Of a stretch of DNA of 64,000 nt, positions 1 to 64,000 are shown piece by piece. Within the stretch, counting starts at the first letter, position 1; every line of letters begins with the position of its first letter. The DNA is from Deltaproteobacteria bacterium (GTDB lineage: Bacteria > Myxococcota > Myxococcia > SLRQ01). Location: NCBI GenBank assembly GCA_029210625.1, contig JARGFU010000012.1:62001-126000 (forward strand), given 5' to 3'. Below the pieces are notes generated by a model. That model made no database searches, was not told the DNA's origin, and was given only the letters and a program-made list of their open reading frames with translations. The position numbers were made by a program, and so were the translations under genes.

Positions 1-849
1 GAGGGCGCGGCGGTCGACGACTTCCAGCGGCCGGATCGGGTGGTCATCGGCCACCGGACCGAGCGGACCCGGCAGGTGATGGGCGACCTCTACGCCCCCT
101 TCGTCCGCACCGAGAACCCGATCCTCTTCATGGACCACCGCAGCGCCGAGCTGACCAAGTACGCCTCGAACGCGATGCTGGCCACCCGGATCTCCTTCAT
201 GAACGGCGTGGCCCTCCTCTGCGAGGCCACCGGCGCCGACGTGGATCTGGTCCGCAAGGCCGTGGGCGCCGACTCCCGCATCGGCTACCCCTTCCTCTTC
301 CCCGGGGTGGGCTACGGGGGCAGCTGCTTCCCCAAGGACGTGCAGGCCCTCCTCCACACCTCCAAGGTCCACGGCGTCGAGCTGCCGATCCTGCAGGCCG
401 CCGAGGACGTGAACGTCCGGATGCGGCTGCTCCTCCTCCGGAAGGCGAAGCAGCACTTCGGGGAGCTGAAGGGCCGCAAGGTCGCGGTCTGGGGCCTGGC
501 CTTCAAGCCCAAGACCGACGACGTCCGCGAGGCGCCGGCCCTCTACCTGATCCGGGCGCTGGTCGAGGCGGGCGCGAAGGTCGAGGCCTTCGATCCGGCG
601 GGCACCGTGAACGCGAAGCGGGCGCTCGCCGATCTCGGCGAGGCCGTGACCTACCACGAGCGCAACTACGACTGCCTCGAGGGCGCCGAGGCCCTCTTCC
701 TCATGACCGAGTGGAACGCCTTCCGCCGGCCCGACTTCGAGCGCATCCGGTCGCTGATGGCCACCCCGGTGGTCTTCGACGGTCGGAACATCTACAACCG
801 CGAGCGGCTGCTCGAGCAGGGCTTCGTCTACCACGGCGTGGGGCGCTGA
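1..849 (+). CDS. ugd: UDP-glucose 6-dehydrogenase, 5'-truncated by window edge
   Basis: Oxidises UDP-glucose to UDP-glucuronate with two NAD+ per turn. The reading frame is open from base 1 (EGAAVDDFQRPDRVVIG), so the gene starts upstream and the NAD-binding Rossmann half is missing; 282 residues are visible. Family hallmarks are the substrate-binding stretch YASNAMLATRISFMN, the active-site loop GYGGSCFPKD with the catalytic cysteine, and the C-terminal UDP-binding domain beginning VAVWGLAFKPKTDDVREAP. A GTG at position 40 is internal, not the start. The gene is followed 1 bp later by a small lipoprotein and then a GT2 gene. It feeds the UDP-xylose synthase at 1848-2792 and fits a polysaccharide precursor pathway. 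Confidence 0.95.
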   Translation, partial: EGAAVDDFQRPDRVVIGHRTERTRQVMGDLYAPFVRTENPILFMDHRSAELTKYASNAMLATRISFMNGVALLCEATGADVDLVRKAVGADSRIGYPFLFPGVGYGGSCFPKDVQALLHTSKVHGVELPILQAAEDVNVRMRLLLLRKAKQHFGELKGRKVAVWGLAFKPKTDDVREAPALYLIRALVEAGAKVEAFDPAGTVNAKRALADLGEAVTYHERNYDCLEGAEALFLMTEWNAFRRPDFERIRSLMATPVVFDGRNIYNRERLLEQGFVYHGVGR

Positions 850-850
850 C

Positions 851-1147
851 ATGATGCGACGTCTTTCCTTCCTCCTTTCGATCCTCGCCCTCACGGCCCT
901 CGGCCTCGCCGCCGCGGGCTGCACTCACCCCTGCCTGAAGCTGGCCGAGCAGATCTGCGAGTGCGAGCCGGGGGAGATCGAGAAGGAGGCCTGCGAGCGC
1001 GAGATGAAGTCGGCCTACGACAGCGCCCGGGTGAACGAGCTGAAGGCGCAGGCCGACACCTGCACCGAGCTCCTCGACACCTGCGACTGCACCCGGCTGG
1101 ACACCGAGGAGGGGCGCCAGGCCTGCGGCCTCGCCCGGACGCCATGA
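851..1147 (+). CDS. small cysteine-rich lipoprotein, unknown function
   Basis: 98-residue protein with a lipoprotein signal peptide: MMRR, a hydrophobic stretch, then lipobox AAAGC with Cys24 as the expected lipidated residue. The mature part has about eight further cysteines (for example CECEPG and CDCTR), suggesting disulfides in an exported domain. I recognise no family. It sits between ugd and the GT2 gene; its stop overlaps the next ATG as ATGA, so it is probably co-transcribed. A role in surface polysaccharide assembly is only suggested by position. Confidence 0.75.
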   Translation: MMRRLSFLLSILALTALGLAAAGCTHPCLKLAEQICECEPGEIEKEACEREMKSAYDSARVNELKAQADTCTELLDTCDCTRLDTEEGRQACGLARTP

Positions 1148-1878
1148 GCGCGCACCGCCCCAAGCTCTCCGTGGTCATGCCGGCCTACAACGAGCTGGCC
1201 ACCATCGACGAGATCCTCGAGCGCGTCGCCGCGGTGCCCATCGAGAAGGAGATCATCGTCGTCGACGACGGCTCCACCGACGGCACCCGGGACCACCTGA
1301 AGGAGCTCGAGGAGCGCTGGTCCGGCGAGGAGCACCCCCACGCCACCCTCCGGGTCTTCCTGCAGCCGCAGAACGGCGGCAAGGGCAAGGCCTTGCGAAC
1401 CGGCTTCGCCCACGCCCGCGGCGAGGTGACCATCGTCCAGGACGCCGACCTCGAGTACGACCCGGACGACTACCCGAAGGTGGTCGGCCCGATCCTCGAG
1501 GGCCGGGCGGAGGTGGTCTACGGCAGCCGCTACGCCGACATCGGCCCGCGCGACCTCCTGGACTGGCACACCTTCGGCAACCAGCTCCTCACCTGGTCGA
1601 GCAACCTGCTCACCGGGCTGCGCCTCTCCGACATGGAGACCTGCTACAAGGCGTTCCGCACCGAGCTGCTCCAGTCCCTCGACCTGCGCGAGGATCGCTT
1701 CGGCTTCGAGCCGGAGGTCACCGCCCAGCTCGCCCGCCGCGGCGTGCGCCCGATGGAGGTCGGGATCGCCTACGAGAGCCGGGGCTGGGACGAGGGCAAG
1801 AAGATCGGCTGGAAGGACGGCGTCGAGGCCTACCGGGTGATGCTCACTCAGGCGTTCGACCGGCTGCGCTCCCGGTAG
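1144..1878 (+). CDS. family 2 glycosyltransferase (DPM1/polyprenyl-phosphate type)
   Basis: 244-residue GT-A fold enzyme. The N-terminal nucleotide-binding region [10 protein letters not shown] and [10 protein letters not shown] is followed by the DXD-like metal site QDADLEYDP, then the GSRY and METCYKAF motifs seen in dolichyl- or undecaprenyl-phosphate mannose/glucose synthases. There is no C-terminal membrane segment. I chose ATG 1144 because it forms an ATGA overlap with the lipoprotein stop and begins just before the first beta strand; a longer in-frame ORF from 961 is antisense-like filler. It probably transfers a hexose to a lipid carrier or to the growing glycan. The 3' end overlaps the convergent uxs gene by 31 bp. 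Confidence 0.88.
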
Positions 1879-2792
1879 TAGTCCAGGGTGCGGGAGAGCC
1901 CCTCGATGAGGGGCACCTTCGGCTCCCAGCCGAGCACCTGCTTCGCGCGGGTGATGTCCGGGCAGCGCACCTTCGGATCGCCGGTGGGCAGCTCGCTGTA
2001 GACCAGGGGCAGCCGGGTGCTGGCGATCGACTGGAGGGTCTCGGCGAGGGAGAGCATGGAGTGCTCCTCCGGGTTGCCGATGTTCACCGGCAGCACCTCG
2101 CTGGAGTAGAGGAGGCGCTCGATGCCGTCGACCTGATCCTCGATGTAGCAGAAGGAGCGGGTCTGGCGGCCGTCGCCGAAGACGGTCAGGGGCTTGTCGG
2201 CGAGCACCTGGGAGATGAAGGCCGGCACCACCCGGCCGTCGCCCAGGCGCATGCGGGGGCCGTAGGTGTTGAAGATGCGATCGATGCGCGTCTCCAGGCC
2301 GTGGGTGCGGTGGTAGGCCATCACCAGCGCCTCGCCGAAGCGCTTGCCCTCGTCGTAGACCCCCCGCGGTCCGATGGTGTCGACGTTGCCGAGGTAGCTC
2401 TCCTTCTGCGGATGCTCCAGCGGATCGCCGTAGACCTCGGAGGTGGAGGCCTGGAGGAAGCGCGCCTTCTTCGCGACCGCGAGCCCCAGGGCGTTGTGGG
2501 TCCCCAGGGCGCCGACCTTCAGGGTCTGGATGGGCAGCTCCAGGTAGTCGATGGGGCTGGCCGGCGAGGCGAAGTTGAGGATGAAGTCCACCGGTCCGTC
2601 GATCTCGATGAAGCGCGTGATGTCGTGCTCGAGGAAGGTGAAGCGCTCGTTGCCCTCGTGGTGGGCGAGGTTGTCCGGGCTGCCGGTGATGAAGTTGTCG
2701 ACCCCGATGACCTCGTGGCCCCGCTCGAGGAAGCGATCGACCAGGTGGGATCCGATGAATCCGGCGGCTCCGAGGATGACGGTGCGAGGCAT
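1848..2792 (-). CDS. uxs: UDP-glucuronate decarboxylase (UDP-xylose synthase)
   Basis: 314-residue extended short-chain dehydrogenase that decarboxylates UDP-glucuronate to UDP-xylose with bound NAD+. Visible features are the NAD loop [14 protein letters not shown], the ASPASPIDY signature, the catalytic TSEVYGDP, the YDEGK catalytic Tyr/Lys pair in [11 protein letters not shown], and [10 protein letters not shown]. The usual YWGNV is YLGNV here. The start ATG 2792 directly precedes the Rossmann strand; upstream in-frame sequence has no SDR homology. It uses the product of ugd at the window start. The tail overlaps the GT2 gene by 31 bp. Confidence 0.92.
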
Positions 2793-2802
2793 GGCTGTCC
2801 TT

Positions 2803-4128
2803 CTACCACCGGGAGGTGCCCAGGGTCCCCCCGGGGGGGTCGAGGCCCAGCGCCGCCATCGCGGTCGCGAAGACATCCTGGATCACGAGCCCCTCCAGGC
2901 GACCGCGGCCGGGGAGGGAGGGGTGCCGGGCCAGGTAGACCCCGTCCGGGTGGTGGTTCGCCCCGTCGGGGCCTGCGTCGTTCCCGGCCGTCCAGACCGA
3001 GTCACCCGGCGTGCCCAGGGCCCGCCAGCGCAGGTCGTCGAAGTAGACCAGCAGATCCGGCGGGTGCCCCTCGAGGGCCCGATAGAGCTCGCGCGGCCGG
3101 AGGACGCGGGTCCGGGCGGGCTCGCCGGAGGGTCCGGTGATCGCCTTCAGGCCCACCTCGATCCGCTCCAGGAGGGCGTCGGCCTCCTCGGGGGCGACGA
3201 GGCCCCCGGGCTGCCGGCCCCGGAGATTGAGGAGGATCCGGCCGCAGTAGCCGCCCTGGCCGACCGCCCGGCTCCGGCGCCAGTCGGGCCTCCCCGCCTC
3301 GTCGAAGGAGAGCAGGCCCTCCCGGCGCAGCCACTCGTTGATCCGCACGGCGCCCTCGAGGCGCTGGGCCCCGTGATCGCTGACCACCATCACCGCGCTC
3401 CGGGGGCCGGCCGCGTCCAGGCAGGCGGCGAGGTGCTCGTCCAGCCGGCGGTAGTAGCGCTCGATCCGCGCCTCGCCCTCTCCCCAGAAGACGTGGTGCA
3501 TCCGGTCCACCCCGATCTCGACGATCACCGCCAGCGCCCAGGCCGGCTCCCGCAGCCAGCGGGTGAAGAGCCCGAAGCGCGCGTCGGTCATCGCGTGCAC
3601 GGCGCGCTCGACCTCGTCGGGAGCGCGGGCGCGGAAGCCCTCGAGATCGAAGGCGTAGTCCTCCGGCAGCTCGTCCACGAGCGCGGGAGGGCTGGTGCAG
3701 GGCACGTCCCTCCCCGGGCAGAGGATCCCGCTGACCAGCCGGCCCCGGTGCCTCCCCGGCGCCGGCGGCGGCCAGGTCTGGGGGACGCCCACCACGATCG
3801 ACTCGCGCCCGGCCTGCGAGGCCAGCTCCCAGAGGCGGGGCGCCCGCACGGTGCCGGCGTCGGGCAGGCCCACCTCACCGGGGCCCCAGCCCTGCCGGTG
3901 CCCGAAGCCGTAGAGGCCGAGCTCTCCGGGATCGCGGCCCGAGAACATGCAGGACCAGGCCGGGATGGTGATCGGTGGATCGCAGCTGCGCAGGGGGCCG
4001 AAGGAGCCCTCCTCCATCAGCCTCGCGAAGGTGGGCAGGCGCTCGCGCCAGCGCTCGAAGACCAGGCCCGGCGCCAGGCAGTCCAGGCCGACGATCAGGA
4101 GACGCGCTGGGGACGGGACGCTCGCCAC
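2803..4128 (-). CDS. alkaline phosphatase-superfamily phosphodiesterase/phosphotransferase
   Basis: 441-residue protein of the type I phosphodiesterase/nucleotide pyrophosphatase branch. The first metal site is in [12 protein letters not shown], the nucleophile region in [19 protein letters not shown], the second metal cluster in [10 protein letters not shown], and a late histidine site in [11 protein letters not shown]. No signal peptide is obvious, so a cytoplasmic location is likely. GTG 4128 was chosen because it places the first beta strand near the N terminus; the longer ORF to 4491 is antisense to the next gene. It is divergent from the nucleotidyltransferase at 4154 with only 25 bp between starts and may be co-regulated with it. 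Substrate unknown; a role in modifying a phosphorylated sugar or lipid carrier is possible. Confidence 0.75.
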
Positions 4129-4153
4129 CCTGCTGTTATAGGTTGGAATCGCG

Positions 4154-5212
4154 ATGAGCGACCCCGGGAGAAACGCCTTCGCGCTGCGGACCCTGCTGGC
4201 CGAGCGGCTGCAGCCCGAGGAGGAGCGCCGCGCGCCGGCCGAGGCGTGGATCGAGCGCGCCTCCTCCGCCGGCCTCGAGCACGTGCTGGACTTCGCGCGG
4301 CGGGAGGGGGTGAAGCCGCTGCTGGCGAAGGACCTGCTCGCCGAGCCCGGGGATGGGCTCCCTCCGGCCCTCCGGGAGAGGCTGGAGCAGAGCCTGCGCC
4401 TGGCCCGCGGCCACCATCTGCAGCAGGCCCGGATGCTCCAGGAGGTGGGCGAGTGGCTCGACGCTGCGGACGTCCCGCACGTCGTCTTCAAGGGCCCCTC
4501 GCTGGCCCACCGCCTCTACCCCGAGCCGGCGACCCGGCAGGCCACCGATCTCGATCTGCTCGTCCCGCGCGACCGTCGCGACGAGGTCCTCCGGGGCTTC
4601 GCTTCCCGGGGCTACACCATCCACCGCGCGGCCGAGCGCGACAGCCACGAGTGTGACGTCCTCGGCCCCGCCGGCGCCATCGATCTGCACTGGGATCTCT
4701 TACGGCCGGGCCGGCTCCGCTTCGATCTGGCTGCCCGCGTCCTCACGAAGAGGGTCCGGCGCGGGGCCCTCTGGGTGCCGCGCGACGCCGACCTCCTCCT
4801 CCTGGCCCTGATCCACCCGGCGATCACCGAGCACGTGACGGCCCGCCTCCTCAAGGCCGTGGACCTGGATCTCGCCCTGCGCCTCCTCGCCCCCGCCTGG
4901 GGGGAGACCCTCGAGACCCTCGGGCGCCTGGGCCTGCGAACGGCCGCCTGGGCCCAGCTGACCTGGACCCGGAGCTTCTTCGCCTCCCCGCTCCCCCTCG
5001 AGGTCGAGCGCACCCTGGAGCCGCCCGGCTGGCAGGCCCGCTACCTGCGGACCTGGCTCAACCGCGATCCGGCGGCGCAGTACCCCGAGCACCGTCACCT
5101 GGTGAGGGCTGGCTTCAGCCTCGCGCTCCACGACAGCCCCCTGGACGTCATGCGGGCGCTGGGGAGCTACGCGGGCTCTCCGGCGGGGTGGTTCTCCCGG
5201 AACCACGCATAG
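4154..5212 (+). CDS. nucleotidyltransferase-fold protein (PF14907-like)
   Basis: 352 residues. The middle carries the minimal nucleotidyltransferase signature: FKGPSLAHRLYPEPATRQ followed by ATDLDLLVP, where the Asp-Leu-Asp pair is the expected metal site, and IDLHWDL further on. This matches the uncharacterised NTase family often encoded in capsule and exopolysaccharide loci; its substrate is unknown to me. A TTATAG element at 4136-4141 lies 12 nt upstream of the ATG. The 3' end overlaps the convergent fcl gene by 46 bp. Confidence 0.72.
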   Translation: MSDPGRNAFALRTLLAERLQPEEERRAPAEAWIERASSAGLEHVLDFARREGVKPLLAKDLLAEPGDGLPPALRERLEQSLRLARGHHLQQARMLQEVGEWLDAADVPHVVFKGPSLAHRLYPEPATRQATDLDLLVPRDRRDEVLRGFASRGYTIHRAAERDSHECDVLGPAGAIDLHWDLLRPGRLRFDLAARVLTKRVRRGALWVPRDADLLLLALIHPAITEHVTARLLKAVDLDLALRLLAPAWGETLETLGRLGLRTAAWAQLTWTRSFFASPLPLEVERTLEPPGWQARYLRTWLNRDPAAQYPEHRHLVRAGFSLALHDSPLDVMRALGSYAGSPAGWFSRNHA

Positions 5213-6111
5213 GCCGAGGCGACCCCCTCCCGCAGCCCGATCCGGGCCTCCCACCCCAGCCCGCTCAGGCGCGAGACGTCCAGCAGCTTGCGGGGTGTCC
5301 CGTCGGGTCGCGAGGTGTCGTACTCCAGCGCCCCCCCGAAGCCGACGACCTCGGCGACGAGCGCGGCGAGCTCCGCGATGGAGATGTCCCGGCCGACCCC
5401 GACGTTGAGGATCTCGGGGGCGTCGTAGTGCTCCATCGCAAAGAGGCAGGCGTCCGCCAGGTCGTCCACGTGGAGGAACTCGCGCCGAGGCTTGCCCGTA
5501 CCCCAGAGAGTCACGGCCTCGGCTCCCCGCTCCTTCGCCTCGTGGAACTTGCGGATCAGCGCCGGCAGGACGTGGGAGGTCTCCAGGTCGAAGTTGTCCC
5601 CGGGACCGTAGAGGTTGGTGGGCATCAGGCAGATCCCGGCGAGGCCGTGCTGCCGGCGATAGGCCTGCACCATCTCGATGCCGGCGATCTTGGCCAGCGC
5701 GTAGGCCGAGTTCGTCGGCTCCAGCGGACCGGTGAGCAGGTATTCCTCCTTGATCGGCTGCGGCGAGAGCTTGGGGTAGATGCAGGAGGAGCCCAGGAAG
5801 AGGAGCTTCTTCGCGCCGTGCCGCCAGGCCGCGTCGATGACGTGGGTCTGGACGAGGAGGTTCTCCCGGATGAAGTCGGCCGGGTAGGTGGCGTTGGCGA
5901 CGATCCCGCCGACCTTCGCCGCAGCGAGGAAGACGTACTCGGGCTGCTCCTCGGCGAAGAAGCGCTCCACCGCGGCGGCCTCGCTGAGGTCGAGCGCGTC
6001 GCGGCCCCGCAGGAGGAGCCGCTCGAAGCCCGCCGCCTCCAGCCGCCGCACGATGGCGGAGCCGACCAGCCCCCGGTGGCCGGCCACGAAGACCCGGGCG
6101 TCGCGCCTCAC
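5167..6111 (-). CDS. fcl: GDP-L-fucose synthase
   Basis: 314-residue SDR that epimerises and reduces GDP-4-keto-6-deoxymannose to GDP-L-fucose with NADPH. Seen: [15 protein letters not shown] cofactor loop, SSCIYPK with the catalytic serine and cysteine, YALAKIAG with the Tyr/Lys pair, and [16 protein letters not shown] 6111 gives the N-terminal strand [10 protein letters not shown] and overlaps the gmd stop by 4 bp (GTGA). The same frame stays open to 6441, but that stretch is a shadow of gmd. It works directly after gmd, the next gene upstream. Confidence 0.93.
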
Positions 6112-7154
6112 TCTGCGCCGCTCCTCGCCGTGACGATGTGGCCGGCGTCCCGGAGGGTCTTCTCCTGCCGCGCGAGCTCGAGGTCGTGATCGACCATCAT
6201 CGCCACGAGCCCCTCGAGATCGACCTGCGGCTCCCAGCCCAGCGCCTCCCGGGCCTTCCGCGGGTCGCCCTGGAGGGCGTCGACCTCCGTGGGGCGCAGG
6301 TAGCGCGCGTCGAACTCCACGTGGTCGTCGAAGGAGAGCCCAAGGCGCGCAAAGACCTTGGCCGCAAACTCCCGGACGCTGTAGGAGCGCCCCGTCGCCA
6401 CCACGAAGTCGCCGGCCGTGTCGTGCTGGAGCATCCGCCACATGGCCTCGACGTAGTCCCCGGCGAAGCCCCAGTCGCGCTTCGCGTCGAGGTTGCCCAG
6501 GTAGAGCTTCTCCTGCAGACCCAGGCTGATGCGGGTGGCCGCCCGGGTGATCTTGCGGGTGACGAAGGTCTCGCCGCGGCGGGGGCTCTCGTGGTTGAAG
6601 AGGATCCCGTTGGCGACGAAGAGGCCGTAGGCCTCGCGGTAGTTCACGCCGTACCAGAAGCCCGCGACCTTGCTCACCGCGTAGGGGCTGCGGGGATGGA
6701 AGGGGGTCGCCTCGCTCTGGGGGGGCGGCGTGGCGCCGAACATCTCGGAGGAGCCCGCCTGATAGAAGCGGAGCTCCTTCCCGGAGTGGTCGCGGTAGTC
6801 CCGGGCGGCCTCCAGCAGGCGCAGGGTGCCGGTGGCGTCCACGTCCGCGGTGTACTCGGGCTGATCGAAGGAGACCTTCACGTGGGACTGGGCGCCCAGG
6901 TTGTAGATCTCCTCGGGCTGCGACTTCTCGATCACCCGCCGGAGGTTCGTGCCGTCGGTGAGGTCACCGAAGTGGAGCACCAGGCGGACGTCCGGATCGT
7001 GCGGGTCCTGGTAGAGGTGGTCGATCCGCTCGGTGTTGAAGGTCGACGCCCGGCGGATGAGCCCGTGGACCTCGTAGCCCTTGGCCAGCAGGAGCTCGGC
7101 CAGATAGGAGCCGTCCTGCCCGGTGATCCCGGTGATCAGTGCGCGCTTGCTCAA
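6108..7154 (-). CDS. gmd: GDP-mannose 4,6-dehydratase
   Basis: 348 residues, full length. Converts GDP-D-mannose to GDP-4-keto-6-deoxy-D-mannose. Diagnostic segments are [17 protein letters not shown] (NADP loop), [38 protein letters not shown] (catalytic Ser/Glu), [10 protein letters not shown] (Tyr/Lys) and [17 protein letters not shown]. Translationally coupled to fcl and 2 bp downstream of the Wzc-like gene, so it belongs to the leftward polysaccharide operon. Confidence 0.96.
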
Positions 7155-7156
7155 GG

Positions 7157-9361
7157 TCAGCTCGCCTCGGTGGAGGTCTCGGCGTCCTCGCCGTAGTAGG
7201 CGCCGTAGTTGCGGTAGTAGCGGTAGTAGTAGCCGCCGTACTCGCGCCGCTCGACGTCGACCTGGTTGAGCACGACGCCGAGGATGCGGGCGTTCACGTC
7301 GAGGAGGCTCTCGGTGGTGCTGGCGAGCATCTCCCGGGTCGTGGCGTGCGCCTTGGCGATGACGATGACACCGTCGGAGGCGACCGCCAGCACCTTGGCG
7401 TCGGCCACCGCGGTCAGCGGCGGGGTGTCGAGGATGACGCGATCGAAGCGCTCCCCGAGCTGCTCGAGGATCCTGGCGAAGCGCTCCGTGTGCAGCAGCT
7501 CCGCCGGGTTGGGCGGGATGGGCCCGCAGGGCAGCACCTCGAGGCCCTCGACCTGGGTCTTCTGCAGCACGTCGTCGAGCTCGACGTCGCCCAGGATGAG
7601 GTTGGAGAGCCCCTGCTTGGCCTCGATGCCGAAGACCCGGTGCAGCCTTGGCCGGCGCATGTCCGTGTCGATCAGGCAGACCGTGCTCCCCCCCTGCGCC
7701 ATCACCACCCCGAGGTCGACGACCGTCGTGGTCTTCCCCTCGCGCGGCCCGGCCGAGGTGACGACGATGCGGCGCAGCGGCTGCTCGGGCGACATGAAGA
7801 GGAGGTTGGTCCGGATGGCCCGGCAGGCCTCGGCCACGTGGCCGCGGGGGTTGGCGAGGAGGTAGAGCTCGACGGCGTCGTCCTTCGCGGCCGCGGCCCG
7901 CTCGGCGATGAGGGGGATGATGCCCAGGAAGGTCTGGCCCGTGTCGGCCTCGATGTCCTCCTTGGTCTTCACCGTGTTGTCGAGGAACTCGAGGAGGAAG
8001 GCCAGGGCGACCCCCAGCAGCAGTCCGAAGAGCGCCGCGATCGTGAGGGAGAAGGTGAGCCGCGGCTTGACCGGCCGCCAGGGCACGGTGGCCCGGTCGA
8101 CGACCTGCACGTTGTTGGTCGTCTGCTCCCCGGAGAGCCCCGCCTCCTTGGAGCGGTTCACGATCATGCCGTAGATGCGCTCGAGGTTCTCCTTCTGGCG
8201 CAGCAGGCGGTTGTAGCCGATCTCCTTCTCGTTGAGCGCGAACGCCTCGCTCTTCTTGCGAGCCAGCTCCTTTGCCGTCCTCTGCTCGGCATCGCGCACG
8301 GTCTGGTACTCGTTGAGCGTGGCCCCGACGAGCTTCTGCACCTCCAGATCGAGCTCCCGCCGGGTGGAATCCACGGATCGCTGGGCCTCGATGAGCTTGG
8401 GGTGCTTGGCCCCGTAGCGCTCCTCCAGCCCCGCCTTGTCCTTGAGCAGCGCGAAGAGATCCCGCTTGAGCAGCTCCATGGTGGTGGAGCGCGCCACCTC
8501 GGGCAGCGCCCCGAGCTCCCCGCCCTCCTTGCGGATCGTCTCGATCCGCTGGGCCCGGGCCTCGAGCTCGATCCGGCGGGTGCGCAGCTGGGTGACCGCC
8601 TCGGAGAGATCGGCCAGCTCCTTGGAGACCATGTTCTGCCGGTCCTCGAGGGAGGAGGAGAGCATGTCGTTCTGCTTCCGGAACTCGAAGAGCGCGTTCT
8701 CGCTCTCTTCCAGCCGGGGCTTGATCTTCTCCATCTGCTCGTCGAGCCAGCTGAGGGCGTCCTCGGTGCCCGTCGTCCTGCGCTGGAGGTTCGCGTCCCG
8801 GTAGGTCTCGGCGACCGCCGTCGAGATCCGCGCTGCCCGCTCGGGATCACGGTCCTCGACGTTGATCCAGACCATCCAGGTCTCCTTCTCGGGGGAGACC
8901 GTGACCACGCTGCGCAGGATGCCCACCGCGTCCGAGGCAGCCCGAGCCTCGGCCCGCTTCGCCTCGTCCGTGATGGAGGTTAGCCCCAGGAAGTCGTCGT
9001 CTTGGTCCAGACCGAGGCGCTCGACGACCTGACTCAAGATCGCCCGGCTGGAGATGATCGTGTTCTGGGTGCCGTAGAAGTACTGCATCGACCAGTAGCT
9101 GGTCGAACCGATGTCCACCACGTCCCGCACCCCCTCGAGCACCTGGGGAGCCCGGGGGTTGATCACGATCGAGGTCGAGGCCCGGTAGATCCGCGGTTGC
9201 CGCACCAGCCAGAGGGCGGTGAGCCCCACGACCACCACGAAGGCGGCCAGGATCCACCAGAAGCGCTTCCGGAGGACCGAGAGGTACACCCGGGGATCGA
9301 AGTGCGGCTCCGGAGCAAACTCCGGGGGTGCGACGTGAACCTCGCTGGGTGGGGCACTCAA
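7157..9361 (-). CDS. Wzc-like polysaccharide co-polymerase / BY-type tyrosine kinase
   Basis: 734-residue inner-membrane protein controlling chain length and export of capsule or exopolysaccharide. Order: N-terminal Wzz domain with TM1 around residues 33-52 ([17 protein letters not shown]), long periplasmic coiled coil, TM2 near [22 protein letters not shown], then a cytoplasmic kinase with Walker [12 protein letters not shown] (about 536-546), Walker A' [13 protein letters not shown] and Walker B VILDTPP. Nine tyrosines cluster at residues 708-723, the autophosphorylation tail of BY kinases. The TTG start is supported by AGGAG six bases upstream. No Wza exporter or Wzb phosphatase is in the window. 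Confidence 0.93.
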
Positions 9362-9432
9362 GGGGAACTCCTGGGAACGGCTCGGGTCATGCTATGGCCC
9401 CCACCGGCCCCCGGCAAGGAATCGCCCGCACC

Positions 9433-11337
9433 TCAGGTAGCCTCTGCCGCGGCCTCTGGCTTCGGCACGTCCTCCGCCTCCGAAGGAGGCACCACGTACT
9501 CCGGAATCAGGCGCTTGAGCCCCTCCCGGACACCCTCCCCCTCCTTCTCGATGGCCACCGCGATCAGCTCGGCGAGGCGAGCGCCGAGGTCGTCCCAGGT
9601 CCGCTCCCGGGTCCGCCCGATGAAGATCTTCGGGTGCCGGGTCTTCTCCGCCTGCTCTTCGTCCACCGAGAGCTCCTCGAAGAGCTTCTCTCCCGGGCGC
9701 ATCCCGGTGAAGGCGATCTCGATGTCCTCACCCGGGGTGAGGCCAGAGAGGGTGATCAGGTCACGGGCCACATCGACGATCTTCACCGGCTCGCCCATGT
9801 CGAGGATGAAGATCTCTCCTCCCTCCCCCATCGCCCCGGCCTGGAGGATCAGCTGACAGGCCTCGGGGATGGTCATGAAGTAGCGCATCATCTCGGGGTG
9901 GGTCACCGTGACCGGCCCCCCGGCCGCGATCTGCTCCTTGAAGATCGGGATGACGCTCCCCGCCGACCCGAGGACGTTCCCGAAGCGCACCGCCACGAAG
10001 TGGGTCGAGCTGCGCCGGGCGAGGCACTGGACGTAGAGCTCCGCCGCGCGCTTGGTCGCCCCCATCACCGAGGTGGGGTTCACGGCCTTGTCGGTGGAGA
10101 CGAGCACGAAGGTGCCGACCCCGTACGCGTCGGCCAGGTCGGCGACGCAGCGGGTCCCCCCGAGGTTGTTCTTCACCGCCTCTCCGGGGTTCCACTCCAT
10201 CATCGGCACGTGCTTGTGAGCGGCGGCGTGGAAGACCAGCCCCGGGGAGTGCTCCTCGAAGACCCGCTTCATCCGGGCGGCGTCGATGACGTCGGCGATG
10301 ATCGGGACGACCTCCACCGCGCTCTCGGCGATCAGCTCCCGGTGGATGTTGAAGAGCGCGTTCTCGGCCTGCTCGACGAGGAGCAGCCGGGACGGCGCGA
10401 AGCGAGCGACCTGCCGGCAGAGCTCGGAGCCGATGCTGCCGCCCGCCCCGGTGACCATCACCACCCGGCCCTCGATGACGGCGGAGATCGAGGAGAGGTC
10501 CAGATCGACCGGCTCCCGGCCGAGGAGGTCCTCGATGGCCACCTCCCGGATCCGGGAGAGGTTCACCTTCCCGCCGACGATCTCGTAGATGCCGGGGATG
10601 ATCTTGGTCTCCAGCCCCGCCTCCCGGCAGACCATGGTCAGGCGCCGGATGTCCTCACCGGAGGCGTTGGCGATGGCGATGAGAGCTTCGGTCGCCTCCA
10701 GATCGGCGGCGACCTCGGCGATGTCCGAGGTCGGACCGAGGACCGGGACCCCGTGGACCACGGTGCCCACCTTCACCGGATCGTCGTCGAGGAAGGCCAC
10801 GGCCTCGATGCCCAGGTCCGGCCGGGCGGCGATCTCCCGGATCACCATCACCCCGGCCCGGCCTGCCCCGATGAGGAGGGTCCTCACCCTCGGGCGATCG
10901 CTGCGCTGCCGCCGCGAGCGCTCACCTCGCTCGGAGAAGATCCGGCGGATCACCCGAGCACCGACGACGCCCAGGAAGGCCATCACGAAGTCCATGGCCA
11001 GCACCCCCAGGGGGATCCGGACGAACTTCGCGTAGCCGGCGAAGGGCCCCAGGACCAGGCGCAGGGCCACGAGGATCCCCACCGAGAGAGTGACGGCCCA
11101 GAGGATCCGCGTCGCCTCCCGGATGCCGATGTAGCGCCAGGCGAAGCGCGGCACGCCGAAGGAGACGAGCACGAGGTACTGGAGGAGCACCACGTAGGGC
11201 CAGGTGAAGAAGAGCAGCTTCACCATCTCGAAGCGCGGCTCGAACTCGAAGCGGAAGTAGAAGGCCAGCCAGTAGGCGAGGGAGAGCACCGCGAAGTCCA
11301 CGGCGACCTGCATTCCTCGCATGGCGAACTTGTTCAT
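9433..11337 (-). CDS. CapD/PglF/WbpM-type nucleotide-sugar 4,6-dehydratase
   Basis: 634-residue membrane-anchored SDR. Residues 1-130 hold about four TM helices, then a first Rossmann-like region (LLIGAGRAG near 154), then the catalytic SDR with VTGAGGSIGSELCRQ at 295-309. The active site is the altered type of this family: TSVMGATK at 422-429 has methionine (M425) where other SDRs have tyrosine, and K429. Such enzymes usually convert UDP-GlcNAc to UDP-4-keto-6-deoxy-GlcNAc. Its neighbours, a DegT aminotransferase and a PglC-like transferase, fit a UDP-4-amino-sugar pathway initiating the repeat unit. Confidence 0.92.
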   Translation of the reverse strand: MNKFAMRGMQVAVDFAVLSLAYWLAFYFRFEFEPRFEMVKLLFFTWPYVVLLQYLVLVSFGVPRFAWRYIGIREATRILWAVTLSVGILVALRLVLGPFAGYAKFVRIPLGVLAMDFVMAFLGVVGARVIRRIFSERGERSRRQRSDRPRVRTLLIGAGRAGVMVIREIAARPDLGIEAVAFLDDDPVKVGTVVHGVPVLGPTSDIAEVAADLEATEALIAIANASGEDIRRLTMVCREAGLETKIIPGIYEIVGGKVNLSRIREVAIEDLLGREPVDLDLSSISAVIEGRVVMVTGAGGSIGSELCRQVARFAPSRLLLVEQAENALFNIHRELIAESAVEVVPIIADVIDAARMKRVFEEHSPGLVFHAAAHKHVPMMEWNPGEAVKNNLGGTRCVADLADAYGVGTFVLVSTDKAVNPTSVMGATKRAAELYVQCLARRSSTHFVAVRFGNVLGSAGSVIPIFKEQIAAGGPVTVTHPEMMRYFMTIPEACQLILQAGAMGEGGEIFILDMGEPVKIVDVARDLITLSGLTPGEDIEIAFTGMRPGEKLFEELSVDEEQAEKTRHPKIFIGRTRERTWDDLGARLAELIAVAIEKEGEGVREGLKRLIPEYVVPPSEAEDVPKPEAAAEAT

Positions 11338-11347
11338 CGTCCTAGCT

Positions 11348-12505
11348 TCAGGCCGGGTGCTTCGCGATCACGTCCCGGACACCCTCGATGACCCGCTCGA
11401 CGTCCTCGTCGCTCATCCGGGAGTAGATCGGCAGCGAGAGGGAGCGCCGGTAGCAGTCGAGGGCCACCGGGAGGTCCTCGGGTGCGAGACCGTAGGTCTC
11501 TCGATAGTAGGGGTGCAGGTGCAAGGGGATGAAGTGCACCGACACACCGATGCCGCGTGCCTCGAGCTCCTTGATGAACTGATCACGCCCGATCGAGAGG
11601 GCGCCGTCCATGAGCCGGATCACATAGAGGTGCCAGGGGTGGGGGCGATCCTCGTGGGTGGCGAGGAGCTCCAGGGCCGGCTCGGCCTCGAAGGCGGTGT
11701 GGTAGGCGGCGGCGATCTGCTGGCGGCGCTCGAGGAGCTCGTCCGCGCGCTTCAGCTGCACGAGCCCCAGCGCCGCGGCGATGTCCCCCAGGTTGTACTT
11801 GAAGCCCGGCGCGACGATCTCGTAGTACCAGTTGCCGTCGGCCCGGTAGCGCTTCCAGGCGTCCTTGGAGATCCCGTGGAGGCGCATCACCCGCATCCGG
11901 TCTGCCAGGGCCTCGTCGGCGCAGGTCGCCATGCCACCCTCGCCGGTCGTGAGGGTCTTGGTGGCGTAGAAGGAGAAGCAGGTGACGTCGCCGATGCTGC
12001 CGATCTTCCGCCCCTTGTAGGCCGCCGGGTAGGCGTGAGCCGCATCCTCGATGACCTTGAGGCCGTGCTCCCGGGCCGTGGCCAGGATGGGATCGAGGTC
12101 GGCCGCCTGCCCGGCGAAGTGCACCGGGATGATGGCCTTCGTCCGCGCCGTGACCGCCGCCGCGACCGCCTCGGGGTCGATCTGCTGGTCTCCCGCCAGG
12201 ACGTCCACCAGCACGGGCTTCGCCCCCAGGTAGCGCACCACCTCCGCCGTGGCGGCGAAGGTGAGGGTCGGGACGATGACCTCGTCCCCTTCGCCGACCC
12301 CGATGGCCTCGAGGGCCAGGTGCATGGCGGCGGTGCAGGAGTTCACCGCCACGGCCTGCTTCGCGTCGACCGCCTCGCCGAAGGCCGCCTCGAAGGCGTG
12401 GGCCTTCGGCCCGGTGGTGATCCACCCGGAGCGCAGGGTGTCGACGACCTCGGCGATCTCCTCCTCGCCGATGTCCGGAAGATGGAAAGGGATCCGCTGG
12501 CTCAC
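11348..12505 (-). CDS. DegT/DnrJ/EryC1 PLP aminotransferase (PglE-like role)
   Basis: 385 residues. Transfers an amino group to a nucleotide keto-sugar. Visible: SGWITTGPKAHAFE, NSCTAAMHLALEA (phosphate-binding), VPTLTFAATAE, EDAAHAYPA, and the PLP lysine in FSFYATKTLTTGEGG. It lies 10 bp upstream of the CapD-type dehydratase whose 4-keto product is the natural substrate. GTG 12505 overlaps the stop of the sugar transferase (GTGA), so translation is coupled. Confidence 0.92.
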   Translation of the reverse strand: MSQRIPFHLPDIGEEEIAEVVDTLRSGWITTGPKAHAFEAAFGEAVDAKQAVAVNSCTAAMHLALEAIGVGEGDEVIVPTLTFAATAEVVRYLGAKPVLVDVLAGDQQIDPEAVAAAVTARTKAIIPVHFAGQAADLDPILATAREHGLKVIEDAAHAYPAAYKGRKIGSIGDVTCFSFYATKTLTTGEGGMATCADEALADRMRVMRLHGISKDAWKRYRADGNWYYEIVAPGFKYNLGDIAAALGLVQLKRADELLERRQQIAAAYHTAFEAEPALELLATHEDRPHPWHLYVIRLMDGALSIGRDQFIKELEARGIGVSVHFIPLHLHPYYRETYGLAPEDLPVALDCYRRSLSLPIYSRMSDEDVERVIEGVRDVIAKHPA

Positions 12506-13113
12506 TTGTTCACCACCGCCCTCAGGGTTCGCAGGATCAGCTCCAGGTCACCGGCGAGGGAGTGCTCCTCCAGGTACTCGCGGTAGAGCTCGATCTTCTT
12601 CGGCAGCACCTCCTCGAGGTAGGCCGCCTCGGGGTCCTCGGCCGCAGCGAGCACCTCCTCCTCGTTGCGGTAGGTGATCGCCGCCTCGTCCGTGATGCCG
12701 GGCCGCAGGGAGAGGATCTCGTCGTAGGCCTCCCGGTAGGCCTCGGCATAGCGGGGCGCCTCGGGGCGAGGCCCGACCATGCTCATCTCCCCGACGAGCA
12801 CGTTCCAGAGCTGCGGCAGCTCGTCGAGCTTGGTCTTCCGCAGCAGGCGGCCCAGGCGCGTGATCCGGGGATCCCCCCCGGCGGTGACCGCCGCGCCGGC
12901 CCGGTCGGCGCCGGTGACCATGGTCCGGAACTTCCACACCTTGAAGCGCGACCAGCCCCGCCCGACGCGCTCGTGACCGTAGAAGGCCGGCCCGGGTGAG
13001 TCCAGCTTCACCGCCACCGAGAGGAGGAGGAGCAGCGGCCAGAGCGCAGCCAGACCGCCGCCCGCGAGGGCCAGGTCCAGGAGCCGCTTGGCCTTCTCCT
13101 CCTGCTGGTTCAT
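12502..13113 (-). CDS. initiating phosphoglycosyl transferase (PglC/WcaJ-type bacterial sugar transferase)
   Basis: 203 residues, the short monotopic type. N-terminal hydrophobic re-entrant helix ([20 protein letters not shown]), then [24 protein letters not shown], and the catalytic region [20 protein letters not shown] followed by GPRPE. It moves sugar-1-phosphate from a UDP-sugar to undecaprenyl phosphate, starting the repeat unit. The short length matches PglC more than long WbaP-type enzymes, consistent with a UDP-diamino or 4-amino sugar as substrate. Confidence 0.93.
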
Positions 13114-13119
13114 CTGCGG

Positions 13120-13980
13120 CTAGATGTACCCCAATTCCCGGAGGAGCGAACCTTCGTGACCCAGCACCGCCTCCACCTCCTCGGGCGCGAGCCGCTCCTG
13201 CCACTTCTCCAGGTTCGAGGAGGTCACCGTGCGCTCGAGGTGCGCCTCGACGGCCAGCGAGGGCGGCAGGTCGAGGAAGGCGAGGAGCCGCGCCGCCTCC
13301 CCGGCCGGATCGGCGATCAGGGCCTCGTAGCGCAGCTCGGTGAAGCAGTCGGGGGGCAGCCGCGCCAGGCCCGCGCGGGCCTCCTCCACGGAGCGCACCC
13401 ACTGGCGGGCGCAGACCTCCAGGAGGGGGAGCCGGCGGACGTCGTCGTCGATCCCCTCCCAGCGCGGCCCCCAGGTCCCCACGGCCCCCTCCCGCAGCCC
13501 GAGCTTCCGCTCCGCGTAGGCCCGGACGTACTGCAGCCCGTAGGTGGGGACCGCCCGCAAGGGGAAGGCCCGCAGCTTCTCGGTCACCGCCCGCAGGTCC
13601 ATCGGCGCCTGCCACATGCGCCGCGACGACTCGGCCACCGCCCGCCCGTCGCGCACGAGGTGGATGATCTGGCAGTCCGGGAAGACCGCCCGGACGAACT
13701 CGGGCCGCAGCGTGTTGCCTACGGTCTTCTCGACCAGGCGGTCGTGGCCCGGCTCGAGGAAGCGCCCGAGGGCGCGCTGGATGAAGGCCCGGGTGCGAGG
13801 GTCCGCCTGGTCCGGGCGCAGCTGGTCGTGGGGGATCCCGTAGTGGCCGAACTTCCAGATGAAGTTCACGTCCCAGGGCACCATCGAGACCCGCGGGTGC
13901 GCGGCGAGGATGCCACGGACCATCTTGGTGCCGGAGCGGGCCGCGCCCAGGATGATGATGGGCCTCTCCAGCCGCCTCAA
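13120..13980 (-). CDS. sulfotransferase (first of three)
   Basis: 286 residues. Transfers sulfate from PAPS to a carbohydrate hydroxyl or amine. The 5'-phosphosulfate loop is LGAARSGTKMV near the N terminus; the 3'-phosphate site is IIHLVRDGRAVAESS. A late FTELRYEALIADP segment matches the family fold. The TTG start overlaps the upstream glycosyltransferase stop as TTGA. Being inside the polysaccharide operon, the likely acceptor is the glycan. No PAPS-forming genes are in the window. Confidence 0.88.
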   Translation of the reverse strand: MRRLERPIIILGAARSGTKMVRGILAAHPRVSMVPWDVNFIWKFGHYGIPHDQLRPDQADPRTRAFIQRALGRFLEPGHDRLVEKTVGNTLRPEFVRAVFPDCQIIHLVRDGRAVAESSRRMWQAPMDLRAVTEKLRAFPLRAVPTYGLQYVRAYAERKLGLREGAVGTWGPRWEGIDDDVRRLPLLEVCARQWVRSVEEARAGLARLPPDCFTELRYEALIADPAGEAARLLAFLDLPPSLAVEAHLERTVTSSNLEKWQERLAPEEVEAVLGHEGSLLRELGYI

Positions 13981-15152
13981 GACGCACCCCCCACCAGGAC
14001 CTCCAGGTAGCGCTCGAGGGCGGCCTCCCGGCTGTAGGTCCCCACCGCGAGCTCCCGTGCACGCTGCCCGGCCGCCGCGCGCCCCGCGGAGTCGTCCCGC
14101 TGGCCGAGGATGGCCTCGACCAGCCCCTCGGTGTCACCCGGCGCGAGCACCACCCCGACCTCCTCCTCCTCGACGACGCGCGCTATCTCCCCCGAGGCCG
14201 CTCCCTGGTAGAGGACCGGCCGCCCGGCCGCGAAGACCCCGTAGGCCTTGCTCGGCACGACCAGGCCCTCGAAGCCGGGCCGCAGGCTGATGTAGTGGAC
14301 GTCGCCCATCGAGAGGCTCTCCGAGAGGCGCTCGATCGGCTGGTAGCCCATGACCCGCAGGTGGGGCAGTCGCCGGGCGGCGGCCTCGACCTCGCGCTTT
14401 CGGGCGCCCTCCCCGGCGAAGACGAAGGAGACCCCGGCCTCCGGCCCGATGCGCTCGGCGGCGCCGAGCACCTCCTCGAAGGAGTGCGCCACGCCCAGGT
14501 TGCCCGAGTACATGACGACGAACTCGTCCTGCAGCCCGAGGGAGGCCCGAAGCCCGTTGTCACCCACCGCGACGGGCCTCACCGCCTCGGTGTCGGACCA
14601 GTTGTGAATGACGTGCACCCGCCCGGGATCGACGCCCATCGCGGCCATCCGGTCGGCCATGCAGCGGCCGATGACGATGACCGCTCGAGCGCCCCGGAGC
14701 GTCCGACCCGCGAGGGCCTCGAGGCCGCGGGTGAGGACGCTCCGACGGGGGAGCACCCCGGCCTCGGTGGCCACGTGCGGATAGAGGTCCATCACGATGC
14801 AGGCGTAGGGCTGCCCTCGGGTCAGGCCGAGCGCCCCACCCCAGGCGCCGAAGAGCGGTGGCTGGGTCATGAAGACGTTGAGGTCGACGCCGCGGCCGAG
14901 GCCGGAGAGGGTGCTCGCCCCGAGGACGTAGCCGGCGTGGGTCATCGCCTTGGCCAGGCGGCCCTGCCCGAGGGCGGGGGTCGGGACCGTACGGAAGCTC
15001 AGCCCCTCCCGGTCCTCCCTCACCTCCCCGGGGCGATAGGCCCGGCCGGCGATGACGACCTCCACCGAGTGCCCTCGATCCGCCAGCACCGGGAGCAGGT
15101 CTCGGTAGAGCGGCGCGACCGGCTCGTAGGTGTTGAAGAAGCGTAGGCGCAT
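13977..15152 (-). CDS. family 4 glycosyltransferase (WbuB/WcaI-like)
   Basis: 391 residues, GT-B fold. N-terminal acceptor domain starts MRLRFFNTYEPVAPLYRDL; the donor domain contains VMYSGNLGVAHSFEEVL, FVFAGEGARK, and the nucleotide-sugar site GFEGLVVPSKAYGVFAAGRP. These segments resemble WbuB/WcaI-type enzymes that add a sugar to a lipid-linked intermediate. Donor and acceptor cannot be read from sequence. Coupled downstream to the sulfotransferase and 25 bp from the FkbM gene. Confidence 0.9.
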   Translation of the reverse strand: MRLRFFNTYEPVAPLYRDLLPVLADRGHSVEVVIAGRAYRPGEVREDREGLSFRTVPTPALGQGRLAKAMTHAGYVLGASTLSGLGRGVDLNVFMTQPPLFGAWGGALGLTRGQPYACIVMDLYPHVATEAGVLPRRSVLTRGLEALAGRTLRGARAVIVIGRCMADRMAAMGVDPGRVHVIHNWSDTEAVRPVAVGDNGLRASLGLQDEFVVMYSGNLGVAHSFEEVLGAAERIGPEAGVSFVFAGEGARKREVEAAARRLPHLRVMGYQPIERLSESLSMGDVHYISLRPGFEGLVVPSKAYGVFAAGRPVLYQGAASGEIARVVEEEEVGVVLAPGDTEGLVEAILGQRDDSAGRAAAGQRARELAVGTYSREAALERYLEVLVGGAS

Positions 15153-15177
15153 GGGCTTCGGCCCTTCGCGGGCCGGG

Positions 15178-15909
15178 TCAGGCGGGCCGTACGGGTCGGT
15201 AGGTGAAGCCCCGATCGTCGAAGGCGATCCGCTCGAAGCCGTACTCGGCCATCAGCTCGTCGTAGCCCTCTCCGGTCCGGGCCAGGGAGATGAAGGACAG
15301 GCTCCGCATGGACTCCTTCATCCCCTCGAGGATCTCCCGCTCGGCGCCGTTGGTCGTGATGCTGACCCCATCGATGCGCTGGAGCCCGTGACTCGCCACG
15401 ATGTTGTCGACCGTGTCGACGTCCATCTCGACTCGCCGGTAGTCCCGCATCCGGGCCTCGTCGTAGTCCTTCGAGCCCTCGGTGAAGTTGGTCGCCGGGT
15501 GGGCATCATCGACGAAGAGGACGATCTTCGTCGCCTCCTTCCACGCCCCGCAGTTGCTCACCCGCAGGCTCTCGATCCCCTGCGCCCGGGCCACCCGCTC
15601 GAGCTCCTGGGCGCTGCGGGGATCGGGCTCGATGACCACCACGCGGCCGGTGGAGCCCACGAGCAGGGCGAAGTGCATCGCCCGGGAGCGGCCCGAGTGG
15701 AGGGTGTCGGCGGGGGCGCCGATCTGCACCACCACGCTCCCCTCCCGGAGCAGGGAGTAGGGGGGGTGCCGCCGGCGCAGGCGCTGACCCACGCCGTACT
15801 TGAGCTCGAAGGGGACCCGGCGCAGCCCGGCGTTCACCACCCGGGTGAAGACCCGGTGCGGCAGCGCCTCATGGGACCAGAGGTGGCGCAACCAGATTCG
15901 CTGGCTCAT
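15178..15909 (-). CDS. FkbM-family methyltransferase
   Basis: 243 residues. SAM-dependent methyltransferase signs: SVVVQIGAP in place of the usual motif I DVGAN, then VVVIEPDPRSAQELER with the acidic ribose-binding residue, and the FkbM-type DVDTVDNIVASHGLQRID with GAEREILEGM. Motif I is atypical (QIGAP), so activity is not certain. It is the first gene of the leftward operon that ends with fcl. Likely O-methylates a sugar or a lipid-linked intermediate. Confidence 0.82.
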   Translation of the reverse strand: MSQRIWLRHLWSHEALPHRVFTRVVNAGLRRVPFELKYGVGQRLRRRHPPYSLLREGSVVVQIGAPADTLHSGRSRAMHFALLVGSTGRVVVIEPDPRSAQELERVARAQGIESLRVSNCGAWKEATKIVLFVDDAHPATNFTEGSKDYDEARMRDYRRVEMDVDTVDNIVASHGLQRIDGVSITTNGAEREILEGMKESMRSLSFISLARTGEGYDELMAEYGFERIAFDDRGFTYRPVRPA

Positions 15910-16074
15910 CGTGGGTCCTCGCTCTCGGGTCGCGCTCGCACGCCGGCCATCCTATGTCCGCTTCGGGAAGCACGGAAGTCGTTCCCCGGCGGCCCCCGGG
16001 GCCCACGCTGGCGCATCGACTCCCGCACGCCTATCGGCTACGAACATCGGTGACCCCACGAGGGGCCCCTCTCC

Positions 16075-16941
16075 ATGCTACCCAGCTTCCTGATCATCGG
16101 CGCCATGAAGTCCGCGACGACCTCGCTCTTCCGGGATCTGGGCTACAGCCCGGCGGTCTTCCTCCCCGAGGACAAGGAGCCGAACAGCCTGACCTCCGAG
16201 GCCGTCCTCTCCGGGGAGGGGAGGCGGGCCTACGAGGCCCTCTTCTCCGGCGCCACGGCCGGACAGCTCTGCGGTGAGGCCTCGACCGCCTACACCAAGC
16301 GGCCGGAGATCGATGGCGTGGCCGGGCGGGCTCACGCGCTCCTCGGACCGGAGCTGAAGCTGATCTACCTGGTGCGGGACCCCGTCGAGCGCATCATCAG
16401 CCACCACCACCACGACGTCGCCCGGGGCGTGGCCAGCCCCGACATCGACGCGGAGGTGCGCCGCCAGCCGCGCTACCTCGACATCTCCCGCTACGCGTAT
16501 CAGCTCGAGCCCTGGATCGAGACCTTCGGCCGGGACCACCTGCTCATCCTTCGCTTCGAGGACTTCACCGCCCGGCGGCGGGAGGTGGTCGACGAGGTCT
16601 GCCGCTTCCTGGGCCTCCAGCCCTGTGGTCACCTCATCGACGCCGGGAAGACCTTCAACCCGGGAGACAACCGGCGCCCGACCACCGCCCTCTGGCGCCG
16701 GCTCGTGGGCCACCCTCTCTATCGACGGGGCCTGCGGCGCCTGCTGCCCTGGCAGGTGCGGGAGCGGCTGCGGCTCCGGCTGCTCCCGAAGGCCCCCGCC
16801 CGGCCCCCTCCCCCGCGCCCGGAGACCGTCGACTGGATCGTGGACGAGCTTCATGAGGACATGGAGGCCCTCGGACACCTGATGGGGAGCGCGGGCGCCG
16901 CGCCCTGGGAGCGGTGGCGGCAAGCGAGGAGCGAGAGCTAG
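16075..16941 (+). CDS. sulfotransferase (second of three; heparan-type)
   Basis: 288 residues. PAPS loop FLIIGAMKSATTSLFRDL at the N terminus, then EASTAYTKRP, and the 3'-phosphate-binding LVRDPVERIISHHHH. LRFEDF follows as in heparan/N-acetylglucosamine sulfotransferases. It is the first gene of the rightward half of the polysaccharide locus and is divergent from the FkbM gene with a 165-bp shared upstream region. rfbB starts 3 bp after its stop. Confidence 0.88.
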   Translation: MLPSFLIIGAMKSATTSLFRDLGYSPAVFLPEDKEPNSLTSEAVLSGEGRRAYEALFSGATAGQLCGEASTAYTKRPEIDGVAGRAHALLGPELKLIYLVRDPVERIISHHHHDVARGVASPDIDAEVRRQPRYLDISRYAYQLEPWIETFGRDHLLILRFEDFTARRREVVDEVCRFLGLQPCGHLIDAGKTFNPGDNRRPTTALWRRLVGHPLYRRGLRRLLPWQVRERLRLRLLPKAPARPPPPRPETVDWIVDELHEDMEALGHLMGSAGAAPWERWRQARSES

Positions 16942-16944
16942 ACC

Positions 16945-18018
16945 ATGCGAACGATCCTGACCACCGGCGGCGCCGGCTTCATCGGCTCCAACCTGGTCCA
17001 CCATCTCCTCGGGCTCCCCGAGGCGCTGAAGGTGGTGAACCTGGACGCGCTCACCTACGCCGGCAGCCTGGAGAACCTCGCGGACCTGCCGGATCCCGCC
17101 CGCCACCTCTTCGTCGAGGGGTCGATCAACGATCGAGACCTGGTGGTCCGCCTCCTGGAGGAGCACGAGATCCGCACGGTCATCCACCTGGCGGCCGAGT
17201 CCCACGTGGACCGCTCGATCCTCGGGCCGGGGCAGTTCATCGAGACCAACCTGGTGGGCACCTTCACCCTCCTGGAGGCCTGCCGGGCCGTCTGGGCACC
17301 GGAAGGGACCTTCCCGGAGAACGTGCGCTTCCACCACGTCTCCACCGACGAGGTCTACGGAACCCTGGGACCGGACGATCCCGCCTTCCAGGAGACCACC
17401 CCCTACGCACCGAACTCCCCCTACGCCGCCTCGAAGGCCGGCAGCGACCACCTGGTCCGCGCCTACACCGAGACCTACGGCCTCCCCACGAGCCTCACCA
17501 ACTGCTCGAACAACTACGGTCCCTATCAGTTCCCCGAGAAGCTGATCCCGGTGATCATCCTGAACTCCCTGCAGGGCAAGCCGCTACCGATCTACGGGGA
17601 CGGCCTCCAGGTGCGGGACTGGCTCCACGTCACCGATCACTGCGAGGCCATCTGGAGGGTGGTCGAGGAGGGCGCGCCCGGCAGCACCTACAACGTCGGC
17701 GGCAAGGCAGAGGTCGCGAACATCGATCTCGTGCGCCGGATCTGTGCGATCCTCGACGAGAAGGTGCCGGACTCTCCGCACGCGCCCCACCAGCAGCTGA
17801 TCACCTTCGTGAAGGACCGGCCGGGGCACGATCGCCGGTACGCCATGAACATCGAGAAGATCGAGGCCGAGCTCGGCTGGGCGCCCCGGGAGTCCCTCGA
17901 CACGGGGTTGGAGAAGACCGTGCAGTGGTACCTCGACCACACCGACTGGCTGCGGGCCATCCACACCGCACCCGAGTTCCAGCAGTGGATGGACGAGAAC
18001 TACCAGGACAGGAAGTGA
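16945..18018 (+). CDS. rfbB: dTDP-glucose 4,6-dehydratase
   Basis: 357 residues. Makes dTDP-4-keto-6-deoxyglucose. Seen: [52 protein letters not shown] (catalytic Thr/Asp/Glu), [12 protein letters not shown] (Tyr/Lys), [18 protein letters not shown]. Followed by rfbA after 7 bp. There is no rfbC or rfbD here, so the product probably goes to the transaminase at 18916 and not to rhamnose. Confidence 0.97.
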
Positions 18019-18025
18019 GCAGACG

Positions 18026-18919
18026 ATGAAGGGCATCATCCTGGCTGGCGGCCACGGCACGCGCCTCTACCCCCTGACTCACGCGGTCAGCAAGCAGCTC
18101 CTGCCGGTCTACGACAAGCCGATGATCTACTACCCCCTCTCGGTGCTGATGCTGGCGGGCATCCGGGAGATCCTGCTCATCTCGACCCCGCAGGACCTGC
18201 CGGCCTTCCGGCGCCTCCTGCTCGACGGGAAGCAGTGGGGCCTCGACATCAGCTACGCCGAGCAGGCCGAACCCAAGGGGCTCGCGGAGGCCTTCCTCAT
18301 CGGCCGGGACTTCATCGGCGGCGAGCCGGTCTGCCTGATCCTGGGCGACAACATGTTCTACGGCACCGGCCTGCGCACGGCCGTGCAGGCCGCCGCCCGG
18401 CAGGAGAAGGGGGCGACCATCTTCGCCTACGCCGTCAACGATCCCGAGCGCTACGGGGTGGTGACCTTCGACGCGGACCTCCGGGCCACCGCCCTCGAGG
18501 AGAAGCCGGCGAAGCCGAAGTCGCGCTTCGCCGTGCCCGGCCTCTACTTCTACGACGACGACGTGGTCTCCATCGCCGAGAGCCTGGAGCCCTCGGCCCG
18601 GGGCGAGCTCGAGATCACCGACCTGAACCGCGTCTACCTCGAGCGAGGGGATCTGAAGGTCTCGATCCTCGGCCGGGGCATCGCCTGGCTGGACGCCGGC
18701 ACCCACGAGTCCCTCCTCGAGTCGGCGCAGTTCGTCCAGGTGCTGCAGGCCCGCCAGGGCCTGATGATCGCCTGCCCCGAGGAGATCGCCTTCCGGCAGG
18801 GCTTCATCTCGAAGGCTCAGCTGCGCGAGCAGGCCGAGCTGATGAAGGGCAACGACTATGGCGCCTACCTGGCCGGCCTGCTGGCCGAGGAGCCCGGAAC
18901 CGGAGGCCCTCCCCGATGA
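18026..18919 (+). CDS. rfbA: glucose-1-phosphate thymidylyltransferase
   Basis: 297 residues. Makes dTDP-glucose from dTTP and glucose-1-phosphate. Seen: [16 protein letters not shown] nucleotide-binding loop, [26 protein letters not shown] with the metal-binding Asp, and [13 protein letters not shown]. It supplies rfbB, the gene just upstream; its stop overlaps the next ATG by 4 bp. Confidence 0.97.
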
Positions 18920-20109
18920 GCATCGACCAGCTCGCCCTCCTCGGGGGCGAACCCGCCTTCGCCGAGCCCAGGGTCATGGGGCGCCCGAACCTCGGCGACC
19001 GGGAGGCCCTCTTCCGGCGCCTCTCCGGGGCGCTCGAGCGAGGCTGGCTGACCAACGGCGGGCCCCTGGTCCAGGAGCTGGAGGAGAAGCTCGCCGAGCG
19101 CCTCGCGGTCCGGCACTGCATCACGGTCTGCAACGCGACGATCGGGCTCGAGCTGGGCCTGAAGGCCCTCGAGCTCGAGGGCGAGGTGGTAGTCCCCGCC
19201 TTCACCTTCATCGCCACCGCCCACGCCGCCTCCTGGGTCGGCCTGGACGTCCGCTTCTGTGATGTGGATCCCGCCACCCACCTGATCGACCTGGACTCCC
19301 TGGAGCAGGCCGTGAGCGAGCGGACGAGCGCCGTGGTCCCGGTCCACCTCTGGGGCGCGGCCGCGCCGGTCGATGCCCTGGAGTCCTTCTGCGAGGAGCG
19401 GGGACTGCGGCTGATCTTCGACGCCGCCCACGCCTTCGCCTGCACTGCCCAGGGGCGCACGATCGGTCGCTTCGGCGATCTCGAGGTCTTCTCCTTCCAC
19501 GCCACCAAGTTCTTCAACGCCTTCGAGGGCGGCGCCGTCACCACCGAGGACGACGACCTGGCCGATCGCCTCCGCGCCATGCGCAACTTCGGCGGCCGGG
19601 GTGCCGCGGGCTGGGGCTTCCCGGGCACCAACGCCAAGATGAGCGAGGCCTCGGCGGCGATGGGGCTGACCTCGCTGGAGATCCTGCCCGAGATCGTGGC
19701 CCGCAACCGCGAGAACCACGACGCCTACCGGGAGGAGCTGGCCTCCGTCCCGGGGATCGCGCTGCGGACCTACGATCCGGGAGAGGAGAACAATCACCAG
19801 TACGTGGTGGTCGAGGTGGACGGGGCCGACTTCGGGCTGACGGCCGACGAGCTGGTCGAGGTGCTGGCCGCGGAGAACGTGGGTACCCGCCGCTACTTCG
19901 TCCCCGGCCTCCACCAGGTTCCGCCCTACCGGGACGATCCCTCCACGCGCCCCGTTCCCCTGCCCGTCACCGAGCAGCTCTCCGAGCGCTGCCTGCTCCT
20001 GCCCAGCGGCCTCGCCGTGACGCCGACGGACGCACGCTCCATCGCTCGCTGTATCATCGAGGCCAGCGCCCGCGCCGAGGCGGTGCAAGTGCACCTGCGC
20101 CAACCCTAG
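18916..20109 (+). CDS. DegT-family aminotransferase, VioA-like (dTDP-4-keto-6-deoxyglucose)
   Basis: 397 residues. PLP enzyme with [40 protein letters not shown] and the PLP lysine in [14 protein letters not shown]. The HATK-FN-FEGG segment and the downstream [13 protein letters not shown] resemble VioA, which forms dTDP-4-amino-4,6-dideoxyglucose. ATG 18916 overlaps rfbA (ATGA); the same frame open to 18235 is a shadow of rfbA. Directly after rfbB and rfbA, its substrate is probably dTDP-4-keto-6-deoxyglucose. The PglD/VioB-like acyltransferase at 24057 could then acetylate the amine. Confidence 0.88.
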
Positions 20110-20133
20110 CCTCCCCGAAGAGAGAGCACGGCG

Positions 20134-20985
20134 ATGCCCCCCAGAGTTCGACCCCGACCGCCTCCCGGCACCGCAGGCCTGCGAACCGTGATGCACCACC
20201 TCACGGTGGCGATGGGCACCCACCTGCCGAAGATCTCGCCCCTCATCTTCGTGACGGGCTACCCGAAGAGCGGGACCTCCTGGGCCTGTCAGCTCGTCGC
20301 GGACTACCTGCAGCTCCCCTTCCCCCAGTTCTACCTCCTGCCCATCGCCTTCCGGGCCGTCGTCCACGGGCACGAGCTACCCCACCCCGCTCGCAAGTCC
20401 TTCTACCTGATGCGGGACGGCCGCGACGTGGTGGTCTCCGAGTACTTCCACCACTGGCGGGCCCTGCCCGAGGGCGCCCCCCGGGGCCTCGATCGTCGCC
20501 AGCGTCGCCTCTTCCCGGAGCTCCGCGACCGTGAGGATCACCGGGCCAACCTCCCCCGCTTCCTGCAGGCCCAGGCGCGCCGCCCCGTGGCCGCACCCGT
20601 GCCCTGGGGTGGGCACGTGCTGCGCTCCCTCGACCTCGAGGGCGAGGCGATGGTCGTGATGCGCTACGAGGATCTCCTGACTGACGCGGCTGCTCTCCTC
20701 GCCGCTTCCTGCGAGGCGCTCCTGGGAGAAGAGGCCGACCTGGAGCGCGCCTCCTCCACCGTGGCCAAGTTCACCTTCGAGAAGCAGAGCGGGCGCAAGC
20801 CCGGCCAGACGGACACCGCCTCCTTCCTGCGGCAGGGCCGCGCGGGTGACTGGCGCAACCACTTCGACCGGGCCACCGCCGAGCTATTCCACGCCCTGCA
20901 CGGCGAGGGCCTGATCCGGGCCGGCTACGAGCCGGACGCCTCGTGGGTCGAGCGCTGCCCGGAGGTGCTCGAGAGCCCCGCTTGA
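20134..20985 (+). CDS. sulfotransferase (third of three; PF00685-like)
   Basis: 283 residues. PAPS loop FVTGYPKSGTSWACQL, 3'-phosphate site MRDGRDVVVSEYFHHW, RYEDLL, and the C-terminal RQGRAGDWRNHF that corresponds to the conserved GDWKNHF of cytosolic-type sulfotransferases. It differs clearly from the other two in the locus, so the three probably sulfate different positions or residues. Overlaps the flippase start. Confidence 0.9.
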   Translation: MPPRVRPRPPPGTAGLRTVMHHLTVAMGTHLPKISPLIFVTGYPKSGTSWACQLVADYLQLPFPQFYLLPIAFRAVVHGHELPHPARKSFYLMRDGRDVVVSEYFHHWRALPEGAPRGLDRRQRRLFPELRDREDHRANLPRFLQAQARRPVAAPVPWGGHVLRSLDLEGEAMVVMRYEDLLTDAAALLAASCEALLGEEADLERASSTVAKFTFEKQSGRKPGQTDTASFLRQGRAGDWRNHFDRATAELFHALHGEGLIRAGYEPDASWVERCPEVLESPA

Positions 20986-22520
20986 TCCGCATCGTCTCCA
21001 ACTACCTGCGCCTCTTCGCCTCGGTGGCGATGGGGCTGATCATCGCCCGGCTGCTGCTTCGCGGGCTGGGGAGCGAGGCCTACGCCCTCATCGCCCTCAT
21101 CGGCTCGGCCTCCGGCATCATCGGCCTGATCCAGGGGGTGGTGAGCGGCAGCCTGAACCGGGAGCTCGCCGCGGCCCACCACTCCGAGACCGAGGGGGAG
21201 TTCGAGAGGGTCTACGCCGCCGCCCTGCGCATCTCCCTGGGCGCGGCGCTGCTGCTGGCCGCGGGCTTCCTCGTGCTCCTCTTCTTCCTGACCAGCATCG
21301 ACATCCCGCCGGCCTTCCTCGACGCGGCGCGCCTGCTGGTCCTGGCCAAGGGGGTCGAGGCGGCCTGCCTGGTGCTCCTGGTGGCCCCCTTCAACATGTA
21401 CCTGGTCGCCGAGCGGATGGTGGCCTTCAACGCCTGGACCCTGAGCTTCCGGGTCGCCTACTTCGTGGCCGCCATCGCCGCGGTGACCCTGGTCCCGGCC
21501 GACCAGCCGGAGCTCTCCGTGATCTGGTTCGGCTTCCTCTCCAGCGGCCTCGCCACCCTCTTCCTGGTCGTCGCGGTGATCGCGCTGGGCCGGGCCGATC
21601 CACGCATCCGCTGGCCCGCCTACCGGCCGGCCTTCGCGGAGATCCGGGACCTGCTCTCCCAGGTGCGCCACAACGTGGCGGCCCTCATCGCGACCAACAT
21701 CCAGATGAAGTTCTCGGGCCTCATCATGAACATCGGCGTGGGCTTCGCCTACAACGACGAGCTGGGCATCGCGGTGCTGCTCACCGGCTACATCCGGCGG
21801 CTGGCCATCGGAATGACCGACGGCCTCGACGTCGTCTCGGCGCGCGTGCAGTCGCTCTCCGGGCGCGAGGCGGTCCGCGACCTCCTCGCCCACAGCTCCC
21901 GTCTCCACGGCGTGGTCGTCTTTCCGGCGGCCATGTTCGTCCTGGTGGTGACGCCCCAGCTCCTCACCGCCTGGCTGGGGCTCGGGAGCGGTGACGAGGC
22001 CTTCCTCGGGGACGCCTCGCTGCTCATCCGGATCCTGGCGGTGGGCATGGCGCTGCGCGCGGTGGGGGACGGCTGGCAGCGGGTCCTCTACGGGGCGGGG
22101 TTCGCCAGGAACTACGCCATCTACTCGGTGCTGGGCGCCCTCACCAACCCCGCCATCGCCGTCCTGCTCATCGTCGTCCTGCCCGAGGAGCTCGCCTTCT
22201 CCGCCATCGGCTGGGGCTACGCCTGGGCGATGCTGGTCTTCCACGCCTTCCCCCTGGCGCTCGTCGGAGGGCGGGGACTGGACAGCAGCATCGGCCACCT
22301 CTTGAAGCCCCTCTTCGTCCCCCTGGCCCTCACCCTGGTCTGCCTGCCGATCCCCTACGGCGCCACGCTGCTGGTCGAGCGCTGGAGCATGCTCCACCTC
22401 CTCGCGGTCGCGTCGTTGACCGGCCTCACCTACGCGGGCCTCTCCTACCGGATCTTCCTGAGTGCGGCGGAGCGCGCCGCCCTCTGGCGCTTCCTCAGGA
22501 GACGGGGCGCGGGCGCGTGA
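20982..22520 (+). CDS. Wzx-like polysaccharide flippase
   Basis: 512-residue integral membrane protein with roughly 12-14 hydrophobic segments, beginning YLRLFASVAMGLIIARLLLRGLG, the opening of MATE/MOP-type oligosaccharide flippases. It would turn lipid-linked repeat units to the periplasmic face. Start choice: TTG 20982 overlaps the sulfotransferase stop (TTGA); GTG 20943 is an in-frame alternative. Its tail overlaps the convergent polymerase gene by 26 bp. Confidence 0.82.
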   Translation: MIRIVSNYLRLFASVAMGLIIARLLLRGLGSEAYALIALIGSASGIIGLIQGVVSGSLNRELAAAHHSETEGEFERVYAAALRISLGAALLLAAGFLVLLFFLTSIDIPPAFLDAARLLVLAKGVEAACLVLLVAPFNMYLVAERMVAFNAWTLSFRVAYFVAAIAAVTLVPADQPELSVIWFGFLSSGLATLFLVVAVIALGRADPRIRWPAYRPAFAEIRDLLSQVRHNVAALIATNIQMKFSGLIMNIGVGFAYNDELGIAVLLTGYIRRLAIGMTDGLDVVSARVQSLSGREAVRDLLAHSSRLHGVVVFPAAMFVLVVTPQLLTAWLGLGSGDEAFLGDASLLIRILAVGMALRAVGDGWQRVLYGAGFARNYAIYSVLGALTNPAIAVLLIVVLPEELAFSAIGWGYAWAMLVFHAFPLALVGGRGLDSSIGHLLKPLFVPLALTLVCLPIPYGATLLVERWSMLHLLAVASLTGLTYAGLSYRIFLSAAERAALWRFLRRRGAGA

Positions 22521-23967
22521 CGAACCAGTGCGCCAGTCCGAGCGGTACGAGGTATTGCCCCAGGCTGGAGATGGTCCCGGTGAAGTCGGAGGCCATGGCC
22601 GTGAGCGTGAGCGCCAGGGCCACGATCGAGTAGAGCAGGACCCCATGAGGGGTCGGCTCCGGAACGAGAACGAGCGCCCGGTAGAAGGCCTGGACCAGCA
22701 TCCCCAGGAGCAAGAGGCCCGCCACGATCCCGAACCACCCGAAGTTCAAGTAGAACTCGGCGATGATCCCGGGCGGCACCCCGGACTGGTTCTCCCGCCG
22801 GTAGATCTCCGTGGCGACATAGCGCCCGATGCGCACCCCGGGCTTCGCCGGCCAGAGCACCCGCGGGATGGGGGCCAGGATCCAGAGCAGAAACGACTCC
22901 CCGTAGAGGAAGTCGATGCGCTCGGGGACGGACTCCACGATGAGCGCCGTCTTCGCCACGCCCATGAAGTAGGGACGGTTCAGCGTGTACTGGAGGTCCT
23001 CGAGGTAGCCCGAGGCGCTCACGCTCAGCTCCTCCCTGGCGTTCGAGGTCTCTCGCAGGTTCGCGAGCACCGCGAGCAGGGCCAGGGCGAGCAGGGCGAA
23101 GACCGCGACCTGTCTGCTCCTGACCCTCTGCCGGAGGTAGTGCCGCATCATCATCGTCAGCAGGAGCATGTTGAAGATGACGGTGCGCGCGCTCGCCACG
23201 AAGGGGACGATGGTCGCGAGTCCGAAGAGCGCCAAGATCACGAGCAGGGCCTTCGGCCGGATCTTCTCCCGGAACGTGAACGCGAGCCCCAGGGCCAGGA
23301 AGTAGGCCACGTCGAAGAACTTGGCGCCCCAGATCAGGTAGCCATGGGTGGCCTGGAACTCCGAACCCTCGACTTCCAGCCGCCGCTTCATCGAGATCCG
23401 GCCAGAGAGGATCGCCTCTCCGAGGTTCATCTCCCTCGCATAGAAGAAGAGGCTCACCAGGCCGATCAGGAGGAGCGCCGCGACCACCAGCTTGAATCGA
23501 GACCAGGACCACTGCCTCTTGCGCGAGCCCCAGCTCGAGAGCGTGCGGTTCCGCAGGGGGATCGAATAGCCGGCGAACCACGCCAGCAGCCCGACCGAGA
23601 TGGCCACAACGCCGGTCGGCAGCGCGTCGATCCCCACCCCCGGCAACAACATGTGCTCGATGTGGGCCGACTCATCCATGATGAGGCTGAAGGTCCGGAG
23701 GTTCACACCGAAGAAACAGAGCGCCAGCAGGACGAAGGGAGGAGAGAGCGGATCCCGCTCGCGGGTGATGAGGATGTAGAGCCCTACCAGGGCCGTGGGC
23801 AGCATCGAGAAGGTCAACTGGAGCAGCTCCGGGCTCTGCCAGGCGGCCAGGTGGAGCGCCGCCATCAGGGCCGCGGTCGCATAGAGAGGCGCGACCACCG
23901 CCCCGGAGGACCGGTGGCGCCTCCTCTTCTCCCCGCGGATGATGGAGACCCTGGAAGCCGTGGCCAT
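22495..23967 (-). CDS. Wzy-like oligosaccharide repeat-unit polymerase
   Basis: 490 residues with about 11-12 TM segments and a large loop late in the sequence: YGESFLLWILAPIPRVLWP, then SGVPPGIIAEFYLNFGWFG, a pattern typical of O-antigen/capsule polymerases. It would join lipid-linked repeat units in the periplasm. N-terminal 25 residues are basic and cytoplasmic. Codon use is somewhat less GC-biased than in neighbours, as is common for polymerase genes. Divergent from the acyltransferase at 24057. Confidence 0.85.
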   Translation of the reverse strand: MATASRVSIIRGEKRRRHRSSGAVVAPLYATAALMAALHLAAWQSPELLQLTFSMLPTALVGLYILITRERDPLSPPFVLLALCFFGVNLRTFSLIMDESAHIEHMLLPGVGIDALPTGVVAISVGLLAWFAGYSIPLRNRTLSSWGSRKRQWSWSRFKLVVAALLLIGLVSLFFYAREMNLGEAILSGRISMKRRLEVEGSEFQATHGYLIWGAKFFDVAYFLALGLAFTFREKIRPKALLVILALFGLATIVPFVASARTVIFNMLLLTMMMRHYLRQRVRSRQVAVFALLALALLAVLANLRETSNAREELSVSASGYLEDLQYTLNRPYFMGVAKTALIVESVPERIDFLYGESFLLWILAPIPRVLWPAKPGVRIGRYVATEIYRRENQSGVPPGIIAEFYLNFGWFGIVAGLLLLGMLVQAFYRALVLVPEPTPHGVLLYSIVALALTLTAMASDFTGTISSLGQYLVPLGLAHWFVTRPRPVS

Positions 23968-23989
23968 CCGGAGATCCTACCGCAACCAT

Positions 23990-24028
23990 CCCGTTCACAT
24001 CGAACGGGAGGTCGGCATCCCGTATGAT
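23990..24028 (+). promoter_or_regulatory. candidate promoter with palindrome before the acyltransferase
   Basis: An inverted repeat CCCGTT-N7-AACGGG occupies 23990-24008. A good -10 hexamer TATGAT is at 24023-24028, with only a weak -35 (TCGAAC, 24000-24005) at 17 bp. Transcription from here would start near 24035, which agrees with GTG 24057, not ATG 24024, as the acyltransferase start. The palindrome overlaps the -35 and could be an operator. Confidence 0.4.
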
Positions 24029-24056
24029 GTCGGCAGTCCAATCCAGGAGGCCACCA

Positions 24057-24698
24057 GTGGCACGGAGAGCATGCATCGTGGGCGCGGGAGGATTCGCGCG
24101 AGAGTTGAAGTGGCTGCTGCATGAGGCCGACGCGGGCCGCGCCGACCTCGAGTTCTTCGGCTACCTGCTCAGCGACATGGCCGCCGCCTCGGAGCGGGAC
24201 AGCAAGAACGAACTCCTCGGTGACTTCGACTGGCTCGAGGAGAACGAGGTCGACGAGATCTACCTCGGCATCGGAAACCCGGCGCTCAGAAGGAAGCTCG
24301 GGGCCGAGCTGCGAGCCCGCTTTCCCCACCTGCGCTTTCCCTCGGTGGTCCACCCCTCGGTCATCTACGACAAGACCTCGGTCGAGCTCGGGGAGGGGGT
24401 CATCGTCTGCGCCAACAACGTGCTGACCGTGAACATCGAGGTCCACGACTTCGCGATGATCAACCTCTCCTGCACGGTCGGCCACGAGGCGATCATCGGA
24501 GAAGGCTGCGTGATGAACCCGGACGTCAACATCTCGGGCGGTGTCGAGCTCGGCCCGAGCGTGCTCGTCGGCACGGGCGCCCAGATCCTCCAGTACGTGA
24601 AGGTCGGAGAGGGAGCCACGATCGGCGCCGGCGCGGTGGTCGTGAAGGAGGTCCCCCCCGGTGCGACGGCCATCGGGGTGCCAGCGAAGCTCCGCTGA
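24057..24698 (+). CDS. PglD/NeuD-family sugar O- or N-acyltransferase
   Basis: 213 residues. N-terminal nucleotide-sugar-binding Rossmann part (RRACIVGAGGFARELKWLL) followed by a left-handed beta-helix of hexapeptide repeats from about 95 on, with the catalytic histidine in SCTVGHEA and the C-terminal AIGVPAKLR. Acetylates a 4-amino group in PglD, VioB and relatives. GTG 24057 has AGGAGG six bases upstream; ATG 24024 lies in the probable -10. It may serve either the UDP-sugar route (CapD plus DegT) or the dTDP route (RfbAB plus VioA-like). Confidence 0.87.
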   Translation: MARRACIVGAGGFARELKWLLHEADAGRADLEFFGYLLSDMAAASERDSKNELLGDFDWLEENEVDEIYLGIGNPALRRKLGAELRARFPHLRFPSVVHPSVIYDKTSVELGEGVIVCANNVLTVNIEVHDFAMINLSCTVGHEAIIGEGCVMNPDVNISGGVELGPSVLVGTGAQILQYVKVGEGATIGAGAVVVKEVPPGATAIGVPAKLR

Positions 24699-24707
24699 CC
24701 CTCCACC

Positions 24708-25829
24708 ATGAAGATCTGCTACATCGCGCGCGGCTACTACGCCCCCGTCAGGCTCCGCTCGAGCTTCCTCACCGAGCTCGGGCACGAGGTCCACATCATC
24801 TCCCTCCACGGCGGTGAGAGTGAGGGCTTCACCGTACACTCCCTCGAGCCCCCCGCCTGGCTCCCCCCGCACCTGCGCTACGCCTCGATGCTCCCTGCCG
24901 TGGCGAAGCTCGTGCGGGACATCGATCCCGATGTCGTCGACGTCCACGGCATGAGCGCCTACGGCCTCTTTGCGCTCATCCCCACGCGACGGCCCGTCGT
25001 CACGACCGCCTATGGCCCCGACCTCTACTTCCACGCCGCGGGCTCGCGGGCGCTGCGCACCGTCGCTCAGCTGGCGGCCCGGCGGGCGAACCTGATCTAC
25101 GCCTCGACCGCGGCCATCGATGGGTACTTCAGACAACACCTGGGGATGGACGTCTCCCACAAGCTCGTCACCCGCTCGTGGGGCATCCCGACGGAGTCCA
25201 TCTTCGAAGAGCCCGAGGCGCGTCGCGATGCGCTCCGCCGCGAGCTGGGGGTCGAGCCGACCACGCCGGTCCTGCTCCACAGCCGCCACATCGCTCCCCT
25301 CTGGCGAGTGACGGATGTCCTCGACGGCTACATTCGATTGCTCGAGCAGAGGCCCGAGTGCGTCCTCTGGTTTGCGTACCCTCCCCCCACGGAGGAGGGC
25401 GCCAGACTGCTGGAGTCCCTCCAGTCCCGCTGCCTGGAGCTCGGGATCACCGACTCCGTTCGCTTCCTCGGACCTCAGTCCTACGAGCGGATCATCTCCT
25501 TGATGCACGCCTCCGATGTCTATGTCTGCGTGGGGACGGGTGACCTCCTGGCCGCCTCGGTCCTGGAGGCGATGGCCACGCGGATGGTTCCCGTCCTCTC
25601 CGACCTGCCGGCCTACGAGGAGGTGATCCGGGACGGCGTCAACGGCTACATCCTGCCCGAGGTCTCCGGTGCCACGATCGCCCGGCAGGTGGGTCGCGTC
25701 CTCGACGATCTGCCGGGGCATCGGCAGCGAATGGGCGACTACAACGTCGAGCTCATCGCGAGCCAGTACGACATGAAGACCAACTCGAAGTGGATGGTCG
25801 ATCAGTATCGAAACCTACTCCGCCATTGA
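24708..25829 (+). CDS. family 4 glycosyltransferase
   Basis: 373 residues, GT-B fold. Opens MKICYIARGYYAPVRLRSSFL; the acceptor domain has DVVDVHGMSAYGLFALI and TTAYGPDLYFHAAG; the donor domain has VRFLGPQSYERIISLMHASDVYVC and SVLEAMATRMVPVLSDLP, where the conserved E-x7-E motif is expected. Specificity unknown. Nine bases after the acyltransferase and 12 bases before the sulfatase, so probably one transcription unit. Confidence 0.87.
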   Translation: MKICYIARGYYAPVRLRSSFLTELGHEVHIISLHGGESEGFTVHSLEPPAWLPPHLRYASMLPAVAKLVRDIDPDVVDVHGMSAYGLFALIPTRRPVVTTAYGPDLYFHAAGSRALRTVAQLAARRANLIYASTAAIDGYFRQHLGMDVSHKLVTRSWGIPTESIFEEPEARRDALRRELGVEPTTPVLLHSRHIAPLWRVTDVLDGYIRLLEQRPECVLWFAYPPPTEEGARLLESLQSRCLELGITDSVRFLGPQSYERIISLMHASDVYVCVGTGDLLAASVLEAMATRMVPVLSDLPAYEEVIRDGVNGYILPEVSGATIARQVGRVLDDLPGHRQRMGDYNVELIASQYDMKTNSKWMVDQYRNLLRH

Positions 25830-25841
25830 CGTGGACCGACC

Positions 25842-27578
25842 TTGCGACACTCCATCCGCCCCCTCTCCCTGCTCCTGGCGATAGCCACCCTGCCCTCTCC
25901 GGCGGCGCGCGCCGACACGAAGCCGACCCCGGGGAGCCCACGCCCCAACATCATCTTCCTGCTCACCGACGACCAGGACATGGCCATCGCGGGACCCGAG
26001 GTGATGCCGAACCTCGACCGGCTCGTCCGCAAGCAGGGGGCCGAGCTCGAGGACTTCTACGTCCAGCTCTCCGAGTGCTGTCCCTCCCGGGCGACCATCC
26101 TCACCGGGCTGCCGAACCACGAGACGAAGATCTACCACAACGGGATCAACGACGCGGGCGGGCGGCAGGGGCGCAGCTACTACGGCGGCTTCCCCTTCTT
26201 CGCCTTCCAGGGGCTGGAGAAGGACACCCTCGGCACCCGCTTCCAGGACGGCGGCTACTTCACGGCCTTCGTCGGGACCAAGTACCTCAACCAGTACCCC
26301 TTCGTGCTCCCCGACGGCCCGAACGGCGAGCGGGTCCGCGACAACGCCTACGTCCCTCCCGGCTGGTCCTACTGGTCGGTGATGGCCGCCGGGATGAGCC
26401 CCGAGGGCTTCGACCAGCGCTTCATCTCGAAGATCGAGGACGGTGAGACCGTCTACGACCCCCCCGGCACCTTCCCGAAGAACCCCCCGAGCCACTCCAA
26501 CTTCGTAGAGGACGTCCTCTTCAGGAAGTCGGTCGAGGCGCTGGAGCTCGCCCTGGCCCGGAAGAAGCCCTTCTTCCTCCACCTCTCGGTGCTCGCCCCC
26601 CACCACCCCTCGCCGGTGGCCCCTCGCCACGCCGACTGCCTGAAGCAGGGCTGGAAGGCGCCGCGGACGCCGAACTTCGACGAGCCCGACCTGCGGGACA
26701 AGGCCTCGCCGCAGCAGGTCCCCCGGATGAAGGCCTCGACGATCCTGGCCACGGACGAGGAGTTCGCGAAGCGGCTGTGCTCGATGAAGGCCATCGACGA
26801 CGGCATCGCCACCTTGATCGCCAAGCTGGAGGCCAGCGGCCAGCTGGCGAACACCTACTTCATCTTCAACTCCGACAACGGCTTCCACCTGGGCAACCAC
26901 CGCTTCCGCACCGGCAAGCGGATGCCCTACGAGGAGGACATCCGGGTCCCCTTCATCGCGCGAGGGCCGGGCATCGCGGCCGGCACCTCCCTGCCGGGCC
27001 TGGCCAGCAACGGCGACATCGCCCGGACCCTCCTGGACCTGGCCGACCTCGAGCCGGCCCCCTTCATGGAGGGGCGCTCCTTCGAGAGGGACCTCCTCGG
27101 CCGGGGCTCGGCGCTCGCCTCCCGGCAGGCCCTGATCCTGGAGCGCACGGAGACGGCCGTCCCTCCCGGCTTTCCCAACTCCACGAACGGTGAGTGCGCC
27201 GTCCATCCGCCCTACACCTACAAGTCACGGCGAGACCACGCCGACGCCCGCAGGGATCACCTGGGCCTCAGGACCCGGCGCTTCACCTACGTGCGCTGGT
27301 GCGAGGGCGAGATCGAGCTCTACGACAACGAGGCAGATCCCTTCCAGGTCGAGAGCCTCGTGAGCCGGCCCGCTCGCCGGCCCCGCGACCGGCCCTACCA
27401 GCCACCGAAGAAGGTGAACCCCGCCTTCCTCGAGGAGCTCGAGGCCCGGCTACAGGCGCTACGCAGCTGCAAGGGGGCCGCGGCCTGCGCCGCCCTCGAG
27501 GACGCCCCCTTCGTGGCGGCGCCCTACCTTCAGGGTCCCCCGGCGCCGCCGGGGGAGAGGAAGGTGCGAGCCCCGTAG
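25842..27578 (+). CDS. secreted sulfatase (S1 family, GlcNAc-6-sulfatase-like)
   Basis: 578 residues. Hydrolyses sulfate esters. Sec signal peptide at residues 1-25 (ends AARADT). Metal site TDDQD at 42-46; the formylglycine motif C-C-P-S-R at 79-83 with C79 as the residue to be oxidised, followed by ATILTG; late metal site FNSDNGFHLGNHR. The N-terminal part recalls GNS-type heparan sulfatases. No formylglycine-generating enzyme is encoded in the window, so maturation needs one elsewhere. The TTG start has no good ribosome site and may be coupled to the upstream gene. It may trim or recycle the sulfated polysaccharide. The 3' end overlaps the TonB-like gene by 49 bp. Confidence 0.88.
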   Translation: MRHSIRPLSLLLAIATLPSPAARADTKPTPGSPRPNIIFLLTDDQDMAIAGPEVMPNLDRLVRKQGAELEDFYVQLSECCPSRATILTGLPNHETKIYHNGINDAGGRQGRSYYGGFPFFAFQGLEKDTLGTRFQDGGYFTAFVGTKYLNQYPFVLPDGPNGERVRDNAYVPPGWSYWSVMAAGMSPEGFDQRFISKIEDGETVYDPPGTFPKNPPSHSNFVEDVLFRKSVEALELALARKKPFFLHLSVLAPHHPSPVAPRHADCLKQGWKAPRTPNFDEPDLRDKASPQQVPRMKASTILATDEEFAKRLCSMKAIDDGIATLIAKLEASGQLANTYFIFNSDNGFHLGNHRFRTGKRMPYEEDIRVPFIARGPGIAAGTSLPGLASNGDIARTLLDLADLEPAPFMEGRSFERDLLGRGSALASRQALILERTETAVPPGFPNSTNGECAVHPPYTYKSRRDHADARRDHLGLRTRRFTYVRWCEGEIELYDNEADPFQVESLVSRPARRPRDRPYQPPKKVNPAFLEELEARLQALRSCKGAAACAALEDAPFVAAPYLQGPPAPPGERKVRAP

Positions 27579-28876
27579 GTGAAGCCGATGGTGCCGGCCT
27601 CGTCGAGGAGGCGCTCGGGGGGCGGCATGAAGGGCGCGGCGCGGGCGACCGCCTCGAGCGCGTGACGATCCAGCGCGGGGATGCCCGAGGGGCGGATCAG
27701 CCTGGCCGCCATCACCGCACCCTCCCCGTCGAGGCGCAGGTGCACCCGCAGCTCGATGTGGTCGCTCCGGAAGAGCTCGGCTCTTCCCTCGAGCGCGGCC
27801 TGAACGATCGGGATGGGCATCCAGAGCGGCTCGACGGCCTCCCGGACGCGGAGCAGGTAGGCGTAGAGGAGGTTGCGATCGGTCGAGGCGGCGTCCTCCT
27901 CACCCTCCTTCTCGGCGTCGATCCGATCCCCACCCCCGAGCTGCATCTCCGTGGCCGCCTCGCTGCCCGCGCTCGCGCCGGTGCTCGGGGTGGCACCGGA
28001 GTAGGTCGCCAGCCGGGCCGCGACCGGGTTGCCCCTTCGAGGCAGCGCCGCGGCGCGAGCCAGCGCGGCCGCCCGGCCCGGCTCGGGGAGGCTCTCGGGG
28101 AGGACCACCCGCGGCTGATCGCCGGCGGGAAGGACCTCGTCGATCACGAAGACCGGCGGCAGCGTCTCCTCGAGCTGCATCTGTCCGCTGGCCTCGGCCA
28201 GGGCGTCGAAGGTGGGCAGATCCTCGATCCGCTCCCTGGGCAGGGGCGCGGGGGCCGTCTCCTCCAGCGGTGCGAGCTCCGGCAGGGCGCGGGCCGCCAC
28301 CGGCGAATAGTGGGGCTGGCGCTGGAGCGCCTCGGCCAGCTCGGCCGGCCGCTCGATCACCTGGGCCTCGGCCGTGGGCAAGACGGTGCCGAGATCCTCC
28401 CGCGCCGTCGAACCCGACTCGGCGAGCGCCAGGGTGGGCGCGGCCTCGGAGGCCCGGGTGGCGGCCTCGGCCTCCAGCGTCTCGAGCCGCGCCGCCTGGT
28501 GAGCCTCGGGCGCCCTCCGGGCCGGCCGCTCCGAGGTACCCCGGCGCAGCGCCTCGCGCACTTCAGCCTGCCCCGCGACGACCGTGGTCTCCTCCCTCGA
28601 GGAGCGGCGCCGGGCCCGGGTCTCCTCCTCGACCCGGCGGTCGAGGTCCGAGAGGCGCTCGGCCTCGGTCCGGAGGTTCTCCTCCCAGGCCTCCGGGCTC
28701 AGGGCGACCACGGCGACGGGCAGCTCCTCCTCGTCCTCCCCCTCCAGCGGACTCCACGTGAGGCCCAGCGGCAGGATCACCGCGAGGTGGACCAGCAAGG
28801 AGATCCCCTGGGCCGCGGAGAGCCGCCAGGGGCTCTGGGCCACTCGCGCGCGGGGCTGGGGGATCGTGCGGCTCAC
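27530..28876 (-). CDS. TonB-like periplasm-spanning protein
   Basis: 448 residues. One N-terminal TM helix (GISLLVHLAVILPLGLTW), a long Ala/Glu/Pro-rich low-complexity linker (about 60-320), and a C-terminal TonB-type domain (LLYAYLLRVREAVEPLW, then LRVHLRLDGEGAVMAARLIRPSG, LDRHALEAVARAAPF). TonB homologues carry proton-motive energy to outer-membrane receptors; no ExbB, ExbD or receptor is nearby, so a structural or specialised role is possible. GTG start. Thirteen bp downstream of the toroid gene, same strand. Confidence 0.75.
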   Translation of the reverse strand: MSRTIPQPRARVAQSPWRLSAAQGISLLVHLAVILPLGLTWSPLEGEDEEELPVAVVALSPEAWEENLRTEAERLSDLDRRVEEETRARRRSSREETTVVAGQAEVREALRRGTSERPARRAPEAHQAARLETLEAEAATRASEAAPTLALAESGSTAREDLGTVLPTAEAQVIERPAELAEALQRQPHYSPVAARALPELAPLEETAPAPLPRERIEDLPTFDALAEASGQMQLEETLPPVFVIDEVLPAGDQPRVVLPESLPEPGRAAALARAAALPRRGNPVAARLATYSGATPSTGASAGSEAATEMQLGGGDRIDAEKEGEEDAASTDRNLLYAYLLRVREAVEPLWMPIPIVQAALEGRAELFRSDHIELRVHLRLDGEGAVMAARLIRPSGIPALDRHALEAVARAAPFMPPPERLLDEAGTIGFTYGARTFLSPGGAGGP

Positions 28877-28889
28877 GGCGCTACGGGTT

Positions 28890-29819
28890 CTATCTCGCGG
28901 CGAGCGCGAGGACGACCTCGGCGGTGACCTCGTGGACGACGTCGCCGACGAAGGGCTCGGGGAGGCCGTCGTGGTAGGCGGCCCAGCTGCCGTCCGTGAG
29001 CTGGGTGCGGGTCAGCCAGGCGCGGCCCTTCTTCACGGCGCTGCGGGCCTCCTTGCGGGGGGTGAGCGCCTCCACGGCGTAGGCGGTGGCCTGGGTGTTG
29101 CGGTGGGCCCAGGAGCCGTCGGCCTCCTGTGCCTTCACGAGGTCCGCGGCCAGGCGGCCGCGGGCCCGCGAGAGGTCCTTGCCCGGCAGCCCGTTGAGGG
29201 CGCCGAGGAGCGCGGCCCGGGAGGTGGTCGCCCAGCCGCGGCCCTCGGCCTCGGCCTCCCAGACCACGGGGCGGGCGAGGATCTGGCGGGCGAGCTCGCC
29301 GGCGAAGTCCTTCTCCCCGACGGCCCGGGCCGCCCGGATCACCAGGGCGAGGTCGTAGCCGATGAGGGCCTGCTGCCGCTCGCGGACGTGCACCAGCCGG
29401 CCCACCACCTCCTCGGCGGTGGCGCCGGACCAGCGCCGCTCGAAGAGCTGGCGCGCGGCGTCGGTGTAGACGTGGTTGCCCGAGACCCGCCCGAGCTCGG
29501 CGAGGGCCTCCACGTCGGGGTCGAAGAGCCGCCGCCATTCGGCCAGGTCGGCGACCCGGGCGTCACCCCAGCGCAACGCGGCCTCCCGGGCCGCGTCGCT
29601 GCCGCTGCGCTCCCAGGCGCGCACCAGGGAGAGCGCCACCAGCCCGGCCGAGTTGGGGGCGAGGGTCTTGCCGTCCCGCTTCCAGGTCCAGGTGGCCTCC
29701 AGGTCACCGGCGTCCCGTTGCGCGCTGGCGAGCTGCGCGGTGGCCCGTTCGAGGGGCTCCGCGCTCACGGCGGCGGGGAGGAGCAGGAGGGCGAGCAGGG
29801 CAAGGGCGGCACGGTGCAT
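28890..29819 (-). CDS. secreted alpha/alpha-toroid protein (prenyltransferase/squalene-oxidase repeat-like)
   Basis: 309 residues with a Sec signal peptide (HRAALALLALLLLPAAVSA). The mature part is helical, with two QW-like repeats near the C terminus: AQEADGSWAHRNTQATAYAV and TQLTDGSWAAYHDG. Such repeats occur in squalene cyclases, bacterial alpha-2-macroglobulins and secreted toroids of unknown function; the DXDD cyclase motif is absent, so catalysis is doubtful. ATG 29819 is preceded by GAGG eight to ten bases upstream; an in-frame start at 29855 is possible. Upstream partner of the TonB-like gene. Confidence 0.6.
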   Translation of the reverse strand: MHRAALALLALLLLPAAVSAEPLERATAQLASAQRDAGDLEATWTWKRDGKTLAPNSAGLVALSLVRAWERSGSDAAREAALRWGDARVADLAEWRRLFDPDVEALAELGRVSGNHVYTDAARQLFERRWSGATAEEVVGRLVHVRERQQALIGYDLALVIRAARAVGEKDFAGELARQILARPVVWEAEAEGRGWATTSRAALLGALNGLPGKDLSRARGRLAADLVKAQEADGSWAHRNTQATAYAVEALTPRKEARSAVKKGRAWLTRTQLTDGSWAAYHDGLPEPFVGDVVHEVTAEVVLALAAR

Positions 29820-29995
29820 GGGGACTACCTCGTTCGACGATCCGGGATCGATCAAGGGGGGCCTTCACGGACCGGCCCCCCGTAGGAGCAAGCCTAGCGA
29901 GACGGAGACCGAACTCGCAACCAGCCCCTAGCTTGGGATCGGCAGCGCGACCGCGCAAACGGCTTCCCGGGGGTGACGGGAATACCCGACACTTC

Positions 29996-31342
29996 TTAGA
30001 GGAAGAACGCCCAGGCCATGGTGATGGTCACGGTGGCCACCACCAGCTGCAGGGGCACGCCGAAGCGGGCGAAGTCCCAGAAGCGGTAGCCTCCCGCCGA
30101 GTAGACCATCAGGAGCAGGAAGAAGAGCGCCACGCCGGCGCGCTCCCGGCGGGGCCGCTGGCTGCCCTCGACCTCGGCGACGAGGAGGAAGTTGCCGTCG
30201 TTGCGGTGGAGGCGCTCCCAGGTGGGCTGGGCCTCCATCAGCAGCGCGTCGCCCGCCTCGAGGACGATGTCGCCGATCTTCTTGTCGATCCGCGCGCCGT
30301 GACGGTGGACGGCGATGATCGCCGCGTTGAAGTGGGTGCGGAAGCCCGCGTCGCGCACGCTCTGGCCCACCAGCCGGGAGGAGCCCGAGATCACCGCCTC
30401 GACCAGCACCCGCTCGGGGCGGTCGGCCGAGAGGCGGGCGACCTGGTCCTCGGCGGGCGCCAGCCCGGGGAAGCGGGCGAGGTCCTTCACCGACTCGACG
30501 ATGCCGACGAAGACCAGGTGGTCCCCCTCGCGCAGCTGGGTCTGGGGGCCGGGCGCCGGCAGGGTCACGCCCTCGCGCTGCACCTCCGCCAGGAAGAGCT
30601 GGGGCAGGTGCCGCAGCCCGGCCTCCTCCACGCTCTTGCCGGCCACCGTCGAGCCGGGCTCGACCCGCATCACCACGCTGTACTCACGGGCGTTCGCCGC
30701 GGTGGGCAGGATGCCCTCCCGGGCGGCCGGCAGCCAGCGGCTGACCGCCAGCATGTAGATCAGGCCGGCGATCGAGGCCGGGATCCCCAGCTTGCCCACC
30801 TCGAAGATGCCGACCTGCACCCCGGGGACGGCCTCCTGGTAGAGGCCGAGCACCACCAGGTTGGTGCTGGTCCCGATGAGGGTGCACATCCCGCCGAGGG
30901 TGGCGGCGAAGGAGAGGGGCATCAGCAGGCGGGAGGCCGAGGCCCCCATGCGCTTGGCCCAGCCCTGGACCACCGGGATGCCCATCGCCACCACCGCCGT
31001 GTTGCCGGTGAAGGCGGAGAGGAAGGCGACCGGCGCGATCAGCCGCAGCCGGGCCATCACCATGCTCTGCGGCCGCCCGAGCAGGCGCTCGGCGATGGAG
31101 TCGATGGCGCCCGTCTCCTTCACGCCCGCCGCGACGATGAAGAGGGCGGCCACCGTGAGCACCCCGGGGTTGGAGAAGCCGGCGAAGGCCTCCTCGGTCG
31201 GCAGCACCCCGGTGAGGAGGATGACGAGCAGCCCTCCGCCGAGGAGCATGTCGGGGCCGGCGACGTTGCGCATCAGGCCCAGGAGCACGGGGACGAGCGT
31301 GCCCAGGGTGATCCAGGCGTCGAGGGTCAGGCCGGCGAGCAT
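29996..31342 (-). CDS. SLC13/DASS-type transporter with two RCK_C domains; second membrane half internally deleted
   Basis: 448 residues against about 590 usual for this architecture. Residues 1-205 are the first membrane half with the ion/substrate hairpin motifs LSAFTGNTAVVAMGIPV and LGGMCTLIGTSTNLVV. Residues 210-395 hold two TrkA_C/RCK_C domains (LREGDHLVFVG and LEAGDALLMEAQPTW). Then the second half enters one helix (AGVALFFLLLM, to residue 412) and jumps to VYSAGGYRFWDFARFGVPL, which is normally the last helix region. The second NNAA and PIGxQTN motifs are missing. The frame is intact. Probably non-functional as a classical carrier, or an assembly deletion. Confidence 0.8.
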   Translation of the reverse strand: MLAGLTLDAWITLGTLVPVLLGLMRNVAGPDMLLGGGLLVILLTGVLPTEEAFAGFSNPGVLTVAALFIVAAGVKETGAIDSIAERLLGRPQSMVMARLRLIAPVAFLSAFTGNTAVVAMGIPVVQGWAKRMGASASRLLMPLSFAATLGGMCTLIGTSTNLVVLGLYQEAVPGVQVGIFEVGKLGIPASIAGLIYMLAVSRWLPAAREGILPTAANAREYSVVMRVEPGSTVAGKSVEEAGLRHLPQLFLAEVQREGVTLPAPGPQTQLREGDHLVFVGIVESVKDLARFPGLAPAEDQVARLSADRPERVLVEAVISGSSRLVGQSVRDAGFRTHFNAAIIAVHRHGARIDKKIGDIVLEAGDALLMEAQPTWERLHRNDGNFLLVAEVEGSQRPRRERAGVALFFLLLMVYSAGGYRFWDFARFGVPLQLVVATVTITMAWAFFL

Positions 31343-31398
31343 CGAGCGGGACCCTAGCCTGGAACCCCGGGCCGAGAAAGCCGCAATCCGAACCGCCT

Positions 31399-32439
31399 CT
31401 AGGGCGTCGGGTCGATCACCAGGGCCTCGGCCATCGCCCCGAGGGTCGCCCCCACGACCTGCGCGGCGAAGGCGTCGTCGAGGGTGGCGGTGTCGTCGAT
31501 GGAGCCCCGGCAGTGGTAGGTGTCCGAGCGGAACTCGCCGCTGTCGGAGAGGAAGATCGCCGGGTACTCGGCCATCCAGAAGGGCGCGTGGTCCGAGCGC
31601 CGCAGGTCCGAGACCATGGGCGAGTTCTTCAGGGCGTCCGAGAGGGGCAGGTCGGCGTACTCGAGGCCGAGGGCGTCGGCGAAGTCGAAGAAGTCGAAGG
31701 CGACGGCCTCGGACTGGAAGTCGCGGATGGCGGCGATGAAGTCGCCCCGGTAGCCCCGATCGGCCAGGCGGCCGATCTCGTCGGGGAAGAGCAGGTCCAG
31801 TCCGTCGGGGATGGTCTGGCTGTCCGGCGTGTCGTCCTTGAAGCCGATCATGTCGTAGTTGAAGCTGGCGACGATGTCCTGGCCGTTGGCGTCGGCCCGG
31901 GTGACGTACTCGATCGAGCCCAGCAGCCCCCGCTCCTCCTCGTCCCAGAAGGCCACGACCAGGGTGCGCTCGAAGGCGGCCTGGGAGAGCACCCGGGCGA
32001 TCTCCAGGGCGCCGGCGACGCCGGTGGCGTTGTCGTTGGCGCCCGGGCAGCCGGGGATGTGATCGTAGTGCGCGCCGACCAGCACCTCCTCGGTGGGGGT
32101 GGTGGTCCCCGGCAGGGTGCCGATCACGTTGATGCCCGTGCCGTAGTCGTGCAGCTCGACGGTGAAGCCCAGCTCCTCGAGCCGGCCGGCGATCCGATCC
32201 TGCACCGCCTGCCAGTGGGTCGAGCCGGGCACCCGCTCCTCGGCGATGAAGGCGAGGTCGGCGCTGTAGCGGGCCTCCTCCACGCAGCGCACGAGCTCAC
32301 CGGCCGTCGCCGTCCCGCAGACCGGCGCCCCTCCGTCGACGCCTCCATCGGCGCCGTCGGAGTCCTCGCCCGGGCAGGCGGTCAGCAGCAGGAGCGACGA
32401 GAGCAGGACGACGGAGAGGGCAGCAGGCTCGTTCCTCAT
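31399..32439 (-). CDS. M28-family zinc aminopeptidase lipoprotein
   Basis: 346 residues. Lipoprotein signal with Cys22 (LLLLTAC) and a short Asp/Gly linker. M28 catalytic set: H124 and D126 in VGAHYDHIPG, D136 in GANDNATG, E167/E168 in FWDEEERGLLGS, D196 in FNYDMIGF, and the late histidine in RRSDHAPFW. Releases N-terminal amino acids outside the cytoplasm. Divergent from the lipoprotein at 32533; 56 bp upstream of the SLC13 gene on the same strand. Confidence 0.9.
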   Translation of the reverse strand: MRNEPAALSVVLLSSLLLLTACPGEDSDGADGGVDGGAPVCGTATAGELVRCVEEARYSADLAFIAEERVPGSTHWQAVQDRIAGRLEELGFTVELHDYGTGINVIGTLPGTTTPTEEVLVGAHYDHIPGCPGANDNATGVAGALEIARVLSQAAFERTLVVAFWDEEERGLLGSIEYVTRADANGQDIVASFNYDMIGFKDDTPDSQTIPDGLDLLFPDEIGRLADRGYRGDFIAAIRDFQSEAVAFDFFDFADALGLEYADLPLSDALKNSPMVSDLRRSDHAPFWMAEYPAIFLSDSGEFRSDTYHCRGSIDDTATLDDAFAAQVVGATLGAMAEALVIDPTP

Positions 32440-32532
32440 GGCGCGAACTTCGCATGTCCCGGCCCCTCCTGTCGCGGGGCCCGCGAGCCCGCAGGTCGCC
32501 GGGGCGGCGCTTCGGGCTATGCTGACCCCTCC

Positions 32533-33393
32533 ATGCCTCGCCTCAGCTCGCTCGCGCTCCTCGCCCTGGCTCTCCTGATCACCGCCTGCCCCGGCCCCGC
32601 CCCGGGGGGTGACGGCGGCTCGCCCGACGCCACCAGCGACGGCGGCCCCCCGGCCGACGGCGGCCTCGACGGGGGCGGGGAGGACGGCGGGGTGGATGGC
32701 GGCGAGGACGGCGGCTGCCCGGGCTGCGGGGAGTGCACCCCCGAGGCCACGCGCTGCGAGGGGCCGCGCCTGGCGACCTGCGACACCCTCGGCCGCTGGC
32801 TCCCGGCCGAGACCTGCGCCGGAGGCCTCTGCCGCCAGGACACCTGCGTGGCGGTGAGCACCTGCGAGGCCGAGCAGCCGGCCTGCTGCGCCCTGCCGGA
32901 GGACTGCGGCCTCCTCGAGTGGCGCTTCACCTGCGCCGAGTGCCGGCCGGTGGACGCGGAGGCGGACTGCCTCTCGGGCCTCTGCGCGGCCCGCACCCTC
33001 ACCACCGTCGACCTCACCCTGCGGGCCAGCGCCCGGGACCTGCTCCCCGCCACCCGCCTGGCGGTGCGCTCGGGCGTGATGACCCTCTACCGCGCGGAGA
33101 GCTCCGACGGCCGGAGCGTGGACTGCGCCCTGATCGAGGGCGGCGCCCACGACGCGCAGGACCCCACCCTCAACGTCGTCCACTCCCGCTACCTCGACTA
33201 CCAGGCCGGCACCGGCAACGACCTCTACGACGCCAACATCCGGGGCCTGCCCCACGAGCCCGCGCTCACGGTCGTGCTGACGGTCTACGACGACTACCAG
33301 GGCAGGGGGAGCGCCCTGGCCCGGGCCTGCCTCGCCGCGGTCGACCTCGTCGACGGCGGCAGGGTCATCGTCGACCTCGCCGAGCTTCCCTGA
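32533..33393 (+). CDS. linker-rich exported lipoprotein, unknown function
   Basis: 286 residues. Lipobox around LLITAC (Cys19), then an Asp/Gly linker of repeated DGG units (residues 27-61) typical of myxobacterial lipoproteins, a cysteine-rich segment of about 14 cysteines (61-160), and a C-terminal beta-rich part (VDLTLRASARDLLPAT...) of unknown family. TATGCT at 32518-32523 lies 9 nt before the ATG with no Shine-Dalgarno, compatible with a very short leader. Tail overlaps the DUF190 gene by 29 bp. Confidence 0.78.
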   Translation: MPRLSSLALLALALLITACPGPAPGGDGGSPDATSDGGPPADGGLDGGGEDGGVDGGEDGGCPGCGECTPEATRCEGPRLATCDTLGRWLPAETCAGGLCRQDTCVAVSTCEAEQPACCALPEDCGLLEWRFTCAECRPVDAEADCLSGLCAARTLTTVDLTLRASARDLLPATRLAVRSGVMTLYRAESSDGRSVDCALIEGGAHDAQDPTLNVVHSRYLDYQAGTGNDLYDANIRGLPHEPALTVVLTVYDDYQGRGSALARACLAAVDLVDGGRVIVDLAELP

Positions 33394-33739
33394 GGCCAGC
33401 CTCCTCGGGCGCGTAGCGGATGACCCGGACCCGCTCCAGGGTCACCAGCCCCTCCCGCATCATCTCGGAGAGGATGGCCTCGAGCGCCGGCACCCGCGCC
33501 TCCTCCTCGACGATCTCGATCACCACCGGCAGGTCCTCCGAGAGGCGCAGCAGGCTGGTGGTGTGCAGCACGCTGCGCGCCCCGAAGCCCGCGACGCCGT
33601 GGAAGACCGTCGCGCCGGCGAAGCCCTCCCGGCGCAGCCGCTCGACCAGCGCGGTGGAGAGAGGCTGACCGCGGAAGCGATCGTCCTCACCGATGAAGAT
33701 CCGCACCAGCATCGCCTCGCCCGAGAGCGCCCGCACCAT
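33365..33739 (-). CDS. DUF190-family protein
   Basis: 124 residues. Core MLVRIFIGEDDRFRGQPLS, GATVFHGVAGFG, LPVVIEIVEEEARV matches the DUF190 ferredoxin-like domain often encoded beside CrcB. Function not established; a regulatory PII-like role has been proposed. ATG 33739 is preceded by AGGAGG six bases upstream, so the nine extra N-terminal residues are probably real. Located 31 bp after crcB. Confidence 0.85.
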   Translation of the reverse strand: MVRALSGEAMLVRIFIGEDDRFRGQPLSTALVERLRREGFAGATVFHGVAGFGARSVLHTTSLLRLSEDLPVVIEIVEEEARVPALEAILSEMMREGLVTLERVRVIRYAPEEAGLREARRGRR

Positions 33740-33770
33740 GGCCGTCCTCCTTCGAGGACAACCTAGGGGA

Positions 33771-34151
33771 TCAGGAGCCGAAGATCTGGCGAGCGAGGAG
33801 GAGCCCGGCGAAGCCGCAGAGGAGGCAGGTCACGACCATCCCGCCGAAGTAGAGGGCCGCCAGGCCGTAGGCCCGCTCCTGGAGATAGAGCGTCGCCTCG
33901 TAGTTGAAGGTCGAGTAGGTGGTCAGGGCCCCGAAGAAGCCGGTGCCCACCGCGATGCGCAGGTTCGGGGGGAGCAGCTCGGTGGTCAGCCCCAGATGCA
34001 TCAGGAAGGCCAGGCCGAAGGAGCCCAGGGCGTTCACCGCGAGGGTCCCCCAGGGGAAGGCCGGCCCCAGCCCGGCGGCGAGCCAGCCGGAGAGCCCGTA
34101 GCGGGCGGCGGCCCCGAGGGCCCCGCCCAGGCTGATCCACAGGAGCTTCAC
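33771..34151 (-). CDS. crcB: CrcB/Fluc fluoride channel
   Basis: 126 residues, four TM helices, normal length. Signature segments GGALGAAARYGLSGWL, WGTLAVNALGSFGLAFL and GTGFFGALTTYSTFNYEA. Exports fluoride as a dual-topology dimer. GTG start overlaps the M16 protease stop (GTGA). I find no fluoride riboswitch; expression appears tied to the protease gene. A single homomeric crcB is enough in many bacteria. Confidence 0.95.
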   Translation of the reverse strand: MKLLWISLGGALGAAARYGLSGWLAAGLGPAFPWGTLAVNALGSFGLAFLMHLGLTTELLPPNLRIAVGTGFFGALTTYSTFNYEATLYLQERAYGLAALYFGGMVVTCLLCGFAGLLLARQIFGS

Positions 34152-36712
34152 CCGAGGAAAGGCGCGGCGCAGCCCTCGGGCCCCACCACGGTGAGCACCT
34201 CGCGACCCGGGACGATCAGGCGGCGGGCCACGGCCACCACCTTGTCGGCGTCCACGGCCTCGATGCCGGCGGCGTAGCGCTGGTGCGCGTCGAAGCCCAG
34301 GCCGTAGGCCTCGTCGAAGGCCGCCAGGGCGGCCCGGGCCGAGGCCCGCTGCAGGCCGATGTCGTGGGAGCCGACGAGGTAGCGCCGGGCGCGCTCGAGC
34401 TCCGAGGCCTCGGGAGCCTGCTGGCAGACCTTCTCGAGCTCGGCCCGGATCCCGCTCACCGCCTCCTCGACCTTGTCCGGGGAGGTGCCGATGTAGACCG
34501 CGAAGAAGCCCGGGTCGATCCCCTCGACGCCCATCGAGGTCACCGAGTAGGCCAGCGAGCGCTTGTCGCGCAGCTCCATGAAGAGGCGGCCGCCCTGCCC
34601 CGAGAGCACCGAGTTGAGCACGTCGAGGGCGAAGCGATCGTCGTCGTCGAGCTTGAGCCCGGGGTAGCCGATGACCACGTGGGCCTGCGCCTTGTCGAGG
34701 GCCCGGGTGACCACCCGCGGCGCCTCGGGCTCGGGCTCGACGGCCACGGTGGGCAGGGCCACGGCGGCCTGCCCGCCCTGGAAGAGCGCCTCGCAGCGCT
34801 CGACGATCTCGTCGCGCTGCACGTCCCCCACCACCGCCAGGGTGAGGCGGGAGGTCGGATAGAGCTCGGTGAGGCGCCCGCGCAGGGCGGCGGAGTCGAG
34901 CTTCGCCAGAGTCTCGGCGCTGCCCCGCACGTCCATCCGGTAGGGGTGCTCCTGGTAGAGGGTCTCCTGGAAGAGGTCGAAGGCCACCCCGGCCGGGTTG
35001 TCCTCCCGGGCGCGGATCTCCTCGAGCTGCAGCGTGCGCTCCTTGTCGACCTCCTCCTGCGGGAAGGTCGCCCCCTGCAGGCACCGGGCGTAGAGCGCGA
35101 GGCCGGCCTCGAGGTCGGGGCGGAGGAATTCGCCCACCAGGCCGAAGGAGTTGCGGCCGCTGACCCCGGTGAGGGTCGCCGCCCAGCTGTCCACCTGCTC
35201 GGCGATCGCCTCGGCGTCGAGGTCCGCGGTCCCGGAGGTGAGGGTCCGGGCCATGAGGGTCTCGATGCCGTTGTTCTCGGGGGTCTCGTAGCGAAGGCCG
35301 CCGACGAAGACGCCGCGGACCGCCGCCAGGGGCACGGCCGGATCCTCCTGCACCAGCAGGGTCAGGCCGGAGGCGAGCTCGATCCGCTCCATCTCGCCGC
35401 CGCGCTTGCGGGGCCGGGGGGCGGGGCGGGCCTTCCGGGCCGCCTCGTGACAGATCTCCTGCAGCGCCGCCGCGTCGAAGTCGCTCTCCTCGTCGACCAG
35501 GGCCACCGAGGTCAGCCCCTCGGGCCGCAGGTAGGCCTGCGCCACCCGCTGCACCTCGGCCGGGCTGACGTCGGCGATGCGCTGGTGGTAGCGGGCCTCG
35601 AAGGCGGTGCTACCGCAGACGGTGTGGAAGAAGCCCATCCGGCGGGCCTGCCCCTGCACGGTCTCCTGCTGGTAGACGGACTCGGCGAGCACGATGCGCT
35701 TGGCCTTGGCCAGCTCGGCGTCCGAGGGCGGGGCCTCGTGGAGGGCGTAGCAGCAGGCCAGCATCTCGGCCAGCGCCTCCCGGGGCCGCTCGGAGGGCGC
35801 CTGGGCGCGGGCGAAGAGCAGGCCCGGATCCCGGGGGGTGTAGGCGTAGGCGCCGGCGTCGTTGGCCACCTGGAGGTCGCGCACCAGGCGCTTCACCAGG
35901 CGGGAGGACTCCCCCTGCCCGAGGATCACCGAGAGCAGATCGAGGGCCGCCACGTCGTCCTCGACGGCCGCGGGGATGTGCCAGGCCAGGTCGAGGTAGG
36001 CCTCCTGCACCTTGTCGTGCACCACCGAGCTGCGCAGGCCGCTCTGCGGGGGCTCGGCGGGGCGGCCGGGCTGCTCCCCTCGCTCGCTGCCCGCCCAGTC
36101 CCCGAAGTAGCGCTCGACCTCGCCGCGGGCCGCGTCGAGCTCGAAGTCGCCCACCAGGAGCAGGGCCACCTGCTCGGGGCGGTAGTGCTTCCGGTAGAAG
36201 GCGAGGATGTCGTCGCGGGAGAAGTTGCTGACGGTCTCCTCGAAGCCGATCACCGGCCGCCGGTAGGGGTGCCGCTCGAAGGCGAGGCCGAAGGTCTCCC
36301 GGGAGGCCCGGCGGCTGGGCATGTCGTAGGCCCGGCGCATCTCCTCGAGGATGACCTCCCGCTCCCGGGCCAGCTCCTCCGGATCGAAGGCCGAGTGGCG
36401 CAGGGCGTCGGAGAGGATGTCGAGGCCGACCCCGAAGTGCCGGCTCGCCAGCACCAGGTGGTAGACCGTCTCGTCGAAGCTGGTCCAGGCGTTGATGTCG
36501 CCGCCGGCGGCCTCCACGGCCTGGGCGATCTCTCCCACCCCGCGCCGCGCCGTGCCCTTGAAGAGCATGTGCTCGTGCACGTGGGCCAGGCCGGCCTCGG
36601 CGTCGGTCTCGTCGGCGCTACCCGCGGCGACCCAGGCCTGGAAGGCCACCACGGGCGCGGCCCGGTTCTGGTGGAGAAGGACGGTCAGTCCATTGTCGAG
36701 CGTGAATTGCAC
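34148..36712 (-). CDS. M16 zinc protease, two fused pitrilysin halves
   Basis: 854 residues. First half has the inverted zinc motif HVHEH (about residue 44) with the distal glutamate region further on, R/Y-type substrate contacts (FDETVYHLVL). The second half (from about 430, ELASGLTLLVQEDPAVPL) repeats the fold but lacks HxxEH, as expected for the inactive clamp domain. No signal peptide, so cytoplasmic unless exported otherwise. GTG start. Heads an operon with crcB and DUF190. Confidence 0.92.
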   Translation of the reverse strand: MQFTLDNGLTVLLHQNRAAPVVAFQAWVAAGSADETDAEAGLAHVHEHMLFKGTARRGVGEIAQAVEAAGGDINAWTSFDETVYHLVLASRHFGVGLDILSDALRHSAFDPEELAREREVILEEMRRAYDMPSRRASRETFGLAFERHPYRRPVIGFEETVSNFSRDDILAFYRKHYRPEQVALLLVGDFELDAARGEVERYFGDWAGSERGEQPGRPAEPPQSGLRSSVVHDKVQEAYLDLAWHIPAAVEDDVAALDLLSVILGQGESSRLVKRLVRDLQVANDAGAYAYTPRDPGLLFARAQAPSERPREALAEMLACCYALHEAPPSDAELAKAKRIVLAESVYQQETVQGQARRMGFFHTVCGSTAFEARYHQRIADVSPAEVQRVAQAYLRPEGLTSVALVDEESDFDAAALQEICHEAARKARPAPRPRKRGGEMERIELASGLTLLVQEDPAVPLAAVRGVFVGGLRYETPENNGIETLMARTLTSGTADLDAEAIAEQVDSWAATLTGVSGRNSFGLVGEFLRPDLEAGLALYARCLQGATFPQEEVDKERTLQLEEIRAREDNPAGVAFDLFQETLYQEHPYRMDVRGSAETLAKLDSAALRGRLTELYPTSRLTLAVVGDVQRDEIVERCEALFQGGQAAVALPTVAVEPEPEAPRVVTRALDKAQAHVVIGYPGLKLDDDDRFALDVLNSVLSGQGGRLFMELRDKRSLAYSVTSMGVEGIDPGFFAVYIGTSPDKVEEAVSGIRAELEKVCQQAPEASELERARRYLVGSHDIGLQRASARAALAAFDEAYGLGFDAHQRYAAGIEAVDADKVVAVARRLIVPGREVLTVVGPEGCAAPFLG

Positions 36713-36764
36713 GGCGCCTCACAGGTTCGATAGTGGGGAGCCATGCAATATAGGACTGTCGTCC

Positions 36765-36779
36765 CGGACGCCACGTCCG
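36765..36779 (-). terminator. small stem-loop just after pckA
   Basis: CGGACG-CCA-CGTCCG, a six-pair stem with a three-base loop, starts 13 bp downstream of the pckA stop. No T tract follows, so as an intrinsic terminator it is weak; it may instead stabilise the pckA 3' end. Confidence 0.3.
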
Positions 36780-36792
36780 AAGACCTGCGGCG

Positions 36793-38439
36793 CTACTTTC
36801 CCGGGCAAGCGGCCACGATGGCCGGATCGAGGCCCTTGTTGCCGTAGTTCTTGTCGAAGGCCGCGGCGAACTCGGCGGCGAGCTTCTTGGCCCGCGCGTC
36901 GTAGGCCGCGCCGTCCTCCCAGGTGTTCCTCGGGGAGAGGACCTTCGAGTCCACGCCCGGGCAGGTCTTGGGGACCGCGATGTGGAAGAGCGGGTCCATC
37001 TCGTACTCGACCTTCTCGAGCTCACCCCACTTGGCGGCGTGGCAGAGGGCCCGGGTCAGGTCGATGTCCATCCGGCTCCCGACGCCGTAGGGGCCACCGC
37101 TCCAGCCGGTGTTCACCAGGAAGACCTTGGTGTCGTGCTCCTTCAGCTTCCGACCGAGCAGCTCGGCGTAGTCGCTCGGGTTGCGCGGCATGAAGGGCGC
37201 GCCGAAGAAGCGGGAGAAGGTCGAGACCGGCTCGGTGACGCCCGTCTCGGTGCCGGCGAGCTTGGAGGTGTAGCCCATGAGGAACCAGAGCATGGCCTGG
37301 GCCTCGTCGAGCTTCGCCACCGGCGGCAGGACGCCGTTGGCGTCGGCCGTGAGGAAGAGGATGGTCTTCGGGTGACCGGAGACCGGCGGGGTCTTGATGT
37401 TCGCCAGGGAGGTCAGCGGATAGGAGACCCGGGAGTTCGGCGTGAGCCTCTCGTCGTCCACGTCGAAGGTGCCGTCGGGCCACATCATGCAGTTCTCGAT
37501 GAGGGCGCCGTGCTCCTCCGGGGGCGCGTTCCGGAAGGTGGCGTGCCAGATCTCCGGCTCCTTGTCCTTCCGGAGGTTGATCAGCTTCGCGTAGCAGCCG
37601 TTCTCGAAGTTGGCGATGCCCTCGTCCCCCCAGCCGTGCTCGTCGTCCCCCAGCAGGAAGCGCCGCGGATCGGCCGAGAGCGTGGTCTTGCCGGTGCCGG
37701 AGAGGCCCAGGAGCAGCGCCGAGTCCCCGCGCTCCCCCTCGTTCGCCGAGCAGTGGAGGGGCAGGATGCCCTGCTCGGGGAGCAGGTAGTTCATCACGGT
37801 GAACATCAGCTTCTTGTTGCTGCCGCAGTAGGCCGAGCCGTAGACCAGCCCGAGGCGGTTCTGGAAGTCGTGGATGATGACCATGTGGCTGGTCTCCCCG
37901 TTGGGGAGCTTGCGCAGCCGGCCCTCGTACTTCTTCGAGTCGATCCGATCGTAGGGCAGGGAGACGAGGGTGAAGGGCTCGTCGGCGAAGCAGCTCTCCT
38001 CGATGCCCTCGGGGAGCTCCCGGAACATGTTGAGGCCGAAGAGGGAGTGGGTGGCCCGGTCGGTGACCATCTTCAGGGGGAGGGCGTAGGCCGGATCGGC
38101 GCCCACCGCCCGCTCGGTGACGAAGAGCTTGTCCTTCTTCGCCAGCACGGCCATCGCGTCCGCCCAGAGCATCTCGAAGGTCTCGGCATCGACGGCGATG
38201 TTGTTGGGGGCGTCCCAATCGACGGTGGACTCGGTCTCGGGGCGGCGCACCACCAGGGTGTCCTTGGGGCTGCGGCCGGTGGACTCCGGGGGCGTCCAGG
38301 TCGCGAGCGCGCCGTTCGCGGTGACGAGGGCCTCCCGCTTGTCGATGGCGTGCCTCACGAGGTCGGCCCGCGAGGGGTTCATGGCGACGTTGGCGTGCTT
38401 GGAGAGAACGGCTTCGAGGGCGTCCTTGAACTGGGTCAT
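36793..38439 (-). CDS. pckA: ATP-dependent phosphoenolpyruvate carboxykinase
   Basis: 548 residues. Converts oxaloacetate and ATP to PEP, the entry step of gluconeogenesis. P-loop GLSGTGKTTLSADP, kinase-2 FLLGDDEHGW, substrate site YGSAYCGSNKK, and the adenine site near TNSRVSYPL-type sequence (LTPNSRVSYPL). ATG 38439 gives the normal N terminus (MTQFKDALEAVL). Stands alone; divergent from the FrzS/AglZ-like gene with a 260-bp intergenic region. Confidence 0.97.
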   Translation of the reverse strand: MTQFKDALEAVLSKHANVAMNPSRADLVRHAIDKREALVTANGALATWTPPESTGRSPKDTLVVRRPETESTVDWDAPNNIAVDAETFEMLWADAMAVLAKKDKLFVTERAVGADPAYALPLKMVTDRATHSLFGLNMFRELPEGIEESCFADEPFTLVSLPYDRIDSKKYEGRLRKLPNGETSHMVIIHDFQNRLGLVYGSAYCGSNKKLMFTVMNYLLPEQGILPLHCSANEGERGDSALLLGLSGTGKTTLSADPRRFLLGDDEHGWGDEGIANFENGCYAKLINLRKDKEPEIWHATFRNAPPEEHGALIENCMMWPDGTFDVDDERLTPNSRVSYPLTSLANIKTPPVSGHPKTILFLTADANGVLPPVAKLDEAQAMLWFLMGYTSKLAGTETGVTEPVSTFSRFFGAPFMPRNPSDYAELLGRKLKEHDTKVFLVNTGWSGGPYGVGSRMDIDLTRALCHAAKWGELEKVEYEMDPLFHIAVPKTCPGVDSKVLSPRNTWEDGAAYDARAKKLAAEFAAAFDKNYGNKGLDPAIVAACPGK

Positions 38440-38619
38440 GAGTGGCGTCCTATCTGAGGGAAGAGAATGCAGCGTTCCCGCTGGATCGGCCCCCATCCAG
38501 CTGGGGGCCAGCCTGAAAGAACCCGAAACCTAACATCGCCCCCCCCGGGCGTCCGCTCCTCCGGGGTGCTTTTCCCCTGCCTTCCGTGGCCCATCCTTCC
38601 CCCTCCCGGGGGAGGCTTC

Positions 38620-38648
38620 TTGAGGCCATCTCGGGGCCGACGTACGAT
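38620..38648 (+). promoter_or_regulatory. candidate sigma70-type promoter for the FrzS/AglZ-like gene
   Basis: TTGAGG at 38620-38625 and TACGAT at 38643-38648, spaced exactly 17 bp. Transcription would begin near 38655, leaving about 45 nt of leader before ATG 38700. The rest of the 260-bp gap has two GC-rich inverted repeats, GCCCCC-N8-GGGGGC near 38489-38508 and CCTCCC/GGGAGG near 38602-38615. Confidence 0.5.
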
Positions 38649-38699
38649 GAGGGGCCGCGGCGTCTCGAGCAGGGGGAGCCTTCGGCGGGGACTTCAGGG

Positions 38700-41297
38700 A
38701 TGCCCAGCGTACTTCTCATCGAGAGCGATACCGTCTTTGCCCAGCACCTCGCGGCCGCCCTCGAGCTGGCGGGGTACGGCACAATCACCGCGGCCGACGG
38801 CGCCTCCGGCGTCGAGCAGGCCAGGAGCGCGCCGCCCGACGCCATCGTGCTGGCCGCCGAGCTGCCCGACGGCTCGGGTTTCGCGGTCTGCTCGCGCCTG
38901 CGCCGGGCCGCGGAGCTGGCGAGCATCCCCCTCATCCTCACCTCCTCCGAGGCGACGCCCGAGGCCATCGAGGCCCACAAGCAGAACCGGGCGGCCGCCG
39001 ACGCCTACCTCCTCAAGCCCTTCGATCCGGGCACCCTCGTCCAGCAGCTCCAGTCCCTGATGGGCGGAGGCGCGGCCCGGGCGGCGGCCCCGCCCCGGCC
39101 GGCGGCGGCCGCACCCCAGCCCGCGCCGACCGGCCCGGTGGGGGGCCCGGCCGCGGGCGCGCCCGTGATGTCTCTCGAGGACATCGCCGACGATCTCGAC
39201 CTCGACTTCCGGCCCGCGGGAGAGCCCCTCTCCTCCCCGGCTCCACCGCCCCTCGGCGGCGGCGCGCCCCCTCCCCTGCCGAAGGGGGGCGGCGGACCGC
39301 CCGCCATGAAGCGGAAGGCCTCCCCCACGGTCGACGACCTGCCCAACCCCTTCGAGGGCCTGGCCGCCGAGGCCCGGATGCCCGCGGGGGCCAGCCCGGA
39401 CGAGAAGCTGGCCTTCTTCCGGGAGCGCATCAAGCTCCTCGAGGCGACGATCCAGAAGGGCCGCGATGGTTGGACCGAGCTGACCAGCCGCTTCGCCGAG
39501 CTGCGGGGCGACGCCGAGGCCTACCAGGATCACATCGCCCTGCTCGAGCAGGACCTGAGCGAGCGCGACGAGGCCATCGCCGAGCGCGACGCCCAGCTCT
39601 CCGACGGAGACGTCTCCCGGGACTCCATCGAGGAGCAGTACATGGAGGCGCGGGGCGAGGCCTCGCTCCTCCAGGACGAGGTGAACCAGCACCTCGCCTC
39701 CATCGCCGAGCTCGAGGAGGAGATCGTCGAGAAGGGTCGCGCCCACGCCGAGGCGATGGAGGCCGCCGAGCAGGCCAAGCAGGACATCTCCGAGGTCCTC
39801 AACGAGATGATGCGCGAGCGGGAGGAGGACGCCAGGTCGGCCGCCGCCCGCATCGCCGACGCCGAGGCCAAGGTGGCCGCCCTCGAGGAGAGCCACCGGG
39901 CCGCCCTGGAGCAGGCGAGCATCGACAGCGCCGCCGCGCTCGATCAGCTCGAGCAGAGCCACCTCGCGGAGATCGCCGCCCTCAAGCAGGAGCTCGAGGA
40001 GCAGAAGGCCGCCCTCGCGCTGGAGCACCAGGGGGCGCTCGACGCGCAGAAGGCCGCCAGCGAGGAGGCCATCGAGGAGGCTCGCCGCCAGGCCGAGGAG
40101 CGCCTCGGCACCATCCAGGCCGACCTCGAGGGGGAGAAGGCCGCCATCGAGAGTGTGCTCGACGAGCGGGAGAGTGAGCTGGAGAGCCGCCTCGCCGAGC
40201 TCGAGACCCTGGAGGCCCGGCTCGCCGAGGCGATCGAGGGCGGCGGCAAGCTCACCGCGGAGAAGAACGAGCTCGCGGCGAGGCTCGCCGAGCTGGAGGC
40301 CCAGCTCGCCGCCCAGCAAGCCTCCGCCCAGCAGGCCGCCCAGGAGCAGGCCCAGAACCTCGAGGAGGCCGAGGCCCAGCTCGGCGCCGTCCAGGAGGCC
40401 CTCCAGACCACTCAGGGAGAGGCCGAGCAGCTCCGCGCCGAGCTCGCCCGCCTCCAGCAGGAGGCCGAGTCCTCCGGCCACGCCGCGGCGGAGCAGGTGG
40501 AGCAGCGCGACGCCCGCATCCTCGATCTCGAGCAGCAGCTGCAGACCCTCCAGCTCGATCTCCAGGAGCGCGAGCGGTCCCTCGCCGAGGAGCGCGAGCA
40601 CACGGTGGTGGTGCGCGAGCAGCTCTCCTCCCTCGAGGCGAGGAGCGACGAGCTCCAGAACGTCATCTCCAGCAAGGAGACCGATCTCGCCGAGGTGAAG
40701 GGCGAGGCCGACGCCCGGGAGATGGAGCTCACCCGCCTGCGCGAGGAGCTCGCCTCACGCGAGCGCCAGGTCGAGGCCGCCCAGCAGGCCACGCAGTCCG
40801 CCCGGGCGCAGCTCGAGGAGATCCGCGGCGCCAGCAGCGGCCTGAAGGACGACGTCGCCGACGCCCAGGATCAGGCGCGCCGCTTCTCGGCCGACCTCGA
40901 GGAGGAGCGGAAGGCGCGGCGCGAGGCCATCGACAAGATGCAGGTCTTCCGCGACGAGATCAAAGCGCTCAAGGCGGCGGCCAAGGGGGGGGGCGACGCC
41001 CAGGAGATGGCCAGGCTCAAGAAGGCGGTCATGGAGCGCGAGCAGCGCCTCGACCGCATGGCCAAGGAGCTCGAGAAGCTGCAGGCTGCCCACAAGAACG
41101 AGATCGCCGAGCTCAAGGCGCACGCGGTGAAGGCCACCAAGATCGCCAAGGCCGCGAAGGCGAAGCTGGACGCGGCCGGCGCCGGCGCCGGCGACGGGGG
41201 CAACAGTGAGGAGACCCTCGCCCTGAAGAAGCGCGTCCTGCAGCTGCAGAAGGCGCTCCAGAACGCGAAGGCGAAGATCGAGCAGCTGGAGGGGTAG
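38700..41297 (+). CDS. pseudo-receiver plus long coiled-coil protein, FrzS/AglZ-like
   Basis: 865 residues. Residues 1-122 form a receiver domain with E8/D10 and K106 kept, but the phospho-accepting Asp is Ala52 (IVLAAELPDG), so it should not be phosphorylated. The opening VLLIESDT and the IVLA segment recall the atypical FrzS receiver of Myxococcus xanthus. Residues 123-235 are a Pro/Ala/Gly linker; about 240-865 is near-continuous coiled coil. FrzS and AglZ share this layout and act at cell poles and focal adhesions in motility. The in-frame extension to 38586 precedes the likely promoter and is rejected. First gene of a rightward run with an ABC exporter. Confidence 0.82.
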   Translation: MPSVLLIESDTVFAQHLAAALELAGYGTITAADGASGVEQARSAPPDAIVLAAELPDGSGFAVCSRLRRAAELASIPLILTSSEATPEAIEAHKQNRAAADAYLLKPFDPGTLVQQLQSLMGGGAARAAAPPRPAAAAPQPAPTGPVGGPAAGAPVMSLEDIADDLDLDFRPAGEPLSSPAPPPLGGGAPPPLPKGGGGPPAMKRKASPTVDDLPNPFEGLAAEARMPAGASPDEKLAFFRERIKLLEATIQKGRDGWTELTSRFAELRGDAEAYQDHIALLEQDLSERDEAIAERDAQLSDGDVSRDSIEEQYMEARGEASLLQDEVNQHLASIAELEEEIVEKGRAHAEAMEAAEQAKQDISEVLNEMMREREEDARSAAARIADAEAKVAALEESHRAALEQASIDSAAALDQLEQSHLAEIAALKQELEEQKAALALEHQGALDAQKAASEEAIEEARRQAEERLGTIQADLEGEKAAIESVLDERESELESRLAELETLEARLAEAIEGGGKLTAEKNELAARLAELEAQLAAQQASAQQAAQEQAQNLEEAEAQLGAVQEALQTTQGEAEQLRAELARLQQEAESSGHAAAEQVEQRDARILDLEQQLQTLQLDLQERERSLAEEREHTVVVREQLSSLEARSDELQNVISSKETDLAEVKGEADAREMELTRLREELASRERQVEAAQQATQSARAQLEEIRGASSGLKDDVADAQDQARRFSADLEEERKARREAIDKMQVFRDEIKALKAAAKGGGDAQEMARLKKAVMEREQRLDRMAKELEKLQAAHKNEIAELKAHAVKATKIAKAAKAKLDAAGAGAGDGGNSEETLALKKRVLQLQKALQNAKAKIEQLEG

Positions 41298-41300
41298 GCC

Positions 41301-42254
41301 GTGCCGCCCACCCCCGCCATCGCGGTCGCCGACCTCACCAAGGTCTTCCGGGGCTTCGGCCGCCGGAGCGGCGTCCGGGCCCTCGACGGAGTGAGCCTGG
41401 AGGTCCCGGCGGGCAGCGCCTTCGGCCTGATCGGCCTGAACGGCGCCGGCAAGACCACCCTCATCAAGATCCTGCTGGGCGTGGTGCACGCCACCGCCGG
41501 GCGGATCCAGCTCCTCGGGGGCCCGCCGAGCGACCGGGAGATCCGGCAGCGGATCGGCTACCTGCCCGAGCGCCTCCACCTCCCCCCCGCCTTCACCCCC
41601 CGCGAGTTCCTCACCAGCGTGGGCCGCCTCAAGCGCCTGCGCGATCCTGCGGCGGAGGCCGAGCGCCAGCTCGCCCGGGTCGGCCTGCAGGACGCCCTGG
41701 GCCGCAAGCTGAAGACCTTCTCCAAGGGGATGCGCCAGCGCACCGCCCTGGCGGCGGCGCTGGTCGGCGCCCCCGAGCTGCTGATCCTCGACGAGCCCAC
41801 CGACGGCATCGATCCCCTGGGCCGGATCGAGGTGCGCCACATCCTCGAGGAGGAGCGCCAGCGGGGCGCCACCCTCTTCCTGAACTCGCACCTCCTGGCC
41901 GAGACCGAGCGGGTCTGCGACCGGATCGGCATCCTCTCGGAGGGGCGCCTGCTGCGGGAGGGGCCCCTCTCGGAGCTGGCCGGCGGCGCGCCGCGCTGGC
42001 GGGTACGCTTCTCGACCGGAGAGGTCGGCGACGCCACGACCCCCGAGCTCCTCGCGGGCCTCGCCGGGCAGGGCTTCGCCCCCGACGGGGCGCCCGGGAG
42101 CTTCCTGGTCGAGGCCGGGGACGCCGCGACCCTCAACGCCCACCTCGACGCGGCCCGGGCCCGGGGGGCCCTGATCCTCGAGGTCTGCCGGGACCTCAAG
42201 GACCTGGAGGGCATCCTCTCCGAGGCGGTGGGCCAGGAGGGGCGGCGCGGATGA
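41301..42254 (+). CDS. ABC transporter ATP-binding protein (ABC-2 exporter type)
   Basis: 317 residues. Walker A GLNGAGKTT, signature FSKGMRQRTALAAAL, Walker B LLILDEPTDGID, switch histidine NSHLL. A C-terminal extension of about 90 residues follows the core. GTG start 3 bp after the FrzS/AglZ-like stop; 4-bp overlap with the permease gene. Together they resemble NatA/CcmA-type exporters or gliding-linked ABC exporters; the substrate is unknown. Confidence 0.93.
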   Translation: MPPTPAIAVADLTKVFRGFGRRSGVRALDGVSLEVPAGSAFGLIGLNGAGKTTLIKILLGVVHATAGRIQLLGGPPSDREIRQRIGYLPERLHLPPAFTPREFLTSVGRLKRLRDPAAEAERQLARVGLQDALGRKLKTFSKGMRQRTALAAALVGAPELLILDEPTDGIDPLGRIEVRHILEEERQRGATLFLNSHLLAETERVCDRIGILSEGRLLREGPLSELAGGAPRWRVRFSTGEVGDATTPELLAGLAGQGFAPDGAPGSFLVEAGDAATLNAHLDAARARGALILEVCRDLKDLEGILSEAVGQEGRRG

Positions 42255-43099
42255 GGAGCCTGGGCGTCATCGGCACCCTCGCCCTCGATCTCCTGCGCGA
42301 GGCCCGCGCCCGCAAGTGGGTCTGGGCCCTGGCGCTGGCGGTGACCGCGGCCCTGCTGACGGTGGCCTTCGCCCTGCGCCTCGACGTGGTCGATGGCGCC
42401 CTGGCCGCCTCCCGCTTCTTCGGTGACTCGATCGGGCGGGGCGTCTACCAGCCGGTGGAGGTCTTCCTCCGCCCCCTCTTCGAGGCCTCGGCCTACGTCG
42501 TCTTCTACGGCGGGATGATCTTCGGGATCATCGCCTGCGCCGACTTCGCCCCCAGCCTGCTGGCGCCAGGGAGGATCGAGCACCTCCTCTCGCTGCCCCT
42601 GCGGCGGACCGAGCTGCTGGCCGGCACCTACCTGGGCGTGCTCCTGCTGGTGAGCTTCGGCGCCCTCTACGGCTCGGTGGGCCTCACCCTGATCCTCGGC
42701 GTGAAGGCCGGGGTCTGGGGCCTCCACCTGATCCTCGCCTCCCTCCTGGCCATCCTGGCCTTCGCGGCGGTCTACGCCCTGATGCTCGCCTCGGCGGTCT
42801 TCGTTCGCTCGGCTGCCCTCTCGGCCGGCGCCGGCTTCCTCCTCTTCGTGCTGGGCATCATCGCCACCTACCGCGCGGACATCGCCCGCCTCTTCGAGGC
42901 CGGCCTCTCCCGGCAGCTCTTCACCTGGCTCACCGCTCCCCTGCCCCGGATCGCCGGCCTGGCCAACCTGGCCGGCGCCATCGCCGCGGAGGGCCCGGTC
43001 GAGCAGGGGACCCTCCTGCGGTTGGGCCTGGGCGCCCTGGTCTTCGCCGCGGCCGGCTTCGCGCTGGCGGCCTGGCGCTTCGGCGGAAAGGACTACTGA
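42251..43099 (+). CDS. ABC-2 type permease
   Basis: 282 residues with six predicted TM helices (for example WVWALALAVTAALLTVAFAL, YVVFYGGMIFGIIACADF, LGLGALVFAAAGFALAAW). The segment LLAPGRIEHLLSLPLRRTELLAGTYLG matches the cytoplasmic coupling region of ABC-2 permeases. Partner of the ATPase just upstream; overlaps the next gene by one base (TGATG). Confidence 0.9.
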   Translation: MRSLGVIGTLALDLLREARARKWVWALALAVTAALLTVAFALRLDVVDGALAASRFFGDSIGRGVYQPVEVFLRPLFEASAYVVFYGGMIFGIIACADFAPSLLAPGRIEHLLSLPLRRTELLAGTYLGVLLLVSFGALYGSVGLTLILGVKAGVWGLHLILASLLAILAFAAVYALMLASAVFVRSAALSAGAGFLLFVLGIIATYRADIARLFEAGLSRQLFTWLTAPLPRIAGLANLAGAIAAEGPVEQGTLLRLGLGALVFAAAGFALAAWRFGGKDY

Positions 43100-44190
43100 T
43101 GAAGCGTGGACAGCTGATCTGGCTCGGCCTGCTGGCGATCCTCCTGGGGGTCGCGGCCTGGCTGATGGACGTGGAGGAGATGCCTCGCGCCCACCGCGCC
43201 GAGAAGATGGACTTCCCCCGGGGGCTGGACGACGCGGAGCGGCAGCGCATGGTGCGCCGCCAGGTGCTGCCCGAGCGGACCCCGCCGGCGCCGGCCGACG
43301 AGCAGCAGCCGCCTCCCCCGCCGCGCCCCCGCGATCCCCTCCTCGCCGCCTTCCCCGGGGGCGAGGGCGGCATGGCGGTGGTGGGCGAGCTCAACGCCCT
43401 GCGCCACTCCCCGGTCGGCGAGATGGTCCTCTCGTGTCTGGGCGACAAGGCCTGGGGCGAGATCGAGAAGTTCAAGGACGAGATCGGCATCGACCCCCTC
43501 GAGGATCTCGACCGCTTCGGCTTCTCGGGGGAGACCGCCTACCTCACCGGCGACTTCGCCAGCGTGGACTGGGACAAGCTGATGAAGGGCGACAGCCCCA
43601 TCCACTGGGGAGAGAAGGGCGAGATCTACGAGCGGGGCTCGGAGGTCCTCGGCGTCTGGGACGATCAGCTGGTCGTCCTCGGCCGCGACCGCGCCGAGGT
43701 GCAGGCGGCCATCGATCGCCTGGAGGGCCGCGCCGAGGCGGGCGCCCCCACCATCGCCGAGCACCAGACCTACGGTGACGTCTACGGCGTCGTCGGCGCC
43801 GAGGCCATCGCCCGGCTCCTGGAGAGGGATCAGGACGAGATCTCGCGGCGGATCCGGGAGGTCGCGAAGCAGGTCTCCTTCCACCTCGACGCCTCGAAGG
43901 ACGTGGCCATGGTGCTCGACCTCGAGGGCAGCGACCGGGAGTCGGTCGACGAGCTGGCCCGCAGCCTGGCCGGCGCCATCTCCGCCGGCCGGATCGCAGC
44001 GCAGGAGCAGGGGGAGGAGGCCCTCGCCGACCTCCTCGACTTCGCCCGGGTGGTCCCCAAGGGCGAGAGCTTCACCCTCGAGCTCGCCCTCCCCGAGAGC
44101 TACCTCGCCGAGCACCTCGGCTCCTGCAAGTGGGTGCGCCCCGACCCGGACGCCCGGCCGGAGGATCCCCTGCAGGGCGAGATGGAGTAA
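43099..44190 (+). CDS. membrane-anchored periplasmic protein, unknown function
   Basis: 363 residues. One N-terminal TM helix (LIWLGLLAILLGVAAWLM), a Pro-rich linker (about 68-82), then a soluble alpha/beta region with paired segments DRFGFSGETAYLTGDFASVDWD and TYGDVYGVVGAEAI. No family recognised. Translational overlap with the ABC permease suggests it is an accessory part of that exporter. Confidence 0.72.
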   Translation: MKRGQLIWLGLLAILLGVAAWLMDVEEMPRAHRAEKMDFPRGLDDAERQRMVRRQVLPERTPPAPADEQQPPPPPRPRDPLLAAFPGGEGGMAVVGELNALRHSPVGEMVLSCLGDKAWGEIEKFKDEIGIDPLEDLDRFGFSGETAYLTGDFASVDWDKLMKGDSPIHWGEKGEIYERGSEVLGVWDDQLVVLGRDRAEVQAAIDRLEGRAEAGAPTIAEHQTYGDVYGVVGAEAIARLLERDQDEISRRIREVAKQVSFHLDASKDVAMVLDLEGSDRESVDELARSLAGAISAGRIAAQEQGEEALADLLDFARVVPKGESFTLELALPESYLAEHLGSCKWVRPDPDARPEDPLQGEME

Positions 44191-44213
44191 CAGGGAGGCA
44201 GGAGGAGGAGACC

Positions 44214-44831
44214 ATGTCCGAGAGCCTGATGCGCCTGCAGCAGTCCGAGAGCCTCGTCGTCCAGCAGAAGAAGGAGTGGGGCGAGATCCTCTCCGGCTGG
44301 GAGACCCGGAACCGCTACCAGATCACCTCCCCCGACGGGGTGGCCCTCTATCACGCCGGCGAGGTCGGCTCGGGGGCCCTGGCGGTCCTCACCCGCGGCT
44401 TCCTCAAGAACAAGCGCCCCTTCACCATGGAGATGCGGGACGCCGCGGGGGCGCCCGCCTTCAAGGTCGTCCGCCCCTGGACCTGGTTCTTCTCCGAGTG
44501 CGAGATCGTCGCCCCCGACGGCAGCGTGCTCGGCAAGGTGGATCAGCGCTGGGCCTGGTTCAACCGCCGCTTCACGGTCTACGACCGGCGAGGCGTCGAG
44601 GTGGCGGAGATCTTCGGCCCCCTCTTCCACCCCTGGACCTTCCAGCTGAAGGTCGGCGAGCAGGAGGTCGGCAAGATCACCAAGAAGTGGAGCGGCCTCC
44701 TCAAGGAGGCCTTCACCGACTCCGACAACTTCATGGTGCACTTCGGCCCGCAGATGGATCAGGACCTGCGCCTGGTCCTCCTCGGCGCGACCTTCCTCAT
44801 CGACTTCCTCTACTTCGAGAACCGCGAGTGA
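44214..44831 (+). CDS. scramblase/LURP1-like (tubby C-terminal fold) protein
   Basis: 205 residues. Alternating beta strands rich in aromatic residues (RNRYQITSPDGVALYHAGE, FKVVRPWTWFFSECEIV, DQRWAWFNRRFTVYD) resemble phospholipid-scramblase-related proteins. No TM helix is obvious except a short C-terminal hydrophobic part (LVLLGATFLIDFLYF). ATG 44214 has a strong GGAGGAGGAG ribosome site. Function unknown; possibly a lipid-associated partner of the upstream exporter. Confidence 0.6.
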   Translation: MSESLMRLQQSESLVVQQKKEWGEILSGWETRNRYQITSPDGVALYHAGEVGSGALAVLTRGFLKNKRPFTMEMRDAAGAPAFKVVRPWTWFFSECEIVAPDGSVLGKVDQRWAWFNRRFTVYDRRGVEVAEIFGPLFHPWTFQLKVGEQEVGKITKKWSGLLKEAFTDSDNFMVHFGPQMDQDLRLVLLGATFLIDFLYFENRE

Positions 44832-44838
44832 TCCGGCC

Positions 44839-45909
44839 ATGAGTGACCTCGCCCGCCGCCTCGCCGAGCGCACCCTCTCGCTCTGCCAGACCGCCTCCCC
44901 CTACGGGGAGGAGGAGGCGATCGCCCGGCTGGTCGAGGCCTGGGCGCGGAGCCCGGGGATGCGAAGGCGCGTCGAGCGCATCAGGAACAGCGTCGTCGTC
45001 GGAGAGGTCTCGGAGACGCGACCCACCGTGGCCCTCGTCGGCCACCTCGACACCGTGCCGCCCCACGAGGACGAGGCCCTGCCGCGGCTCGAGGAGGACC
45101 GGGTGGTGGGCCTCGGCGCCAGCGACATGAAGGGCGCCCTGGCGGTCATCCAGTGCCTGCTGGAGGACCTGCGCCCGGAGGACACGGGCGTGGAGGTGAT
45201 GGCGATCTTCTACGACAGGGAGGAGGGCCCCCACGAGGACAGCGGGCTGAAGACGGTCCTCGCGCAGCGCCCCGATCTGGCGAAGCTGGAGCTCGCCCTG
45301 GTGATGGAGCCCACCGACGGGGTGGTGCAGGTGGGCTGCCTGGGGTCCATCCACGCGACCCTGACCTTCTCTGGCAAGGCCGCCCACAGCGCCCGCCCCT
45401 GGCAGGGCGAGAACGCGATCACCGCCGCCGGCGCCTTCCTGGCCCGGCTCCACGAGATGAAGCCGATCGAGGTCGAGGTCGGCGGCCACGTCTTCACGTC
45501 GGTGGCGACGATCACCACCGCCCAGGGCGGCCGCTACCGCAACGTGGTGCCCGACACCTTCGTGCTGAACCTCAACTACCGCTTCGTCCCGGGCACGCCC
45601 CTCGAGGAGGCGCAGCAGCGGGTGCGCGAGCTGGTGCCCGCCTCGGCCGCGATCGAGTTCACCGACCTCGCGCCCTCCGGCGCGGTGCCCGATCACAACG
45701 CGCTGCTCGAGCGGCTGGTGAGCGAGGGCGGCCTGCAGGTCGCGCCCAAGATCGCCTGGACCGACGTCGCCCGGTTCACCGAGGCCGGGATCGACGCGGT
45801 GAACTTCGGGCCCGGCCGGAGCGACCAGGCGCACCAGGTGGGCGAGTACTGCGAGATCGCCCCCCTGGCCCGGGCCTACGAGGTGCTCTCGGCCTTCCTG
45901 AAGTCCTGA
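44839..45909 (+). CDS. dapE: succinyl-diaminopimelate desuccinylase
   Basis: 356-residue M20 metallopeptidase. Metal ligands in LVGHLDTVPPHED and GLGASDMKGALAV, the catalytic Glu in FYDREEGPHEDSG, dimerisation domain with GKAAHSARPW, and the final metal histidine in DQAHQVGEYCEIA. Removes succinate from N-succinyl-LL-DAP in lysine and peptidoglycan synthesis. Resembles the actinobacterial-type dapE. Tail overlaps the DUF1232 gene by 34 bp. Confidence 0.87.
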   Translation: MSDLARRLAERTLSLCQTASPYGEEEAIARLVEAWARSPGMRRRVERIRNSVVVGEVSETRPTVALVGHLDTVPPHEDEALPRLEEDRVVGLGASDMKGALAVIQCLLEDLRPEDTGVEVMAIFYDREEGPHEDSGLKTVLAQRPDLAKLELALVMEPTDGVVQVGCLGSIHATLTFSGKAAHSARPWQGENAITAAGAFLARLHEMKPIEVEVGGHVFTSVATITTAQGGRYRNVVPDTFVLNLNYRFVPGTPLEEAQQRVRELVPASAAIEFTDLAPSGAVPDHNALLERLVSEGGLQVAPKIAWTDVARFTEAGIDAVNFGPGRSDQAHQVGEYCEIAPLARAYEVLSAFLKS

Positions 45910-46157
45910 GGCCTCACCCCCGGCTCGAGGCGCCGATCGGCGCCCTCCGGGAGGGAGCGCTCCCGCCGCTCGCGCCGCAGCGACCGCAGGCCCTTCACGC
46001 AGCTGATGAGGAGGCCGATGGCCGCCGCCTCGTCGAGGTTGCCCACCACCGGGAGGGCGTCGGGGATCAGCTCGATGACGCCGGCTCCGGGGTTGAGCAG
46101 GTAGACCGCGCCGAGGAGACCGCCGAGGAGCAGGATCAGACCTTTGACGAGACGCAT
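45876..46157 (-). CDS. DUF1232 (YkvA-like) small membrane protein
   Basis: 93 residues. Two hydrophobic segments flank the family motif ELIPDALPVVGNLDEAAAI; the C terminus is Arg/Glu-rich. AGGAGG eight bases before ATG 46157 fixes the start. Function of the family is unknown. Confidence 0.8.
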   Translation of the reverse strand: MRLVKGLILLLGGLLGAVYLLNPGAGVIELIPDALPVVGNLDEAAAIGLLISCVKGLRSLRRERRERSLPEGADRRLEPGVRPQDFRKAESTS

Positions 46158-46231
46158 CGCGTGGACCTCCTTGGGACCGCGGGGGGTTCACCCTCTCCTA
46201 CGCCCGGGAGCCCCGGGGCATTTCAGGGGCG

Positions 46232-46261
46232 TTGACCTTTCGGGGGAGCGGCCCCGATACA
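46232..46261 (+). promoter_or_regulatory. candidate promoter giving a leaderless hydrolase mRNA
   Basis: TTGACC at 46232-46237 and GATACA at 46256-46261, 18 bp apart. The -10 ends six bases before ATG 46268, so transcription would begin at or one base before the start codon. There is no purine-rich ribosome site other than GGGGA inside the spacer. Confidence 0.5.
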
Positions 46262-46267
46262 GGGGAC

Positions 46268-47053
46268 ATGCTGGCCAGCAGACGACAGGGCAGCGGCGCG
46301 CGTCCGTTGGTGCTCCTCCACGGCTTCCTGGGGGCCGGGCGCAACCTCTCCTCCCTCGCCCGCCTGCTCCTGCAGCGGCAGCCCGACCTGCTCCTCCACC
46401 TCCCCGACCTGCCCGGGCACGGCGCCTCGGCGCCCTCCCCGCGCGGCGCGGGCTTCCCGGCGATGGCCGCGGAGATGGAGCGCTTCCTCGCGGACCTGGG
46501 CCAGGCGGAGCCCGTGGACCTGGCGGGGCACTCCTTCGGCGCGCGGGTGGCGCTGGCCACCCTCGACCTCGCCCCGCAGCGCGTGGCCCGGGTGGCGATC
46601 CTCGACATGACCCCGGGAAGCCTCCACGCCCCGGCCGCGGATCGCATGGTGGCGGACCTGCAGGCGGCGCCCGACCGCTTCCCGAGCCGCGCCGAGGCCG
46701 AGGCGTACTTCCGGGCGCACACCGGCGACGAGCAGCTGATCGCCTGGCTCTCGATGAACCTCGAGCGCAAGGGTGACGGCGCGGTGGGCTGGCGGATCGA
46801 CCGCGACTACCTCGCCGCGGTGCACGCCGCGACCCGCACGGTCGACCTGTGGCCGGTGGTCGAGCGACACCCCGAGCGGATCGCCCTCCTCCGGGGCGGC
46901 CGCTCACCCCTGGTCTCGAGCGGCGACCTCGAGCGCCTCGCGGCGCTGGGCATCGAGGTCGAGACCCTGGAGGCCAGCGGTCACTTCCTCCACGTCGACG
47001 CCCCGGAGGCGACCGCGCGCTGGCTTCAGCGGCGGGTGAGCAGCGCCCGGTAG
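46268..47053 (+). CDS. alpha/beta-fold hydrolase
   Basis: 261 residues. Oxyanion region [13 protein letters not shown], nucleophile elbow LAGHSFGAR, acid region [13 protein letters not shown], and the catalytic histidine in [12 protein letters not shown]. The layout resembles YbfF/abhydrolase-type esterases; substrate unknown. Upstream TTG at 46232 is inside the promoter and is rejected. Tail overlaps the PhnD-like gene by 28 bp. Confidence 0.87.
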
Positions 47054-47805
47054 GCGCCGGCCTTGGCCAGCTCGAGGGCCTCGGCGTCGAAGATCGAGAC
47101 GATCAGCGGCGGCCCGCCGGGCAGGTCCTGCATCGCCTCGATCTTCTTCACGATCTCGGTGGCCTCGGCCAGGGGCAGACCGGAGCAGACCACCAGCCCG
47201 TCCGCGCCGACCTCGCCGGTGACCGCGACCACCGAGAGGCGCGGCACCGCGCGCTCGGCGTGCTGGGCGATCGAGTCGTGGAGGTCGGCCCCGCGGTCGG
47301 TGTGCACGTGAACCGCCGTCACGTCGGCCTTCCCGTCCGCCACCGCCAGCAGGGCGGCCTGGTAGCTCCCGGCGAAGCTCTCCTCGGCGAAGAAGCTCTC
47401 GGGATCGATGCCCGAGGAGCGCAGGTAGGCGTCCGGCAGCAGGTAGCCGCCGGTGGAGAGGGGATCGACCCAGATCGCCCGCTTGCCCCGCAGGCTCTCG
47501 AGGTCCCGGGCCTCACCGGTCCGCGCGAGGATCGCCGAGCGGTAGGTCGAGCGGCCGTTGCGCACCGCCTTGAAGATGCCGTGGTGCTGCCCGGAGAGCC
47601 GGGCGCAGAGCGAGGGCGGCGCCCAGGCCAGATCCGTCGTGCCGCCCAGGACCTGCCGCTCGAGCTCGTCGTAGTCCCGGGCGATCTCGACGGTCACCTC
47701 GCGGTCCAGCCAGCGTCCGAGCTCGGAGCCGAGCAGCTCCGCCCTCGCCGACGCACGATTCCGGCCCAACGCCGGTGGAATCAGCAGCTTGAGCTTCACC
47801 TTCAT
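47026..47805 (-). CDS. PhnD-like phosphate/phosphonate-type binding protein without signal peptide
   Basis: 259 residues. Periplasmic-binding-protein fold of the PhnD group: [76 protein letters not shown]. No export signal is visible from 47805 or from the earlier in-frame start at 47907, and no permease or ATPase is nearby, so it may be a cytoplasmic sensor. Divergent from queC. Confidence 0.75.
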
Positions 47806-47934
47806 CCCTTCCCTGCTCGAGGCATCCTCCCCGGCGACGATCACGGTGGTCTCCCGGAGAATACCCGAAAGTCCGGGTTGCACGCTGCCGTCGCCTTCTG
47901 GCCCCACCTGCCCGGTGGGTTAGACTCCCTCTCC

Positions 47935-48627
47935 ATGGATGCGCGACTCGCGGTGGTCCTCCTCTCCGGGGGGCTCGATTCGGCGACGGTCCTGGCCATG
48001 GCCCGGGCCACGGGGCACACCTGCCACGCCCTCTCGGTCGACTACGGCCAGCAGCATCGCACCGAGCTCGAGGCCGCCCGCCGGCTGGCCGCGCGGCTCG
48101 GCGCGGTGGATCACAAGGTGGTGAGGGTGGACCTCTCGGCCTTCGGCGGCTCGGCCCTCACCGATCCGTCCCTCCCGGTGCCCGAGGGCGAGGACCCCGA
48201 GGCCCGGGAGGCGGGGGTCATCCCCTCGACCTACGTGCCGGCGCGCAACACCGTCCTCCTCGGGATCGCCCTGGCCAACGCCGAGGTGATCGGCGCCCGG
48301 GATCTCTTCGTCGGCATCAACGCCGTGGACTACTCGGGCTACCCCGACTGCCGCCCGGCCTTCGCCCGGGCCTTCGAGGATCTGGCCAACCTCGCCACCC
48401 GCGCCGGGCTCGAGGGCACCCGCTTCCGGGTGCAGGCCCCGCTCCTCAAGATGACCAAGGCCCAGATCGTCCGCACCGGCACCGATCTGGGCGTCCCCTA
48501 CGAGGAGACCGTCACCTGCTACCAGGCCGACGCCGAGGGGCGGGCCTGCGGCCGCTGCGACGCCTGCACCCTGCGGCGCCGGGGCTTCGAGGAGGCCGGC
48601 CTCCCGGATCCCACGCGCTACGCCTGA
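47935..48627 (+). CDS. queC: 7-cyano-7-deazaguanine synthase
   Basis: 230 residues. Converts CDG to preQ0 with ATP and ammonia on the queuosine path. PP-loop [45 protein letters not shown], and the C-terminal zinc cysteines [17 protein letters not shown]. Other queuosine genes are absent here. TAGACT at 47921-47926 lies 8 nt before the ATG with no clear ribosome site. Four bp gap to the convergent lipoprotein gene. Confidence 0.96.
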
Positions 48628-48631
48628 GGCC

Positions 48632-50104
48632 TCAGGGCAGGGTCCAGGTGAAGGTGGGCGTGCCGGTCGTTCCGCCGACCTCCAGGGTCGCGAAGGGGCC
48701 GCCACCCGCCACGAGGCAGTCACCGCCGACCACGGTGGGCGCGCCAGCGGCGTGGAGGGTGAAGGCGGCGCTGCACTGCACCCGGCCGGCGCCGAGATCG
48801 TAGCCGAGCTTCAGGCCGTAGCCGGTCTCCACCGAGAGGATCGGCTCGTCGGAGCAGAGCACCGTGTTGCCGCAGAGCAGCACCTGGGTGGTGCCGGGCT
48901 GAGGCCCCTGCCCGTAGGTGACCGGCGGCCCCAGCGAGGGGCTGGCCTGGTACTCGCCCAGGCCCCAGATCGCCGCGGGTGAGGCCGAGAGGTTCTCGAC
49001 CAGCAGGTCGACCAGGAGGAGCGCCGGCTCCACGCAGCCGCCTTCGTGGCAGCGCTGCGGGCTGGTGCAGGTGCCGCAGACCCCGCCGCAGCCGTCGTCC
49101 CCGCAGGTGCGGTCGGTGCAGTCGGGCGTGCAGGTCGCCTCGCAGAGCCCGCTCACGCAGCGCTCGCCGCTCGAGCAGGTGCCGCAGACGCCGCCGCAGC
49201 CGTCGTCCCCGCACTCGAGGCCGTCGCACTGGGGGGTGCAGGTGGTGCAGACGCCGCCGCTGCAGATCTCACCGGTCTCGCAGGTGCCGCAGCTGCCGCC
49301 GCAGCCGTCGTCCCCGCACTGGGCGCCCAGGCAGCTGGGCACGCAGCCGCAGTAGGGGGCGGTCAGGCAGAAGGGCGCCGGGGCCTCGCTCCCGAGGTCC
49401 ACACAGCAGCCGCCGGGGAGCTCGCCGCAGTCCTCGTCTCCTCCGGGGCAGGCCGGCGAGCAGAAGGTCGCGCCGTTGTTGTCCTCGAGGCAGGTCGCGC
49501 TGCGCGAGAGGTCGCAGTCGGTGATCCCCCCCGAGCAGGGCGTGCCCGGCGGGGCGCTGCCCCCGGCGACGCAGAAGTCGTAGGTGTTGCCCGCGCCGTC
49601 GGCGAAGGTCACGCAGCCCACGTTCCCCTCGCCGCAGCTCGTCAGGTCGCTGGCCTCGCAGGTGGCCGAGCAGACCGAGCCCGACTCCAGCGGGAGACAC
49701 AAGGCCCCCTGGCAGTCGTTGCCCGTGGTGCAGGGCTCGCCGATGGCCCCCGGCCCGGCGGGGGAGCAGACCGGGAGCGCGCCGCCGGCGCCGTCGTCCA
49801 CCGGGATGCAGGCCCAGTCCTCGGGGCAGGGAGGATCACTCGCCTCGCAGGTGCCGGTGCAGACCGCCAGGTTGGAGCCCACGGTGAGGCAGATCCCGCG
49901 GTGGCAGTCGCCGGCGTCGAAGCAGTTGGTGCCGAAGACCCGATCGACGTCGAGGCACTGGTCCCAGGCCAGGGAGCAGGCCTGCCCCTCGGGGCAGGTC
50001 CCGTTCTCGCAGGGCGTGCCGCAGGTGCAGCCGCCGAAGCTCGCCCCGAGGAGGAGCAGGAGACCCCCGAGGAGGGAGGGCCACCGCCAGCGCGCGCGAC
50101 TCAT
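48632..50104 (-). CDS. large cysteine-rich lipoprotein with three CGDDGCGG repeats
   Basis: 490 residues. Lipobox ending at Cys26 (ASFGGC). Residues 26-260 carry Cys-rich EGF-like or follistatin-like spacing; residues 263-270, 298-305 and 334-341 are three CGDDGCGG units at a period of about 35, each followed by xCGTC and a short CxxGxC loop. The last 130 residues are a beta-rich, Cys-poor domain. This repeat type is common in myxobacterial and bradymonad surface proteins. ATG 50104 overlaps the upstream stop (ATGA). Last gene of the leftward operon from mreB. Confidence 0.82.
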   Translation of the reverse strand: MSRARWRWPSLLGGLLLLLGASFGGCTCGTPCENGTCPEGQACSLAWDQCLDVDRVFGTNCFDAGDCHRGICLTVGSNLAVCTGTCEASDPPCPEDWACIPVDDGAGGALPVCSPAGPGAIGEPCTTGNDCQGALCLPLESGSVCSATCEASDLTSCGEGNVGCVTFADGAGNTYDFCVAGGSAPPGTPCSGGITDCDLSRSATCLEDNNGATFCSPACPGGDEDCGELPGGCCVDLGSEAPAPFCLTAPYCGCVPSCLGAQCGDDGCGGSCGTCETGEICSGGVCTTCTPQCDGLECGDDGCGGVCGTCSSGERCVSGLCEATCTPDCTDRTCGDDGCGGVCGTCTSPQRCHEGGCVEPALLLVDLLVENLSASPAAIWGLGEYQASPSLGPPVTYGQGPQPGTTQVLLCGNTVLCSDEPILSVETGYGLKLGYDLGAGRVQCSAAFTLHAAGAPTVVGGDCLVAGGGPFATLEVGGTTGTPTFTWTLP

Positions 50105-50673
50105 TCCTCGCTCGCCCATCGCTTCTCGGCCAGCTGCCGCCGCCGCCCCCACTGGCGCAGCGCCTCGTCCCCCACCCGCTGGATGTCCCGGTTGTTCAGC
50201 CAGGCGGAGACCGGGGCGGCGACCAGGGGCACGGCCCGTCCGACGGAGCTGAGGCCCTTCTTCTGGAGGATGCGTAGGGCGAGGCGGGCGAAGACCGTGG
50301 GGCCGGTGCGGTAGAGCGGGCCGACGCCGTTGCCGCGGCCCAGGATCTCGAGGAGCTCGCTCTGTCCGCGCTCGGACTTCAGGTTCACCCGGAAGAGCTG
50401 CCCCAGCTCGACGATCAGCCGAAGCTGCAGGAAGGTGACCAGGAGGAGGTCCGCCGGCAGGGCGAGCAGCCCGAAGAAGCCGCTGACCATCCCGCCGGTG
50501 CCGGCGTAGGCCTTCTTCTCGTCGATCAGCTGCTGGGCCAGATCGGCCTCGGGCAGGAGGGGGTAGCGCTTCTTCAGGCGCTTCGTCTTCGGCCGCGCGA
50601 TCTCGATCTCCTGGATGATCAGGCGATCGAGGCGGGTCCGGGCGATCTCGGAGATGGGGGGGAAGTCGGCCAC
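50101..50673 (-). CDS. EcsC-like protein, weak assignment
   Basis: 190 residues. Basic N terminus (KTKRLKKRYPLLPE), then a central amphipathic/hydrophobic region GTGGMVSGFFGLLALPADLL followed by LVTFLQLRLIVELGQLF, which resembles the EcsC family, and a basic C terminus. Function unknown. GTG start. Overlaps the lipoprotein gene by 4 bp and lies 12 bp after the preceding gene. Confidence 0.5.
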   Translation of the reverse strand: MADFPPISEIARTRLDRLIIQEIEIARPKTKRLKKRYPLLPEADLAQQLIDEKKAYAGTGGMVSGFFGLLALPADLLLVTFLQLRLIVELGQLFRVNLKSERGQSELLEILGRGNGVGPLYRTGPTVFARLALRILQKKGLSSVGRAVPLVAAPVSAWLNNRDIQRVGDEALRQWGRRRQLAEKRWASEE

Positions 50674-50685
50674 CAGCTGACCAGT

Positions 50686-51321
50686 CTACTTCACCTCGAA
50701 CTCGACGGTCTTCCTTGCGGTGGAGGCGAGCACCACCTCCAGCTTGTGGACCCCGGGGGCGCGGGCGACGAAGCCCGTCCAGTCGATGACGAAGTCCATG
50801 GTCTTCCCGCTGCGGGCGAAGGAGACCTCGCCCGAGGCGTCGGCGAGCTCGATGCCACCGGGGCCGACGATCCTCGCCTCGATGGCCGCCACCACCCCGT
50901 CGCTGGCGGAGAGGCGCAGGCAGGTCTGGAAGGGTCCGGTGGGCCCGGGGATCTTCTCCAGGGTGAAGCCCTTCAGCGCCGCCTTCGCGACGCAGCCGGT
51001 CTTCTTGTTCTTGATCTTGAAGCCGCGGCCCAGGGCCGCGCTCTCGACGGCGTAGGTGACCTTGGTGGGCGCCGCCATGCCGGGGGTCTTCGGCGCGGCC
51101 TTGCCCTCCATCTCGATGTCGCCCAGGGACTCGGTGTCGGGCTTGTCCAGCTCGAGCTTGGGCGGACCGAAGAGGTTCCCCAGATCGGGGGCCAGGTTCT
51201 CCTCGGCCGCCGCCGCGGCGGGGAGGAGCAGGAGCAGGGCCAGGACGCTAGAGGCGCACGCGCCTGCGAAGCTGGACGGGCATCTGGATCGGACCGGTGC
51301 CGAGAGTTCCATCGAGCGCAA
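50686..51321 (-). CDS. exported protein, unknown function
   Basis: 211 residues. Late-positioned signal sequence (VLALLLLLPAAAAAEE, about residues 26-41), then a beta-rich domain (RGFKIKNKKTGCVAKAAL, DGVVAAIEARIVGPGGIEL, GVHKLEVVLAS) that looks Ig-like. TTG 51321 has GGGAGG six bases upstream, which implies a 74-bp overlap with the upstream LEA-domain gene; ATG 51312 is the in-frame alternative and also overlaps. Confidence 0.65.
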   Translation of the reverse strand: MRSMELSAPVRSRCPSSFAGACASSVLALLLLLPAAAAAEENLAPDLGNLFGPPKLELDKPDTESLGDIEMEGKAAPKTPGMAAPTKVTYAVESAALGRGFKIKNKKTGCVAKAALKGFTLEKIPGPTGPFQTCLRLSASDGVVAAIEARIVGPGGIELADASGEVSFARSGKTMDFVIDWTGFVARAPGVHKLEVVLASTARKTVEFEVK

Positions 51322-52132
51322 GATCCACCTCCCCCGCGCGAAGCGCGTCGTAGAGTGCGCGCCCCGCTCGCGCGAAGTCCACCCTCACCGGCAGGGAGAT
51401 CCGGCCGGTCTGGGAGGCCGCCACCGAGGGCGGCCGGCTCTGCCCCTCCGCCACCTGCCGGCCAGCCGCCTGGAGGCGGTAGTCGAGCATCCCCAGGGGG
51501 AGCGGGAAGGCGTTCTGGTTGGCCACGTCGAGGTCCACGTTGAGGGTTGCCCCGGCGAGGCTCAGGTTCGAGACCCGGGCGCCGGCGATCTGCACCCGCG
51601 GCAGGCGGGGCACGGGCAGCTGCCCCTGGGTCTGGAAGGGCACCTTGATCACGCCGGCGGGGGTGCCGAAGCCGAAGTGGCCGTCGGCGCCCCAGGGCAC
51701 CTGCTGCTTCTGGTAGAGCGCCAGCAGCGCCTGGCCCAGATCCTGGTAGCGCACCGAGAGGGGCAGCTCGACCTGCGAGCTCCCCCGGGGCGCCAGCTCG
51801 ATGCCGCGCTCGGACTCGCCGCGGGCCAGGGCGTGACCGTCCACCGTCAGGCCGTAGCCGATCGACGCCAGCCGCAGGCCCACCTCGTTGGGGTTGTCCA
51901 CCCGCCAGTGCAGGCCGAGGGTGAGGCCATCGAAGGAGATGTTCTTCACCTCGAAGCGCTCGAAGGTCAGCTGCGGCTTCTGCACCACGTCGGCCAGCAG
52001 CGCCTCGAGGAAGGAGCAGCCGGAGGCCAGGAGGAGCCCACCGAGCCCGAGGACGGCCACGGCCGCCCGAAGCGAGTTTCGCTGTTTCTTGGTCACGAAG
52101 GCTCCGACGGCGAAGGGCCGCGGGATCTTCAC
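51248..52132 (-). CDS. LEA14/WHy-domain lipoprotein
   Basis: 294 residues. Lipobox LASGC near residue 39, then two LEA-2 (WHy) domains: LTFERFEVKNISFDGLTLGL with WRVDNPNEVGL, and VQIAGARVSNLSLAG with LDVANQNAFPLPLG. Such proteins bind or protect membranes and proteins during stress. GTG 52132 overlaps the PilZ stop (GTGA); GTG 52096 would give a more usual signal peptide. Confidence 0.82.
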   Translation of the reverse strand: MKIPRPFAVGAFVTKKQRNSLRAAVAVLGLGGLLLASGCSFLEALLADVVQKPQLTFERFEVKNISFDGLTLGLHWRVDNPNEVGLRLASIGYGLTVDGHALARGESERGIELAPRGSSQVELPLSVRYQDLGQALLALYQKQQVPWGADGHFGFGTPAGVIKVPFQTQGQLPVPRLPRVQIAGARVSNLSLAGATLNVDLDVANQNAFPLPLGMLDYRLQAAGRQVAEGQSRPPSVAASQTGRISLPVRVDFARAGRALYDALRAGEVDLALDGTLGTGPIQMPVQLRRRVRL

Positions 52133-52521
52133 TCGTCGGCGGAGGCCAGGATCTCGCCGGTGAAGCTCTGGATCCGGTCGCGGTCCGAGTCGCTCAGATC
52201 GAGGAACTGCACGCCCATGCCCAGGCCATCCCCGCGCTCGGGCACGTTCACCACCTGCCCGCGGCAGCGGATCGGCACGGCGTCCGGGCCTGGCAGCATG
52301 AAGACCACCTCGACCTCGGTGCCCACCGGATGGGGGATCGCCCGGTCGAAGAAGGCCCCACCCTCGGAGAGATCGCCGCTGACGTGGAAGTAGAGGTCGC
52401 CTCCAGCGGTGAGCTCCATGGGGATCGCCAGGACGTGCCGCTCGGAGGTCCTCCGGTCCACCTTGCGGCGTTCCTTGATGAAGTCCTCGTGCTTCTGTCG
52501 GCGGTCGCGTGCCCTGCTCAT
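52129..52521 (-). CDS. PilZ-domain protein (c-di-GMP receptor)
   Basis: 130 residues. Charged N terminus, then RxxxR as RTSER and the second motif DLSEGGAFF (D-x-S-x-x-G), both intact, followed by the beta-barrel strands TEVEVVFMLPG and RGQVVNV. Should bind c-di-GMP. ATG 52521 precedes the domain; the longer in-frame ORF has no similarity. Operon with mreB and the second PilZ gene. Confidence 0.87.
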   Translation of the reverse strand: MSRARDRRQKHEDFIKERRKVDRRTSERHVLAIPMELTAGGDLYFHVSGDLSEGGAFFDRAIPHPVGTEVEVVFMLPGPDAVPIRCRGQVVNVPERGDGLGMGVQFLDLSDSDRDRIQSFTGEILASADE

Positions 52522-52576
52522 GGTCGAGGGAGGCAGATTACCACAACCCGCAGGTCCAGTGGTCGACCCCTCCCCC

Positions 52577-53086
52577 TCAAAAACGATGGCCGCTGGCCAG
52601 GGCCAGCCCCTCCCGGGGGGCCAGGAGGCGCCCGATCCGGCGGGCGTCACAGGGGCGCAGGCCCACGAAGCGGTAGCCCAGGACCCCGTCCCCGTCGTGG
52701 CTGACCACCTGGGCCCAGGTCATCAGGGGGAACTCCTCCAGGTCGTCGGGCAGCTCGAAGGTCAGGCGCACCAGGGTGCCGATGGGCAGGGGCGGCCCGT
52801 CCCCCAGGCTGGTCCCCAGCACCGAGAGGTCCACGGTCAGGGCCCGGGTGGCCTCTCCGCCGTAGCGCAGCTCGACCATGAGCTCGATGGGGTGCCGGTC
52901 GAAGCCCCGCCGGCTGCGGGTCCGCCGCTCGTCGCCCCGCCGGCGCTCGTCCCCGAAGCGGTGGACGGGCACCAGGCTGCCCCGGCGGTCGTCCTGCCGG
53001 CGATCGGGGACGTTCCCGCCGGAAGGATCGGAGGGCAGGTCGGCGAGGGGGTTGGTGAAGAGGTCGGTGGAGAGGGCGTGGGGCAT
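52577..53086 (-). CDS. PilZ-domain protein with charged N-terminal extension
   Basis: 169 residues. About 65 residues of Arg/Asp-rich sequence (DRRQDDRRGSL, GDERRRGDERRTR) precede a PilZ domain with RxxxR as RGFDR and DLSVLG. AGGAGG five bases before ATG 53086 fixes the start. Lies 199 bp downstream of mreB; together with the neighbouring PilZ protein and the cyclase at 56617 it forms a c-di-GMP group. Confidence 0.85.
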   Translation of the reverse strand: MPHALSTDLFTNPLADLPSDPSGGNVPDRRQDDRRGSLVPVHRFGDERRRGDERRTRSRRGFDRHPIELMVELRYGGEATRALTVDLSVLGTSLGDGPPLPIGTLVRLTFELPDDLEEFPLMTWAQVVSHDGDGVLGYRFVGLRPCDARRIGRLLAPREGLALASGHRF

Positions 53087-53207
53087 GGGGGCCTCCTGGC
53101 AGGCTTCGTTTCCCTCCCCCTTTCCAAGGCCCGTGCCAGCCGGGCCGGACGCAGCGCGTCGCGTCATTCCGGGCACTTAGCCCGGAGCGCCCGCCGGCCG
53201 GCCCGCC

Positions 53208-53255
53208 CCCTGGTGTGTGGTTGCGCGTACAGGCACCGACCTGTGCACACCAGGG
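53208..53255 (-). other. nested inverted repeat between mreB and the PilZ gene
   Basis: Outer perfect arms CCCTGGTGTG (53208-53217) and CACACCAGGG (53246-53255), inner arms ACAGG (53229-53233) and CCTGT (53240-53244). It lies 30-77 bp after the mreB stop and 122 bp before the PilZ start. No T tract follows, so it is more likely an RNA structure, processing site or protein-binding site than a classical terminator. Confidence 0.5.
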
Positions 53256-53284
53256 TCCAGTTTCTGAACAGCCCCGGGCCGGAC

Positions 53285-54349
<1,065 letters not shown>

Positions 54350-54435
54350 TCACGGTCGGGTCCCCGCTTTCTGCCGTCTATCCGGCGTAATCACAAGGAG
54401 TTTTCCAAAAGGTGTAGACTGCAAGGTTGCAACGC

Positions 54436-56520
54436 ATGGCCGCCCCTGTTTCATCCGCGGAGCTCGAGCTCGCCCCGCCGGCCGGGGACATGCCCCCCTG
54501 TCCGCAGTGCGGCCACGTCCACCTGAGCCCCACGAACTACTGCGGCGGCTGCGGCGCCGACCTCCGGGGGCTGGGCGGAGACACCGACACCCTGGTGGGC
54601 GCCTCCCTCGATGTCCTCATCGACGGCCGCTACAAGATCCAGGCGAAGCTCGGCGAGGGGGGGATGGGCTCGGTCTTCCGGGTCGAGCACGTCCGGATGG
54701 GCAAGGTCTGCGCCCTCAAGCTCCTGCGCCCCGAGCTGGTCGACGGCCCCCGGGGCAAGATGGTGCGGGACCGCTTCAAGCAGGAGGCGCGGATCGTCTC
54801 CCGGCTGGTCCACCACAACACCATCCAGGTCTTCGACTTCGGCCAGACCCGGGACGGCGCCCTCTACCTGGTGATGGAGTTCATCCGGGGCCGGCCCCTC
54901 TCCGACATCCTGCGGGAGGCCGGGCGCCTGCCCGAGCTGCGGGTGGCCAGCATCGGCGCCCAGGTCCTGCGCTCCCTGGCCGAGGCCCACGAGGCCGAGA
55001 TCATCCACCGGGACATCAAGCCGGCCAACGTGATGCTGGTCGATCTGCGGGATCGCAAGGACTTCGTGAAGGTCCTCGACTTCGGCATCGCCAAGCTCAC
55101 CGCCCGCGCGAAGGGCGACACCGGCGCCGGCGAGATCGTCGGCACCCCCTACTACCTCTCCCCCGAGCAGGCCCGGGGCGACCCCCTCGACGGCCGCAGC
55201 GACCTCTACTCCCTCGGGGCGATGCTCTTCGAGATGCTCACCGGGCAGGTGCCCTTCACCGCCGAGACCCCGCTGGGCGTGATGACGGCCCACATCACCC
55301 GGCCGGTGCCCAAGATCCGGGAGCACGAGGGAGGCCAGGGGGTGAGCGCCGAGATGGCGGCCATCCTCGAGAAGGCGATGGCCAAGCGCCCGGCCGACCG
55401 CTTCACCGACGCCGACGAGATGCGCGCGGCCCTCGAGGCGCTGGTGGGCCGGGGCCTGGGGACCTCCCAGGAGATCGTGGCCCTGCCGGTGGATCCCACC
55501 GAGAGCGGGTCGCACCTGGCCGCCCGGGCCGACTTCGAGCGCTTCGCCCGCCGCCTGGTCATCTCCCGCTTCCTCAAGGCGATGGCGCCGGCGGTGCTCC
55601 TCGCGGGCGGCCTCGGCGGCGCCTACGCCTGGTGGCAGCAGCCCGCGCCTCCCCTCAGCGTCGAGGCCGAGCCCAACGACGATCCCCGCACCGCCAACCT
55701 CCTCTCCCCCGAGCGGGTCTCGGATCTGCCCTCCCTCGCCGCCCGCCTGGCCTCCCGCCAGGAGGGCCTGCGCACCGTCGAGGGCCACCTGGGCAAGCGG
55801 ATCTCGAGGACCCAGGGGGACGCCGACTTCTACCGGCTCGAGCTGCCCGGCCCCGACCCCGCCACCCTCTTCGCGAGCATCGAAGGGCTGCCCAACATCG
55901 ATCTGGTGCTGGAGCTGCTGGGCGAGCGCCGGGACGCCCCCGGCAAGCTGGAGGTGATCGCCCGCGCCGATCGCAAGGGCACCCACCGCGGCGAGGCGCT
56001 CCCGGCCATCGAGATCACGCCGGGCACCTGGATGCTCCAGGTGCGCCAGGTGCTGGTGGGCGACGAGGACGGCAAGCTCCCCCTGCCGGTGGAGAACGTC
56101 TCGGACGACTACCAGCTGAAGGTCGCCCTGCTCCCCTCCGGCCTCACCCAGGAGCGCGAGCCCAACGATCGGCCCGAGGAGGCCAGCCCCCTGCCGGCCG
56201 GGAAGCCCGTGATGGCCATGACCGGCCTGGGCGGCTCGGAGGACTGGTGGCGGCTCGAGGCGATCCCCGAGGGCGCCGAGCTCACCCTCTCCGCCCCGGA
56301 GGAGGCCGACCTCGAGGTGGTGGTGCCCCCGGCCGAGGGCGCGAGCAAGAAGCAGCGCCGGCGCCCCCGGGCGCGACTCCAGGTGCGGGCCGGCAGCACC
56401 GGCACCCTGCAACTCCCCGCGAGCCCCGAGGCGCCGCTCTCCCTGCTGGTGCGCACCGAGCGCTGCGAGAGCGCCTCCGCGGCCTACGCCCTCGAGCTCA
56501 CCCTCCCCGGCCAACCCTGA
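54436..56520 (+). CDS. transmembrane Ser/Thr protein kinase with zinc ribbon and PPC-like sensor domains
   Basis: 694 residues. Zinc ribbon CPQC...CGGC at 22-39; kinase domain about 66-336 with G-loop LGEGGMGSVF, K95, HRD 191-193 and DFG 215-217, all catalytic residues present; TM helix 383-400; then two periplasmic beta-sandwich units resembling bacterial pre-peptidase C-terminal domains, each opening with an E-x-EPND motif (412-415 and about 565) and DADFYRLELP or SEDWWRLEA. ATG 54436 chosen; TTG 54427, six bases after a TAGACT hexamer, is an alternative. Possibly senses the envelope next to mreB. Confidence 0.9.
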   Translation: MAAPVSSAELELAPPAGDMPPCPQCGHVHLSPTNYCGGCGADLRGLGGDTDTLVGASLDVLIDGRYKIQAKLGEGGMGSVFRVEHVRMGKVCALKLLRPELVDGPRGKMVRDRFKQEARIVSRLVHHNTIQVFDFGQTRDGALYLVMEFIRGRPLSDILREAGRLPELRVASIGAQVLRSLAEAHEAEIIHRDIKPANVMLVDLRDRKDFVKVLDFGIAKLTARAKGDTGAGEIVGTPYYLSPEQARGDPLDGRSDLYSLGAMLFEMLTGQVPFTAETPLGVMTAHITRPVPKIREHEGGQGVSAEMAAILEKAMAKRPADRFTDADEMRAALEALVGRGLGTSQEIVALPVDPTESGSHLAARADFERFARRLVISRFLKAMAPAVLLAGGLGGAYAWWQQPAPPLSVEAEPNDDPRTANLLSPERVSDLPSLAARLASRQEGLRTVEGHLGKRISRTQGDADFYRLELPGPDPATLFASIEGLPNIDLVLELLGERRDAPGKLEVIARADRKGTHRGEALPAIEITPGTWMLQVRQVLVGDEDGKLPLPVENVSDDYQLKVALLPSGLTQEREPNDRPEEASPLPAGKPVMAMTGLGGSEDWWRLEAIPEGAELTLSAPEEADLEVVVPPAEGASKKQRRRPRARLQVRAGSTGTLQLPASPEAPLSLLVRTERCESASAAYALELTLPGQP

Positions 56521-56616
56521 GGCGAGCTCGAACGCGCGGGCCTCCGCTTCGGGCGGTGGGCGCCCGGCGTCGCCGCGGGGAGTGACCTCACCCCCCACCT
56601 GAGGCTATGTCGCCGG

Positions 56617-57885
56617 ATGGGGTTGGAGATGGGTAGGGACGGGGTGAGCAGCGGGCCGCGAGGGCTCTGGCCCACCGGCGCGCTCGCGCTGGGTCCCGAC
56701 CTCGACGGCGAGGCGCAGCGCAGCAACCTGCAGCGCCTGCAGCAGGTGACCCGGGCGCGCTGGATCGCCCTGGGGGGCTTCGTGCTCTACGTGGCCTGCC
56801 TCTACTTCGTCGCGCTGCGCGGGGACGGCTCCCTGCTCTCGCCCGAGCAGCTCCACGCCCCGGTCGCCTCCCTCTTCGTGGTCTTCACCTACAACCTCCT
56901 CTTCCAGCTCACCCACCGGCGCTGGGCGCAGGTCTGGCAGGCCAACCTCTGGCTGCTCCTGCTCGACACCCTGATCGTGACGGTCGTGGTGCACTACTCG
57001 GGCGGCATCCAGAGCCTCTTCTGGGTGCTCTACGTCCTGATCATCATGGAGACGGCGTTCCTCCTCGAGCGCCCCCGCGAGATCTGGACCGTGATGGGCT
57101 TCGTGCTGGTCCTCTACGGTGGACTCATCGGCGCGGAGCACTTCGGCGCCCTGCCCACCCTGCCCATGCCCTTCCTCCGGCCGGCCCTGCTGGAGAACCA
57201 CGACTTCCTGCTCGTCACCCTGGGCCTGGTGCTGGCCATCTGCTCGGCGGTCTGCGGGGTCTCGATCACCCTGGCCCGGATGATCCGGGACCGGGAGGCG
57301 GCCCTGCGCCAGATGGTCGTGCGGGACGAGCTGACGGGGCTCTACAACCGCCGGCACTTCTTCCAGTGCCTGCACGGTGAGCTCGCGCGCTGCGAGCGCT
57401 ACGGGGGCACCTTCTCCCTGCTGCTGGTCGACCTCGACGACTTCAAGCAGATCAACGACCGCCAGGGCCACCTGATCGGCGACGAGGTCCTGCGGGCCAC
57501 CGCCAAGATCCTCGGCGCGAGCCTCCGCCGCAGCGGGGGCGAGCGGGGCTACGACGTGGACATCGCCTGCCGCTACGGGGGCGAGGAGTTCGCGATCATC
57601 CTCCCGGAGACCGGCTGCCCCTCCCCGGCGGGCGGGGCCTTCCGGGTGGCCGAGCGGGTGCGAAATCGGCTCTCGGCGACGCTCATCTCCGGCCACCGGA
57701 TCACGGCGACCATCGGCCTCAGCACCTACCCCGAGCACGGCCGGACGCCCGACGCGCTGATCGCGGCCGCCGACGAGGCGCTCTACCGGGCCAAGGCCCA
57801 GGGCAAGAACCGGGTGCTGATCGCCTCTCCGTCCCGGCGCGAGCCGGCGGCGCCCGACGGCCTCGCCCGGCGCCGCCTGGCCTGA
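56617..57885 (+). CDS. membrane-bound GGDEF diguanylate cyclase
   Basis: 422 residues. Six predicted TM helices (about 48-235; ALGGFVLYVACLYFVAL onward), a short linker, and a GGDEF domain with DELTGLYNRRHFF and the active signature CRYGGEEFAII. The inhibitory RxxD site is absent: a tyrosine occupies the usual Arg position nine residues before GGEEF. Makes c-di-GMP, plausible input for the PilZ proteins upstream. ATG 56617 lacks a good ribosome site; ATG 56629 is possible. Confidence 0.9.
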   Translation: MGLEMGRDGVSSGPRGLWPTGALALGPDLDGEAQRSNLQRLQQVTRARWIALGGFVLYVACLYFVALRGDGSLLSPEQLHAPVASLFVVFTYNLLFQLTHRRWAQVWQANLWLLLLDTLIVTVVVHYSGGIQSLFWVLYVLIIMETAFLLERPREIWTVMGFVLVLYGGLIGAEHFGALPTLPMPFLRPALLENHDFLLVTLGLVLAICSAVCGVSITLARMIRDREAALRQMVVRDELTGLYNRRHFFQCLHGELARCERYGGTFSLLLVDLDDFKQINDRQGHLIGDEVLRATAKILGASLRRSGGERGYDVDIACRYGGEEFAIILPETGCPSPAGGAFRVAERVRNRLSATLISGHRITATIGLSTYPEHGRTPDALIAAADEALYRAKAQGKNRVLIASPSRREPAAPDGLARRRLA

Positions 57886-57935
57886 TCCCCAACCGCGCCC
57901 GTTCGGGCTGGCGTTGCCTGCCTGGAGTCGAGGGT

Positions 57936-59913
57936 TCAGCGTCGATCCGGCAGCCACCATGGAGCGGGTTTGGGCTCGAGGATCGGGGTCACCGATCCAT
58001 CCGGATCCAGCAGGAGTAGACCTCCTCCATGGTCCCTCTGCAGTAGGCGGGTGCCCAGGCTTCCGACCGGAAGCGCCGAGAACTCGGCTCGCGACCACCA
58101 GCTATTCCTCAGCTCCACATCGCGTGCCACCTCTGACCACTCCCCGGAGGCCAGGTCGACGAGGTGGGTTGTCTTCTCGTAGGTCTTGCCTGGACCGAAG
58201 CGCGTGAGACCGACCACCAGCTTGCCAGGCTCGAGCTCCCAGCCCAGCTCTCCCGTGAACGTCGCTCCCGGCACCCTGCCCGGCAGCGCCAGGGTCCGGG
58301 CGTCGCTCTCACCAGCGACATTCAAGGCAAGGGTCCCCGACTCGTCCCGCCGGAAGTAGACGAGTCGATCATCGTCGAGGAGCCGGAAGGCTCGAGCCGT
58401 GTCGATCGTGGCCCGGATCTCCAGGGTCTCGGGGTCGAGGAGCCAGGTCTTCTCGTCTCTCCAGCTCGCGAATCCGAGCAAAGGGTCAACGGGTCCCCCG
58501 CGGATCAAACCGCTGGGCGACGTCGTGGGTAGCTCCCGACGGGCAACGACTCGCAGCTTCCCTTCCGCTGGATCCAGCTCCTCGAGCACGAGGGTCACCT
58601 CGCGGGACTTCGCAGGCTGGACCTGGAGGATGCGCAGGCGCTCTCCGACGAAGGCCATCCTCGGCACCGAATCTCTCGACCTGCTGGCGTTGCGCGTCCT
58701 GGCAAGAAGCTCACCGGACTGGAGATCCCAGATCGCGACCTCACCCTACCCCAGGACCGCCAGTCGCCTTCCGCTGGCATCCAGGACCAGATCCAGACCC
58801 GAGAGGATCAGGCTGTCGCTCGAGGGCTCGGCCGTGGATTCCAGCCTCCGCGTTCGGACCCCCCGATCACCGAGCTCCGCGACGACGACCCGTGAGGGTC
58901 CCTCACCGGGTCGACCTGCGTACTCCAACCATGCCGCCGTGGTGCCGTCTCGCGAGAGCCGCGGCATCGACGCCGCGAAGTACGGAATCTCCCGGGAGAG
59001 GCCCGTCCTGGCCTGGACCAGGAAGACCGGATGGCGTCGCACACCACCCCGGGCGCTCCGACCAGCGACGGTCATCCACTCCCCCGTGGAAGCCGTGTCT
59101 GTGGCGTAGATCGTTACGAGGTCGTCAACGTCGGCCTTCACCGCCCAGCGGGTGAAGAGATCGGCCCCCACCCCGCAGGGAATCAACATCCCCCAGGTCG
59201 CCAGCGCCATCGCCCGGTAACCCCGGCGCAGATCCAGTCGACCGCGCCAGCTGGCGTTCTCCCGCACCGAGCAGCGCGACGACCAGGGCCACCGCGGCCA
59301 CGACCGCGAGCACCTGCAGCAGCCAAATCTCTCCGACATCGGTGAGCCGCCGCCAGATCATCGTCGCGATCAGCGCCAGGAGGGCCGCGCCCAGGAGGTC
59401 CAGCGCCATCCACCCGCTTCGCGCCCGCACCATCAGGCTGATCCAGTTGGCGAGGAGCAGGATCAGGAGCAGCCCGCCCATCACCGCGAGGTCGAGGCCC
59501 GGGGGGAAGGGGGTCCCGGCGAAGTCCGCGCCCTCGTAGACGCCGAGCGTCATCAGGATCCGGGTCGGCGCCAGGGTGATCGCGAAGGCCGCCGCTGCCA
59601 CGCCCCAGGACGTGATCACCTTCCCGAACCAGATCGCCCGGGTGGAGATGGGGCGAGAGAGCAGGAAGGCCAACCGGCCGTCGTCCACCTCCCGGGCCAC
59701 CGTCGAGCCGCCGAGGCCGATGGCCAGGCCCACGCCGAGGCTCAGCGCGAGCCCCTCCGCCAGCGGCAGGAGCAGCCATCCCCATCCGCCGGCCGGCCGG
59801 AGCGGGGGCACGAGAGAGAGCAGGATCGGGAAGACGCCGAAGACCACCGCCACCAGCAGATAGCGCCGGGCACCGAGCCACTCCCGGGAGGCGACCGCCA
59901 GCAGGGGCCTCAT
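57936..59913 (-). pseudogene. broken ABC-2 permease fused to a beta-propeller-like domain
   Basis: One former gene of about 660 codons, cut by two lesions. Residues encoded 59913-59260 give a permease with about six TM helices (LSRPISTRAIWFGKVITSWG). Near 59250-59270 the frame shifts by one; the continuation (SWRGRLDLRRGYRAMALATW) runs on in the new frame through another TM helix and repeats of the type SRDGTTAAWLEY. A TAG at 58746-58748 then interrupts AVLG-stop-GEVAIWDLQSGEL, after which the same frame continues to 57936. Both parts align as one propeller-like domain. ATG 59913 overlaps the ATPase stop. GC and codon bias are lower than in neighbours, consistent with decay. Confidence 0.8.
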
Positions 59914-60782
59914 GACGGCACCTCCTGCTCCCCACCACCGAGGGCGACGAAGATCTCCTCCAGGGAGAGCGCGGAGACCTCGCAGCCCTCCTGGCCCCAA
60001 CCCTCGGTGAAGTCGCTGACCACGGCCTCCTGCCCCCAGGGCCCCTCGCGCCGCTGAACGACCGTCAGCTCGCCGGCCGGCCCCTCGCCCTCCTGCCAGC
60101 GGAGCAGGCGGAAGCGCTCCTTCAAGCGCTCCAGCGGCTCGTCGAGGATCAGCCGTCCCTCCTTCAGGAAGGCCACCCGGTCGGCGAGGCCCTCGATGCC
60201 GGCGAGGTCGTGGGTGGTGATCAAGATCGTCCGCCCGCCACCGGCCAGCTCGTCCACCAGCTCCTCCAGGATCGAGCGCCGGGCGACGGCGTCCAGACCG
60301 AGAGTGGGATCATCCAGGATCAGCAACTCGGAGTCGGTGGCCAGCGCCAGGGAGAGGGCGACCTGCGCCTTCTGGCCCCTGGAGAGGCGGCGGAAGGGTC
60401 GGTGACGAGGGATCGCGAAGCGGGTCAGGCGCCGCTCCAGCGCAACCTGGTTCTAACGCGCGTGGATCGGGGAGACCACCCGCGCGATCTGATCGACGGT
60501 GAGCTCGGGCGGAGCGTCGGGGCTCTCCGGGACCACGCCCACCCGCGCCATCAGGGCCGCCCGACGGCGCCAGACCTCCTCCCCGAAGAGGGTGACCCGC
60601 CCTGCGTCGGGCCGGCGGTGGCCGAGCAGGCAGCGGATCAGCGAGGACTTGCCCGCCCCGTTACGGCCGAGGAGGGCGCAGACCGAACCCTCGGGCACCA
60701 CCAGTGAGACCTCGCTCACAGCAGTGCTGCGCCCGTAGCGCACCGTCAGCGCCTCGATCGCGATCGTCACCTCGCTACTCAT
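59910..60782 (-). pseudogene. broken ABC transporter ATPase (in-frame amber codon)
   Basis: About 290 codons. Walker A LLGRNGAGKSSL lies before, and signature LSRGQKAQVALSLAL plus Walker B LLILDDPTLGLD after, an in-frame TAG at 60453-60455 (SPIHAR-stop-NQVALERRLTRF). Relatives usually have Trp-Asp at that place, so TGG to TAG is the likely change. Elsewhere in the window TAG ends normal genes, so readthrough is not expected. Overlaps the regulator stop by 8 bp and the permease start by 4 bp, a typical GntR-ATPase-permease operon. Confidence 0.85.
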
Positions 60783-61185
60783 CGCCCTCCCCTTTCCGGT
60801 CCTGCTCCAGCTCGTCGAAGGCCCCGCGCAGGGCCTCGATGGCCTCGGTCCGCCCGGCGTCGAGGGTCCGGGCCAGGCTGGCGTAGCGGGCGGCTCCCTC
60901 CCGTAGGCGCTGCTCTCGCTCGCCCTCGTCCAGGATGGGGGCCGCCTCGGCCACGAAGGTGCCCTGCCCTCGCCGCACCTCCAGCACTCCCGCCTCGCAG
61001 AGGCGCTGGTAGGCCTTCGAGACCGTCGCCGGGTTGATCCGCAGCTCCCGGGCCAGCTCCCGCACCGAGGGAACGATCGTCCCCGGCTTCAGGGTCCGGC
61101 TGGCCACCAGGTTGCGCACGCCCTCCTCGATCTGCCGCCAGATCGGGACGGCATCGGCGGGATCGACGTGCAGCAGGTGGCGCAA
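60775..61185 (-). CDS. GntR-family regulator, YtrA subfamily
   Basis: 136 residues. Winged helix starts PIWRQIEEGVRNLV, recognition part VPSVRELARELRINPATVSKAYQ written across residues 36-60, and EVRRGQGTFV as the wing; a short helical tail for dimerisation follows. YtrA-type regulators sit in front of ABC operons and repress them. TTG 61185 has GGAGGAG six bases upstream; the alternative GTG 61233 would lie inside the operator. The gene is intact although its ABC targets are broken. Confidence 0.87.
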   Translation of the reverse strand: MRHLLHVDPADAVPIWRQIEEGVRNLVASRTLKPGTIVPSVRELARELRINPATVSKAYQRLCEAGVLEVRRGQGTFVAEAAPILDEGEREQRLREGAARYASLARTLDAGRTEAIEALRGAFDELEQDRKGEGDE

Positions 61186-61216
61186 GCGGGACTCCTCCCC
61201 GGGGTCGGCAGGTGCA

Positions 61217-61236
61217 TCAGTGTAGTAGTACACTGA
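61217..61236 (-). promoter_or_regulatory. palindromic operator of the GntR/YtrA-type regulator
   Basis: Perfect inverted repeat TCAGTGTA-N4-TACACTGA, 31 bp upstream of the TTG start at 61185. Size and GTGTA...TACAC core match operators known for YtrA-type regulators. It is still perfect while the regulated ABC genes carry three lesions. Confidence 0.7.
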
Positions 61237-61289
61237 CTCACTCCACCAAGGAGATCAAGTCCCTCGTTCGCGCCTGTCCCGGATGACGC

Positions 61290-61319
61290 CTTGACGTCAT
61301 AGCGTCAAGTAGCTACTTT
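61290..61319 (+). promoter_or_regulatory. toxin-antitoxin promoter with overlapping palindrome
   Basis: Inverted repeat CTTGACG-N6-CGTCAAG at 61290-61309 covers a -35 TTGACG (61291-61296). The -10 TACTTT is at 61314-61319 (17-bp spacer) and ends six bases before ATG 61326, so the mRNA would be leaderless. The palindrome is a natural binding site for the ribbon-helix-helix antitoxin. Confidence 0.6.
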
Positions 61320-61325
61320 GGAGCC

Positions 61326-61553
61326 ATGAGCGGGAAGCGCGCCACGGTCTATTTCGACGAGGCCCTCCACCGGGTCCTGCGGCTCAAGGCGGCGGAGACC
61401 GACCGATCCGTCTCCGACCTGGTGAACGAGGCGGTCCGAGCGAGCCTCGTCGAGGACGCCGAGGACCTCGAGGCCTTCGCCGATCGCGTCAGTGAGCCCG
61501 ACCTCTCCTTCGAGGAGGTCGTCAAGGGGCTGCACGCCAGTGGCAAGCTATGA
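61326..61553 (+). CDS. ribbon-helix-helix antitoxin
   Basis: 75 residues. N-terminal strand KRATVYFDEALHRVLRLKA and the helix SVSDLVNEAVRASL form an RHH DNA-binding dimer; the acidic tail (VEDAEDLEAFADRV) should wrap the toxin. Overlaps the toxin gene by 14 bp. Expected to repress its own promoter through the 61290 palindrome. Confidence 0.88.
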   Translation: MSGKRATVYFDEALHRVLRLKAAETDRSVSDLVNEAVRASLVEDAEDLEAFADRVSEPDLSFEEVVKGLHASGKL

Positions 61554-61800
61554 GCTGAAGATCAAGCCCTCGGCCGCCAAGGAGCTCGAGGGGATCGGCA
61601 GCAAGAAGGACCGGCAGCGCATCGTCGCCCGCATCAGCTCTCTCGCCGTCGACCCCCGCCCCCCCGGCTGCCAGAAGCTCTCGGGCTCGGAGAAGTACCG
61701 GGTGCGCCAGGGCGTCTACCGGATCCTCTACACCGTCGACGACGAGATCGTAACCGTCGTGGTCATTCGCATCGCCCACCGCCGCGACGTCTACCGATAG
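61540..61800 (+). CDS. RelE/ParE-family toxin
   Basis: 86 residues. Pattern YELKIKPSAAKELEGI, DRQRIVARISSLAVDPRP, KYRVRQGVYRILYTVDDE and IRIAHRRDVYR is that of RelE-type mRNA interferases, with the basic RxxYRxxY core and the C-terminal HRxDVYR. GTG 61540 overlaps the antitoxin frame; no ATG is available in frame nearby. Confidence 0.9.
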   Translation: MASYELKIKPSAAKELEGIGSKKDRQRIVARISSLAVDPRPPGCQKLSGSEKYRVRQGVYRILYTVDDEIVTVVVIRIAHRRDVYR

Positions 61801-61824
61801 CTTTTCCCGGGGAAGTGAGCGCCC

Positions 61825-61858
61825 GGCCGCGGCGCGCGCAGCGCCGCAGGGCGCGGCC
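61825..61858. terminator. GC-rich hairpin between convergent toxin and argG genes
   Basis: Stem GCGGCGC-GCGCA-GCGCCGC at 61829-61847, extended by GGCC arms at 61825-61828 and 61855-61858. It could stop transcription from both sides, although no T tract is present. The other convergent pairs in the window overlap or nearly touch, apart from the broken ABC gene with its 50-bp gap. Confidence 0.45.
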
Positions 61859-61903
61859 CCGTGAACCCCTGGCCCGAGCTGGGGGGTTCGGGGGGAGCGG
61901 ACG

Positions 61904-63133
<1,230 letters not shown>

Positions 63134-63472
63134 GGGCGGGGGTCTACCAGCCCCCCCCGCCGAAAATCCAGCCACCAATGAACCTTTCGGGCCCGCCGGG
63201 CGTCAACAAGGTGGGGCGCAGCTCGATCCGGAACCGGGAAAGGAATGGCCTCCCGCCCGGCGAAGCCCTCCGCGCCCACCCTCTACCCCCTGCAACGCTG
63301 ACACGATGACACGCCCCTGGCGCCAGACCGACACGCCGTCGCGGCCCCCGGGAGGCCTCCGGGGCCCCGCCCGAGGGGCCGCGGCCACCGGATTTCAGGC
63401 ACTTGGCCGGATCCGGGCCGGGAAATCAGGACTGGCACGCAATGTGGAAACGAACCCAACGTAGGGATGACC
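63134..63472. other. intergenic region between argG and the last gene
   Basis: 339 bp, divergent. It must hold promoters for both sides but no strong sigma70 pair is visible. A hairpin GGCCCC-N6-GGGGCC lies at 63363-63380. TGGCAC at 63433 is not followed by a proper -12 element. No small gene is supported here. Confidence 0.5.
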
Positions 63473-64000
63473 ATGGAGCGGAGGACACATCGAGCCGATC
63501 GTTGGCTCCTCGGGCTGGCCGCCGCGGCGGGGACGCTGCTGCTGGTCGCCACGATGGTCAGCGGTCAGAGCCGGGCCAAGGCGAAGGGCGAGCCCCGCCG
63601 GGCGCCCATCGCCCGGGACAGCCGGCTGGTCTACGACCTGGCCCTGATGAACGCCGAGGGCGAGCTCCTGGCGCGGCCGCGCCTCCTGGGGCGGGCCGGA
63701 CAGCCCCTCCTCCTCACCTACCGCAACCCCGAGGCGCGGGCGCAGGGGCGCTCGCCCGCCCCGGATCTCACCCTGGGCCTGGACGCCCTGGTGGCCCCCG
63801 ACGGCCTCGACCTGGCCCTCGACCTCGCCCTGGATCGCGGAGCGCCGGAGCGGGTGCGGCTGCGCCTGCCCCTGACCGAGCGCCGCACCCTGCGCATCCC
63901 CCGGGAGGGCGGTGACCTCTACCTCGCCATCCACGCCCTCGCCGTCGACACCCCCGAGTTCGACAGCTGGGCGGAGGGCGTCCGGGCCGCCGAGCGCCTG
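63473..64000 (+). CDS. membrane-anchored protein, unknown, 3'-truncated by window edge
   Basis: 176 residues visible, no stop before the window end. Basic N terminus (MERRTHRADR), one TM helix (WLLGLAAAAGTLLLVATMV), then a basic linker and a beta-rich domain (SRLVYDLALMNAEGELLARP, LTLGLDALVAPDGLDLAL, RVRLRLPLTERRTLRIP). ATG 63473 has AGGG six bases upstream; ATG 63467 is an in-frame alternative. No family recognised. Confidence 0.65.
   Translation, partial: MERRTHRADRWLLGLAAAAGTLLLVATMVSGQSRAKAKGEPRRAPIARDSRLVYDLALMNAEGELLARPRLLGRAGQPLLLTYRNPEARAQGRSPAPDLTLGLDALVAPDGLDLALDLALDRGAPERVRLRLPLTERRTLRIPREGGDLYLAIHALAVDTPEFDSWAEGVRAAERL

Follow-up and report, generated by a model that had tools for sequence, protein, structure and literature searches.

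Within the window analysed here, the 64,000-nucleotide stretch of contig JARGFU010000012.1 from a deltaproteobacterial assembly, an open reading frame with an ATG start encodes an 865-residue protein in which a receiver-like domain is followed by a linker and a long coiled coil. Sequence comparison places this protein in the FrzS/AglZ superfamily, whose founding members define the front end of myxobacterial cells, and identifies it as one of three paralogues of that superfamily encoded by the same genome. The reading frame itself continues upstream to a GTG at 38586, and the ATG is preferred because it fits the N-terminus of the homologues. The gene and the co-directional run that it heads are composed of the following features:

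38700..41297, + strand: third-paralogue FrzS/AglZ-superfamily gene, 865 aa, open frame with ATG start
38700..39065, + strand: pseudo-receiver, residues 1-122, with E8, S9, A52, H93, Y103 and K106
39066..39404, + strand: Pro/Gly-rich linker, residues 123-235, with 26 Pro and 16 Gly in 113 residues
39405..41294, + strand: coiled coil, residues 236-865, 630 residues, proline-free and heptad-periodic
41301..42254, + strand: ABC transporter ATPase, 3 bases past the scaffold gene
42251..43099, + strand: ABC-2 type permease, with a weak Pfam ABC2_membrane match, kept in 20/20 loci
43099..44190, + strand: anchored periplasmic protein without a Pfam or NCBIfam family, predicted fold TP0453-like
44214..44831, + strand: Scramblase family protein (PF03803, E 1.1e-49)
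44839-45909: DapE, also part of the run

Scans for sigma-70 promoters and terminators gave no signal beyond chance level. Elsewhere in the window, an MreB gene (53285-54319; PF06723, E 1e-148) lies about 12 kb downstream of the scaffold gene and is adjoined by a gene for a Ser/Thr kinase with a zinc ribbon (54436-56520). A large cluster of polysaccharide/glycosyltransferase type, including sugar epimerases and chain-length and flippase-like proteins, occupies 1848-25829, as judged from translated starts only.

Pseudo-receiver, linker and coiled coil

Pfam Response_reg covers residues 4-117 of the protein (E 1e-14), and alignment shows that this receiver is without the residues needed for phosphorylation. 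An earlier note on this DNA had singled out E8, D10, K106 and Ala52; all four are indeed present, but D10 does not serve as the conserved Mg2+ acid, since that position is Ser9. When the domain is aligned to FrzS and to generic receivers, the acidic pair corresponding to CheY D12/D13 falls on E8 and Ser9, so that the same Mg2+ acid is lost as at Ser10 of FrzS (PMC1974792). These differences were quantified in a second receiver set, comprising 88 family members and 6 generic receivers. Asp was found at position 9 in 0/88 family receivers versus 6/6 generic ones, with identical counts at position 52, the phosphorylation site (0/88 versus 6/6). Conversely, position 93, equivalent to FrzS His92, is His throughout the family (88/88) and in none of the generic receivers (0/6), and His93 and Tyr103 are both invariant across the 88. 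In FrzS, His92 and Tyr102 are essential for leading-pole localisation and for S-motility (social motility), and AglZ reportedly retains the His/Tyr pair too (PMC1974792). The top PDB sequence match of the window receiver is likewise the FrzS receiver (2gkg, E 2.5e-18), and its predicted model (pLDDT 93.6) finds its best fold matches among FrzS chains (2i6f, TM 0.87-0.93).

The remainder of the protein also agrees with the earlier description of a linker followed by some 620 residues of coiled coil, the boundaries now being drawn at residues 123-235 and 236-865. The coil begins around the clade motif SPDEKLAFFRERIKLLE, and its 3.5-residue hydrophobic periodicity reaches 3.73, a level that 300 shuffles never approached (highest value 1.95), while Asp, Glu, Lys, Arg or Gln account for 45% of residues 236-865. 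Because this generic coiled coil is the longest part of the protein, and because the neighbourhood described below offers no conserved partner, the gene might encode a general cytoplasmic structural protein of the cytoskeleton or nucleoid, with a relic receiver and no polarity role. The invariance of His93 and Tyr103 in all 88 family receivers points to selection acting on the surface of the pseudo-receiver, and a purely structural protein is accordingly considered rather unlikely.

Gene order around the third paralogue

Anaeromyxobacteraceae-type genomes yielded relatives of the third type, as did a second family (f5) and G002, which alone represents the rest of the window's family in the comparison set and whose orthologue shows 56% receiver identity to the window protein; relatives of this type are 763-898 residues long and have the AAELPDxSGF receiver motif and coil motifs in common. 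The Anaeromyxobacteraceae-type proteins (763-898 aa) resemble the window protein in length, in the receiver motif AAELPDxSGF, and in the coil motifs PEEKLEYFRDRL and SEVLNETM..RIA; unlike the window gene, however, their genes lie near hemW or PrmA/RsmE genes and have no adjoining ABC trio. In G002 and the window genome alike, the upstream neighbour of the third paralogue is a divergent M16-peptidase relative, and in G002 hemW directly follows it. Both in G002 and at seven other third-paralogue loci, the latter drawn from two further families, hemW either adjoins the paralogue or lies no more than a few kb away on the same strand, and this gene order provides independent support for the third-paralogue group. 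The window genome carries hemW on a different contig from the window gene; a receiver encoded beside it (C1:278534) was rejected as an unrelated NtrC-type regulator. No third paralogue was found in G013, identified as an M. xanthus-type genome by its 100% match to the FrzS receiver, where the best profile matches were FrzS, AglZ and generic receivers only; the remaining candidates proved to be generic receivers, with Asp present and His absent.

Downstream of the window gene, neighbouring genes overlap by at most 4 bases or sit at most 23 bases apart, and the run of ABC exporter, anchored periplasmic and scramblase-like genes which the earlier note saw headed by the scaffold gene is confirmed as tight and co-directional. 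The ABC trio (ATPase, permease and periplasmic protein) is a conserved unit of the class that matches no named system, its third protein being present in 93/145 genomes. The predicted structure of this periplasmic protein resembles that of TP0453, a Treponema protein that binds lipids and associates with the outer membrane (Foldseek E 2.6e-6, TMt 0.59), and the modelled fold suggests that the ABC unit may export lipids.

This arrangement underlay the further proposal of the earlier note that the scaffold may organise a different polar machine; in a machine made of the adjoining ABC exporter, periplasmic protein and scramblase, the coil would recruit the exporter to a pole. The spacing is in keeping with such a role, with a 3-base gap to the ATPase gene followed by overlaps, and the combination of a TP0453-like predicted protein with a scramblase would allow the run to be a lipid-export unit. 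Comparison among genomes nevertheless points the other way. At 20/20 ABC-trio loci of related genomes, neither a FrzS/AglZ-type gene nor a scramblase gene adjoins the trio, the two receivers encoded at these loci being at least 1 kb away and weakly similar. In G002, the trio and the third paralogue occupy separate contigs, with hemW following the latter, and the trio is absent from every other third-paralogue locus examined. In Myxococcaceae, frzS and the trio share a strand and are separated by about 17-50 kb, which is taken as linkage without demonstrated meaning. Since the adjacency is seen in the window genome only, it constitutes weak evidence for a joint machine, and because the link is not conserved, the ABC and scramblase genes are only a weak client candidate; that the scaffold organises them at the pole is judged quite improbable. 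Operon context in a single genome is a poor functional guide here.

Relationship to FrzS and AglZ

A tree built from 76 receivers separates the window protein and the FrzS and AglZ relatives, as one group, from generic receivers with support of 100/99, and forcing the window receiver among generic receivers gave a p-AU of 0.06. The kinship proposed from its layout is thus upheld by the receiver phylogeny, and the grouping with unrelated response regulators that would have told against it was not recovered. Within the superfamily, the best tree places the window receiver outside the FrzS clade (99/93), and forcing it into FrzS costs 24.8 lnL (p-AU 0.085), a placement that the test disfavours without rejecting it at the 0.05 level. 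The AglZ clade leaves it out at 100/100, yet forcing it into AglZ costs only 6.9 lnL and is not rejected (p-AU 0.29). Holding the third group as one clade gave p-AU values of 0.28-0.31 on receiver columns alone, by which its unity is neither shown nor rejected.

A genome-contig scan with a single receiver query returned four distant matches only. The window genome encodes both FrzS and AglZ elsewhere, so that the window protein is neither of them and represents a third paralogue. FrzS of M. xanthus (MXAN_4149; PDB 2gkg/2i6f) has the same layout of pseudo-receiver, linker and C-terminal coiled coil, and shares with the window protein the His-Tyr pair, the Ala that stands at the phosphorylation site and the Ser that replaces the Mg2+ Asp. 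Unlike the window protein, FrzS has a conserved helix at the end of its coil, which is the shorter of the two at about 235-258 residues, and its gene neighbourhood differs. Given the common layout, the shared Ala and the top PDB match to FrzS, the window gene could be read as the genome's frzS relocated away from the frz genes. This reading is contradicted by the paralogue on contig C35, whose receiver is 45% identical to that of M. xanthus FrzS, versus 35% for the window protein. The C35 paralogue occupies the place that frzS has in the conserved gene order of Myxococcus-type genomes: sigma-factor-like and anti-sigma-like genes lie to one side of it, and a gene for a coaX-type pantothenate kinase to the other (names judged from the sequences themselves). 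The window gene lies outside this neighbourhood. The C35 protein also carries a form of the FrzS C-terminal helix (EERVxKAYQ..EKxREKxRKAL) that is absent from the window protein, and a relocated FrzS is therefore highly improbable.

AglZ of M. xanthus (MXAN_2991) resembles the window protein in its pseudo-receiver, His/Tyr pair and long coiled coil, which opens in both with a similar P(E/D)(E/G)K..R motif, but differs in having a coil of about 1100 residues or more, the segment SIADRKAELLAE, and Arg at the phosphorylation site. The paralogue on contig C3 (receiver at 213361, about 1345 aa) groups with AglZ and contains close versions of the AglZ segments SIADRKAELLAE and LHEKDVELQGLK, neither of which occurs in the 630-residue coil of the window protein. 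The AglZ post-receiver motif is also missing from the window protein; without this motif and without the FrzS C-terminal helix, its partners probably differ from those of either relative. It is scarcely credible that the window protein is instead a canonical response regulator phosphorylated at another site of the receiver, because, although E8, Y103 and K106 of the canonical set are retained, the phospho-Asp is missing and so is the second Mg2+ acid, and the FrzS receiver, which has lost the same residues, fails to bind either Mg2+ or the phosphoryl analogue BeF3 (PMC1974792).

The distribution of these copies also bears on the age of the superfamily. According to the text of Guzzo et al. 2015 (PMC4546325), FrzS and AglZ, neither of which has a functional phosphorylation site, are paralogues that arose by duplication in the ancestor of Cystobacterineae. 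That text does not mention a third paralogue, although the supplementary trees may include one, and the third paralogue is apparently undescribed in the literature searched. In genomes of another class (f11; L236-L246), FrzS/AglZ-type copies come in three sizes: those of about 700 residues group with FrzS, those of about 960-990 are placed near the third group, and those of about 1250-1300 group with AglZ. These three copy types suggest a triplication older than the published date of the FrzS/AglZ duplication. On balance, we see an even chance that the superfamily consists of three ancient subfamilies, the third acting as a polarity scaffold in its own right and serving a different client, and that their triplication predates the Cystobacterineae ancestor.

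Proposed role in cell polarity

The MglA polarity switch is tied to type IV pili via FrzS and to gliding via AglZ. The window genome contains an mglB-mglA pair on contig C29 (L256:1453-2553), downstream of a recR-like gene, with MglB assigned by family match and MglA by sequence and position. Taken together with what is known of FrzS and AglZ, this pair leads us to propose an MglA-network scaffold: the third FrzS/AglZ paralogue is probably a phosphorylation-independent coiled-coil scaffold that is positioned by, or together with, the MglA/MglB module. In FrzS, the pseudo-receiver docks SgmX, the coil alone is enough for polar localisation, and MglA-GTP acts upstream (PMC11580455; PMC12632262). 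MglA effectors of the SgmX/SopA type probably belong to the same polarity network as the window protein, although SgmX, compared here through its published description (PMC11580455), is a TPR protein without a receiver.

By analogy with these systems, dimerisation, polar localisation, a link to MglA and a docking role may be inferred for the window protein. Its dead receiver would offer a docking surface whose shape depends on His93 and Tyr103, a buried pair. Localisation would be determined by the dimeric coil, which would also keep the partner at a pole or at another site. The scaffold might then act within the MglA polarity network or parallel to it, with its partner docked independently of phosphorylation.

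If the third paralogue is truly a separately conserved one, it would represent a third output of the MglA switch and would allow one to test what else myxobacteria polarise. The occurrence of such copies in more than one class would, in addition, revise the view of a single duplication in the Cystobacterineae ancestor as presented in the text of the 2015 study (PMC4546325).
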